Positions 1 to 64,000 of a stretch of 64,000 nucleotides of DNA are shown one piece after another. The translations under genes were made by a program, and so were the position numbers. The DNA is from Artocarpus heterophyllus (taxonomy: Eukaryota > Streptophyta > Magnoliopsida > Rosales > Moraceae). The stretch lies in assembly GCA_025403435.1 (NCBI GenBank), contig CM046327.1, positions 11,462,218-11,526,217 of the forward strand, in the 5' to 3' direction. The notes under the pieces are model-generated. The model was not told the DNA's origin, did no database searches, and worked only from the letters and a program-made list of their open reading frames with translations. Numbering within the stretch: the first letter of the stretch is position 1; each line of letters begins with the position of its first letter.

Positions 1-516
1 CCGTCCCTCAATTTAATTTTAACATATTATTTAAATTTAACAACCTAAACATATAAATAAGAGTTAAATATTAAAAATGATTAAAAAATTTACTTATGTG
101 TCAAAATTTTATTGATAAGACAACCAAAGGGACAGAAAAATGAGACAACAGATCTTAAATCACCTAATTAAAAGGAGCTTTTTCATAGTCAAATATGCCC
201 AACACTAGTGCATTTTAAAGAATCATGCTAATAGTTATTTGGAAGAGCAATTAGAATTGTATTTTATAATCAACAAATATTGTTACAGTGTTTTCTCTCA
301 TAAAATTTAAATCAAAGTTAATAAGGAATATAAAATATAGTTTCTATTGCTTTCCCAAATGGGCCATAACTTTGGTTAAAATTGTATTGAAATGAAAAAA
401 CATTCCAAGCTCATAGTTTTTAAACAAAAAATTTGTCTTTTTCAAAATGGGAGCTCTTATGGTTGAACAAACATTTTGGTCTTACCTATAGGCTATGTCA
501 TTTTAACCAAATAACT
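1..516. other. AT-rich intergenic DNA, no gene seen
   Basis: AT-rich sequence with homopolymer runs and stop codons in all frames. No coding, RNA or transposon signature is recognised. It is the far upstream flank of the first MATH gene. Confidence 0.5.
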
Positions 517-801
517 TCTACAACTGTTTATATTAAAAATTTATAATGTAACATAAAACTGTTTCCATTCATAGATCAGACCATAAAAAAGTTAATTCAA
601 TAATCCGTATGGTCAAAATGCATGTGTTATTGTAAAGTTTTTTGTTCGAAATTCCACTGCCAATGAGTTTTTTCTTATTAAAATTAAACTTTTTACAATC
701 TAATCTACAACTCTCTATATTAAAAGTTTGCAACATAAGAAAAAATTGTTATCAATTATATAGATCATATGGTTGAAAAGTTAATCAAACAATCAAAATG
801 A
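517..801 (+). repeat. Imperfect direct repeat, spacing about 187 bp
   Basis: Two similar blocks of about 100 bp, near 517-620 and 704-801. Both start TCTACAACT, then share TATATTAAAA-like, CATAGATCA/TATAGATCA, AAAAGTTAAT and AATCAAAATG-like segments in the same order. The origin is unknown. They lie 0.2-0.5 kb upstream of the first MATH gene, so they could be part of its distal promoter or a decayed repeat. Confidence 0.5.
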
Positions 802-1011
802 CAGTACCTATTAGCAGGAACAAAGCGTGGCCCACCGTAAAGTTTTGCCCGATAAATAAACGGTTCTTGAGTAGAGAAGAGAAAAAAGATAGGCGGAGTG
901 AGTGAAACACAAAGCCAATAATGTAATCCGTACCAAACCATAGTGCAGCCAAATTGCAGCTCAAAACCTCTTTTGCAACCTTGTTAGTTCAATCAAGCTT
1001 TCAGATCGTCA

Positions 1012-3076
1012 ATGGAATCTCCTCCTTCATCAGAGAAGCCCAACAGAAGTAGACAAGGTGCAGAACTACCTCCTCTTCGTCCCAATATATTCATCTCCGA
1101 CGATCCGTTTTCAAATGAAAGTTATGATCCAAGTTACCAAAGTGGGTTTCAAACTGCTCCTTCTTCGCCACCCCACAAAGGAAGTACCACTGAATTATCT
1201 TCTTTTTTGCCAAAATTGCTGCAGCAGCCAAAAATGAACTTATCTCAGGGTACAATATTTCCTTTTTTTTTTTAATTATTTGTTACACAACCTTAGTTCA
1301 TATGATTTAAGACCCGAAAAGTGCTCATAATGGTAAGAAAACTTATTTCCCTTATGTTAAGCCATATTTTGGTTATAGTGTTTTCAGCTAGAGATGCTGT
1401 ACCAAGTCACCATTTGCTTAAATTTGAATCCTTCTCGTTACTTTCAAATGCTCCAATAGAGAAATACGTCTCTAAGTTTGAAGCAGGAGGCTGCAAATGG
1501 TGTGCTCTTTCGATCTCGAAATATACGCAATTCACGCAAATAATAGCATTTTTTTTTGTTTGAGTTGTAAAATAACTGTTGTCTATACCACATTCTTTGT
1601 GGCAGGAACTTGTCTATTTATCCAAACGGGGACAAGAACAAAGATGGGCAAGATCATATTTCTATTTACTTGGAATTGGTGGAAACAAGTTCCCTCCCTG
1701 CTGGTTGGGAAGTTAACGCCATCTTCAATTTCTTCGTATTCAATCAGCTTCAAGACAAGTATGTTGGTCCCCAAGGTAGCTTCTTTGAAATCCTTAATTT
1801 CATTAGAGAAGTAAAAATTTGTTGTATTAGCGATTATGTGACAGCTTGGAATAGATCGAGCTTTGGTTTATCCTCTGTTTGGTATATGCTAAATTAGAAA
1901 TGCATTGAAAATCCTAAGCAAAAATAAGTTTTAAAGTGTTAATGTTTTGATGCATATTTTCAAGTAAAACTAGTATTTGTAGTGCTTGCTCTAGAGTTGC
2001 AAGGGCCAAGTTTAAGGGTAAAATTCTTACCTCATGAGATATGCAGATGCGACAGTAAGGCGTTTCCATTGTGTGAAGACGCAATGGGGCATCGAAAAAT
2101 TCATCGATCTCAAAACGTTTAACAACCCTTCCAACGGTTACCTTGTCAACGACACGTGCAGTTTTGGCGTGGAGGTCTCTGTCGTCAAGAGAACATCTAA
2201 AGCTGAGAGGATATCAATGATAAATAATCCTGTGACATTGGAGTATGCTTGGACGTTTGATAGTTTTTCAAGAAAGACACTAGAATACTATGAATCTGAT
2301 CTCTTTATTGGTGGAGACTACACATGGTATGCATAGACACTTACAACCCAACAATACTCAATGGACGATTAAGTTTTATTTGATTTATCTTTCTCTATAT
2401 TGTTGGCTTTCAGGAGAATTGTATTCTTTCCAAATGGATTTCAATTTGAAGGTTGTGAGAGAAACAACAATATTCTCTCCGTGGCTCAACGATTGGAATC
2501 TTTAACCCTTCCTCCGGGCACCAAACTGTTTGTGCATTTCAAATTCCGTGTAAGGGACCAAAAGAATGGCAACCATTTTGAACGAAATGGTGAGATCATA
2601 ACCATATCGATTACATGTTTGACGAGGAAGATCATTAAAACAAATATAGAAAATAGTTTTAAGCCTAGTTTCTTACTACTTTGAGTAAATTTCTTGAAAC
2701 TATTTCAGACTTCTCTACACATTGGTCTGAAGATTAATATTGCACTTCAGACTTGATTATTGATAAATAGTATTGAAAAATTTCCAAGCTTTTTCTCTTG
2801 CACCTTTTTTTTTATTAAAAAAAATACTTCATTGTTCTTATCATGTTTTTGCTACTACCCCATTGTCAATGTCACGTATATAAATTGTAAAATTTTTGTT
2901 TTAATCATTCTATTTTAGATACCAAACTGTTCGGGCCCGACTCTTTGAGAAGGGGTATCGTTGATTTCATGTCACTGACCAAGTTCAAAGACCCAGAAAA
3001 TGGTTTTCTGGTGAATGACACTTGCATTATAGAGGCAGAGTTTGAAGTGCTTAGTTTAGTTACATTAGAATACTAA
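1012..3076 (+). CDS. TRAF-like (MATH-domain) protein, copy 1
   Basis: Six exons by eye: 1012-1249, 1388-1499, 1606-1775, 2047-2326, 2414-2589, 2919-3076. They join in frame to 377 codons ending TAA. Residues 1-79 are a polar Ser/Pro-rich tail containing LPPL and GFQTAPSSPPH. Two MATH domains follow (about 85-223 and 244-374). Each shows the family hallmark of a KW or TW dipeptide before a YPNG/FPNG turn, then NGYLVNDTC or NGFLVNDTC. MATH domains are protein-interaction folds. Plant two-MATH proteins resemble the MATH parts of UBP12/13 and BPM proteins but here carry no protease or BTB domain, so the partner is unknown. Every exon border has the same phase as in copy 2 at 7.3 kb, showing tandem duplication. 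No frame break is seen. The ATG lies in the same TCAATGG context as copy 2. Confidence 0.88.
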
Positions 3077-4066
3077 AATGTTGCCCAAGCTGTTTTTCTA
3101 TTTTCTTTTTTTCTTTTTTTTTGTTTTTCTCTCCTTTTGGTATACAAATGTTTCTCTATTTTTTTTTCTTTGTAGTTAATCAGATGTTGATTTGGATGAT
3201 ATATAAGTGCAACAGCTTACAATTGTGTAACGCCTTATAATGTAACATGTGGTTAGATTTATTTAGTAATTGACTTTAGTCAGTTTGTAAAATTGCTTAT
3301 AATTGATCAGAATCAGACTTCTCTTGCTCTCCATCTTATTGTCCAGCTTCGTGGTGTAAGAATTTCTTTTATTATGTAAATCAAACTTTAATTTTGTATA
3401 CATTATAATATTCAAAGATCTTATAATCATATGATTCATGATTTCATGATTAAAAGAAAACGTACCTTAACCTGTTGAGAAATCTAGAAAAGACCAGGCA
3501 AGCATAAAGTGGCTCGTAAGAAAACTGTCTCCCTCCCTTGACCCTCATCTCTAGGGGTTTTCTATTATGCGTTTTTTGAATAAAATAGAACGTCCGCTTA
3601 TATTTATAAAGTGGAGAGATAACCGATTTCCTTGGTAACGAGGACTAACATTTTCCATCATAGTGCCACTTAAATTATGAAACTAACTTCCTTAAAATGA
3701 CAGTTTAACTTTATTATTTATTAAGCCTTATCTTTAATTCGATATTTAAATATCAGATATAAATACATGGGCCACACCAAAAATTTTATATACGTGATGT
3801 TTGCTATGGTGTTCCTAAGTTACAAAGATTCTTTTTGTGTACTGCTAGGACGTTCCGCAAAGACATGTTGTGTCTTTAGCTAGAGACCGACAACACATGA
3901 CCGCTTCTATTTAATCTCATAGAAATAAAATCTTACTATTGATAAAATAGTGAGTCCTAGTTGAAAAAAAGAAAAAGATAACAACATCCTAATTAGGGCA
4001 CAATATAATGCCAAATTAATATGTTTATGCCAAATTTTAATATTTGAATAGAAAAATCATTCCAAT
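3077..4066. other. 3' flank of MATH copy 1 and intergenic DNA
   Basis: The first few hundred bases are T-rich and probably hold the 3' UTR and polyadenylation region. From about 3460 the sequence looks like decayed repeat DNA. No coding ORF or RNA gene is supported. Confidence 0.4.
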
Positions 4067-5586
4067 TGTTGGGTTTTGTTGGATTTTGTGATTCAAATAA
4101 GTAGCGAAAAATCACAATTAATTCCCACAAAACTCTCGCAGGATCCATGCAATTCGATTAGATTAATAAGAAAGTCATAGAATCTAACCAAGATGACAAA
4201 AGGGGCAAGATTGCTAGAAGGAAGAGAGCAAGTTTACTCCGATGACACCCTAACTCGAGCTTTTCGTATTCGGGATCAGATTCATATGTTGTTACTTAGA
4301 GCAACGCCCTCTGCAAGTATCCACATGAACAGATTCTCTCAAAAACCGAATTGGTGTGCTAGCACCCTCTCCTTGCGTTCAATGTCTCTCTCTAATTTTA
4401 GGGTTTTTAATGTTTTTGTCTTTTTTAATAAGAGAACGCCTTTTTCTTTTAATTTGGCTAGAAACCCTAAAATAGACATATATATATATATATTGACTTC
4501 GAGAAAGAGTTAGATTTTAACTAGGGTAAATTGTAATTCAAATATGATTCATAGAATCTAGACAATGTCAGATTTAATGAACCTAGATATATCTAGTACA
4601 TCGAATCTGGACATTAGCAGGTTCATTGAACCTAGACACAGTAAACCCAAAATTCGGTTTTGGTCGGTTCTAAGTGTACGACCCTGTAGGTTCACATAAT
4701 GTTAGTAGTGGGGTTTAAATTCTATTTTTGGCGCATAAATCATAAGCGGCCTCTAGCAAGACATTATGATTACCCAAGTTATGCGAATGTCAATAATCCG
4801 GCATAACCTAATATACAATAAGTATTAAAGTCTTTTTATCACTAGACACCTTGATTGAACATAAGGCATGATTTATGTCATCATTATACTATTCAATCAT
4901 ATTATTTCTCGATCTTAAGTAGCTGATATTGATAACCCTTATCAATTCATTCCAATATGGCCATATATTTTTCTTCTGTCCAACTTATCGAGGGGCCCAT
5001 AGATATCTTTCTCATAATAAATGAGAGACAAATTCCTTCTTAATCACTCACATTCCTTACATGATTCACTCTATATCCAATAGCAATCCATTCCATCATC
5101 CTGTTAAAGATAATATTAGAATGTGTCAAAATATAAAACTTGTCATGTAGGAAACAATGGTGATTTCAGGTTAGAGGACTAGGATAATACTATTGTGATG
5201 AGAATCACTTATTATAATTATCCATGCAGTATTCTCATAGCAGGTCGTCCAATACATCATTTCTCAAATATGTATTTATGAGTTGACTAGTATCTCATAC
5301 ACATGATTAGTAAAACATAATCATAGTCAAACTTTATATTAGTCTTCATTCATTATTATCCCAATAATAATGATCGACGATGGATAATTTAAAATAGAAT
5401 TCAATTTTCACCTAAGAGTTTTACTATCAAGTCATATACTTGATGACTTTAGGCAGAATTAACTATTCATGGAATTAGAATCAAAAAACAATAATAAAAT
5501 GCTTCTTTATTAATAAAATACAAATATAACGAAATCTAAATGTAGTCATTATATAATTGGCCAAGGGCACATCACTAACCCCAATA
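4067..5586 (-). mobile_element. Degenerate Ty1/copia-type LTR (solo or remnant), minus strand
   Basis: Read on the minus strand it has the layout of a long copia/LARD LTR. It starts near 5586 with TATTGGGG (probably a decayed TGTTGGGG), followed by GTGATGTGCCCTTGGCC and a TTTATTAATAAAG segment. In the middle is the plant LTR hallmark TGTGAACCTACAGGGTCG (near 4690). It ends at about 4067, where the + strand reads TGTTGGG. No adjacent gag or pol is visible, so it is probably a solo LTR or a deletion remnant. No clear target duplication was found. Confidence 0.55.
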
Positions 5587-6381
5587 ATGTTGGTGTTAAA
5601 GAAAATTTGATACTAAATTTAACATATATGAATTTTCATATTTGATTGCTAATGGTTTATTTGTTTACTTTAATCACTACAATATTCACATGTTTTAAAT
5701 TATTTAGCACTAAAAGTTGTTTTACTTAATTCAATGTTTAATGATAATGACAAAAGTTTAAAACATTTGAAATAGAATCTGTATTGGAGCATAAACAAAA
5801 AGAACATATTAAATATGTGATTTTTAAATTAATATTGACATTAATATTTGTATTAGAATGAATCTTAAATTACAACTATAATTAACAAGAGTGATGAGTT
5901 TTTGATAAAATAGATAAATAAAATACACAAAACTTTTGTTTGAAGAAATAATTAAAACATATATTTTAAATTTAAAAATTATAATATATAAAAATTTTAT
6001 ATTATAATAATTATTTATTTATTACTATAATTATTAAAAATTTTATAATATTTATAGTTATAACTAATAGGTTCGTAATAAAGTTTCCAGCACCTTTAGC
6101 CGAGGCATTTTGAGAAATAGAGTTAAGAAAATTTGATTTTAGTAAAATGGCCTTTTTTTTTTTGGCAGTTTTTTGACACAAGAAAACATGCTTTTTGGGC
6201 ATGAAAACAGTTCCAGTTTTTTTTCTTTTCACTCTGTTGAGATTCCTCTTCTCATTACAATTATTTTTGTTTTTTTTTTGAAAAAAACTGAAACAGTCTA
6301 ACTGCTTAAAAAAACATGTTTTTTTCGTGCAAAAAAAAAAAAGGAACATTTCCTCCATTAAGTTTTTTTTTTTGCCCTTTC
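5587..6381. other. AT-rich intergenic DNA, nothing recognised
   Basis: Very AT-rich with several poly-T/poly-A runs (about 6150-6370). A 115-codon minus-strand reading frame across the poly-T part is low-complexity Lys/Phe/Asn and is not a gene. Confidence 0.5.
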
Positions 6382-6389
6382 GTCAAAAT

Positions 6390-6984
6390 TAGGGCCAGCA
6401 ATACGGGTTGCGACACGACGACACGACACGAATCCGACATGGTTTTTTGCGGTTAGTGTCGAAAAATTTAACCACGGGTCATTTTAGTGTCGACCCGAAA
6501 CTGACCCGTCAAAAAACGGGTCGTGTTCGGGTCAACCCGTTTGACACGAAAATAACCCGTTTCTGACCCGTATTTAATTAATTAACTTTAAAAAAATTAA
6601 TATTATTTCATATATAATATAAGCTCTTAAAATATCAAACTCTACCTCTCTTATCACTCATTTTCTTGTTGAAGTGGTATGAAACTCTTTTAAATTTTTT
6701 TTTTAATATTATATATATTAATGTAAGCGGGTTAGAGGCGGGTTGCGGGTCATAATCGGGTTACGGGTCAAAAACAGGTCACGGGTCATATTTTTTGACA
6801 CTGTGCATAAAAAACAGGTTGACACGGGTCGTGTTCGTGTCAACCCGTGTCAAAACGGGTCGTGTTCGGGTTGAGAATTTTCAACCCGTTCGTGTCACGG
6901 GTCGGGTTAGTGTCGACTTAATTTTGTAAAAATTAATTCCAACCCGACACAAACCCGACCCGACAACCCGTTTTACCACCCCTA
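6390..6984. mobile_element. hAT-type MITE, 595 bp, with perfect 8-bp TSD
   Basis: The element starts TAGGGCCAGCAATACGGGTT. The reverse complement of its end reads TAGGGGTGGTAAAACGGGTT, giving an imperfect terminal inverted repeat. It is flanked by the identical 8-bp direct repeat GTCAAAAT (6382-6389 and 6985-6992), the hAT-superfamily target size. Inside are dense GGGTCG/CGACCC-type words in both orientations around an AT-rich core. There is no transposase reading frame, so it is non-autonomous. It lies about 350 bp upstream of MATH copy 2. Confidence 0.85.
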
Positions 6985-7258
6985 GTCAAAATCATCCCCT
7001 TTAGCCAGACACCAAAGACCTTCTCCTGGAAGGGACGAAGATTGACGGGTGATAGCATTGAGAATCACACTAGTGAGTAGGCCCTACTCATGAAAGACTA
7101 GGAATACACCATAGCAAGAAAATCTAAACAAAGAAAAAGTATCACCATTGAAAAGAGGAAAAGAGGAGGAGAGAGAGAGAGAAAGTGTCTTGACTCTTGA
7201 CTTGTAGAGAAGAAATAGAAGAAAAGCAGGGGAAGTGCAAGCATTTGATGAATGATCA

Positions 7259-7266
7259 ATATAAAA
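7259..7266 (+). promoter_or_regulatory. Candidate TATA box of MATH copy 2
   Basis: The string ATATAAAA lies about 66 bp before the ATG at 7332, a reasonable TATA position if the 5' UTR is about 35-40 nt. The short GA-rich run at about 7170-7183 is upstream. This is inferred from position and consensus only. Confidence 0.4.
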
Positions 7267-7331
7267 CGACAAAAGCAATTGAACCATTAGCTGAAACATC
7301 TTTCTGAGCTTAAAAAGCTCTCTGATTGTCA

Positions 7332-10300
7332 ATGGCATCTCCTCCTTCTTCATCAACACCGTCAGAGAATCCCAAAAAGAGTAAAGAAGGCTCAGAACTA
7401 CCTCCTCTTGATCCTAACATCTTCCTGTCTCACGATCTCTCTTCAAACGATTGTCGTAATCCTAATTACGATGCTGCAGGATTCCAAACTGCTCCTTCTT
7501 CTCCGCCACATGATATTGATGATCTTACTGCAGATTCTTCATCTCTCCAGAAGGAAAGTACAGTTGATATATCATCTCCTTCTTCGCCAAAGTTGTTGCA
7601 GCAGCCAAATACACGCCCTTTTCCTGTTCTGCTTAAAGGTACACTAAAACCCTTTTCCCTTTACTCGTACATTTCCTTGTATATGTATATAATGTTCTCC
7701 CCCTTCTTCAGAAACAGGGAGAAACGCCACTTTTTAAAATTAATTGCAGTAGGCAATAGATTTTCAAAATATTTATAATAAATGTTGGAGCTAATAGTAT
7801 AATGTTTATTTTTTTATAATGTAAATATTTTTTATTTATATAATAAATAAATTTATAATGTGAATAAATTTACTTTATTGTTTAAAATTGGAATATTTTA
7901 TATTTATATAGTATATAAGTTATTTACATTATAAATTTGTTATTTACTACCTATATATTTTTAAAACTGAATAATTAGTTTAAAAAGTTTAAAAAATTTT
8001 CCCTTTTGGTAGTAACCTTGTATGTATATGGTTGAATCCACGTAAAGTTGTAGCAAAAATATGCAGTTGAACCACATAAGTTTTACGCAGTCTACACTAC
8101 ATGTTAAATAAAAAATTCGAGACGTATGATATATTTGTCAAATGAAATTCTCAGAAAGAGATGCTGTGCCGAGTCACCATTTGCTTAAAGTTGAGCAATT
8201 CTCGTTGCTCTCAAAAGCTCCGGTAGAGAAATACAGCTCGGAGTTTCAAGCAGGAGGTTATAAATGGTTTGTTTCTTTTGATCCCTTCCATCGTTTTGTT
8301 GCAGTAAAAGAAGTATGCCATTAGAGCTAATAGTTGATTATTCTGAAGGATAATATTTATGGGGGATTTGTTGAGTTGTACTTAGCTTTCTCTGTTACTT
8401 GGGTTATTCTCATTTTTTTAGTTCTCGAACTATAAGGCCAATTTTTTTTTTTTTTTGAATACTAACCTTTTAAAACGTCTGAGAATGAGTGTCTAGGTCT
8501 ATGAAATTGTTCCCAGTCAGTCCATCCGTCTGTCCAACTCTTAAATTCTCAACAAGAATAACGCATGAGAACCATGTGTGGTTTAATGGGAGTTATGTTT
8601 ATAGTCTTACATTTTATGGCGCGACTATTAAGAAGAAAGTTTTGTCCTTTTGAATGAGATTTTAACAATTGTGTAGACAAAATAAGTAATTTGAGACAAC
8701 TTGGTCGTTTAGGGACTTGTCTTGAGATGTTTTAATTTGATTCTAGTCCAGGAATCATAACAAATTTAACTCGAATTATTTACGAGGATATCTAAATTAT
8801 TTGGATACCCTCTATGGCAGGAACTTGTCAATCTACCCAACTGGGGACAAGAACAAAGATGGTGAAGGTCATATCTCTATTTACTTGGAAATGGCGGATA
8901 CAAGTTCTCTGCCTGCTGGTTGGGAAATTAATGCAATTTTTAATTTCTTCATTTTCGATCAGCTTCGGGACAAGTATGCTAGTCCTCAAGGTAGCTGCTT
9001 CTTTCGTTCTTTCAATTCTTGTTTAAGCCTTAGGTTAACGGCTATTAGCCAGGATCATGCTTTGGTTTGTTGCTTTGGAACCTTTTCACGAGTAACCTTT
9101 GGTTTTTTGCCTTTGTGCATGCTATATCAGTAATTAATGTATGGAAAGCCTTTATGCCATAGATAAAGCCTTGACTATTAACCTTAAAGTTCTTAAAAGT
9201 TATTATATTTCTTCTTTTGCTCCTCTGTTTGATCCATATTCTTCTGGCACTCCCAATATGAGTATTACCATTTGTTTCTCTGTTAAGTTCTTTATCTGCT
9301 TTGGGACATATAATGTAGACTTTAGAAACTCTGCTCTGCAGTCCTACGTTATAAGGGGACTGTTGTAAATCAATGTTCATAAGTAAAGACACGATCTCTT
9401 AATTAATGGGTACGAGGCTTTTTGGGATAAACTGCAAGACCAAAAGCATGTGGCTTTGAGTCCAGGGTAGAAAATACCATATCAAGCTATAGCACAGCCG
9501 CAAGAAAATTAAACTAGGGGTGTTGCAATTTTAGGTTGCACGGTGTGCTTGTTAATTTTGTAATGCTCACAACTCGGAATCTACAGATGCTTCGGTACGG
9601 CGATTCCACTGCATGAAAACACAATGGGGAATTGTCAAATTCATCGATCTCGAAGCTTTTAGCAATCCTTCAAATGGTTACCTTGTCAATGACGCCTGCA
9701 GCTTCGGCGTTGAGGTTTTCATCGTCAAAACTACATCCAAAGCAGAGCGTTTATCAATGATAAACGATCCTCTGACTCACAAGATCATTTGGACTTTCTT
9801 TGATGTTTCTAAAACAACCCAACCTTATGAAACTGAACGATTCGTTGCTGGAGACTACAAATGGTATGTGTGCTACTCAATAATGAGGACTATGAATTGG
9901 ATGACAATGTTTACGTTCCATAAAGCATGGTCTACTTTGTCGTCTCTCAGGAGTGTTTTATTCTATCCTAATGGATACAAAGTGGAAGGCAAGAGGAACA
10001 GTGATATTACTGTGGCTCTAGAATTGGATACTTCAACGCTTCCTTTAGGCACTAAACTATTTTTGCATTACACTTTCCGCTTGATGGACCAAAAGAAAGG
10101 CAAGCATGTTGAACGAAGTAGTGAGTGATATCTCAACTGTCAATTAATTATTTTCCTCTTCTCCATTTCTTTCCTCTTGAATCCTAAAACTGTATGTTTT
10201 TCACTTTATCTAAGTATTTGCTAGATTTTTCACTCTTGCTCGATCTCTACCAGATAGCCGTCTGATATCGTCCGGCCCTTGTGGTTTCCTAAATTTCATA

Positions 10301-10402
10301 TCGCAAGCCAAACTCAAAGATCCAGAAAATGGTTTTCTGGTGGATGACAAGTGCAAAATAGAGGTACAGCTTAAAGTGCTTGGCTTGGTTAAACTAGAAT
10401 AG
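7332..10402 (+). CDS. TRAF-like (MATH-domain) protein, copy 2
   Basis: Six exons by eye: 7332-7638, 8155-8266, 8821-8990, 9587-9863, 9951-10120, 10254-10402. They join to 394 codons ending TAG. The N-terminal tail (about 102 residues) repeats LPPLDPNIFLS and GFQTAPSSPPH from copy 1 but is longer, with added Ser/Asp-rich text. Two MATH domains follow, with KW then YPTGDKNKDG in the first and KW then YPNG in the second. The C-terminal block KDPENGFLVDDKC closely matches copy 1. Exon phases are the same as in copy 1. Intron 4 (9864-9950, 87 nt) is a multiple of three with no in-frame stop, so its retention would add 29 residues inside MATH2. Intron 1 is AT-rich. The function is probably a protein-interaction adaptor; no catalytic domain is seen. 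Confidence 0.88.
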
Positions 10403-10697
10403 TAAAATACTAGCTTCTCCTGTTTTCTTTTCTATGTTTCCCAATCAGCGGTTTCATTAGATTTCAGTATGGGGTGTGGCCATCTTAATGCTTTATCTTA
10501 TGACTTGTAAACATATTCTAAATTTGATTTTTCAGCAGTAAAACGGCTTGTTATGACTTTAGTTGTATAATAGCTAAATTGCTCTGCATTCTCTTCCTTC
10601 AAAAGGGTAAGATTCAAGTATTCTCTCAAGTTCATTTAAGAAACATACTCTTGTTTTGCTGCAAATGAACATTTTTATTATTTGATTGTATACATTG

Positions 10698-11171
10698 AGG
10701 GCCTATTTGGTGGTGCACAAGATTATGGAGGATTAGATTACATGAACTTTTAATAATTTATTCCGTGAAAAATTTTAAAAGACTGGATTAGGTAAATTTT
10801 TAAAAGAGATTAGGCTTATCCCTTCCTAAGGCATGAGATTAAACAACATTGTGAAAAATTACAAGGAAGTATTTGCAAATATATATAAAATTTAGGGTCA
10901 CACAATATTTTTAATGGAGGGATCAAAATATGATTTTTATGTGACAAATATTTTAAAATTGTATTTTGTCCCTTGAATTTTATAAAATTACAACTTGACT
11001 TAATTTTGAATTTTTTTTTGTAAAATGCCGCTTATTCTTATAACACGGCACTAAATATAGGACTAAAGTAACTAAAATTTATTACTATCTGTTCTTATAT
11101 ATTTCATTTTAATCTAATCCTCTAAAACTATTCTATTTAATGTTATTCTATCCTAGGTACCAAACGGTTTT
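10698..11171. mobile_element. Probable MITE (PIF/Harbinger- or hAT-like)
   Basis: It begins GGGCCTATTTGGT followed by GGAGGATTAGATTA. Near its end, the reverse complement reads CCGTTTGGTACC, then a GGATAGAAT segment and GAGGATTAGATTA. This is the usual layout of a plant MITE with diverged inverted ends. No transposase is present. A target duplication could not be fixed, so the superfamily is open. Confidence 0.5.
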
Positions 11172-11589
11172 TGGAAGCAAACAAAAATGTCTGAAATAGA
11201 GGGTACGAACAAAAAGATAAAAACATATTGTCATAATCCAATGGTTACTGCTAACTCCCTTTTAACTTTTATTACTTCCTTTCCCACATTTGATAAATAT
11301 CACGTAAAAGATCAAAATTCAAATGGAAGGAAAGAATTGAAAATTACAAGTTTAGAACAAACCGGTCAGACAAGTAACATATAATCCACTAATTTATTAA
11401 TCTTCCAAAACAAATTTCCGGCTATCAACACAAATGCCCTTCAATATTCCAACTTATTAAAAACGTCATGCAGCAAACCACTTATTAAAATTACTTATTT
11501 AATAAAAAAAATTGATAATTATTAAAAGACTAAGTTATCATTCGTTCTCACTTCTTTCCTCATGCTGGATGCCAGAGTGGAACCTGTCA

Positions 11590-11815
11590 AGTTCTTTCTC
11601 TAAACCCGTCAGGCTCCATCCTGGAACCCACCAAGTTTGTTTTGGAACCCGCTGAAACCAGTTGGGTATCATCGTAGAACCCATCGGGTTCTGTCTTGGA
11701 ACTCACCGAGTTTCGTCATAGAACCTACTATGTTCCAACATGTAACATATCATGTTCTATCTACAAAATCGCTGAAACCCACCAGATTTCATGCCGAAAC
11801 TTACCAGGTTCCAAC
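11590..11815 (+). repeat. Degenerate minisatellite, about 22-bp unit
   Basis: Successive units start GAACC, for example GAACCCACCAAGTTTG, GAACCCATCGGGTTCTG, GAACTCACCGAGTTTCG and GAACCTACTATGTTCC. At least five units are visible, with many substitutions and one longer spacer. Confidence 0.6.
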
Positions 11816-12137
11816 AAATCTCTAATCAAATCATGAAAAAAAAAGATCCACAATCTTCAAACCAAGAATAAAGTTAAAAATATGACAAAAAATGTAAAAC
11901 ACGAAGTAAATAGATTAACATGCATCTGTTTCTTTTGGAAGCCGATTGAGTAAGAAAACTAGAAAATTAACCACCAGCATCGGGAAGGTGACTCTTTCTT
12001 CGTGGTAGCCAAAAACATTCGCTTATCAATAGTAGCAACCATCAACTTGCAAATCTATCAGTCGAGCATGGCATTGTCCTCAGCAAGGATCAGAGAGAGA
12101 AGAGAACGACGACGATGGAGAGGATGATTTGTCACCG

Positions 12138-12326
12138 GAGCTTTGAGCTTCGAGCTTCGAGCTTCGATCACGACACCGATGATTAGATAGAGGAGAGAAC
12201 AACAGCAATGGGGAGGATGATGTCGTTCTTCGAGCGTCGCGATTCACGACCGTCGATGACCAAAAATTTTACATGGATCGCGACTTCTCAGATTCCTTTG
12301 GATCGCGACTTCTCAGATTCCTTTGG
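12138..12326 (+). repeat. Short tandem repeats: GAGCTTC-type 8-mers and a 25-bp duplication
   Basis: GAGCTTCGA repeats in tandem at about 12138-12165. The block GGATCGCGACTTCTCAGATT is repeated directly with a 25-bp period at about 12277-12326. They are unlike the flanking AT-rich DNA. Confidence 0.6.
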
Positions 12327-13302
12327 ATAGCGATTGGGCTTTCATTGCCTGACTACTTCGCGGCAGTGATCAGGGTGAAAATCGAATCGACAGCGGTTCA
12401 GCAGGACATGATGCTAGTCAGGAGGTGAAAAAGCAAGGAGGGCAGAGAGAAAGAGAAGGGAGAGAGAGTGAGGGAGGCTGAGAGAAAGAGAAGAGAGAGT
12501 GTTTGTGGGAGGTTGAGAGAAAGAGAGGGGAGAGAGGCAAATAGAGAGGGAATTAGGATTTTTAATTTTTAAGAGTGAATTGAACAAATAGTAAACATGT
12601 AATTAGTATTTTAAAAAATAAAATTAAAAAATAGACACTTTTAATAAATGGTGTGTTTTAAAAGCATTTTATATAATTTTTTCAAAAATTCAATATGAAC
12701 TTAGCTTGACAATCAAGACAAGTGTATATATGTATATATATTACATCACATATTAAGGATTCCAGCAGACTAGAAAAGAATCAAATGGAAAAAAAAAAAA
12801 TTGTAGGGATTTTTGCGTATGACTTCCTAATTTTTGAGCTCTTGGCACTTGGATTCTCTGTTTTAATATCTTGACTTTAAAAAAAACTCATCCCTTTTAA
12901 GTTTCATGGACCACGCAATAGGCTTACACTATCTGAACCATGGGCATCTGCTTGTTTTTGGACCTTTTTCCTAATTGGATTTTTGGACTTTTTTGGTCAT
13001 GATTTTGAACCATATCTTAAATAGGTCCATAACAAAGGTGAAAAATCAATATCGATAAATAACTATAATTTATATTTGAAAAAAAATCCAAGAAAATATC
13101 TAAATTGGTGAAAATATTGGGAAAAAAATTCAGAAAACAATCAGATATTTCTTCTATGAATATTTTAAGCAATGATAAACCCTCAAAAAATATATTTATA
13201 AATATGAGTTTTTGATTAAAAACTTTAGACACGTTAAAAGGAATGCAACCATACCTTATTTTCTTAACTTTTTAGTCAAAAAATATATATAAAGTTAATA
13301 AC

Positions 13303-14000
13303 ACCAGTGGCCCCTAAACTTTGAGGTCTCTCTCACTTTGCCCTTGAACTTTTAAAACTTCTTACTATGCCTTATTGAACTTCTAAAATTATCACTTTGC
13401 TCCTAAACTTTCAAAGCTCGCAGCTTGGCCTCCTAAACCTCTAATTTTTCGTTTAAATAGACGAAATTAAGCCTATATGATTCATATGTGGGTCACCTAT
13501 GAGATTTTATCACTTTAAAGTTTTATTAAACTCATTTAATAAGTCGACATTGTTCACCGATATCTGAATTTGAATAACAAAGAAGATAAGTTAGACATTA
13601 AAAATGATGTGATATTGACGAACAATATCGATTTATTAAATAAAAATTACACATTAAAGATGAGAAGAAATGATCATACAAACCATTCCTAAATGTGAGT
13701 TCAAGTAAACAAAAAACCTTTAGTGAAAGTGTAAACGTAAAATAAAACTTAGGATTAAAATCTCATTTTTGCCCTTACATGTGACCCATACTTGAATTAC
13801 GTAGGCTTAATTCTGTCTATTTAAATAGATGCTCAAAAGTTCAAAAGTAAAATGAAAAGCTTTAAAAGTTCATGAGAAAAAGTGGTAATTTTAAATGCAG
13901 GAGATAATATAAGGAGTTTTAAAAGTTCAGAAGGTAAAATGATGATTTTTAAAACTTAGGGGATAAAGTGAAAGAGACCTTAAGGTTTAGGGGATTAGTA
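13303..14000. mobile_element. Foldback / MULE-like MITE, 698 bp, long inverted arms, 8-bp TSD
   Basis: The left arm runs from 13303 with GTGGCCCCTAAACTTTGAGG, then CTCTCTCACTTTGCCC. The reverse complement of the right end (to 14000) reads ATCCCCTAAACCTTAAGG, then CTCTTTCACTTTATCC. Similarity extends about 200 bp inward on both sides. The identical 8-mer TTAATAAC flanks it (13295-13302 and 14001-14008). The long arms favour a Mutator-like MITE; there is no coding capacity. A 9-bp duplication with one mismatch is also possible. Confidence 0.8.
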
Positions 14001-14008
14001 TTAATAAC

Positions 14009-14845
14009 CTAAATATATTGACAAAATAATAATAATCTTCTAAATGTATATCATAATTGTTTTTCTATTACTTCAAATCAAAAATATGAGATCTTCAAAG
14101 TAATGCTAGGCGCCCTTTTCATTTCAAAGTGAACATGTTATCAAAATACAAAATTTAAATATAAGACTTACTTGCCAAAGAAATCCAAGTAGCTTGACAA
14201 TGTTATTTGAGAGAGAAGCAAAATGATAACTATTAAGAAACCAAAAAAGCAACTTTTTAGTTAGTTTAAGGGCTCAAAAATCAAAATTTCAAATTTAAAT
14301 ACCCAAATTTGAAGATCTCAAATACTGAGAACCTAAGATGCCAAAATCTCACATCTTAACCTAAGAAGAGAAAAGGATCAATTTGGTATAACGAGAAGCA
14401 AGAAAAGAAAGAAAGGGAAGGAGAAGCGAAAAACCTAATCGGTAGCGCCCATATATCTCTCTATATTTTTTCTCCCTATATATTTTTTGAGTTATAAAAA
14501 TAAACCTTATCATGTAGTATTTATAAGTGTACAAGAAAATGGAAACACAAAACCTAAAAAAAAAAGACTTTCTCATGTCCTAGCTCGACGCAACATGGCA
14601 GCGCCTACTGCCTTGTCTTGAGGCATGAATTTGCTACATTTCAGATTGCCTTGACTCACGCACGGCCACATCCTTATTTGGCATTAGAGCTCTACCACAC
14701 TTACTGTAGTGCCCATTTTAAAGCTCTGCATAGGGTGATAATTTGTAGGGTGCAAAATTAGGTTCTATACTTCTTAATGATCCCCCATTTGGAGACTAAT
14801 TCACCATTAATGGCTCCAATTGCAGCGGCATCTTCTTATCTATCC
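14009..14845. other. Possible LTR remnant downstream of the copia pol relic
   Basis: On the minus strand this lies 3' of the copia reverse transcriptase/RNase H relic, where a 3' LTR would be. Read that way, a purine-rich AAATGGGGGA tract (about 14783-14792) could be the polypurine tract. LTR ends were not recognised. No gene is seen. Confidence 0.3.
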
Positions 14846-16262
14846 CTAAGAGAGAAGTTCAACTAATGTTGTGCATAACATCAATTTCTCAATCGGAATA
14901 GCCTTCTTCAACATATTAGGTAGATTCAAACTCCTATTAATTTTCTCAAATGCTAAACCTCTATCTTCTAAAACCAACTTGATTAAGATAATGAACCTGT
15001 ATGTGCTTTGTCCTAGCATAAAAAACAAAATTCTTTTCCAAGTGAATTGTACTTTGACTGTCACAATGCAACACGTTGTTCCCTTGCTCATGACCCAGTT
15101 CTTCTAAGAATGACTACGACCATGCCATCTCCATGTTGGCTTCATTCATAGCCACATACTCTACTTCAATAGTAGAAAGAGCAAGGATCTTTTACAGCTT
15201 CAAAACCCAACTGATTATTGTACCACCCAATGTATAAACATACCTAGTAGTATGCTTTTTGTCATCAATAACTCAAGCCATATCAATATCCATATAAACT
15301 TGTAATCCAAGTCTAACTTCTTAAAACACAAGGCTAGATCTATAACCTCTCTCAAGTACCTAATAATCCATTTTACTGCTTCCTAATACTACTTGCCTGG
15401 ATTGTTCATGTGCCTACTGACAACTCTTATTGCATGTGCAATGTATAGTGTTGTACACACCATGGAATATAAGGTGATTGTTTTTTGGATAGTTTGAAGT
15501 GACTAGCCAAAGGTGTGCTTACTGATTTTGCTTCATCCATTTTGAACATGCTAAGTACTTCTTCATGTACTCTTTTTGTGACAACTTTGAGACATTATTG
15601 TCCTTAGTAATCCTTATCTCAAGGATCTGTTTTGCAGTACCTAAATCCTTAATTGCAAACTCTTTGGACAACTCTTCTTTGAACTTATTAACCTTTTGTT
15701 TACTAGCACCTACAATTAGCATATCATCAACATATAGTAGTAAAATGATATAGGAGTCACCAAAGTTTTCACATGGCAAGAATAATTTGTCTAAAACCTC
15801 AGGATGCTATTACCACACATAAAACTATCAAACTTCTAATACCATTGTCTAGGAGTCTGTTTGAGACCATACAAGCTCTTGTAAAGTTTTCACACTATTT
15901 TCTCCTTATCTTGTACTTCAAATCCCTATGACTGCATCATGTAGATATCTTCCTTTAAATCACCATGAAGAAAGGTAACATAAAACTTCTCTAAAACAAG
16001 TCTTCTTGTTGTCAATTTCACCATGCAAAGAAAATCTCACTATGGTCAATACCTTATTTCTGTTGGAATCCTTTTACAACTAACCTCGTCTTGTACTGCT
16101 TGCTACCATCATCTCTTTCTTTAAACCAATACACCTATTTAACTTGTAAGGCTTTCTTTCCCTTTGGTAACTCTGCCAATATCCATGTCTGATTGGGAAA
16201 CAATGAATCCATCTCATCCTTCATAGCTAACTCCCACTTGATTGAGTCATTAACCTGTGCAA
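14846..16262 (-). pseudogene. Ty1/copia pol relic (reverse transcriptase and RNase H)
   Basis: Minus-strand fragments match the copia Pol order. Near 16250-16100 are the pre-RT and early RT segment (KWELAMKDEMDSL, KERDDGSKQYKTRLVVKGF). At 15779-15519 is the RT core with YVDDM and FAIKDLGTAKQILEIRI. A RVVSRHMNNPGK-like piece is near 15410. RNase H text such as STIEVEYVA, CDSQSTIHLEK and ARTKHI is at about 15170-14990. Stops and frameshifts interrupt it throughout, so it is dead. Its 5' part (gag, protease, integrase) is missing: at about 16263 it abuts the truncated 5' LTR of a gypsy element. Confidence 0.85.
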
Positions 16263-17701
16263 CTTCATCATAATTTATGGACCTTTAGAACATCTTTTAG
16301 AGGGATTAAAACTGGTTTGGAAAGATTTGAACTCGATTTGAGTTCGGGAGCTCAAAAAAGAGTGCTTTTAGTTGCAAGAACGCGGCCGACTGTAGTTAGT
16401 GTAACGCGGTCCACCCCGCCATCACGAGACATGCATTCAACCACGAGTAGTATACCCTGGTCGACTGCACTACACCAGGGAGCTTAGTTTCAGGCCACCT
16501 GAACCCTTTTTGTTCCAATTTAAATTCTAAGTGTGTTTTCACTTCTTTCACTGATTAAAAACTATTGTTAATGTGTTTTAAAGCATGTTTTAATTATTAT
16601 GTAAATAAAAAAAAAGAATTTTAATTAGGGAAGGCACACTAAGAAACCATGATATTGCATACTAATATAATATATCTAAGTTTTGACATTAATAAATTGA
16701 GTCTACACCTAAGATTGCTCATTGTCCCTCGGAGCTAACGTTTAGCGAGACGAGATTTACGGAGTGGACATGTTCAGTATTAGAGATCGAGGTAAGATTC
16801 TAAACCATCCTTTTTGATAGCCATGATTTTAAATAGTATTTTGGTCACACCTTATATTCTTCAAATGTTTTTAAGGATTGAATTATACATAAATATTTCC
16901 AAATGTTTTGGATATGTGCATATTGAGTAAATGATAATGAATGTATATTGAAATCTCGGTATTAGTATACCAAGTGAAATAAAATGATTAATTGGTTTTC
17001 AAATACCAAACAATCTAAGATCCCAGTTTGTTTGAGTTTAAGTGTATGATATCACACAGAGATTAGGTTCTACAGAAAGCGACCTTGGGTGCAGGTCTTG
17101 AAACCCAATCTGGGCCACTACGGTAATGATTATATTAGGCTTGCACACAGTAAGTACAAATGAATGATTTGAGATAAATCACATGACATGAATGGTAAGC
17201 ATAAGACTTATTTAATTATTCATTCATTTAATTATTATTTAATTGCTAACCTTGAATTTTTCTAAAATTTTTTATATTATTTTATAAATGATAATTTAGA
17301 ATTCAAGTTCTACTGAGCCTTTCGCTCATGATTTCTACTATTTTACTTTAGTCATGCAATAATGAGACTTTAATCATGTTATTTGATTATGTTTTGTAAG
17401 ACTATGGCTTGGTTGTATTTCTTTTATGTCTGTACTATGTGTGCACCATTGTGGGGTTTGATAGGGACCCAGACAGTATTTGGTAGATTCTATGTTTCAA
17501 TTAGTTTTGAGGTTAATCCAATAATTTTTTTTTTGCTATGTTTTAATATTTATGCTATTCTAATTGGGTATTAAATAGTCATATTCTTGAATTTACTAAA
17601 AATATTTTTTAAAAATATAATGAATATTTTCGGTGTTTCTAATTAATCTTAATTATTTATTTTAATTAAACCATCAGTCACCATGCCGGTTTTGGTGTTC
17701 A
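16263..17701 (+). repeat. Truncated 5' LTR of the gypsy element
   Basis: It corresponds to the right LTR from about 25430 to its end. The roughly 970-bp left part of the LTR is missing. Compared with the right LTR it lacks a tandem-duplicated stretch of about 30 bp and a further segment near GAGCCTTTCGCTCATGATT. It ends GTTCA a few bases before the primer-binding site. Confidence 0.7.
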
Positions 17702-17709
17702 ATAGAGAT

Positions 17710-17721
17710 TGGTATCAGAGC
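17710..17721 (+). other. Primer-binding site (initiator tRNA-Met)
   Basis: TGGTATCAGAGC is the standard complement to the 3' end of plant initiator tRNA-Met used by many plant LTR retrotransposons. It lies eight bases after the predicted LTR end, as expected. Confidence 0.85.
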
Positions 17722-17889
17722 CTTTAGTTTTTGAACCTTAGGAATTGTGTACAAATAGATATGATGTTGAAAACAACTAACAGTCCAGTTTTTTTTAGAA
17801 TTGAGATAATGTCATAAAGATGTCTTCTTGCTGCTACTGTTGACCTAGACCTCATTCATAACGATGGGTGTGATGAATGCCATGTTTGC

Positions 17890-18690
17890 TTGCATTTAGG
17901 CAAATGATAGCGAGAGTGCAGCGTGAGGATCCTACGACGAGTCATCGACATGAGTATTTCCAAGAGTTTCAGTCATGCAGCGATTTTGACCTTTGATGGG
18001 AATGAAGAACCTTAAGCTGCTAAGTACTGGTTTGACTAAATGGTGAAGCATTTGGACACTCTAAGAGTGCCTGTAAAGTTTTGGGTTGAGTTTGCCGTAT
18101 ACAAGCTGGAAGGTAGTGCCAACGTTTGGTGGAACAAGCGAAGTGTATTAAGAACAATAGGAACATCGATTGGGATAGCTTTAAGAAGTTGTTTTATGAT
18201 CGTTATTTTCCTGAAGGATACAAGGATTAGAGGATCATTGAATTCTACCTTTTGGAGCAAGGTGAGATGATGATTAGGGAATATAGGGTGAAATTTGCTA
18301 AGTTGGTCAAGTTTGACCCATCTACAGTCGCATCTGAAGAAGAAAAATGTATTAAGTTTCAAGAAAGGCTTAAGGGTTCTATTCAATATTAGTTGATTAC
18401 TTTAAGGATCCAGACCTAGAGTGATTTAGTGTCGTCGACATTATGAGAGTCGAGCAAGGACCATTGGTGGACCCTAGGAATACAACCAAAGGGGTAGCGA
18501 CAACCATCAATAGCCATAACAACAGTCAGGGAGCCTAGCACTACGACGGTGCCAACATTGGTAGCAATAGCTCATCCAGTAGTGGTCGAAACAATTCCTA
18601 TAGCTTTTGTTATCACTTGTGCAAGTAGCCTAGGCCACATTAGACAGAACTGTCCAGTTAGGAACTCACTGCAAACATTGCATTCTTGAT
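17890..18690 (+). pseudogene. gypsy gag relic
   Basis: Fragments in shifting frames match plant gypsy gag: LDTLRVPVKFWVEFAVYKLEG with SANVWW near 18052-18132, then WDSFKKLFYDRYFP near 18170-18215 and a following QGEMMIREYRVKFAKL-like segment. Several in-frame stops are present. A weak Cys-rich stretch near 18610 may be a worn zinc knuckle. Confidence 0.75.
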
Positions 18691-19029
18691 AATGCGAATC
18701 ATGATAGCCTTAACCCCTTGACCTCAACCCTATGTTTAGCCTCAAGAGTTTTCTCAGCCTCAGTTTCATTAGTTCACTCCCTAGCAGATGCCATTTCCAA
18801 CTTAGAGTTTTTTACCATAGAATTTTCAGCAAGGCTTCCTATAGTACAGTTCATATATTTCAAGCAATGTGTAGTCTCCACCACCTACAATAGTTTTGGC
18901 CAATAATCCCAAGCACCTAGCAATGCAAACAAAGGGAAAGAGAAGGCCCTAAGGATGGGTTAACACCATGACAGCAGGGAGTTCTGGTGCTCAAGATAGC
19001 AATGCAGTTGTTGACGGTATGGTTCTCAT

Positions 19030-20190
19030 TTTTCAATCTTTAGCTCATGTTTTATTCGATACTGGTGCCACATATTCTTTCATTTCTAGCTCCTTTGTGA
19101 GCACCCTGGGGTTAAAAACAGAGGGATTTTTATGAGCCCATGAATATTGCCTCACCCTTAGGCGAATGTATGTGAATGTTATATGTAAATCTTGCAAGAT
19201 TGTAATTAGAGGTGAGATTTTGGGAGGATGATTTAATTTAATTTGAATAAGTACTTATGATATAATCCTAGGAATGGAACTGCCTAAGTACAATGTAGTT
19301 GTTGATTGTCACCCTAGAAAAATAACTCTAGTAACTAATAAGGGAACGCTGATCACCTACAAGAGTGGTGCTGATCAGATGATGACTAATCGGCCCCCTA
19401 AGACCATGTCTTAGTAGACAAAAGAACTTAGCCTATTATGCACTTCCTTTTACTTTAGAGGGAGAGTCAAGTGGTTGCACTGGGAAATTGAGTTCAGCCT
19501 CAAGTTGCTTCTCGAAAACGCTTCAATCTCTATTGAACCATATCAGATAGCGCCAACAGAAGTGAAGGAATTGATAAAGTGGCTTCAAAAACTTATGGAT
19601 AAAGAATACATCAGGAACAGTATGTCACCATGGGGTTCATAATCTTGTTCGCTAAGAAGCATGATGGATCCTTTAGGTTATATTTCGACTACCGATAGTT
19701 GAATCAATCTACAATGAAGAACAAGTATCCACTACTAAGGATCGATGAGTTGTTCAACTAGTTGAGAGGTTCCTGATACTTCTCGAAAATAGATCTACGT
19801 TCAGGATACCATCATCTCAGAATAAAGGAAGAAGATATGCCAAAAACAACTTTCAAGATTCGGTATGGACATTTCAAGTTTTTAGTAATGCCATTCGGAT
19901 TAACAAATGCTCCTGCAGCTTTTATGGACCTAATGAATTGGATCTTTTAGGTTTTCTTAGATCAGTTCGTGATTGTGTTTATTGATGACATATTAATATA
20001 TTCCAAGACTTAAGAAGAGCACGACCAGCATTTGAGGATTGTTTTGCATACTCTTTGGGAGCATCAATTGTATGATAAGGAAGATAAGTGTGAATTTTGG
20101 TTGACAGAGATTAAGTTTCTAGGACATGTTGTCTTTAGCCAAGGTATTTTGGTGGATCCTTCTAAGATAGAAACCATGGTATAGTGGGAA
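19030..20190 (+). pseudogene. gypsy protease and reverse transcriptase relic
   Basis: The aspartic protease site is visible as VLFDTGATYSFISSSFV near 19050-19100. RT text follows: KKHDGSFRLYFDYR (about 19650), [47 protein letters not shown], and the catalytic block VIVFIDDILIYSK (about 19970-20010), then GHVVFSQGILVDPSKIE. Multiple stops are present. The frame is cut at 20190 by the nested solo LTR and resumes at 22296. Confidence 0.85.
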
Positions 20191-22290
20191 TGGTTGTATA
20201 GCGCAACATGTTTTTCTTAGATGCAGACATTTGTAGTATAGAAAGGTTATCATATCCACAAGGACATGAGATCTTGAAAGATAAAAATTTTTGGTTTAAA
20301 GTAGAAAGGGATTTTTCAAAACAAAACCTAAAAGAAAACCAATATTTTTGAAACATAAAATAAGATTTTAAAACATAAAATAAAAACAGTGAAGTTTTGA
20401 GAATCGCTTATATATTTGGTAACTAATATAGAATTTTAACTCTAAATAATAATTATTTAAAGTATTTGATTTATTATATCTTTTTTTATTAATTGCAAGG
20501 ACTTTTAATATTTCTATAAGTCAGCCTAAAGCTACAATATAGAAAGCTATAATGCAGTAAGGGTTTTTCTATAAAAAGTAACAAAATAATATTCTCTCAC
20601 TAATGATTTGGTACACTAACTATGAAAATTATAATCACTGTTACTATAATTATAATTAACATAATTTTAAGATAAAAAAATAATAGCAAATCCAAAATTA
20701 ATATATTTAAATGGAATAGATTTTTACGTTAATTTTGGCAGCACCTCGTCTTATGAAGTATCTAAAATCGACAAGATAACAAGTCATATTGCAATAAAAG
20801 ACATTTCATAAAATTATTTCATTATTAATAATATTAATTATGCAACACAATTAAATTACATAACTAAAGCATGATTGAATTTATGTAAAAATAGGCAGTA
20901 TAACAACACTAAAAATAATTATTAAAAACTTAAAAAATATAATTTATTCCATAAAAATATAAACATTACAAAGTAGATATAGAGTTAAAAACCATACTAG
21001 AGTACTACACATATAAGATCATCTTGCTATCTTACTAGATTCTCTACACTAATTTAGGCATTATTTTAATATTAAAAATAGGGTCGAAGGAGTACTTTAA
21101 CTAGTATTACCTCCCAAAAGGGGGTATTACTGAGTTTAGCTCAGCATTTGGAAAAGGAAAGGCCAAAATGGTCATGGGATGAAGGGGGAAGCATCCCCTT
21201 CTTATAGTGAAAATATTTCACTATTTGAGATTTTATTATTTTTATTTTTATTAATATTGTATTTATTTCTTTATATTGAATATTTTTTTTTTCTATCTGA
21301 TTCAGTTGCATCCGAATTAGTTGCAATAAAAGGGTATATTTTTTCTTTCGTTCTCCATGCTGTTATGCATTTTTCATTATGCATGTTTTAGTTTGTGATC
21401 TAGTGCGACGTGCTCAGGGGATGATCAACATAGGCCACTGGATTCGTTGACTTCGACTGAAGGGACGACATAGGTTGAAGCCCTTGCGGAGAGAAGTAAA
21501 TGCACACCTCAGACCATTAGATTGCATCTCGATAAGCTGATCAGATGGTCAAGAGAATAGACACATATGGAGCATGCTATACAAGATCTATAGCGAACTT
21601 TGACTTTGATAGAGACATGCAAATAGTAGGGATGAGTTTGAAGGCGCGATCGGATGGTCCTAATGCTGCCACATGGCACTCTTTTGAATTTTAATTTCTT
21701 TTTGATTTGTTGTGCATTTGAGGTCCTTTTTTTTTTTTTGCCCTTTTTTGCATTGTTTTGCATTATTTTTCCTCTAGATTTTAAATCCAAAATTAACAAA
21801 GACACTAAAATTATTTATTTTTCAAACAAAATATTTACAATAATTTTCAAAATATTTATTCTATAATAAAACACGTAAAAATAATTACAAACTTCTAAAA
21901 TTTTAGTCTCTTTTGGTTTGACACAGATATGATTTTTAAGACTCGAAAATATTTTTAGATATTACTTAAAATATTGTAAAATATATTACAAACTCAAAAC
22001 TTGTTTACAAATATTTTAGGACTCAAAATAAAATCACCACATATTATTTTTAGTGGTTTTAATTATTTACAAACTAAACATATATTTAACATACCGAAAT
22101 AACTCTAAAAATTACCAAAATTTTGTTAAACATAAAAACACACTAAAAAATATTTTAAAACATATTTACACACTAAGACATAAAAATACTAATTAACTCA
22201 AAATGCTATTAATTAGAGGATTTAATGAGAAATAAAAGTATAAAAAAATCATTTTATCCTTAGAAAATATACACTTTTACAATCTCATTA
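20191..22290 (-). mobile_element. Nested solo LTR (Athila-like family), 2.1 kb, TSD GGGAA
   Basis: It interrupts the gypsy RT/RNase H junction. The sequence before it encodes ...VDPSKIETMV.WE, and the sequence after it continues RPKNIADICSFLRLVGYYKRF, the expected order. The 5-mer GGGAA is found on both sides (20186-20190 and 22291-22295). It starts TGGTTGTATAG and ends TCTCATTA, a decayed CA end. Inside is GGTTATCATATCCACAAGGA, a motif of Athila-type LTRs. Its segment near 21630-21760 (AAGGCGCGATCGGATGG, then GCCACATGGCAC) matches the LTR at about 46.6-48.8 kb. That LTR lies upstream of a minus-strand gag, hence the strand given. Confidence 0.85.
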
Positions 22291-22295
22291 GGGAA

Positions 22296-24290
22296 AGACC
22301 AAAGAATATAGCAGATATCTGTAGTTTTCTAAGACTCGTAGGATATTACAAGAGATTTGTGCAAGATTTCTCTAAGATAGCTGCATCGTTGACTGTAGCT
22401 AACCAAGAAGGATATTCGGTTCGAATAGAGCACTGAGTTTGAGCATGCCTTTCAAGAATTAAAAACCTAGTTAACTACTGCTCTAGTGTTGATTATATCA
22501 TATAGTGATGAACCATATGAGGTTTATACTAGATGCATCAGGACGCAGACTTAGGATGTGTGTTGATGCAACATAGACGGCTTATAGCATATGAGTCACG
22601 ACAATTGAAGGCACACGAGCAAAATTATCCTACTCGTGATTTAGAACTTGCAGTAGTTATCCACGCGCTGAAGCTTTAGATGTGCTACTTGTATGGAGCA
22701 GTATTTCAAATTTTCTCTAATTACAAAAGTTTAAGGTACCTATTCACTCAAAGAGATTTGAATTTGAGGTGGCGAAAATAGATGAAGTTCATAAAAGACT
22801 ATGACTTCACATTGTAGTATCATCTTGAACAAGCTAATGTCGTGGCAGATGCATGCAACAAGAAGTCTTCTGGATTCCTTGCAGTGTCTGGCATTAGAAA
22901 ATTGGAGAAGAGATGTCGTGGTTCGTGAATACAGATTGCAATATTATAAGGATTGTAGTTAGGCTTTGGTTTATAACTTGATATTCACTCTGGTACTTGT
23001 TTAGTTGGTGAAACAAAGTTAGTGGCGAGATCAATATCTTCAGGGAATATGGACGCAGCTTTAGAACCAGGAGCAGTTCGATGAGTGGAAGGTATGTGCA
23101 GATGGATCTTTGTATTTTAAGGGATGTTTTATTGTGCCCATAGTAGAAGAAGTGATCAAGACTGTATTAGGTGAAGCACACAAGTTTCATTTTGTTATTC
23201 ATCCTAGAATCACAAAAATGTACGGTGATCTTAAGAGACAATATTGGTGGAGAGGCATAAAGAAGATGTTTTGGTTATGTTGCTGAGTGTATGACATGTC
23301 TTCGAGTGAAAGCCAAGCACTAGAAGCTTACTGGTCAGCTTTAGCCATTTCCTATTCTATGATGGAAATGGGAGCATATCACAATAGATTTTCTCACCTA
23401 ATTGGCAAAGATAGAGCAAAAAGCTCGATGCTATTTGGGTTGTTGTAGATAGGTTGAGAAAATCAGCGTATTTTATGCCATTTAGATTGATGTACTCAAA
23501 GAAAGTCTTGCGAGAATTGTATCTTGAATACATAGTTAGGTTATAGGAGTTCTGTTATTCATCACTTTTGATAGAGATACTTGTTTTAATGCTAAATATT
23601 GAAGAAGTTTTCAAGAAGCATTGGGTGGAACTTCAGCACCACCTTTCATCCTCAGACCAATGGTCTATTTGAGCAAGTTATATAGGTTCTCAAGAATATG
23701 TTGCGTGCTTGTGCCTTGGCTTTTAGTGGAAATTAGAAGAAGCACCCACATTTGGTTGAATTTGAGTATAATAACAGTTGCCAAGCGAGTATTGGCATGA
23801 CACCTTTTGAGGTGCTTTATAGGAGGCCATGTTGATCATCGATTTGTTGGTTAGAACCAGAAGATAGGATCTTCATTGAGCCAGATGAGATCTGTGAAAA
23901 CAATAAGAAGATCACAGTGATATGAGGCCGATTGAAGGCAACCTAAAACTAACAAAAGAGTTATGTTAATAAGAGACACCAACCATTACAATTTGAAGAA
24001 GGTAATTTTGTTCTTCTTAAGGCTTTCTCGCATAAAGGAATTATACGTTTTGATGTAAGCGAAAAACTTGCACAAGGTATGTCATTTGAGATCATTCACA
24101 GTGTTAGGACACTTGCTTACCGACTTAATCTTTCTCTCGAGCTTTCTCATACTCATGACGTGTTTCACGTGTCAATGCTCCAAAAATGCCAACCCAAACC
24201 CAGTAAGATTGTTTCATTCTATAATGTATTGGTACAGAAAGATAGACCTATGATAAGGTGCCGATCCGGATCATCGATTAGAAAGTGACA
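22296..24290 (+). pseudogene. gypsy RNase H and integrase relic
   Basis: It resumes with RT/RNase H connection text (FLRLVGYYKRFVQDFSKIAA). Integrase text follows: HPRITKMYGDLKRQYWWRGIKK near 23200-23265 and GMTPFEVLYRRP-like text near 23800. The C-terminal part includes VRTLAYRLNLSLELSHTHDVFHVSMLQKC near 24100-24190. Frameshifts and stops are frequent. Confidence 0.8.
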
Positions 24291-24458
24291 TGTTTACGAC
24301 AACATGAATATCATTATTAAAAGTCTAGTGGCAACATCGTGGTGTCAAAGGGGCAACGTGCGAACTAGAATCGACTATGCGGCGGCTGTATCTAGATTTG
24401 TTCTATTTTTTAGGTAAACTTTAATTACGAGGACAAAGTTACCTAAGGGGAGGAGATT

Positions 24459-26942
24459 TGTAATATCCAATTTTAATTAATCATAACTAAAATGCAAAAT
24501 TGGTAAATTAGTATGCCTAATTAAAATTTTCTCTAATTAATCATTTTTGTGATATTTCTTGTTTATTGTATTTTATTTATTTTGTTTGCTTTTAATTTAT
24601 TTTTAGCAATTATTGAATTATTTTAAAATAAATTCCTAATATATCATTTTATTTTTAAAAAGTAGTTTTAAATAAATTAAAAACATTTTCCTTTTTATGC
24701 AAAAACAACAATTGCCTAAATGCCCAACATATCCCCAACATACTCAGACCAATTCATGTGTGGAACTCAGAATACCCCTCCACGTGAAATGAATAAATGC
24801 CTTGAGACTCCCATTTCTAAAGTTAACAAACATCCCATGGTTTTGGATTAAACCAGTTTTGGAATTTTGATTTAACAATCATAAATTTAGAACCAGACTC
24901 ATCACCACTCATTCTCTCCCTCTTTCCTTCACGTCTCTCTCTAACTCTCTCTTTATCTCTTTCATTTCTGTTTTAAGAGCTCAGAGACAAGCCCTATTGC
25001 CATAGCCAAAACAGAAGCAAAAGCTTATATTTGGAGCTATCAATGTCATTACAAATCCTTCAATAAAAGGTTAGAAACGTCTATAGTGATTTAAACTCAC
25101 ATTTTGAAGGTTTTATCTCTGATTTTGTGTTCAAATTCATGTTTGTATGTTTAAGTGTTGCTTTCCATTTGGACAACTCTATTTTATGCATGTTTTTCAA
25201 CAATTAATACTTGCATGCAATGATTTGAGTGTAGATAGTTTAAAGCATGATTGAGATGAATGATTAAGTGTTCTTTTGAACTAAAACATAGCATTAAAAC
25301 CAGGGTAAGAAAGGATTGAACATGGTTTTTATGTTTATTTCTCTATTTTTGGAATAAATGTGAAAAATACATAAATAATGATGAAATTGAGTTTCATGTG
25401 TATGAGAATGAGATTATATGATTCATACAATATTTAATGGGCCTTTAGAACATGTTTTCGAAGCATTAGAACTGGCTTGAAAAGATTTGAACTCAATTTG
25501 AGTTTGAGAGCTCGAAATAGAGTGTTTCTGGTAGCGACAGTGCGACCGACTGTGGTCGACCCCGCCACCACGAGACACACGGTCGACCGTGGGTAGTATA
25601 CCCCAATCGACCGTAGTGCACCAGGAAGCCCAGTTTCGGGCCACTCGAACCCCTTTGTTCCAATTAAATTTTAAGTATGTTTTCACTTGTTTTACTGATT
25701 AAAAACCATTGTTAATGTGTTTGAAAGTATGCTTAATTATTATGCAAATAAAAGAAGAATTTTAATTAGGGAAGGCACACTAAGAAACCATAAGGATTGC
25801 ATACTAATGTAATATGTCTAAGTTTTGACATTAATGAATTAAGTCTACATCTAAGGTTGCTCATTGTCCGTAGGAGCTAACGTTTAACAAGACGGGATTT
25901 GTAAGGTGAATGTGTTCAGTAATACAGATCGAGGTAGGATGTATTCGGTAATGAAGATTGAGGTAGGACTCTAAACCTTCCTTCTTTGATAGCCATGATT
26001 TTAAATAGTGTTTTGGCCACACCTTGAATTCTTAAAATGTTTTTAAGAATTGAATAGTGCATAAATATTTCAAATATTTTGGATATCTACATATTGAGTA
26101 AATGATAATGAATGTATATTGAAATATCAGTATTAGCATATCAAGTAAAATAAAATGATTAATGAGTTTTCAAACACCAAGCGATTTAAGATCTCCATTT
26201 GGTTGAACTTTAAGTGCATGATGCCACACAGAGATCGGATTGTGCAGAGATCAACCTTAGGAGAATGTCTCGAAATCCACTCCGGAGCGCTACGGTGGTG
26301 ATTATATTAGGCTTTAAACATAGTAAATATAAATGTATGATTTGAGATAAGTCACATGACATAAACAGTAAACATAAGACTTATTTAATTATTCAATTAT
26401 TATTTAATTGTTATTCTTTGAGTTTTTCTAGAATTGTTTATATTATTTTATAAACGATGATTTAGAATTCAAGTCCTATTGAGCCTTTCGCTCATGATTT
26501 ATATTGTATTACTTTTCCCTCTCCAAGTGGTTCGTAAGTACGCAGCTGAGTAGAGTGCTATTGTTTTACTCACGGAGTCCATGATTCGTTTAGTTATCTG
26601 ATTTGTTAAGGCATATAATAATGAGACTTTAATTATGCTTTTTTATTATGTTTGGTTATACTGTGGTTTAGTTATGTTTCTTCTATGTCTATACTATGTT
26701 TGCTATCGTTGTGGGTTCTAATAGGACCCAGACAACATTTACTAAATTTTACATTTTAAATTAGTTTTGAAGGTTGATTTAGTAATTTTTTTTGCTATGT
26801 TTTATTTGTGTTAATTTTAATAGGGTTTTAAATCATCATACGCTTAAATTTACTAAAAATGTATTTTAAAAATATAATAAAAACTCCCGATTTTATAATT
26901 AATTTTAATTAAACTATTACGTTGCCACTTGATTTGACTGCA
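24459..26942 (+). repeat. 3' LTR of the gypsy element
   Basis: It begins TGTAATATCCAATTTT directly after a purine tract and ends near CTGCA. From about 25430 it aligns with the left LTR. It carries a region of repeated GTCGAC/GACCG words near 25545-25610 and a tandem duplication of a GATCGAGGTAGGA-type segment near 25925-25970 that the left LTR lacks. The end point is inferred from alignment to the left LTR, and may be off by some bases. Confidence 0.75.
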
Positions 26943-27485
26943 CGTGGCCACGTTGCCATCACATGAAACAGGCGGGGAAACGTCTACAACTGTCTCAGGG
27001 ACATGACGACCGGGAAAATATTTATGTTGCATGAATATCTTCTCGACAGCTAGATTTAGCATCTTTGCTTGAATATCTTCTCCACAACTAGATTCTTTTT
27101 GTTTCAGTGAATGACAAGCTAGGACATAAATAGGCAATTTCTTAGGTCGGTATTAAAAATATAATCTATTATTATTATTTTTGTATTTTAGTTTTTTTTT
27201 GTAATTTTAATTTCTAATAATATCTTACTAACAGAGACGTTAAAAATAAAATAAAATAATAGATTATTAACTAAAAGTAAAATAAAGTAATAAATTAAAG
27301 AATACAGTGAGACATTTTAAGAATATGTTTTTAAATATTTAATACTTAGCTAATAAAAGGACCAAAATTGAGATAATTAAAATAATAAGGATTAAAATAA
27401 CATTTTTTAAATATTAGAGACTAAAATAAAACTAAAGATAAACTTTAAGACTATTTATGAGATTAACATAAAAAGAATTAGATCC
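26943..27485. other. Flank between gypsy LTR and LINE relic, nothing recognised
   Basis: A minus-strand open stretch (about 27137 down to 26930) looks coding-like in composition, but its product is not recognised and it runs into the LTR. It carries two copies of an AATATCTTCTC..ACA.CTAGATT segment. From 27150 to 27485 the DNA is AT-rich and featureless. Confidence 0.35.
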
Positions 27486-27860
27486 TTAATAAACTTTGAA
27501 TTGGAAGCCTCGCTCAAGAAAATCATATGCCTTCTTCATCTCATCAAAGCGCCCACCCTCTTTTTTTTTTTCACTCAAATAGTCAACCACTTCTTGATCA
27601 TTGATAGCATTACCCGCTACAGTGCTCCCTGGGACGAATGCCGATTGAATGGGATAGCTAAGACACTTCAACAAAGGTCTCACCCCTTTTGGCCAGCAGC
27701 TTGGAGATAATCTTAAAGGTGATATTGCAAAGGCTAAGCGGCCGAAGATGATTGAAGTTCCTTGCACCTTCTTCTTTAGGGATCAAAACAAGAAGCGTAA
27801 AGGTCCTTGACAAACTTGCCAGTTCAAAAGAATGATTGAACCACAACAACCATTTGACGC
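27486..27860 (-). pseudogene. LINE (L1-type) reverse transcriptase fragment
   Basis: Minus strand: LIPKEEGARNFNHLRPLSLC and NITFKIISKLLAKR (about 27780-27670), the plant L1 RT motif. After a frameshift come QSAFVPGSTVAGNAINDQEV and a KKAYDFLERGF-like block (about 27640-27500). The catalytic aspartate region and the rest of ORF2 are missing. It is a truncated, frame-broken relic. Confidence 0.85.
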
Positions 27861-28034
27861 CCTATAGTGTCCCAATAATGGTAAGAAAATAAAAGGGGCA
27901 TCCTATTTCGCTTGAGGCCCTTTAGAAGCGCTTCTCACCTCCCTCCTCAGGGGAAACGTTATCCACGTCTTTGATCAATGGGACAGAATAAGAAACTCAA
28001 TAATTCCTCACCCAGACGTGATTTAAACTTATCG
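27861..28034. other. Short intergenic flank
   Basis: It may hold a little more of the LINE fragment on the minus strand, but no motif can be assigned. Confidence 0.3.
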
Positions 28035-28182
28035 ACCGTTTAGAAGAGCGGTTCAAACAATCCGTTATAATTGTGAACAATATAAAGCTTTTATATACTA
28101 CAGTAAAATAATACAGTGTAAAGTTTTAACATGCTACAGTTTTAAACTAAAACTGTTGATATAAACCGTTCTTCCATACGGC
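28035..28182 (-). mobile_element. Small MITE, copy A, inverted relative to copy B
   Basis: The ends are inverted repeats: the left reads GACCGTTTAGAAGAGCGGTT, and the reverse complement of the right reads GCCGTATGGAAGAACGGTTT. Reverse complemented, the interior (TTTTAGTTTAAAACTGTAGC, then CTGTAGTATATAAAAGC) resembles the adjacent copy B and the element near 48.9 kb. Confidence 0.55.
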
Positions 28183-28187
28183 CTATT

Positions 28188-28349
28188 AGGGTGTTTGAGA
28201 GCCTTTGTTAGAATTAATTTTAGTTAAAAACACTATAGCATGTGAGAGCTTTACACTATAATATATTTTTTCTTAACACTGTAGTGTGTGAAGGTTTTAT
28301 ATTATAGAAACAAAAAATTTTGGTTCTAACTCAAATTATCAAACACCAT
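28188..28349 (+). mobile_element. Small MITE, copy B, about 162 bp
   Basis: It starts AGGGTGTTTGAGAG and ends CAAACACCAT, giving short inverted ends. The interior AACACTATAGCATGTGAGAG and CACTGTAGTGTGTGAAGG matches the copy at 48943-49100. No coding capacity; the target duplication is unclear. Confidence 0.65.
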
Positions 28350-28950
28350 ATTGGTTTAAAAGTGAGGCAATACTTGTGATAAGGATAATACTTTTGTCAT
28401 GTGTTGCTATTTTAATTATTAGATTAACTTAACTATGTGATTTATAACAGGAAACAATCATGTGTTACACATGGAATATTTTTAACATCGTCACCTAGAT
28501 CATACGGTAAAAAAATTAATGCAACAGACAAAACTAAAATCGCCGCTATATTGGAGTTCCGTAAAGTAACACGCAACATAATTTAAACACAATTAAGACC
28601 AATTTGGATATTCGATCAGAACCTCGAAGGTCTGAATCCTTCTCAATTAAAAAAATATATATATTTGCGGCTGGCCCCTGTGGGGTAGGTAATAAGAAGG
28701 GGGATGATTGCTGTTACCAAATTCAAAAAAAAAAAAAAGAAAAAAAAAAAGCGTGGAGGAACGGGAACAATGTTTTAATCTTTTTCCCGGACCAACTTGT
28801 CCCTCTACAATCTCACGAAATTATCAAATTGCCCCTGTCAATTTCGTCACAGCCCCCAACAAGCCACCTCCTTTCTGCTTTCCGTGTTGACTTCGTAGAC
28901 GTCCCCACCAAACACCCATTCCCACTAAAAAAAAAAAAAAACCCCTCCCA
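28350..28950. promoter_or_regulatory. Upstream region of the DAHP synthase gene
   Basis: Intergenic DNA with a poly-A tract near 28726-28750, then more balanced composition. No specific cis-element is claimed. Confidence 0.35.
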
Positions 28951-28954
28951 TTAT

Positions 28955-29013
28955 ACATACATATATACATATACATATATATACGTGCACACACACATAT
29001 ATATATATATATA
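28955..29013 (+). repeat. (TA)n / (CA)n microsatellite in the DAHP synthase proximal promoter
   Basis: Alternating TACATA/TATATA with a short ACACACACA core, ending in a TA run about 100 bp before the ATG at 29112. The last TATATA could act as the TATA element, which is an inference. Confidence 0.7.
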
Positions 29014-29111
29014 CAGAGCCGCTCCAGGTCGCATTCTCGGAGAGCTCTCACCTTGCTCTTTCTCTCTCTAGATTCAGCACATCTTAGAGCGAGAAAGAAA
29101 AGGTCCCAACA

Positions 29112-32401
<3,290 letters not shown>

Positions 32402-34254
32402 GCCTCTAAGACATTCGTAGAGTCTTTCTGGTTGTCAATTTTTTGATGTGTTTTGGTAGTAATAAGTTTGGTATAGAGCTAGCTATCCAAGCCTCATGTT
32501 GCAGCCACCACTCATTTCCCTCGCCAACTTAGGGATGGTCCTAATAACAAAAGGAATATGGATCTGGTATTTTTTTTTTTAATTTATTTCAGTTATGAGA
32601 ATATTTTTGGGGTTCACCCTGTCCTGAGTTATGTTCTCAATTAGATTGTACTTTAGATTTGAGTTTGATTTCATGTACTCATTTTATGCACGTGCTTGAA
32701 CAAAGGGACTTAATAAAGACAAAGTTCATTTGTGGGAATTTGAAGAACATCAAGAACATGTCATTATGTCGAAGGATTTGTATGAGCCGTGATTTTGATT
32801 GCAAAGGATTTGTATGAGCTGTGATTTTGATTGCTATACTTTTTCAAGGCTAAACACCTTGTGAGGATTTAAAGCTGTTAGCCAGTGATATGAAACTAGT
32901 GATTGAACTCTTTCTTGTCTATATGTGGGCCATGACCTGGAAATGCCTCCCTTTGGTGTATGCCTTCCACCAACCTCCGAATGGGAGTTTTATATTAATG
33001 ACAGCAGTTCATCACGTGCAAAAACAATTTCTTTTCTTTTCTTTCTTTATATATATTTGCCCTAAAGGTATACTTTTTTACTCGTAGACTCCAAATTAAT
33101 TCTTCCAAGTGTTAGAAAAAAAAGGGCTGCATTTTTACATACCACTTAAAAGAACAAAAAAACAAGTGTTACATATATAATACTGGTTGTGATATTTTTT
33201 TTTCCTTGTTATTTTCACATCAGTAATTCCTACGTGTATATTATGATAATTGTTGGTAATTACAGCAAGAATTATACGTGGTTATGCCATTGTCTAGTGT
33301 ACTATGATAATTGTTGGTACGGTATGATGGCAATAATTACTTGTGGTTCTCAGTATATTGGGGGTGGTTGTGATACACACCAATCTCTATCTATTTGTGA
33401 TTTTCCATCTAAGTTTGTCCTTTTTGTTTGTTTTCGTATTGTCCTCTTGCTGGTTCCATGGCTTCTAGGAGTAAGATCTTGAAGGTTTTAAGTGGGCAAA
33501 AATCGATATTGACAACGAGTTTATTATAGCATCTATTAGAAAAACTTGCAGGTAGGTGGAGGGTATTTTGAAAGAGCTGAAAATTATTTATGGAGCTTGA
33601 TTTTGACTCCTTTGTGGATTTACTTGCACATCAATTGGTAAGAGTACATATTGAAAGTGTCATCCAATTCTTTAGGGTCATTTGATCTCTCTATTATTCT
33701 TTAATTCTTCAATTCTCTCTCTCTTTCTCTATTCCTGTTTCCATTCCTATAAGGCTGCTTCAACCAAAGGGAGGAAATAAGTATTCAATTCAACCAAGTA
33801 CAAATACAATTCACTTGTTCCAACAGTTCACACCTGCGACTTCGTGGCAAGTAATCCTAGGTGCGAAACGGGCATTAGTTGGGCACGAGCACTTAACAAC
33901 CGAAATTAATTGAAAACAAATACATTAGCTGAGAGTATAACAATGGCAATCCAATTAAAATATCGCATACGCATCTGACCATCAAAATATCGCATACATA
34001 TTTATAAAAAAATAAAGCGAATTTCTCACTATATTCATGTATATGTATTTTGAATACCTTATAAATATCATTAAAATTTTATAATTATCTATTTGACTTT
34101 AAATATTATATATAAGTGTCATACACAAGAGGATAATAAAGATGATAATTAAAATGTTCAGTACTATATTATTACTCATTATAATCAATTACTCAACTAA
34201 AATTTGGAATCTTTAACTTAGCGTTCCTAATGCATTGTCGAGATTTTGATTTAG
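32402..34254. other. 3' region of DAHP synthase and intergenic DNA
   Basis: The first 300-400 bp probably hold the 3' UTR. A 45-bp-scale direct repeat (AAGGATTTGTATGAGC.GTGATTTTGATTGC) lies near 32773-32835. After that the DNA is AT-rich with no supported gene; short open frames show no family resemblance. Confidence 0.4.
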
Positions 34255-35470
34255 GGATAATGTTGTGAATATTGTCAATATCGACGGATATTCAAGAAAA
34301 AGTAGATATCTCGAAAAAAACTTGTAATTTTTTTACCACTCTACACAATTTTAAAATAATCAATATTACTTAATTTGAACTAAGTTAATGACATAAATAA
34401 TACAATTTTGGTCTAATATGAGAGCTTTATTGCTAACTATAAAAATATTACTATCATTATATATATATATATTGATTATAGTTCTTAAATTATTTTACAT
34501 ATTTATTATAAACAAGGAATAATAATATAATAAAGTACATAAAAACTACCACCAAACATAATAAAATACATGCAAACTTCAAGTGTCTTTAATACCAAAA
34601 AGAGTTTGTAGCTAGTTGAAAAGTATTATGTAAGTTCCAATCTTGATCTAAACAATACATCTGTCAATATATTAGCATTGAATAGTTATGAAGGTAACAC
34701 ATATGTTTCTTGATCTCTTCCTACTTTTTACCTATAAATTGGATCTTGTTGATGTATTAAACTTGATGAGTAGTTTTTATGGAATTAAAATAATATCTCA
34801 ACACTAATTTATGGTGGAAGGTACACAAGTATATCAAAGGAACTATCTTGGTTTCATATTTCTGAACTCATCCTAGTTTGAGAATTATAAGGAATATGGT
34901 ATCCATAATAACTTTGCTTAGTTCTTAAGCTCACAGAGTCAAAACTCAAGGTGACAAAATCCTCATCAGTTCGACTCATTTGAGTTGTATCACGTCTTCA
35001 CGTGCTCCATGAAGAGCAAAAATTAAAACTAGTAGATAAAAGTAGTAAAAATATAGTACATACATTTACATATAACATGACATAGGACTTTGTATTAAAG
35101 TCATGAACTATTTATTTTAAAAGTAAAAATTATTTAAAGACTAAATAAGTCTTAATAAATACTTTTTTATTGTTTTTAGGTTCAAAATATTATTGACATT
35201 TTATTGAAAAGTAATTAAAAAAAATCTTACAAAATCAATTTATGTCCAAGGAAAAGAAAATTTTCTCAGCTTTTTGGACATTCTGTAAAAATTTTCAAAA
35301 ACATCCTGGATTTTCACAGGATATTCTTTGATATTTACGAATGTTTGTGGATATTGTAGATATTTTACGAATATTCCGAAAGAAAAAACCTTCCTACCCT
35401 TATCCATATCAAGACTAAAATATGGATATTGTCCTTGAAATATTGACAATATCATGGACATTTTCATCTT
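34255..35470. mobile_element. Probable non-autonomous element with inverted ends rich in GATATT words
   Basis: The left end contains AATATTGTCAATATCGACGG (about 34271). The reverse complement of the right end contains GATATTGTCAATATTTCAAGG (about 35450). GATATT/AATATC words are dense near both ends. There is no transposase. Exact termini and target duplication are not resolved. Confidence 0.4.
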
Positions 35471-37110
35471 TGATCTTATTCGAACTTGTCATGTAGTGAG
35501 TCATTAAACGAGTGCACTGTATACAATGAGATTATGTAAGACCGGAACATGATATGATATGAATGGCTAAATAATTTTCGTTAGAATACAGCAAGTTCTA
35601 ATTACATCGACCGATGGTCATACGTAAGATGATCTTACTCTTAAATTATTAGCAAACTCTTATTTATGGAATTATGTTTTTGGATTTACTTAATATGGAT
35701 TTGAGAATCTAAACCTGCCCCTTGTATTTTGGAGGCGTAGCAAAGTAATAGTTAGGAATGTTAATATTGCAAGATAAAATTCATTCCTTCTTTAATGAAA
35801 AATGGATAAATAATTTTCTTGAGTATTTATTTGGGCCTTGGATAATATGAGGTTGCAAATTTGTGATTAAGTTCATGAATTTATTATTCATGAAAGAATC
35901 AATGACACTCAAGGATAAAGAAGTAATTAGAGAGGTTAACAAATTTTACCTAACTCTAATTATGAATTACTTATGGAGGATCAATTTATATGCAATGACT
36001 ATATCACATGGATGACTCTAATAATTGAATAATTATGTCTATAATTGCAAGAGTGTAATTTCAAGTTTTTAGTAGAGTAACAATGGAAGTAATAAAAGAG
36101 CAATATATTAATTAAAGAGTTTAATTAATATAGGTTTTATTGGAGCTTGAAATTATGGGTTCATTAGTCCCCCTTCATCCTTGCTAACTTTGCTTGGACA
36201 AGTAGAATTATTGGTCTAATTAATTAATTAATTTAGAATTATAGAATTATAAATTACTTATCACTCAAAATAAATTAATTATGAATTAATTTATAATTAT
36301 TAAATAATAAGATTATTTAATAATAAATAAATAATGACTAATTTTGGAAAATACATAGTGGGACCCACCCACTGTGTGTCCTTGTACAGTCCAAGTCTTG
36401 TTCTCTAAGTTTCTTGATCTAGAAGTTTCAAATTTTGATAAATATGATTTAATAAAAAAATTGAAAATTTAAAGTATGGAAACAAATTAGATTAGGGAAC
36501 AAGTAATATTTTCCCCTCTCCTAACAGGTGATTAGCGCTACAAGCATAGAGGGATTCTCTTGAGTAGCACCACATACAGATAAGGAAATGAAAAATTATC
36601 TTTATTATTTTATACATATGTGATGTTTAATTTACAATAAAAGAAGCTTTCATAATTAATTGGATATCTCATTCTTTATAAATAGAGGCCTCATCCATTC
36701 ATTCTGCATATACAATTGAGAGCTTTGATTAAAGCGTAAAATTTCTATCGGATTTTCCCTTGTAGTAGGCATGTAGAAGAGAAAGAAAAAGAGAAGAAGT
36801 GTTCTTCCATTCTTAGTCCCACTTTGCTCATGTATTGAGATTAGTGGAAGATTAAAAGTTAGTAGATTTATCTTAAAAACCCTAATTCTCTTTTACTCCT
36901 ATACGTTTATCCAATTGGTACGAAGGACTAAACGAGGAAGATAGTGGTTTCATATAAACACATTTCCCATTAAAAGATTTCCGACCTCATCGCTTTAATC
37001 GAGTAAGCATAAATTATATGTATTTATTAAGTAGTAAAATAATATACTCTACAGCATTGATGCTATAAAAGTTTTATGAAAATTTTTGTTATGTACGATC
37101 TACGCCTTTA
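35471..37110 (+). mobile_element. Degenerate copia-type LTR (5'-truncated), related to the LTR at 62.97 kb
   Basis: The segment near 36050-36180 (AGAGTGTAA, TTTTTAGTAGAGTAACAATGG, ATTATGGGTTCAT, TAGTCCCC) aligns in order with 63870-64000 (AGAGTGCAG, CTTTTAGTAGAGTAGCGTTGG, ATTGGGTTTCATAATTA, TTTGGTCCC). The downstream part has a TATAAATAGAGGCC box (about 36679) and CGAGTAAGC near 37000, typical of LTR U3-R-U5. No internal coding region follows, so it is probably a solo LTR or remnant. Confidence 0.6.
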
Positions 37111-39355
37111 TCACATGTCCACATATTTTCTCTAAAATCATTTTAGAAAACCAACAATCTTCTGTTTAGTTTTTGTTCTCCTTGCTATTTTAACCTTCAT
37201 TTTTGTTTCTTCTCACCTTCGTATTTTTCTTTTTGTTGATTTCCCCTTAATATCTTATACATTTTCAAATTCACTTCATTAAATTCATTAAATTTTTTTT
37301 TTCAATGTACATCATCGAAATATTTTTTCTTCTAGCTTATTTTTTGTTCCTGTTTCTTGTTATTTCAGCTTTCATTCTCTGTGTTGTGTGGTTCTCAAGT
37401 ATCTCCATTCTTCCATATTTTCTCCTTGAACCACTTTTAAATACTATTTGTCTTATACTCGTCATTCCTCTAATTTATCTCTATTAAAATAATTTTTTGC
37501 ATATGTCCCTATCTCAATTTTTTTTATGTACCTTCTGAATTGCTATTTCCTCGCAGTAACTTCCACAAGATTTTGCATAGGATTTTGCAAACTATTTTTT
37601 AAGGTTGTGTCTTATTTGTTTACACGCACCTCCACTTTATCGCTTTTACACATTTAATCACAAAACATATTTTTTTATTGAAGCGTGCATTTTGATTTTT
37701 TTTTTTAAATTTTCAGTCTTATCTTCTCAAGTGGACCTTATTTATTCTTATTAAATTAAGAAATTTACATAGAATGCCCCCCATGGCACCCTTATTAACA
37801 CTGCTCTCCTATCTTTATACTTTCATAACTGCCTATTTTCTTCTTTTTTTATAATTCTATTTTCTATTTACTCTTTTTTCCTTGTTTTCCTAAAAAAAAC
37901 ATATCTGAAAAAAAAAAAAAAAAAACTGGAGGGTTCCCTTATGAGGTAGTGAGAAGAGGAGATAACTTAGACTTTTAATAAATCACCAATGTCTAATAAA
38001 GGGGCAATTTTGATAAGTAATTTGTTTGATGGCATTTTTAATAAGTTGGGGTATTTAAAAGGCACGTTTGTAAGTTGTCCTATTAAATTTTAGAAGAAAA
38101 TTTAGATTTTCATATAAAAAAAATGTAAAACGCACTCGCAAGCCCGTGTTAACTAGTGTTAATCAAGGGTCAATTTGGGATTCCAATTATTAAAAGAATA
38201 GGCCTGGTAACCCTGATATAATCACAACTTTATATACCACCTCAGAGCAAATGACTTTTTTTTTTTTTTTTTTTCACACAGACAAGTCGGTCAAAAGCCA
38301 ACAAATTGTATCATAAGTCCCAACTACAATAAAGTTAGAACATAATATGAAAATATATAAAAATTATGGTATGTCACCTATTTTTTTTTTCTCGAGAACT
38401 GGAAGAACCCTATTATGGATTATGGTATAACGATATAAGAAATGAACAGCCTGTTTATCCTTGGCCCAAATAGTTCAAAGACCCCCAGTTTGATAAATTT
38501 CTATGATACTAGTTTTTTATTCCTAAAAAATTGAAATACACACTTTTAAGATATAGAAAGAGAGAGAAGAGAGAGAAAGAGGCACTGGAAGAGGGAGGGA
38601 ATAATGTGAAATAGAGTGAGGTAATAGAGAGAGGAAGAGCTAAATGGTGAGGTTTTTGTAAGGATAATTTGAACATATTGTATATAAAAAAAAAGTATAA
38701 ATCAAAAGTTTAAAAACAAGTACAAAATATTAATTGTATTAAAGCAGCAATACGAGACCTAATTTTCTCATATTATTGTATCCCTTCCCGTAAGGGATTA
38801 TCTGATTAAAGAAGCTGCCTTCCATGAGGGGTCTGTCATTCATGATTGTATCCCTTTCGGAAGAAGCCGATTGTGCAGTTTGTAATTTTCCTAAAATGGG
38901 CAATAAGAAATGGCGTGCACGTTGGCTAAGCATTCAATGTCCAGTGCTCTATTCTTATCTTACCGCTTCCCATGTCTCTAGACTCTGACGCCTTGCTCAT
39001 TGATAAAATTCACGTTTTTTCTCCAAAGAAAACCCAACCAACCAAAAGATGGTTCACAGCAAGAAATTAGTGGCCAACTACAAACTTCTATTAAACAGTG
39101 CTCATAAACCATAGCCATGGTTCAACGTCTCTCAAATTTCGACTTCTCGCTACAAGTGCTTTGTACCATAAAAAGGGCAAAAATGTCACAACAGAACAAT
39201 ATTTTTAACAGTAATCCTAGATGTAGTGGCAATGACTTCTTAAAGAAGAGGATGCGTCACTTTCGCTAGATGCATAAGCTAGCGTACTTGAGATGCAAAC
39301 AATATTGAATACATCCACCAAAGGTGTAACATGCAGTACAGAGATGAAACAACTT
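37111..39355. other. T-rich intergenic DNA and 3' flank of the PABN gene
   Basis: Pyrimidine-rich on the + strand from 37140 to 37900, then AT-rich with poly-A/T runs and a GA-rich tract (about 38555-38640). The last few hundred bases before 39356 are the 3' UTR side of the minus-strand PABN gene. No other gene is supported. Confidence 0.45.
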
Positions 39356-42300
39356 CTAGTAGTAGGGCATATAGCGTGCTGGTCTCCTAAATCTGGGAAC
39401 CTTCCTGCAGCGAGTTTGGACGAGAAAGTCAACAATCTCATTATCTTCTAAATGTCAATGGCAAAGTGAGACGAAAGAAACGTACCCATAGGCAAAAGGA
39501 GAATAGGCATAAGGTGGAATATATGGCCTCCTGAAGCGGTAACCCATATAAGGATTGAAGCGCCTAGGACGGTACTGCTTCATCCCAGGAACATTAGTCC
39601 GCTTGGGCAAAACCTGGAATATACGTATTGGACGACTTATAACCACATATGACAAACCAAAAGAGAAGATATAGCCTTTAGAGTTTGGCAGACCATATGT
39701 AGCATTATATTCAGAGTATTAAGACCAATGAGCTTTTTCTTTCCCTTTTCTAATTTCATTTTTGCTTTTGGAGGAACAAAATAGTACCTTCAATTGCCGG
39801 CCATGCAGCTCGGATTCATTCAAAAGAAGAGCCTCTTGAACAGCCTCTGTTTCTACAAATTCCACATATGCAAAACCCTTTGGTTGACCATATTTGTCTG
39901 TCAGTATAGTCACTCTATTGACAGTACCACATGACTGGAAATGCTGCTGCACTTCTTCAGGTGTGCATGCATAGTCAACCTGCAAAACATGATCGGATCC
40001 AATGTTTTTGAAAACAAAGATAAGTCGGTAAAAGACACTTGGACACCATAAGCTGAGCAGATGTTTTCAAAGTCAACTAGATGCAAATTTCAGCAGCCAG
40101 CTGATCCTTGGACACCAGAAGTTGAGCAGATGTTTTCAAAGTCAACTAGATGAAAATTACTGCAGGCAGCTGATCTTTCTGTCAAGAACAACAATAATTA
40201 CAAATCCTTTTGAAATGAGGATGTTGAAAGTTTTCTTCACATCTTTTTTAGGGCAACGGCTGATCGCGCTTCCCATGCTTATTTCCTACGTTTTCACTAC
40301 GCTAGGAGATACATGTATATTTTTTTAAAAGGAAGTGATGCTGATATTAGTTTAAGACAATTAGGCACATACATCTGCCGCACAGATAACAGATAAACAT
40401 TATCAGAAAAAAGAGAGAAATTTAGTATATTGCTGTTGCTTTATGTGGCTTTCATTGCCAATGATACAAATCAAAGCAGTCCAAGTGCCTTTGAAAAGGT
40501 CGTCTCCTCATTTAAAATATGGACCTCATGTAAACATCATATTATCCAGCAGCATAATAGCCTTCTAGACAAAATTTCTATAGTTAAGGTTCATGTCAAG
40601 CTACCAATAGTTTGAAAGGAAGTCCATTTTTTCAACATCATGTTGTCAAAAACCATCTATGTCAGATATGATCAACCCAAAACGATTCATTCTCCTGTAA
40701 TTTTAAAGACCAACTCTGCTTTTCCTCCACTTATAGGCATCAACACACTGTTAACATTATCTTAGACATACCAATGCAATCAAACCTTTCGAGGATCCCA
40801 GATTAAACAGTCTTAATAAGATGGAAAAAGATGTTAGTGAGAGATTCCAAAAAGTAGAGGGCGGACTTAACATGTTATTTGACTGTCTTAGACATCTTTA
40901 ATAAAAGGCCCACAGAATCCACAAAAAAGGCAATTTCTCATATTGGAATTTACAATTGACAAAGGAGAGAATTAAGACCAGGAAAGCAGCAATATGTACC
41001 CCTTCGGAACATCTGTTCAAGCAGGCACACAACCTTGAGGAATGATCACCCTTGTCTGCAGCAGCAAGGATCCAAACATCACTGCACATGCGTAATTTTC
41101 TTCTGCTCTCCAAAATATGCAATCTTGCCCTCTCACACGGCAAAGATGAAGCATCTAAGTACATTCTACTTGTTCCATCATCCCAGTTTTTCTCCAACAA
41201 CATATTTGACCAACGAGACAATACTTTCACCCCACTTTCTCAATAAGCTGTTTGGTCTGGCACACCTGTGTCATACATACAAACTTTGATGTTTCTTTTC
41301 TTTTCATTTCTTTGTCTCTTTACATTCTTTCTTCCTTTCTTTTTCTTTTTTGAAGTGTTCTTTATACCTTTTTTCTGGAAGATTTTCGAGAATTTTTCTC
41401 TCATGTTTTCAAAATTTCACTTGTCTTTCTTTTTCTTTTTTAATTTCATACATGCATGACCTTTTTTTACACACACCTCAAAGGAAACAAAAGCCTAGTT
41501 GTCGTCATAATGACTTTGGCCTCTAAATACAGTAAAAATCCAGCGCTATACAGAGAGCTTCATGAATAATAATGACCCTGCGATCATAGTAAGACGTAAA
41601 GTCAAACCATGATTCTGAATTTTTAGTACCTATCGCATCCAGTCGAAGAAACAAAAATTACCAATTCTAAGTTCGAAAATCTTTTCTCAATAACTTTTCA
41701 GTAACCCCAGCAAAAAAAGGAACTAGAGACCAACACAACAGAAGTGGGCAAGACAATTCGAAAATCCAAAAGATATGACTGGAATAAATTTAAAAGGAAG
41801 GTATACAAAAGGCTGTTAAGGAAAACAAATCTTTTTAGGTAGACTCGATCAACGGATAGGAAAACAAAGGGCAAACAATAACCAAAGAAAAGGGGAAATA
41901 ACGATAGTAATAACCTCAAAGAAGCCACAACAAGACAATCTTCCAGCACCAAAAAGGCAAAAACCAAATGCTAACAGAAAATAACGAGGCATGCCAGATG
42001 AAATCTCTTCGATATTAGAGTCTTGGAATTCAGAAAGTCGTGAAACATAAAAAATGAGAACTCCCACTTTGGCCTTGTAACTAAGTCTAGTTCATGGGTG
42101 TAGCTTCTTATTGTAGTTGCATTATCCAAGATCAAATCTAAATCATCAAAAGAGCACCGTCAATATAAAGTGGAAGCCTAGAATGAAGATTTTTAAAACA
42201 TAACTCTCCATATTTCCGTCCTCTATTCTCCACCTCCACCTTAGACCCCGGCAGGTTGAAAATTTTTTTATTAATTTCAGTCGTTTATTTTCTTATATTA

Positions 42301-44067
42301 CAAAGTAAGAACATTTTGAGAACTACAGCTTAGATAACTCCATTGAAAAATACTCAAATCAATCATTTCTAACAACAACATATCTTAATTTCCTAAGCAA
42401 CTATTGTATCTAATGGATAGACACTGTTTTGTATAAGACTGAATCAAGCTAAATGGAAAGGACCGCGACATATGTGAACCAAAAATCAAACAATCAAATG
42501 TTGTTTTATACTACATTTATGCATTTTCAAAACAAACTAAGTCATGAAATTTTGAGGGAAATTACCGCACCTCAAAATATTTCAAACTTCTAGACTGATT
42601 TGCAATGGCTGATCTACCTAAATTTTCTTTCCAACATAAAGTTTTTTTCCGATATCTCAAGCTCAGATTCTAAACACAATATTGAGCTGAAAGTTTAACA
42701 ATTAACACAATTTCTCTGATGTCTAACTCCCTAACAAAAACCAAGAATCATCCACGAAAAAGTTATCACATTGCTTTAAAACTTCAACTAAATCCCAAAG
42801 AAAGAAAAGTCATGGGCAGCAGTACTGCATCTTGAAACCCGATGACTATAACACCAAACATGCCAGTTTACCAATTACAATCCAACATGCCAAGTTGTTG
42901 ACAATGACATGCAGAATAGTTTGAGAATTCACAAAAAAAAAAAAAAGAAGCTACTCACATTGCCAACAAAGACAGATCGTGAATCTACTTCCTCCTTGTT
43001 TGCTTGAGAAGCAGCAGCACTAGCAGGATCTGTATAAAGTTCCAATAAAGGAGCTATCTATGAATTTAAAACGTGAAAATATAATTCAGACGCAGCAAAA
43101 CAATTCAGTGATTGTATTCCCTTTTCATTTTTTATAGAGCTAACTTGGTTGGGACTTGGGAGAAAACACAAGCAACTATGCTATTCAGTTCTGAAGCAGT
43201 TTGGAAGAAGTTTGGAAGAAGTTTTACGCTACAAAATTGTCTACACTAGCAACCAAAAAAAAAAAAAAAAAACCTAATTTGATGGAATACAGGAACCTAA
43301 AAGGGACAAGTCAGAAACTTGATAAAAACAAGATGCAAGAACTAAAATGAAGAACAAAGTGTTGAATATTACATTAGCTGAGACACTTAAGAGTGCATAA
43401 CATTTAACAACATGGGCATTTCATATTTTAATGTGCAATTAAATTTGTCAGTAAAGTTACTCCCAAAAAAAAGTGTCGTGCATAAATCAGAACTTTCATG
43501 AAATCGAACAACAAGAAGACTAGTGCATCGAAAATCTTGATATGTTACAACATTTTCAGCTCTCACCAAACCACGCCAAGAATAAACAAGCTAATTCATA
43601 CTTGGAGAAAACACGACATCAACTCTAAATCTCAATTTAATATTCTGAGGGAAAAAAAAAAAGAACAATATTCTTGGACTCAAAAAATAGAGATTAAAGT
43701 ACGGAACCTTGAACAGCACCCATTTCCTTCTCGACCTTGGCCTGCATTTCGCGAAGAGCAGCGGCCTCCTCCTCCATCTCCTTAAGGCGCTTCTTCATCT
43801 CGTCCAGCTCCTGCGAGGATGAGAAAATCCACAAGTGAGTTCAGCAAAGGTTTCATATTCGGTCTCTTTCACCGACCATGCCTAGGGTTTTCTCTTCGGC
43901 CGTTTCAATCGGAGAAAAGAACAAATAAGAATGAAAGCGAGAACCTTGACGGCGTCGTCGTCGGCGGCGGACATGTCGACGTCGCCGTGGTGAGCGTCCA
44001 TGTCACCGTCCATCTCGCCGACGTCGGGGATCTCTCCGCCGTAGACTTCGTGTTCCTCTTCCTCCAT
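39356..44067 (-). CDS. Nuclear polyadenylate-binding protein (PABPN1/PABN-type)
   Basis: Binds growing poly(A) tails in the nucleus and stimulates poly(A) polymerase. Six minus-strand exons: 44067-43945, 43810-43708, 43029-42959, 39979-39788, 39613-39486, 39404-39356; total 221 residues ending TAG. Residues 1-41 are acidic ([10 protein letters not shown]...). A coiled coil follows, about 42-75 ([20 protein letters not shown]). One RRM covers about 93-168, with RNP2 SVFVGN and RNP1 KGFAYVEF. The Arg/Tyr/Pro-rich C-terminus has [18 protein letters not shown] and ends [15 protein letters not shown]. The domain order and length match plant PABN1-3. All junctions are GT-AG and in phase. Intron 3 is long (39980-42958) and holds a 69-bp tandem duplication. 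A TATA box lies 52 bp or more upstream of the ATG. No defect seen. Confidence 0.93.
40038..40175. repeat. 69-bp tandem duplication in PABN intron 3
   Basis: Two adjacent copies start CTTGGACACCA (40038 and 40107), and both contain GAGCAGATGTTTTCAAAGTC then AACTAGATG and AGCTGATC. They are close in sequence, so the duplication is fairly recent. Confidence 0.85.
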
Positions 44068-44118
44068 CTCTCTCCTTGCGGTTTACACTCCAGCGATCGT
44101 GCGCACGCAGTGTCAGCC

Positions 44119-44130
44119 CTTTTATATACG
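44119..44130 (-). promoter_or_regulatory. TATA box of the PABN gene
   Basis: On the minus strand the sequence reads CGTATATAAAAG, 52-63 bp before the ATG at 44067. This leaves a short 5' UTR of about 25-30 nt if transcription starts about 30 bp downstream of the box. Confidence 0.6.
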
Positions 44131-45235
44131 CTTTAATTTTTTTTTTTTTTTTTTGCCTTTTTTTCTCTTGATAAGATTTAACAAGTATGCCTTTCCATGT
44201 TATAAAAAAAAAAAAAAAAAAAAAAAAGAGGGAGGATAAGTGCAATAGACGGATGCTACTTTTTTTAATAAAATACCTAAAATCCTTTCTTTGCTTTGTT
44301 TAAATATCATTTTTTTTCATTTTTATTGTTCAAATGCCTAAAATACCACTTATGTTTATAAAATCATATACAAAATATCCCTAAAACAATTAAATTTTTA
44401 AAAATTTCAAGATTATCTTTCCTAATTTATATTAAATAGTATTTTAAACATGAATTAACTAATTAAATAAAAACCAACCAAAGATGTTTAAATTAATAGT
44501 TCAATTATGTAAATACTCTAATTATTTTTAGAGTTTGTAATGATTTTGTAGTTCGGTTTAATAATTATTGGGGCTTTATCATGGTGAAATGTGGAGGTTG
44601 CATACGTCGTGGCCTCTTCTGGTTGGCTTGGGTGTGCTGTCTGTCAAGAGATGAGCTACAACATGTTGGGTAACAGAGGCTAGTGAGTTTGCAGCGATAG
44701 TTGTGGCGCAGGCTCTGACCATCTTCCTCATTTATAAAAAGAACGTAATAATTTTTTGCATGTGGTTGGCGTTGAACCTCCTCTCGAGCATGACTTTGTG
44801 CTTTGTCAATATTTATTACGTTCTTTATGTTGTAAATGTTCAAAATGAGAACTTTTAAGAGTCTCAAATGGAAAACTTACCAGCTTTTCGCTTCCCCACG
44901 CCTTATAAATGCAACCTAGCTATAGGTTCATGTTTAACAAACATCTACCAATAATTTAAGATTAAGAAGCCGAAAAGCCTTTTTTCTAATGGTTGGGCTT
45001 TTAATTTGAAGAAAAGAATGCAGTCTAAGATTCTAGCTTTAAATATTTTATTTTGGAATTTTAATTATATAATTATTTAAAATTTTAAAAATATAATTTT
45101 TTATAATGTGTAAAACCAACCGATTACTCTAGTAATCGGTTCGGTTTTGGTTTCTATGTTTCCAAAACAAATGGTGTTTGTTTTAGTAACCGAACCGACC
45201 AAAACCGTCAATTAATAATTGATATACACCCCTGG
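44131..45235. other. Intergenic DNA upstream of PABN with a hAT-like terminal sequence
   Basis: Poly-A/T runs flank 44140-44230. At 45118-45235 the sequence is rich in CGGTTCGGTTTTGG and AACCGAACCGACC words and ends ATACACCCCTG. That reverse-complements to CAGGGGTGTAT, a hAT-type terminus. A matching left end was not found, so this is at best half an element. No gene is supported. Confidence 0.35.
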
Positions 45236-45539
45236 ACCCAGGTAACTCCAAGGCCGGTTAGCATTCGACAGCGAGACCCATTGTGATTTCGACTTCTCTA
45301 GGGATGATGCAAAGGAGGTCTCCAAGCATGCAGGAGATGTAAGAGGGAAAACCAGAATGGAAGAGTTTGTTTTGTCACTTTTGGGTGTGATCAGACCCTG
45401 GGTACTGCTCCCATGTTGACTAGCTTAAACATAGGGGGTTGGCTTCTCCTTGAAAGAGAATCACATGACCCCATGGGTGGGTCAAGAGTTGAAAGAGGTC
45501 TAATCATACCCAAAAATGACAAGACAAACTAACATAACA

Positions 45540-46173
45540 CCTTTTTTCAAAACCATGACATAGCCAAGAGTTCAACAAATTCTTAAAACATATCCCAATA
45601 TTGGAAATAAACTTCCTTTTCATTTACGCTAAAACTTTGACTTTGTTTCTTCAGAGCATCGATTTTATGAGTTGGAAAAAATTTCTTTAAAAATTCAATT
45701 TGTATTTCTTGCCATGTGCCAATTGATCTTGGACTTAAAGAAGTAAGCTAAGTTTCAGCTTTATCTTTTAGAGAAAAAAGAAAAAGCTTTAGCTTAACAA
45801 TTTCCTTTGAAAGATTTTGATCAGTAAAAGTAGTACAAATGTCTTTAAACTCTCTAAGATGCAAGTATAAATTCACGGATTCTAAACCATGAAAAGTTAG
45901 AAGCAAGTTAATCATGCATGGCTTAAATCTAAAATTCTGAACATTAAGATGAAAAACTAGATACAATGGAGTAGATTCATAAGGTGGTTGTAAGGAATTA
46001 CGCATTAAACGAACAACATGATTAATGATTTGTTGATTTACTATATTATCATTATTATTAACACTTTCATCATCCACTATTTTGTTTAAATGTGAAGATA
46101 CAATAGACAAAACAGGTAGTGCAATAGGTTTTAGACTTTTCCTAATTAAACGACAAGACTTTGATATACGAGA
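45540..46173 (-). pseudogene. Athila-like (Ty3/gypsy) gag relic
   Basis: The minus-strand frame reads LMRNSLQPPYESTPLYLVF, then FKPCMINLLLTFHGLES, YLHLREFKDICTTFTDQN and IVKLKLFLFSLKDKAET. A stop follows, then RSIGTWQEIQIEFLKKFFP. This is the conserved Athila/plant gypsy gag order (LHPP, FHG, HLREF, LKLFPFSLKDKA, W, FLKKFFP). It is truncated downstream of about 45540, with no protease or polymerase. Confidence 0.85.
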
Positions 46174-46639
46174 TGAAGCATACATGCAAAACTAAGATAA
46201 TTTCAAAATAAAAGGAAATGAAAATTTTAGTCTATGTGAATAATAATACAAATACTAAAATGCAAATGACATGAACAATAATTTTTTGGCTTCTTTACTT
46301 TTTTTACTTTGCTATTTTTAGCACTTGCAAAACAAAGAAAATTAACAATAACAAAAATATTAATAGAAATATTAACAGAATCAGGTGATACAACAGTCCC
46401 TTTAAAATAAAAGAAAATTAAGAAGTGTAAAAAAGTAAAAAGTTAGAATTTAAAAGTTAGAGAAGATAGTTAAAAAGTTAGAAGTACTAGAAATATAAAA
46501 GTTAGATGTTATAAAGTTAGAAAGAAAAATTAAGTACAAAAAAATAAAAGTGCACAAATATAAATATATATACAATAATAAGGCGGGTTATCCAGCCATA
46601 TATATAATATACTATACTAATATATTATCTTTATGTATT

Positions 46640-48806
46640 TTGTTAAAACTTATTCGTGTCTAAAAGTGTAAGTCCATTATAACCTCATGTATAAGGTTGT
46701 CCAAATACTAAAACTCGGTGAATCTAAGGTCGATCCTATAAGAAAAGGGTATTGCAAAGATCCAATATATCAATTATATTAGTTTTATTTGTTAGTTAAA
46801 GAATTTGAGGATTAAAGTTAATTATTTACAATTTATCAACAATATTTACATTTTTTTAACTTTTTCTAGTTTTAGATTTTTTTTGTTATTTTTGGAACTT
46901 TAACAACAAGAAATGTAACTTAAATTGGAATGGTAAATAGAATTTCAATAAGTAAAATTAAATAAAAGATAATACTTTAACAATAAGTGCAATTTTAACT
47001 TAGAAAAAACAACAATTTTAACAATACTGAGGATTAAAGGTTCTATTCTGGTAATTAATTTAAATATGCTTTAGTTTTTCTAAAATTATTTATTAAAATG
47101 GTTTAAGTATGCAATATGCTATCTTTTGTCTACAATAAATTAAGAGTTACTAAACATTTAATGTGCCAATTCATGTCTATAATGCATTAAAAACTCATTT
47201 TTAACAAATATGTATATTTTCAAAATTAACTAACTAAAATTATCAACAAAATTTTACAGTTAAGTATTTACCATAGCATGCTCTGTATACAAATAATCAA
47301 AGTGTTCCTAAGCATTAGTCATGCAGCCTATATCTACGATGAATCAAAACTTGATTTTGCAAGAGTTTTAGCTAAGCTAACATGAAAATCATAAGTTTTC
47401 TAAAAATGATTTTGACATTATAACAACTTAGAAAATTTTGAAAAACTAAAAATATTGACCTTAATTTGCAAGAATTTCTCTCTCTCTCCTTAGCAAAAAG
47501 GAAATTTTGGAAGACATATTGAAGGTAAAAACACACATAATTTTACTAAACATAACTATTTTATAATGTAAAAACTATAAATATTTTATAAAAACATAAA
47601 ATTAGAATTAAGAAGAAAACTAACCAAAAAAGAGAGAAAAGAAGAGAATTACTCTAAATTATGGAGAAATGTGTGAATTACAATGGATTAAAAGGCATAT
47701 TTATAGTAGAGGAAAATCTAGTATCTACATTATTTATTTATTTATTTATTTTATTGGGATAATTTTGATGCAAAATAACTAGGATACAATTTGGGTAATT
47801 TATGGTTTTTTGAACACAAAATATAGCAGTCGACGTTTTCTATAATTAGATTAAAATTCGATCTTGTAACTTTTTTTTTTATTTTTTTCTTTCATTTTTT
47901 CACGTTTGAATCAGGTCTGGAGAGTCTAAAATTTACTTCTCGATCTGCTGTGGCGTAGAGCACGAAAACGCGGTGAAGAAATAGCCTAGACCTTTAGATG
48001 CGGGGACTTCGACTAGAGGAACAGTTGCAATATGGGTGCTGAAAATGCAAGCTACGGATTGTTGGATGAAGTCTTGGGTAAGCAAATTTGACGGAGGCGT
48101 GTGTAGGCGCACATGAAATGGATGCATCGGATTCCCAAGGGGGACCTGGACACCCAAATAGCTGAGATAAACTCAAAGGCGCGATCAGACGGCTTTGAGA
48201 GTGCCACATATCAGCTTTTAATTTTTATTTTCTTTTTTATTTTTTGAGCATTTAAGGTCTTTTTTGCCTATTCTCATGCCCTTTTTCTTCGTTTTTCTTG
48301 CAGATTTCAAATCTAAAATATAATAAAAAGCCAAAATTAATTATTTTATAAACATAATTTTTACAATAATTAAAAATATTTATTTAACAATAAAACACAC
48401 AAAAATTGCTAAAAATAGAGAAAAACTTCTAAAATCAACAAACCTTAATAAATATACTATTTGAGACTCAAAAATATTTTTATAAATTACTAGAAATATT
48501 ATAAAATATATTTACAGACTAAAAACTTATGTACAAATATTATAAGACTCAAATTAAAATCACACAACATTATTTTTACGATTTTAACTATTTACAAACT
48601 AAACAATTATAAAACACACAAAAATGATTCTAAAAATTATTTAAACAGAAAAACATGCTAAAAATATATTTTTAAACATATTTCACACAAACATACAAAA
48701 ATACTAATTAACACACAAATGTTATAATTATGGGATTTAATGAGAAATGTTAATGCAAAATGATGATATTTAGCAATAAGAAACATGCATTTTTATAGTC
48801 TCATCA
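46640..48806 (-). repeat. LTR of the Athila-like element
   Basis: It lies upstream of the minus-strand gag. Its 47930-48330 part matches the solo LTR at 20191-22290: both have AAGGCGCGATC.GA.GG, then GCCACAT, an ATTTTAATTT/TTTTTATTTT stretch and an ATTT.AGGTC block. The minus-strand start reads TGATGAGACTATAAAAATGC at 48806, against TAATGAGATTGTAAAAGTGT in the solo LTR. The end near 46640 is approximate. No primer-binding site was recognised between it and gag. Confidence 0.65.
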
Positions 48807-48942
48807 TGAAGCATTGTATTTTTTTGATTGATTACAAAAATTCACCTATAAATATAACCCTCATAATATTATGCCCTCAAGCTTTAAAATATAACATTTG
48901 TTTCCCTCAATCTATGAAATATTAACAAGGAAACTCCTTAAT

Positions 48943-49100
48943 AGGGTGTTGGAAGCATTAATTCAAACCATTTTAATTAAAAACATTATAGCATGTGGGA
49001 CTTTTATACTATAGCTTAATTTTTTGGCACTGTAGTATGTGAGAGCTTTATACTATAACAACTAAAAGTTTTGGTTGAAACTGATAATGTCAAATACACT
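48943..49100 (+). mobile_element. Small MITE, copy C, about 158 bp
   Basis: Starts AGGGTGTTGGAAG and ends CAAATACACT. The interior AACATTATAGCATGTGGGAC and CACTGTAGTATGTGAGAGC matches copy B at 28188-28349. Non-coding. Confidence 0.65.
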
Positions 49101-51620
49101 ATAAATTATGATTTTCAATATATGTGACACAATACTGTATTAATAATGAGGATTGTCAAACATTTTAATAAACTATTGTACATTATTAAAAAGAAATTAT
49201 CTTGATGCATCACGTGAAGGTGAAAGAAAAGATTATCTTATAAGTTTTTTAAAGGCTTATTAGTTTATTTTTTTTAGCAATTTATATCTTTTAAATTACA
49301 TCATTTTTAATTCAAATTAACTTTAGACATGATAGAGTTACCAACATACTCCTATATTATGTTCTGAATCTTAATTACAAAATAACTCTATTTTTATATT
49401 TTTGTTATGTCTGAAGCATTTTAATTTAATTTAATTTAATTTTGTTTTTTATTATATTATATTTTTATTGTAGTTTATTTGATTTGATTTTTTTTATTTA
49501 ATTTAATTTAATAGAAATTTTATATTATTTTAATTCCCTATAATTATTTGTTTTATCCTTATGTGTGTAGTTTAATTAGATAAATTACAAACATGAAAAT
49601 ATTGGAGCTAAAAAAGGATACAAAAGATTAAAAAAAATTGAATTTAGATAGCACCAACGGAACCACCATGCGCACACTAAGCACTCATCCACTTATTCCT
49701 TAAAGTCGTCAGATCAGCTCCAGCTTGATCTTAGCTGTGCATGCACCTCAACCCCAACAATGGCGTGCCCCATGAGAGTGAAACAGCTCCTTAGCCACTC
49801 AACGGATGCCACATATCTCTCCAGTCAACGCCTATAGTGTCTGAAAAAATCCAATAATCAATAAGTATAATTAATTAAAGATTTTTCTATAACTATGTTA
49901 TAATTAAGATTACAAGAAAGTAAGAGTTAAGAACCAATAAGTGTAAGTTATTATTTAACAATGGCTAATCATGTTCTTGAGTATTGTTAAGCTTGAAATT
50001 GTAGCAATCATTTGGAGTAGTTCAAATCTCAAGTATTTTCAAGTTTTGGAGCAATATGGAGTTTATGAAGAAGAAGAAGAAGTAGAAGAAGGAATAACAA
50101 AGACTCAAGTTTAATTCTTTTATTTCTAAGCCTTCTATGTATGTGTGAAATGCTTTTGAGATGGTATAGTTTATGCAAGCTCAAATCACGCATACACATA
50201 CTTGCATTCAATTTCATTTTTGCATTTTTTCTATAAATTGCATAAATGTTTTATTAAAATGTTCAAATTGTCTTGATATTTTTAAAGCTTGATTTTTACT
50301 AAGTTTCTACAATGTAGAACTAAAATTACGCTTAAATTGCATACAATTTATTTTATCATAATTTTTGCAAAAAACTACATATTAGAACAAGTTAGGAGGG
50401 TTAGTTTAGCAAGACCATCTAGCCGGCAAGTACAAGTTGACCTGCCAGTTACATGGAACAGAGTGCAAGTTTTCCTAGCTCTCTACCACTTGCTGGTTTA
50501 GCAAATCGGCCTAACGGTAGCCTTATATTGGCCTATCTATTAAGCATCATAGAGAGCTTGTTTTTTAAAGCTCTCTGGCAGCCTACTGGCTAAACCATCG
50601 GCCTATCAGTTGCCCTGTGGTGGCTTGTTGGTTAGATTTTTGGTCTACCTATCATTCTATAACAACTGGTTTTTTATCATTGGGATTCATGCAAAACAAC
50701 TATTTTTTGCTTGAAATGACTGTTTTTTGGCCTTTAGAGACATAAAAACATGGTAGAAACTATTTCAAGTAATTATATTGAGATTTTAAGTATTCTTACA
50801 TTGGTTTTCATCAAAAACTCTCATTCTCATATATTTTTCCTTCAGCTTATGAATTCTATAGCTTTTCTAAAGAATTGCTTACACCCTTCGATCTTCATCT
50901 TGTATTCATTATATTTAGAGAGATTATATTGTGAGTGAGCCAATACACCACAAATATTATTTGAGTGATGGGTTTCTAAACCTTGTAAATTGGGGTTGTT
51001 TGGTGAGCCAATCTCCGTAGAAAAATTGGCGGATTGTAGAGAAGAAGAACTCACCAGATTATACAAGGTCTGATCGTGCCAAAAGATGATCAACATAGTG
51101 GAAGAGGCCAAGTGTGTATTGATCGGTGAGTGGACGTAGGCATATTGCCGAACAATTATAAATCGCATTTGCATTTTCTTCTCCCTTCTCTCGTTTAATT
51201 TTTGCTAATTTTATTTGATTAATAATTCTCTTGGTGAACTTTGATTATTTTAGTTACTTGCTCATTTGTGCCTTTCTTGATTTGGATTATTTTGTAGTCT
51301 TGCCTCTTAGAGTTTTCTCAATCTTTTAATTTTGTGATTTGTTCTAATTTTCTAATAATTTGAAAAAGTTTCTAAAAACCCAATTTACCCCTCTTGGGTA
51401 GTCATTCTTTAGCTAATACACAAGGCTAGAACTATATAAATTATGACTACATGAATACTCAAGGTCACCAAAGCTAACAAAGTACCCACAAAAAGTGGAT
51501 CTTGTCTTGTAAAAAGACCAACGTACATCGTATCTTGAATAATGTAGTTGTATTGGAGACATGACGATAAAAAAAGGATTTTCTCTCCATTTAATTAAAA
51601 GTTCGTGCCACACTTAAAGG
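49101..51620. other. Intergenic DNA with a tandem duplication and LTR-like segments
   Basis: AT-rich to about 49600. The 50936-51180 stretch (TTGGGGTTGTTTGGTGAGCC, GGACGTAGGCATATTGCCGA) resembles the R-U5 part of copia-type LTRs, whose left end was not found. Short open frames are not supported as genes. Confidence 0.35.
50477..50680 (+). repeat. Imperfect tandem duplication, about 102-bp period
   Basis: AGCTCTCTACCACTTGCTGG, TTTAGCAAATCGGCCTAACGG and AGCTCTCTGGCAGCCTACTGG, CTAAACCATCGGCCTATCAG are two diverged units starting at 50477 and about 50579. Confidence 0.6.
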
Positions 51621-52149
51621 CCAATAAGCCCAAATTTGTCTCAATTTCATGAAATGCTTTTAACATTGATTAGAAATGAAGAAGGATTAAACCACATTTA
51701 GTCCCTTTGCCCATAAATAGGACTAACCATTTCAAGAGCTCACTTTTGGCATTTTCTTCCTATTTCTTTCAAGCAAAAAACCAATTCCCTTTGCTCCATT
51801 CCCTCTCTATTTTTCGCTCTTTCACCCACCAAAATCACTAGCCAAAAGACAAAGAAAAAGAGGAGGCTTGGGAAAAGTCATTCAAGATAGTCTTCAAGGG
51901 TATATAATCTAATCCCTTCTCCTTTTATTTTAAAGATTAATTTATTTTATAATTTGGTGATGTTGATATGTCAATAGGGTTCTATTTGTATATTTCTTAT
52001 GGTTTTTGTAATTTTAAGTTGTTATGATTTTATTTTATACAAGATTAGATGTGAACATGTTTAGGAATAAATTATGGTTTAAGCTCAAAAAATTCCTGCA
52101 CAATTTGAGCATAGAATCGGACCATTTACAAGTCGAATTTGGAATTTTC

Positions 52150-52780
52150 ACAAACATGAAACTTTAAGATCTTGACGTTTAAAACAAATCTTTGTGACCA
52201 AAGATTTTTGTGGTTCCATCTTTAAGATGGAGTTTTAGACCATTTTTGAGAACTACTCAAAAACTATGTAAGGAGTGGGCAACCACTATTTTTGATGGAA
52301 ATGAGCCTCTTCGAGATTAAATCATGATTTTCACATAATACACAAGTTTTAGATGTCGATGAGGCGAAGAACTTTTGTGAAGAAAGATTTTTATGATTTC
52401 GCCTTTAAAACATTGTTACGGGCAGATTTAGAAAACTACACAGATTTTCATTTCAAAACAATATAGTCTTTTGTTTTGACGAAAATAACCCCTGAAAAGT
52501 CTGAATCACGATTTTTACAAAGCACAAATATTTTAGATCTCAACGAGACGAAGAACCTTTGTGAAGAAATCTTTTTAAAATTTTGCCTTTGAGATAGACT
52601 TCAAAATATAATGACAGAAACAATCGACTTTTTAGAGAAAACTGTTAATTCGGTAAAATTTGCGAAAATCATCAAAAATGGATATCTTAAATACAAAAAA
52701 AAAAATGGAATTGTGAAAAACATACTATTTTAGGCCTTGTTAAAAAAAGGAACTCTCATGAAGAAACTTTTGAGAAAAAT
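52150..52780 (+). repeat. Tandem modules of about 184 bp
   Basis: Units begin near 52168, 52352, 52536 and, more diverged, 52733. Each has TTTTAGAT.TC-like text, then GAGGCGAAGAAC or GAGACGAAGAAC, TTTGTGAAGAAA and TT.GCCTTT. The first three are spaced 184 bp apart. Confidence 0.6.
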
Positions 52781-53624
52781 GTCTCTAAGAAATCATTATA
52801 TGGTGATTTTTAAAACTAACAAAAAAATACATTTTCATACTACTTTTAAAACAAAATGCCTATTTAGTTGTAGAATTAAAATTTACAATCAACAAAATAA
52901 TTGTAGCACTAAAAAAATTATGAGAGACTATAATTCACAAATTTGTCAAATTTAGACTCCACTTTAAGATTGATTTTTGACATGAAATTTTTATACAAAA
53001 TACGAGTTTTTCTCAATCCACTATGAAGACTTTTCAAATGGGTTTTCTTAAACAGGATTCATGAAAAAACCTACAATGTTAGAATGTCGAATTACAGGCT
53101 CAACACTCGTTCACGTCTGACTCTTCTGGGACCAAAGTCCCTATCGGTTTAAAGTTCAAAAATATCATAGAACACCTTTATTCTACACGGGTTATATTGG
53201 CCCTATTGAAATGAATCATATCCAGATATGCGATTATGGGCCCAGTGATACTATTCATAATCAAATGGATCTATTGTACAAATATAAGAATACAAGTAGT
53301 ATGGGAAATTATTAAGCTAAGTTTTTAGAAGAAAATAATTAATTGATTAATTAATTAATTGATTATCAATGTTAACATGAACAATTAAAGGCAATTAAGG
53401 AAAATTAAGTAAACAAAAATCCTAAGCTATAAGGATTTAATTTGATTGATCCCTTAGCTACCTAAATAGTCACGAGTTTGTATAATAAAGGGGCAATTCT
53501 TTTAAGAAAGGATTTAACTTCCTTTTTACGATATGCTAAACTAATTGGCATAAAAACAAGTCATGCATAAAGACAATTTCATTACTCCCTTAGCTACCCA
53601 AAATGATGAAATACATAATCAATG

Positions 53625-53880
53625 TTATGCCATACCATACCATATTATGTTATGTTATGATATGTCATACCATAGCGTATCATGTTATGCTATGTCATGT
53701 TTTATCACATTATGATATGTTAATTTAAGTTATGCTATGTTTATATCAGGTTGCGTTATGTTTATGTCATACGCAATATGTGATGTATGTAATATGAAAT
53801 TATATTGCTTGCTTACTTTAAGTGAAGCATCTTTATAGCATACGTTATGTGATGTTATGTAGTAACATGTCATACTACAT
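53625..53880 (+). repeat. Degenerate ATGTT/ATACC (about 5-bp) tandem array
   Basis: Runs such as ATGTTATGTTATGATATG and CATACCATACCATATT alternate across about 250 bp, with decay towards the right end. Confidence 0.65.
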
Positions 53881-54298
53881 GCACACAATAGATAAGTGAA
53901 ACAAATATGACAATATAATTCAAAGGTGTAGTATAACCTCTTGACCTACAGGGAAGCATTCAGTTCAATTGAATTTATAATCTCGGCATTGTTGGGGACT
54001 TCGCAAACCTGAACCTAGGATCATGGCAACCGATACAAACACTCGGGCTTTTTAGGTATGAAAATATGTGTTCATAATGAAGCATAATCACCCCATGCAT
54101 AATTATGTTTAAAGTTATGTTTTGCGAGTATAAGTTCTTACTTCATGAGCAAAAACTCATTCAATTATGTTCATGTTGTAGATAAGAAACCTGTCAATAA
54201 CAATTGATGGGTAGGAGAAAGCGGCAGATGAATAGTAAAAATAGGAATGAATACCACTTATAAAATGAATTATTTATGTATTTTTAAATAGTTTTAAG

Positions 54299-54655
54299 TA
54301 TATTGTACCCTGAACTATTTATTTTTTGCATAATATACCTTAAACTTTCAATATTAGCAAAATGCATCTTGTACTTTAAAATCAGTGGCAATTGACGTCT
54401 AATAGCTACTTTAACTTCCATTTGTACTCTTTAATTTTCACGTGTTGAGCTTCAATTTTTTTCTTAAAATGATGATCACGACCCTTAAAAAAACTCACGT
54501 GTGAATCCTATGGCTAAAATTGTCTATGCGATTTAACACTCGTTAGCTATTAGTCCTCAATTGCTAATGATTTCAAAATTTAGGGTGTATTTTGCTAAGA
54601 TTGAAAGTTCTAGGTGCATCATACAAAACCGTATAATATGGGGTCCAATAATGCA
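54299..54655. mobile_element. Foldback MITE with arms of about 150 bp
   Basis: The left arm has CTTTCAATATTAGCAAAATG, then GGCAATTGACGTCTAATAGC. The reverse complement of the right arm has CTTTCAATCTTAGCAAAATA, then AGCAATTGAGGACTAATAGC. The outer parts pair more weakly (ATTGTACCCTGAAC against ATTGGACCCCATAT). No coding capacity; the target duplication is not resolved. Confidence 0.7.
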
Positions 54656-54724
54656 ATTTATCTTAAGTAAATATTTTTAAAAAACTAAGGTTATAGCCTA
54701 GATAATTTCAACATTTATATGTTG

Positions 54725-55800
54725 CAATAGATACTAGGACCATGGTTGGGATTTAGGATCACATTTAGGGACTAGAGTCAGAGTCAAGTTTTGAGACTAT
54801 GATTGAGGTTTGGTTTTGGGACAGGAATCAGTGTCGGGATTCCAGATTGGGCTTTCAGACTGAGGTTGAGATCGTGCTTTAGGACCGAGGTCAGGATTTT
54901 ACAACGGGGTTAGAGTCAGGTTTTAGGACCAAGGTCAAGGTCCGGGTTAGTTTTAGGACCAGGATCGGGCTCGAGATTCAAGATCGAGAAACCTAACCTC
55001 GACCCTAACCCTAATCATGAAACTCAACCCTGACCTCATTTTCAAAACCCAATCGCGGTCCTTAATCCCAACCTGGTTCTAGATTCTTGACTCGATCTTG
55101 AAACCCGACCCGAATTGACTTCGGTCCTAAAACATGACATTAAATCCCGACTGTAGTCTTGAATATCGACTCTGACCCCAATCTTAAAACTTGACCATGA
55201 TCCTGACCCTAAAACTTAAGATTTTTAAATTTTACCTCGGGGTTAGTCTCAAATCTCGACCCCGGCCTTGTCCTAAAACCTAATCCTAACCTCGATCCTA
55301 AATCCTAAGCCTATCCTAAAACGCGACCCCGATCCTGAATGCAAATCCCGACCGAACCTGGTCCTGAATGCCTAATCTCGAATCTTAACCCAGGTCTCGA
55401 AACCTAACCCTGATCCTGACCTCAATCTTGAAACCCAACCCAACTCTAGTCCCTAAACCTAACCCCAACTTTGGTTCCTAAACCCGACCTCAACTTAAGT
55501 TTTGAAACTCGATCACTATTTTGGTCTTGAAACCCGACCCTAACCTTAGTCTCGAATACTAACCCAGTCTCCAAACTCAACTTTGACCCTGAATCTCGAC
55601 CCAAACACCATCTCGGTCTCAAAACCCGATCCCAACCTTAACCCCGGTCTTTAATCCTAACCCTAACCCCTGTTCTCGAAACCCAACCCTAACGTCGAAC
55701 CTAAAACCCGACCTCAAATCTTGATCTAACTCCAATCCTGAATCCTAACTAAGACCCTAGTCCCGAAACCTGACCTACTTTGACTCTAGTACTAGACCTT
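54725..55800. repeat. Strand-switching degenerate hexamer array 1
   Basis: From about 54725 to 54985 the + strand is a run of GGTCNG/GATTNG-like words (TCAGGATTTT, GGACCAAGGTCAAGGTCC). From about 54990 to 55800 it becomes the complementary text (CCTAACCTCGACCCTAACCC, AAACCCGACC). The array is therefore an imperfect dyad with unequal arms of about 260 and 810 bp. The period is about 6 bp with heavy substitution. The DNA at 55800-56005 ends CAAACATACCC, matching the inverse of GGGTATGTTTG beside array 2. Confidence 0.8.
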
Positions 55801-56005
55801 TTCCTAAACTTTCTATTAATGTGGTCCTTCTGTTTAGATTACACAATATGTCTAACATAGATGTTTTTGTCGTATTTGATATTACGATACATATTGTATT
55901 AATTTTTACTTCAAATTAAATAATACTACACATAAATGTCACCAAACACTGTTTTATTTTTAAAAATACAATACAAAGTTCTAATACAACTTGCCAAACA
56001 TACCC

Positions 56006-57120
56006 TAAGTTATGATTTTTACATAAATGGCACAACATCAAACAAATAATGAATGTTGTTAAACGATTTACTGAACTATTACATTGTTAGTTTATCCTAA
56101 TATTGTTACATGAAAATGAAATAAGATTTTTTTCCTTAAAAAAAATTAAGGTTTTTGGCTTTTTTTTAAGAATTAAAATCTTTAAATTATATTAGCCTTT
56201 TAAATTTAAATAAGTTTTAAGCATAATAAAGTTGCCTAAATATTCTTATATTATGTATTAAATTATAACTGGTTATTAATTTTTATTAAAAATTATGACA
56301 AAGTAGTTTTTTTCCTCTTATATTCAGTTTGATAAGGAGTGGTTTTAACCATTGTCTCAATTATAAATAATATAAAACTTTCACATATTACAATAAAAAA
56401 ATTATTAGAATATAAAACTTTTATAGATTATAATAAAAATAGTTTTAATTAATGGTCTTTATTGTTATACCAAAAACTTTTAAATATTTCACAAATGAAA
56501 AATGCATATAATATTTGAAAATTTAGAGGCATCGTGAGAACAAAGTCGAGGATTATAGCAGTTGGGGAATTTTCGTCATCAATAAACAAAAGACAAGTAC
56601 TTCCTCGAGAATACCAAAAATAAACGACCGTAAACCAAGCAGACAACTCACCCGAGACATTCGCTACATGCCAATCCCTGACACACGGGATGATTTTGAA
56701 AGCTCTCTTTCTCACCCTTGCCCGTATTCTAAACAATGAATACAAAGCTGAGATCCACTGTTGCTCAACACCACATACCCCAATCAAATGATCAATTAAG
56801 AAATGCCATGTCACAATAACATTCTTCATTGCAAGACGTGGGAATCTGTCATTGGATAGTCCACGGGAAACGTTATTCTAAAAAGTCTAGAATATTCAAT
56901 AGTCTAAAGGAGAAATATTTTTTATAACAATAAAAAAGAAGAAAAAGGAGAGAAAAATCTCAGGACTCATTAATCAGAGCTTAGCTTTCACAGCAGAAAA
57001 CCAGCAAACACTTGGAGGGAGACAGTAGAGGTCCTAAAGGCTTCGCTCTACCTCCTGTCACCACTGAGTTTAAGAGAGAGAGAAAGAAGAAAGTTCTATA
57101 GAGAGAGAGACAGAGCGGAA
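56006..57120 (+). promoter_or_regulatory. Upstream region of the RABA4-type gene
   Basis: AT-rich to 56450 with a decayed minus-strand copy of the small MITE family (about 56340-56460). It is less AT-rich from 56520 and contains an open minus-strand stretch of 126 codons with no recognisable product, which I read as promoter DNA. GA repeats (about 57073-57113) lie in the probable 5' UTR. Confidence 0.5.
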
Positions 57121-59197
57121 ATGGCGAGCGGTGGAGGTGGTGGTTATGGCGACGCTAGCCAGAAGATAGACTACGTCTTCAAGGTCGTGTTAATCGGCGA
57201 CTCAGCGGTCGGAAAATCTCAGATACTGGCGAGGTTCGCGAGGAACGAGTTCAGTTTGGACTCGAAAGCCACAATCGGTGTCGAGTTCCAGACCAGGACT
57301 GTCGTCATCCAGCACAAGAGCGTCAAGGCTCAGATCTGGGACACTGCTGGCCAAGAGAGGTAATCTCGATCGTTCTTCCTTTGTATTTTCGCTTAATTTT
57401 TTGTTTTTGTAGTTGTTTATGTTGTGTTTGTTCATTTTCTTTGTTAAATCGTTTTCGGGATTTCGGTATTTTCTCCTTTCGTGATTGGAGTAATTGCAAT
57501 AAACGTGTTTCGTTGTTTTGCCGAAAATGGAAATGTTGGATTTGCTGCAAAATGTTGTGGTTTTGCCTGTGACCAGTGCTAATTGCATGGTTTTTCTAGT
57601 TGCGACTTTGGCAGAATAAAGTGCCTTATTTACATTTTTTCCCTCTTCGTTTAATCATATGTACCTCGATTAGATGATTTACACTGTACAAAACCGTATC
57701 CTGAATGATTAAATTTTCCAACTTTGTTTCTGTTCGTAATTTCTAACATGTGGATAAAAACTCATCAGAATTTTTACTAGAGGTAAATAAGTAAATAGAT
57801 AAATAAACAAATATATGGATTGCGTTTGATCTAGATCTAGATGCAAGCCAAGATCTTAGAATGTATACATTAATGTCCTTTTTTTTTTTGGCGTCCAATT
57901 GTGTCAACAGATTTGATGGATGAAGACGTGGTTGTGTTAATACAATGTGGTTCAGTTATCTTTTCCTTTTTGAAGGAAATTATAAACACCGTTACAGGTT
58001 TTAATTATTCCAAAATTTTGTTAAGTTCACCTGTTCTAGTGTTCCTCGAGATTTTCTTGTAGAAAAAGTGTTGGATCTCGATGTCATGGAATTACGATAA
58101 AATTTTTTATACAACTTGGGTCTTTATTTGGATCACATTAAATGGACATCATTGATTGATTCGGTTGTTTATAATAAGAAATATTAAAACCCCACTATTA
58201 AATCTTCTTTTAGAACTTGGACGAAATATTGTGCTCCTAATCATTAACATGTTTTATAAAGAGGTTGAGATGTTATTCAGAAAGTTGGATCCGTGAAACT
58301 TACATGTCATGAAGTTAAGATAGGAAGTTGAGATGTTACTTAAAAAGCTGGCGCTGCAAAAACTTTTTTTGTCATGAAGATTTTGTGTTGGTATGTAAAA
58401 GCTTAATAATGATGGATAACTAGGTTTTACATAAGTCTCTTGCTACGTTTGATTGTGAAGTACCTGCATCATTTTCTCAACAATTTATGTCAAATGATGC
58501 TTTCAGCTCATCAAAATTTTAGTGTGACGCGTAACTTATGCAGCATCATAGAGACTCTTTGCACCTGCCCTTTGGGTTTGCTAGAGTTTACTGTCTTGAT
58601 GCATTTTTGGGAAATTCTCCATTCCCACTATTTCTTGTTCTCAGAATGCTAAAAGTTTCCATCTATCGCTTACTTGAGTCATATTCCAATTCCTGCATGC
58701 AGTGTTAGGTAAGTTTTTCATTCTAATTCTCCTGATTGTGATGTTTGACCAGATACAGAGCAGTGACAAGTGCTTACTACAGGGGTGCTGTTGGTGCAAT
58801 GCTGGTTTATGACATAACCAAACGCCAGACCTTTGATCACATTCCGCGTTGGCTTGAAGAGCTACGTGGCCATGCCGACAAGAACATAGTCATTATTCTG
58901 ATTGGAAACAAAACAGATCTGGAGAACCAGCGTGCAGTTCCCATTGAAGATGCCAAAGAATTTGCTCAGAAAGAGGGACTTTTCTTCTTGGAGACTTCAG
59001 CACTGGACTCAACTAACGTCGAGAATGCCTTCTTGACTGTGCTGACTGAGATCTTTAACATTGTGAACAAGAAGAACTTAACTGCTGGTGAAGACCAAGC
59101 TAAGGGTAACCCTGCATTGCTTTCCGGCAAGAAGATCCTTGTCCCAGGCCCTGCGCAGGTTATCCCAGAGAAGAAAATGTGCTGTAAATCATCGTGA
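57121..59197 (+). CDS. RAB GTPase of the RABA4 (RAB11-like) group
   Basis: Small GTPase that directs post-Golgi/trans-Golgi-network vesicles to the plasma membrane and cell wall. Two exons, 57121-57359 and 58753-59197, join to 227 residues ending TGA. Nucleotide motifs are complete: GDSAVGKS (26-33), switch I ATIGVEF, WDTAGQE (73-79), NKTD (132-135) and ETSA (160-163). The RAB effector region reads [20 protein letters not shown]. The C-terminus MCCKSS carries the paired cysteines for geranylgeranylation. The single intron falls between WDTAGQER and YRAVTSAYY, the usual plant RABA site. The Gly-rich start ([20 protein letters not shown]) is typical of RABA4. Intact; subgroup within RABA4 not decided. 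Confidence 0.95.
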
Positions 59198-60976
59198 TCG
59201 AGTCTCATTGAACTTGAGGGTTTCTTCTCGATATAGGATTTGCTCTTTAAATTCGTAATAGCAATTTTTTGAAGGGTGGTGCATTTTTCTTTTGTATATC
59301 TTTACATCGGTTTAGCTTTAGTTTGCATTGGCGGCTGAACCAGTAGGCAGGTTATGGGATATGGAGAGTGAAAAGTTAAGATGAAGTTGAATTTCGGATT
59401 TTGCATCTCAATTTATTTCCCATGGATTCTACAATTTCTCTTCCCCTTTTTCAGTTTCGCATTCATAACAAATTTTGTTGAGTGATTTTGGAAAGGAAAG
59501 TTATATTTACACCTCAAATTATTATTTAGCCAACCTTAAACGTTAAGCATTTAAAACTTGGAATAAATAGTAGTTGTTGAATTCTCCTCTGTCTAGAGTT
59601 AGTCATTGTAATCAATTTTGTTTTATAAATAATCTTTGAATGAAAAAGTGTATCATAAACAATTCTTCTGTTAAATTTGGGATGGAAATTATTAAGAGTC
59701 TTATGAGAGATTCTCAAACTATTCTTTTCATGTAGCTAGAAATAGTCCTTATATTAAAAATTATCATAACTCTAGTCATCGAGCTAAAAAAAAGGTAAAA
59801 AATAAGGCGATTTGGGATTGTAGGTAGCAATTTATGACACTTCAGGCCGAAGGGCTGCGATCGACAGATATGTTGTGCTGGAGGTGGTGATAGATAGAAG
59901 TTTAAGTTTGGGGTAGGGCAATGACGAGATCCGACGACTTTGGTGACAACGAGATTCGGTGGATGAGAGGGGAGGAGATTAAGGGAGTTTGGAAGAAAGA
60001 AAGAGAAAATGAGAAACAGAAAAATAACTTTTTTTTCTCAATTATTCTCTCTCTCTCTTTATATTTTAGATTAATTACATAACTATATTTTCTAGTTTTA
60101 GTTCTTTCTCAATTTATCTATTTATTTTTAAAAACTATAAAGATATCTCTGATATTGAAAAAACTTGTTTTAATTTTATCCCTTGCAGACTTTTTGGACA
60201 GAAAACACATAGAGATAAGACAATGATACCTTAATTGGACCAAATTTATTTATAAAATATATTTTTCTTCTTAAAAAATTTTTAAACATATTTTAACATT
60301 TAAAAAGCTATAAAACTTGAGATTTTTTTTTTTGAAATTTGATGTTTTGTTTTAAGATTTTTTATGTTTTTAAATCTATAAAATAATTTTTATAACTATT
60401 TAAAGATAGTTATATTGTTTTGCCCAATTTTTTTCTATCCATAAAATGAAATTGAAATAAGTTTTTTAAATTCAAAGAATACATTTATAGTTTTTTAAAA
60501 TAAAAAAGATAGATTGAAAAATGGTTAAAACTATGAGATATAATGATGCTATTAACCATTTTCAAAATTATTTTTATTTTGTTGCGGGCCAAAAACGTGG
60601 ACCAAATATAACTTAAAAGCCATTTACATAGGTTGTATTTTTTGAAACAGGCAAAAAATCCCCAAAATAAAACTAAACCAGACCTTAGTTTCCTTGTTAA
60701 ATAAATAATATTTTACGAGCAAGCAGTGTAAAAATTAAATATTAAACTCTCTCCAAATCCAAAAGATAAATAGAACATTATATCTTCTACATAAATAATT
60801 ACAATTTGAAATTCTTCAAAATCATTGCAAAGACCAAAAAAAAGAACCAAAAAAAAAAAAAATTCCACCAGAGATATTGACACAGATGTTAGAAGTGATG
60901 GAAAAAAGGTAAAGAAGCAAATCCATAGGCATAATGAATACATCTAGTTATCTTATATAATTTATTGTTTGTCGAT
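59198..60976. other. 3' region of the RABA4-type gene and intergenic DNA
   Basis: The first 250-300 bp probably hold the 3' UTR. A GC-richer block at 59840-60000 followed by GA/CT repeats resembles the body of a non-autonomous transposon, like that near 12.0-12.55 kb, but without defined ends. The rest is AT-rich. Confidence 0.4.
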
Positions 60977-61317
60977 TGTTGAGGGTTATGGTTGGAACAT
61001 AGTGTCGGAGAGGCTGCTTGGAGAGCCTCTACGTGGATTTGCCTCCTGCAGGGGGAGCGCGTCCCCTAAGAGTCAAACATTTTTTCTCTTGAATAAGAGG
61101 GTTTTAGGCATATCCTAGGTACCAATCCACTGATCAGCTCGATCGGTACCTGGGATAGACTTAAGACCCTCTTATACGAGTGGTCAAAGGTTTGAATCCT
61201 AGGGGATGCACTCCCCTCGCAGGAGGCAAATCCGAACAGAGGCTCCCCGAGCAGCTTCTCGGGCAATACGTTCGAGGGACCCGTCAAGTTTCGACCGGGG
61301 AACCATAACCCTCAACA
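60977..61317. mobile_element. Foldback element, 341 bp, with perfect 5-bp TSD
   Basis: Nearly the whole element is an inverted repeat. The left arm starts TGTTGAGGGTTATGGTT and the right arm ends AACCATAACCCTCAACA, an exact terminal match of 17 bp. The arms continue to pair inward (GATTTGCCTCCTGC, AATAAGAGGGTTTTAG against TATAAGAGGGTCTTAAG) to a centre near GGTACC. TCGAT flanks both sides (60972-60976 and 61318-61322). TG..CA ends plus a 5-bp duplication are LTR-like, yet the structure is palindromic. No ORF. GGTTTGAATCCTA resembles a tRNA-type B box. Confidence 0.85.
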
Positions 61318-61330
61318 TCGATGTACGGGT

Positions 61331-62966
61331 ATGTTTGACACATCGTATTGTATTGTATTACATTGTATTATATTATATTGTATCAGTGTTATATAATACA
61401 TTGTTTGGTTTTGTACTGTATTATTATATTGTATTACACTATACAATGTTTGTTTGGTACTGTATTGTATTGTATCAGTATTTAAACTTTAAATATAGTA
61501 AATTTAGGTCATAGTTTCAAGGTTGAAATTTAGGACCCGGTCGAGGTTAGGATAGGGATTTAGAACAGGGGACGCGTTGGGGTTAGGTTTCGAGACCTAG
61601 GTCGAGGTCAGGATTTAGATCGACCTAAGATTCATAATTCAGTGTTAGGGTCGGGATTCAAGAGCAAGGTCGGGGTCAAGATTTGAGATTCGGGATTAAG
61701 ATTTTGGGTCAGGGCTAGGGTCAGGATTCGGGACTTGGGATCGGGACAGCGGTCTAGGTTGGGAGTTAGGACTGGGGTCGAGATCGAGATTCAGGACAGG
61801 GATCGGGGTTGGGATTTGAGATCGAAGTCAGAATTCGCTATTTGGGGTTAGGGTCAGGATTTGGGGTCTGGGTTAGGATTCAAGGCTAGGGTCGGGGGTT
61901 GGGATTCGTGATTTGGCGTCCAGGTCGAGATTGAAAACGATGTTTGGGACAGGGATCGGGGTTGGGATTCAAGACCGTGGTTGGGGTGGGATACAGGGTA
62001 TAGTGTCAGGATCAGGATTCAGGACAGAGATTAGGGTTGAGGTCAGAATTTGGTTTAGGGATTTGGGTCGGGGTCAAGATTCACGATTTGGGTTCGGGGT
62101 CGGGATCGAGATCGAGATCGAGATTCTAAACAGGGATTGAAATCAAGATTTAGGACTAGGGTTGGAATTTGGGACATGGATTGAGGTCGTGTTGGAATCG
62201 GGATTTGAGACTAGGGTCAAGATTTAGGGTCCGAGTGCTGACCTTGACCTTGGAATTCTCCCTCAGTCACGACCTAGACCTCGATCCCTATCCCAAATCC
62301 TGATCCTAACCTTGGTCTTGAATTTCGACTCTGATCCTAATCTCGATCCTAAATCTCAACCCCAATCCTAATCTCAAATCTCGAACCAAGCCTCAGTCTT
62401 GAATCTTGACTCCAACCTAGAATCTTGACCTCGACCATAGTCCCAAATCCTGACTTTGACACTGACCTCAAATCCCAACCCTGAATCATGAATCCCAATC
62501 CCGACCTTGACCCAGACCCCGACCCTAATCCTAGACTGAATCCTGATCTCGACCATGATTCTAAATCCCGACCCCAAACTCGATCCCGATCGTAGTCCCG
62601 AATCCTTACCCCAACCTCGACTTTGGTCCAGAATCTTAACCTCAACCTCGACCCCGACCCCGACCCCAACCCCGACCCTGAATTGTGAATTTTGACCATA
62701 ACCTCTATCTCAAATCCCAACCTCGACTCAAAATCCCAACCACAACCTTGGTCCCAAATCCCACCCTCGATCATAGTCCCAAATCCCACCCTCTATCACG
62801 GTCCCAAATCCCACCCCCAAATTCTGACCTTGACCCTGATTTCAAACCTCGATGCTGACCTTGACCTCCACCCTAGTCTTGAATTTTGACCCTAACCCCT
62901 ATCTCGAATCCTGACCTCGACTCCAAATCCCAACCACAACCTTGGTCCCAAATCCCACCCTCGATC
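61331..62966. repeat. Strand-switching degenerate hexamer array 2 with MITE-like left end
   Basis: It starts GGGTATGTTTGACACATCG, followed by a TATTG microsatellite (about 61348-61475). From about 61510 to 62235 the + strand carries GGTCGGGATTCAGGA-like words, including GATCGAGATCGAGATCGAG. From about 62240 to 62966 it carries the complement, including CCCCGACCCCGACCCCAACC. The arms are nearly equal (about 720 bp each). The period is about 6 bp. Open frames on both strands are Gly/Arg/Ile low complexity and not genes. The right end is cut by an LTR at 62967. Confidence 0.8.
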
Positions 62967-64000
62967 TGTTAGACATGTATGCTCTAAGGAGCAAAAATAT
63001 AATACGTTTTTGGAGACATTTTTATCAATAAAGAATTTATTCATTTATATATACCAAATATTGTCCTCTTTACGTTCATATTTGTTGAATGTATGATAAG
63101 CAAACAGTAGTCTGAGACTGTCAGTCTAAACCTTAAGAGTTGGGCATATGATGGGATGATTATGCGGTAGACACGACTCTTAAGGTGATGGTCTAAAATA
63201 TATGATCCGCAATCGAGGGAATAAAGTTGGGCGCTTTATTTATGTAAAGATTGTTATGTTGTCTATATCCCTTTTGGGAGATGGTTTGTCTTGGCCATCG
63301 GAGTTGGACTCCGTGAATAGAAACATTGGCGCGTTGTCATAGGTGACGATGTGTTGGATCGGGACATAAAGTGAATTGATTTGGATTAATAATTCTGTCT
63401 TGGCAAATTGATTCACTTTAGACAATCATTTGTATTGTATCTTAATCCTGAGATGAATAATGGGCCTGTTGTCTCGACTTGTGTCTTTTGATGTACCAAT
63501 GGGTGACTCCCACATCTCTATAGTGGCATGCATGCCGGTACGTTGGAGGCATGACTCTTGATAGCGTAGACTTGTTATTCATAGATATGGAATCCATAGC
63601 TCCTCTTTAGGAGTAATGATATCCTCTTATATGTGTTGTCCTGTAATTGGAAAACTGGAGCGCTCAACCATGTGGATACATAGGTGTAACCGAATGGTAT
63701 ACTATCTTTGGATGGTAAGTTTTCTAATGGTGAGACAATGGAACGTAAGATAAAAATAATCGGGAAGGTAAGACAGAACTTGTCCTTAAGCCGGTTATGG
63801 ATGATCATATGGGGATGCGATACACTATGATATGTCATGGAGACTTAGCTACACGAGCTTCGTAATTCTATAAAGTTCGAGAGTGCAGCTCTAAGCTTTT
63901 AGTAGAGTAGCGTTGGAGTTGATAATTGTGAAATGTATATCTGGGATATTGGGTTTCATAATTATCATGAGCTTAAACTTTATAGGTCCATTTTGGTCCC
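62967..64000 (+). mobile_element. Copia-type LTR, left end present, right end outside the window
   Basis: It starts TGTTAGACATGTATGCTC. The next segments (GTTTTTGGAGACATTTTTAT, CAATAAAGAATTTATTCATT) are typical of long plant copia/LARD LTRs. The sequence at 63870-64000 aligns with 36050-36180, so it is a second member of that family. No coding region is reached in this window. Confidence 0.7.

Follow-up and report, generated by a model that had tools for sequence, protein, structure and literature searches.

A long G-to-C repeat dyad in Artocarpus heterophyllus is very probably a non-autonomous PIF/Harbinger transposon in foldback form

Introduction

How foldback transposons acquire arms built of repeats is an old question, and usually the end products alone are seen. 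At a locus of Artocarpus heterophyllus, G-rich text on the + strand turns abruptly into C-rich text. The original prediction, made from the letters of the DNA, described a degenerate 6-bp repeat arranged as a large imperfect dyad, able to fold into a long hairpin and representing a non-autonomous foldback-type transposon. The window is the whole stretch of DNA that was analyzed (64,000 nucleotides; C1:11462218–11526217), and genome-wide searches were performed in the plant's own 985-Mb genome.

Results

The dyad and its predicted fold

The G-rich text (61530–62236) was shown to reach a GC skew of +0.59 and the C-rich text (62240–62966) a skew of -0.66, with a sharp switch at about 62237–62239. 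Global alignment of the left arm with the reverse-complemented right arm gave 78% identity over 624 aligned columns. The alignment score of 176 compared to 65.5 ± 7.9 in dinucleotide shuffles, none of which (0/100) scored as high, confirms the large imperfect dyad. The arms were also predicted to fold into a long imperfect hairpin, as had been proposed: the predicted RNA fold of 61530–62966 reached -674.7 kcal/mol compared to -480.4 ± 6.6 for 12 per-arm dinucleotide shuffles, 505 of its 526 pairs were inter-arm, and three other window stretches of equal length folded at only -251 to -315.

Anatomy of the element in the window

The foldback occupies 61327–62966 of the window, where it is interrupted by an LTR retrotransposon, and the remainder lies about 9.6 kb downstream (Table 1; ends are named alpha and beta after the two subterminal regions described below). 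The nested retrotransposon spans window position 62967 to L009:8609, has TGTTAG...CAACA ends and is flanked by a CGATC duplication. Its LTRs showed 99.0% identity over 2002 aligned bp, and it is a recent insertion into the foldback arm. Without it, the length of the element is about 2.4 kb, of which the two arms take up about 707 and 1243 bp. The two arms and the switch near 62237 were thus as originally described, but the equal arm length of about 720 bp is an accident, because the retrotransposon cuts the right arm at 62966. Similarly, the GGGTATGTTTG end and the TATTG microsatellite that were said to precede the dyad are both present, but inside the element, with the GGGTATGTTTG end at 61327.

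Both termini of the window element contain an exact G(N)5GTT, and its flanks differ (TAC on the left, TAA on the right). By alignment, the beta subterminal region is shared with other elements' beta ends and with that of a transposase-bearing element (see below). Transposase domains were absent from the window element.

Table 1. Coordinates of the foldback element, of the retrotransposon nested in it and of the second family member (array 1). Positions are those of the window unless prefixed.
Feature	Position	Strand	Remarks
Target-site duplication candidate, left	61324..61326	+	TAC; right copy TAA at L009:9384-9386, beyond the window; one-base mismatch
Left terminal inverted repeat GGGTATGTTTGACACATCGTATT (beta end)	61327..61349	+	23/23 to the family pattern
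Beta subterminal region	61350..61529	+	TATTG pentamers, then TTAGTGTTATACAATACATTG-type text, grading into the array
Beta-side arm	61530..62236	+	G-rich array, degenerate 25-bp unit
Switch point (apex)	62237..62239	.	Without spacer
Alpha-side arm, first part	62240..62966	-	C-rich on the + strand
Alpha-side arm, rest	L009:8615-about 9130		Past the nested retrotransposon, outside the window
Alpha subterminal region (AT-rich) and right terminus	Ends at L009:9383 (C1:11535600)		Reads GGGCACGTTTAATACGTCATATT on the - strand (inward); then TAA
Nested LTR retrotransposon, 5' LTR start	62967..64000	.	Breaks the arm; not foldback sequence
Array 1, G-rich arm	54738..54988	+	Second family member, left-truncated
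Array 1, C-rich (alpha-side) arm	54989..55800	-	Same family
Array 1, alpha subterminal region and terminus	55801..56005	-	Reads GGGTATGTTTGGCAAGTTGTATT on the - strand

The second family member, array 1, has an intact alpha end followed by TAA (56006–56008), and its beta (left) end was not found within the window. Array 1 and the dyad (array 2) have the same orientation and flank a Ras/Rab-like GTPase gene with exon-like ORFs at 56974–57363 and 58742–59197. Domain matches in the window were to a class-II DAHP synthase, a Ras-family GTPase, a MATH-domain protein and retrotransposon proteins (RVT_2, Tf2-1-like). Two further elements were observed. A 341-bp TG...CA element (TGTTGAGGG...CCCTCAACA; 60977–61317) with a 5-bp duplication, TCGAT, lies 9 bp left of the foldback, and is solo-LTR-like, containing a long palindrome (arms of 133 bp, 77%). 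A MITE-like inverted repeat just left of array 1 (54324–54628) has 85-bp arms, 79% complementary and 135 bp apart.

The repeat unit

Hexamers are present in the arrays as originally described, but a degenerate 25-mer (7+6+6+6) with the profile GATTCaG GATCag GgTCGG GGTTgG (lower case, below half) is the best description of the unit. Autocorrelation showed peaks including lags 6, 19, 25, and 31 for array 1 and array 2, and a cyclic profile trained on their four arms fitted best at 25 positions among seven lengths compared. With 26 held-out arms from 13 other elements (21,555 bp), 25 was again the best of nine lengths (0.679 bits/base; 24: 0.640, 26: 0.650, 6: 0.658). Variation within the arrays consists mostly of transitions (703 vs. 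187 transversions). Loss of methyl-cytosine at CpG was considered as a source of the degenerate positions, which in every hexamer are a C/T and then a G/A. This was unsupported (CG 88, TG 73, CA 85, TA 67), since the double-change class is not depleted (odds 0.95, p 0.91).

A dispersed family with two distinct ends

The 23-bp terminus pattern GGGYRTGTTTGRCAYAYYGTATT gave 1007 genome matches (481+526) with at most two mismatches, compared to four (2+2) for the reversed pattern. Fourteen of these loci were fetched: L035, in which both ends were visible, and 13 perfect matches picked by hand at roughly even steps. The latter consisted of 11 short MITEs, one foldback (L047) and one end of a transposase-bearing element (L043). 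The short MITEs (86–129 bp) are composed of a terminus, TATTG pentamers and a second terminus.

Both ends were found for 14 foldback elements of 1.6–2.7 kb (1565–2694 bp): the window element, L011, L030, L031, L032, L035, L047, L050, L052, L053, L054, L058, L059, and L060, the seven from L050 onward having been retained because a beta end lies opposite the alpha end. All 14 share one layout of alpha end, G-rich array, switch, C-rich array and beta end. The polarity of G then C was found at 9/9 loci (arrays 1 and 2, L011, and L029–L034, the last six selected among places matched in both orientations), and also in L035 and L047. Alignment of 260 bp from each end revealed two distinct subterminal regions, alpha and beta. 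One end of each kind was present in all seven elements in which the terminus alone had first located both ends (window, L011, L030, L031, L032, L035, and L047). PIF/Harbinger elements have terminal inverted repeats of about 14–25 bp with G(N)5GTT; the 23-bp termini here are of this kind, and the exact motif is retained at 16 of the 28 termini.

Ends were sought at 17 places with a pattern drawn partly from the same loci. Eleven ends scored 19–24 of 24, and the other six scored 14–17, which is within the range of the 140 control stretches, whose maximum was 17. Ends were not found for L033 (both), L034 (right), L029 (right, in the stretch examined) and array 1 (left). The right end of L030 scored 17, as did 3/140 control stretches, so the support for it comes chiefly from the matching TTA and from alpha homology. 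A search with the alpha end gave 275 first-look candidates, and 40 of the 40 scored were matches. At 14 sampled alpha-end loci, at least two consecutive G-rich 100-bp blocks lay beside the alpha end in 12 (not L055 and L056), a G-to-C switch followed in nine and an opposite beta end in seven. A beta end within about 3 kb was missing at the other seven: L055, L056, L061, and L062 showed no clear switch, L051 was interrupted, and L049 and L057 had no beta match.

Among the 14 two-ended elements (91 pairs), ends were a median of 86% alike and arms 79% (gappy); percent identity by itself is hardly informative for the arrays, because the arm-to-arm value equals that of alpha vs. beta arms (79%). 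Nearly end-to-end alignments of whole elements were obtained for several pairs, among them L047–L054, L032–L054, and L032–L052 at 67–68%.

Two oppositely oriented foldbacks on one contig (C3:14109826–14111097 and C3:10886811–10888149) had equal query scores, which may reflect either an inverted segmental duplication or a doubling in the assembly. Eighteen loci collected earlier by GGGTATGTTTGG alone comprised mostly other Tourist-like families and one foldback (L011), with TAA or TTA before the end in 13/18. Nine of them (L014, L015, L017, L018, L019, L021, L024, L026, and L028) form a Tourist-like MITE family that shares the text after the terminus and has a partner end at 106–120 bp in 6/9; its inner text, judged by eye, is unlike that of the foldbacks. 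L012, L020, and L022 start with GGGTATGTTTGG, continue with purine-rich (GA/GGA) text and then change skew, and are possibly a second family with short-repeat arms.

Target-site duplications

Identical flanks of TTA were found for 8 of the 14 two-ended elements (L011, L030, L031, L035, L052, L053, L058, and L060). L054 is flanked by CAA on both sides, its right terminus being weak (15 of 23, the second-best score at the locus). Identical flanks were missing in the remaining five: the window element, L047 (TTA/TTT), L032 (CAA/TTA), L059 (CAA/TAC) and L050, the right terminus of which is unplaced. The short MITEs had identical TAA or TTA flanks in 9/11 cases (not L038 and L040). Thus, the family shows the 3-bp TAA/TTA duplication of PIF/Harbinger, the window element itself having TAC/TAA.

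The genome-wide search that had been suggested for other G-to-C switch arrays thereby revealed further loci with shared termini and target duplications. Copies in one orientation only and without common ends had been named in the original prediction as the outcome that would count against it; many copies with shared ends and target-site duplications were found instead, and the reading as a foldback-type non-autonomous transposon held. It is hardly conceivable that two independent minisatellite arrays met head to head by chance, with no transposon involved. Arms that are not mirror copies (see below) would agree with such a meeting, but the conserved termini and subterminal regions, the target duplications and the nearly end-to-end alignment of copies do not; common ends and duplications are precisely what speaks against it.

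The elements have the long inverted arms of short tandem repeats, able to fold, that characterize the foldback structural class. At 1565–2694 bp they exceed the few hundred bp of a MITE, a size to which the 86–129-bp sister elements conform.

Transposase-bearing relatives and a one-sided array

At least 155 matches to the transposase domain PF13359 were found genome-wide (of 626 candidates, 150 were scored), one of them 2.8 kb inside the L043 terminus. The element at C13:17912958–17919348 is 6391 bp long, has termini scoring 20 and 23 of 23 and is flanked by TTA on both sides. It showed similarity to DDE_Tnp_4 (PF13359; 1e-10), Plant_tran (PF04827; 3e-8) and Myb_DNA-bind_3 (PF12776; 6.5e-7); two of the four pieces scanned had no domain match. 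Judged by these matches, it carries remnants of a PIF/Harbinger transposase gene and of a Myb-like gene, the gene pair (DDE transposase and orf1/Myb-like) of autonomous members of this superfamily.

Most described foldbacks have been assigned to Mutator, to which the majority seem to belong in the part of the source covered (PMC4079207), and the architecture found here is a foldback architecture. A Mutator-group origin of the present family is nevertheless very improbable, because its duplications are of 3 bp (TTA/TAA) and not of 8–10 bp as in FB and Mutator elements, its termini are of the G(N)5GTT kind, and the transposase domain of its relative is DDE_Tnp_4 with a Myb-like partner. This holds equally for the FB, Tetris and FARE-like kinds, FARE being the name of a Mutator-group foldback type.

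The beta side of the C13 element aligned with all 14 foldbacks (E 1e-47 or better), the alignment passing through the subterminal region and for about 175 bp into the array. The alpha side also aligned with all 14, over about 150–175 bp (E 5e-10 or better). A model of the array scored 140 bits on the beta side of the C13 element vs. 11 bits over the 400 bp at the start of its alpha side. This element thus contains a short, one-sided array, here called the seed. A search with 2.3 kb of the C13 body gave at least 66 matches, 85–97% identical, at 38 places (a hand count that took matches no more than 15 kb apart as one place; of 103 candidates, 40 were scored), and about 10 of the 38 listed places extend to the transposase-exon end of the query. 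The seed was present at 6/6 further beta ends of gene-bearing copies (87–121 bits), five of them from exon-reaching copies and one (C8/L071) from a copy whose similarity to the query is confined to the Myb-side part. TAA followed the terminus in five of the six, the L066 terminus being decayed. The alpha ends on C2 and C26 are preceded by TAA and had no array (12–15 bits); these two copies thus have TAA/TAA flanks.

Two fixed anchors enclose 14 (L066), 20 (L068 and L070), 26 (L067), and 31 bases (L069) of the seed, in steps of 6, 6, and 5, so that close copies differ by 6, 12, and 17 bases; L071 and C13 lack the second anchor and are left out of this comparison. Alignment from a common start took in 6/7 seeds and 12/14 foldback arms.

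A sister PIF/Harbinger family was observed at L064:1450–6658 (TTA/TTA) and L065, with shared gene order (tblastx) and stop-free DDE_Tnp_4 matches; many similar stop-free matches occurred among those listed. The array was absent in this sister family (13–18 bits). Among the position-matched copies assessed, the DDE matches contained stops (one each in C13, C26, C11, and C1:6370317, two in C12; the C1:6370317 match sits 1.6 kb from its body match), which counts against these copies as a working transposase source.

The reverse direction, in which the foldback came first and gene-bearing elements acquired the beta seed by recombination or gene conversion, is unlikely. The array is missing on the alpha side of three transposase-bearing copies and in L064/L065, and is therefore not universal in the superfamily, as this direction would have it. 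Against this, the seed was found in 7/7 gene-bearing copies examined, at the same place and with much the same short sequence, and it is shorter and better conserved than the arms.

Relation between the two arms

The pairing of the arms was not clearly that of a register-true mirror. A rotated right arm aligned equally well (39/100 rotations matched or exceeded the observed score). The observed fold was slightly more stable than 23/23 rotations tried (rotated right arm -657.7 ± 10.1, best -671.4; rotated left arm -652.2 ± 9.7, best -665.2). Weaker folds were also obtained when the element's own right arm was permuted in 25-base blocks (-620.0 ± 8.2; 12 permutations) and with foreign right arms from four other elements (-604.9 to -650.5). 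Cognate arms aligned no better than arms of different elements (0/9 loci stood out), and over the 350 apex-proximal bases the cognate-arm test gave a permutation p of 0.97 (11 elements), whereas 5-mer content was slightly closer between cognate arms (p 0.02, 11 elements).

Comparisons between elements, in which pairs are not independent and arm starts were placed by fixed offsets, showed the outer alpha arms to be collinear with the outer alpha arms of other elements. This alpha–alpha collinearity held for outer and apex parts (mean z 1.7–2.5, medians 1.1–1.9). Outer beta arms were likewise collinear with beta arms (mean z 1.4–2.8, medians 0.7–1.4). Alpha–beta collinearity was absent both between elements (z 0.1 to 0.3 outer, -0.4 to 0.0 apex) and within one element (z -0.5 to -0.1 outer, 0.0 to 0.8 apex). 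The alpha arm was longer than the beta arm in 13/14 elements, the exception being L053.

These data make it decidedly unlikely that the arms are a hairpin from a single inverted duplication of one array, since decayed as a palindrome. Such an origin would account for inverted arms that are 78% identical where aligned, for the own arms folding better than permuted, foreign or rotated ones, and for the slightly more similar 5-mer content of cognate arms. It does not agree with cognate arms that align no better than foreign ones, with the apex result, with alpha arms collinear with alpha and beta with beta but never alpha with beta, even within an element, or with the longer alpha arm in nearly all elements.

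Independent growth of the arms from nothing in every copy was disfavoured as well, because alpha arms are collinear with alpha arms and outer beta arms with beta arms. Since the arms of each kind are partly collinear across elements, they seem older than much of the spread of the family, and from these comparisons they seem to have been inherited from a founder rather than to be register-true mirror copies. Local growth is visible in the right arm of the window element, where one stretch recurs after about 195 bp, at 74% over its whole length and at 93% in an 87-bp core. The proposal that the arms grow by hexamer expansion therefore stands in part: seeds of close gene-bearing copies differ by about whole hexamers, but the stretch repeated at about 195 bp and the apparent age of the arms qualify it.

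Discussion

Taken whole, the dyad is very probably a non-autonomous PIF/Harbinger transposon in foldback form. The family of which it is a member is dispersed and combines G(N)5GTT-type termini of 23 bp with two kinds of subterminal end, alpha and beta, and with two arrays of one degenerate 25-bp unit. The shared ends, together with transposase-bearing relatives that have the seed at their beta end, point to a non-autonomous PIF/Harbinger foldback family. Each array reads G-rich inward from its own end, and by sequence comparison the foldback arms look like an enlarged, two-sided and inverted version of the one-sided array in the gene-bearing copies.

The family would have moved by cut-and-paste, mobilized in trans by the transposase of a gene-bearing relative. 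An internally deleted copy may have gained an inverted beta array beside its alpha end and so become a foldback, the inverted copying perhaps occurring by a template switch while the gap left by excision was repaired. Both arrays would then have been lengthened in a founder by slippage and unequal exchange, and this founder would have spread. The alpha and beta arrays are without collinearity, both within an element (mean z -0.5 to 0.8) and between elements, so they retain no trace of the proposed inverted copying. The inverted arrays may be a passive by-product or putative additional protein-binding sites. More specifically, and tentatively, since we give it a rather low probability, the array could be a docking platform for the family's Myb-like protein or transposase, which would make the foldbacks selfish amplifiers.

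The original prediction knew of no named plant family of this type, which was wrong. The closest precedent is MtPH-A6-4 of Medicago truncatula, a PIF/Harbinger element (PMC2213677). In the passages covered, it shares with the present family the G(N)5GTT termini, the TAA/TTA duplications and the tie to one transposase family, and its authors propose that abortive gap repair starting in repeats led to copy-number change and inversion (PMC2213677). It differs in its 60-bp unit with a triplicated AAACNNCTTATT motif and its GGCTTTGTTTGCGAGTT terminal inverted repeat, and the foldback label is absent from those passages (PMC2213677). The family described here has a 25-bp G-rich unit, the terminus GGGYRTGTTTGRCAYAYYGTATT, a fixed G-to-C polarity and a spacerless apex. 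In addition, its alpha and beta ends differ, its gene-bearing copies have the seed on one side, and a population of short MITEs accompanies it. It is therefore not MtPH-A6-4, which is defined by the 60-bp unit and GGCTTTGTTTGCGAGTT.

Galileo of Drosophila likewise has long inverted arms with internal tandem repeats and a known transposase superfamily, but that superfamily is P; its repeats hold binding sites of the transposase (THAP), according to the part of the source covered, and it is a precedent for arm repeats as binding sites (PMC3688188). Animal foldbacks of the Tetris/FB type share the foldback anatomy, the tandem-repeat arms and the non-autonomous copies, but have Mutator-type duplications of 8–10 bp, and Tetris is described in the portion covered as without a known transposase partner, unlike the present family with its transposase-bearing relative (PMC4079207). 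The short same-terminus elements of 86–129 bp that accompany the family resemble the Tourist-like plant MITEs of PIF/Harbinger, as far as these are treated in the part covered (PMC2213677), whereas the foldbacks are of 1.6–2.7 kb with array arms. By title and start of abstract, no PIF/Harbinger foldback with hexamer or 25-mer arms was found in open-licence PMC among the matches listed. On the same basis, literature on Harbinger and foldback elements contained no PIF/Harbinger foldback, and literature on GGGTATGTTTG contained nothing on transposons.

The family adds a PIF/Harbinger case to a foldback class mostly assigned to Mutator. A read-through transcript would form a long hairpin and is a plausible candidate source of siRNA; every copy being a ready-made long hairpin, and two of them flanking a gene in the window, the family lends itself well to small-RNA work. 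One genome seems to hold a series of gene-bearing copies with a one-sided seed, short MITEs and two-array foldbacks, so that the steps by which the arms originated can be tested by comparison. If the docking reading were true, inverted arrays at both ends of an internally deleted copy would have multiplied the putative binding sites many times, the foldback would have out-competed its transposase source, and a foldback would be the predictable end state for cut-and-paste transposons that have a slippage-prone short repeat as binding site.
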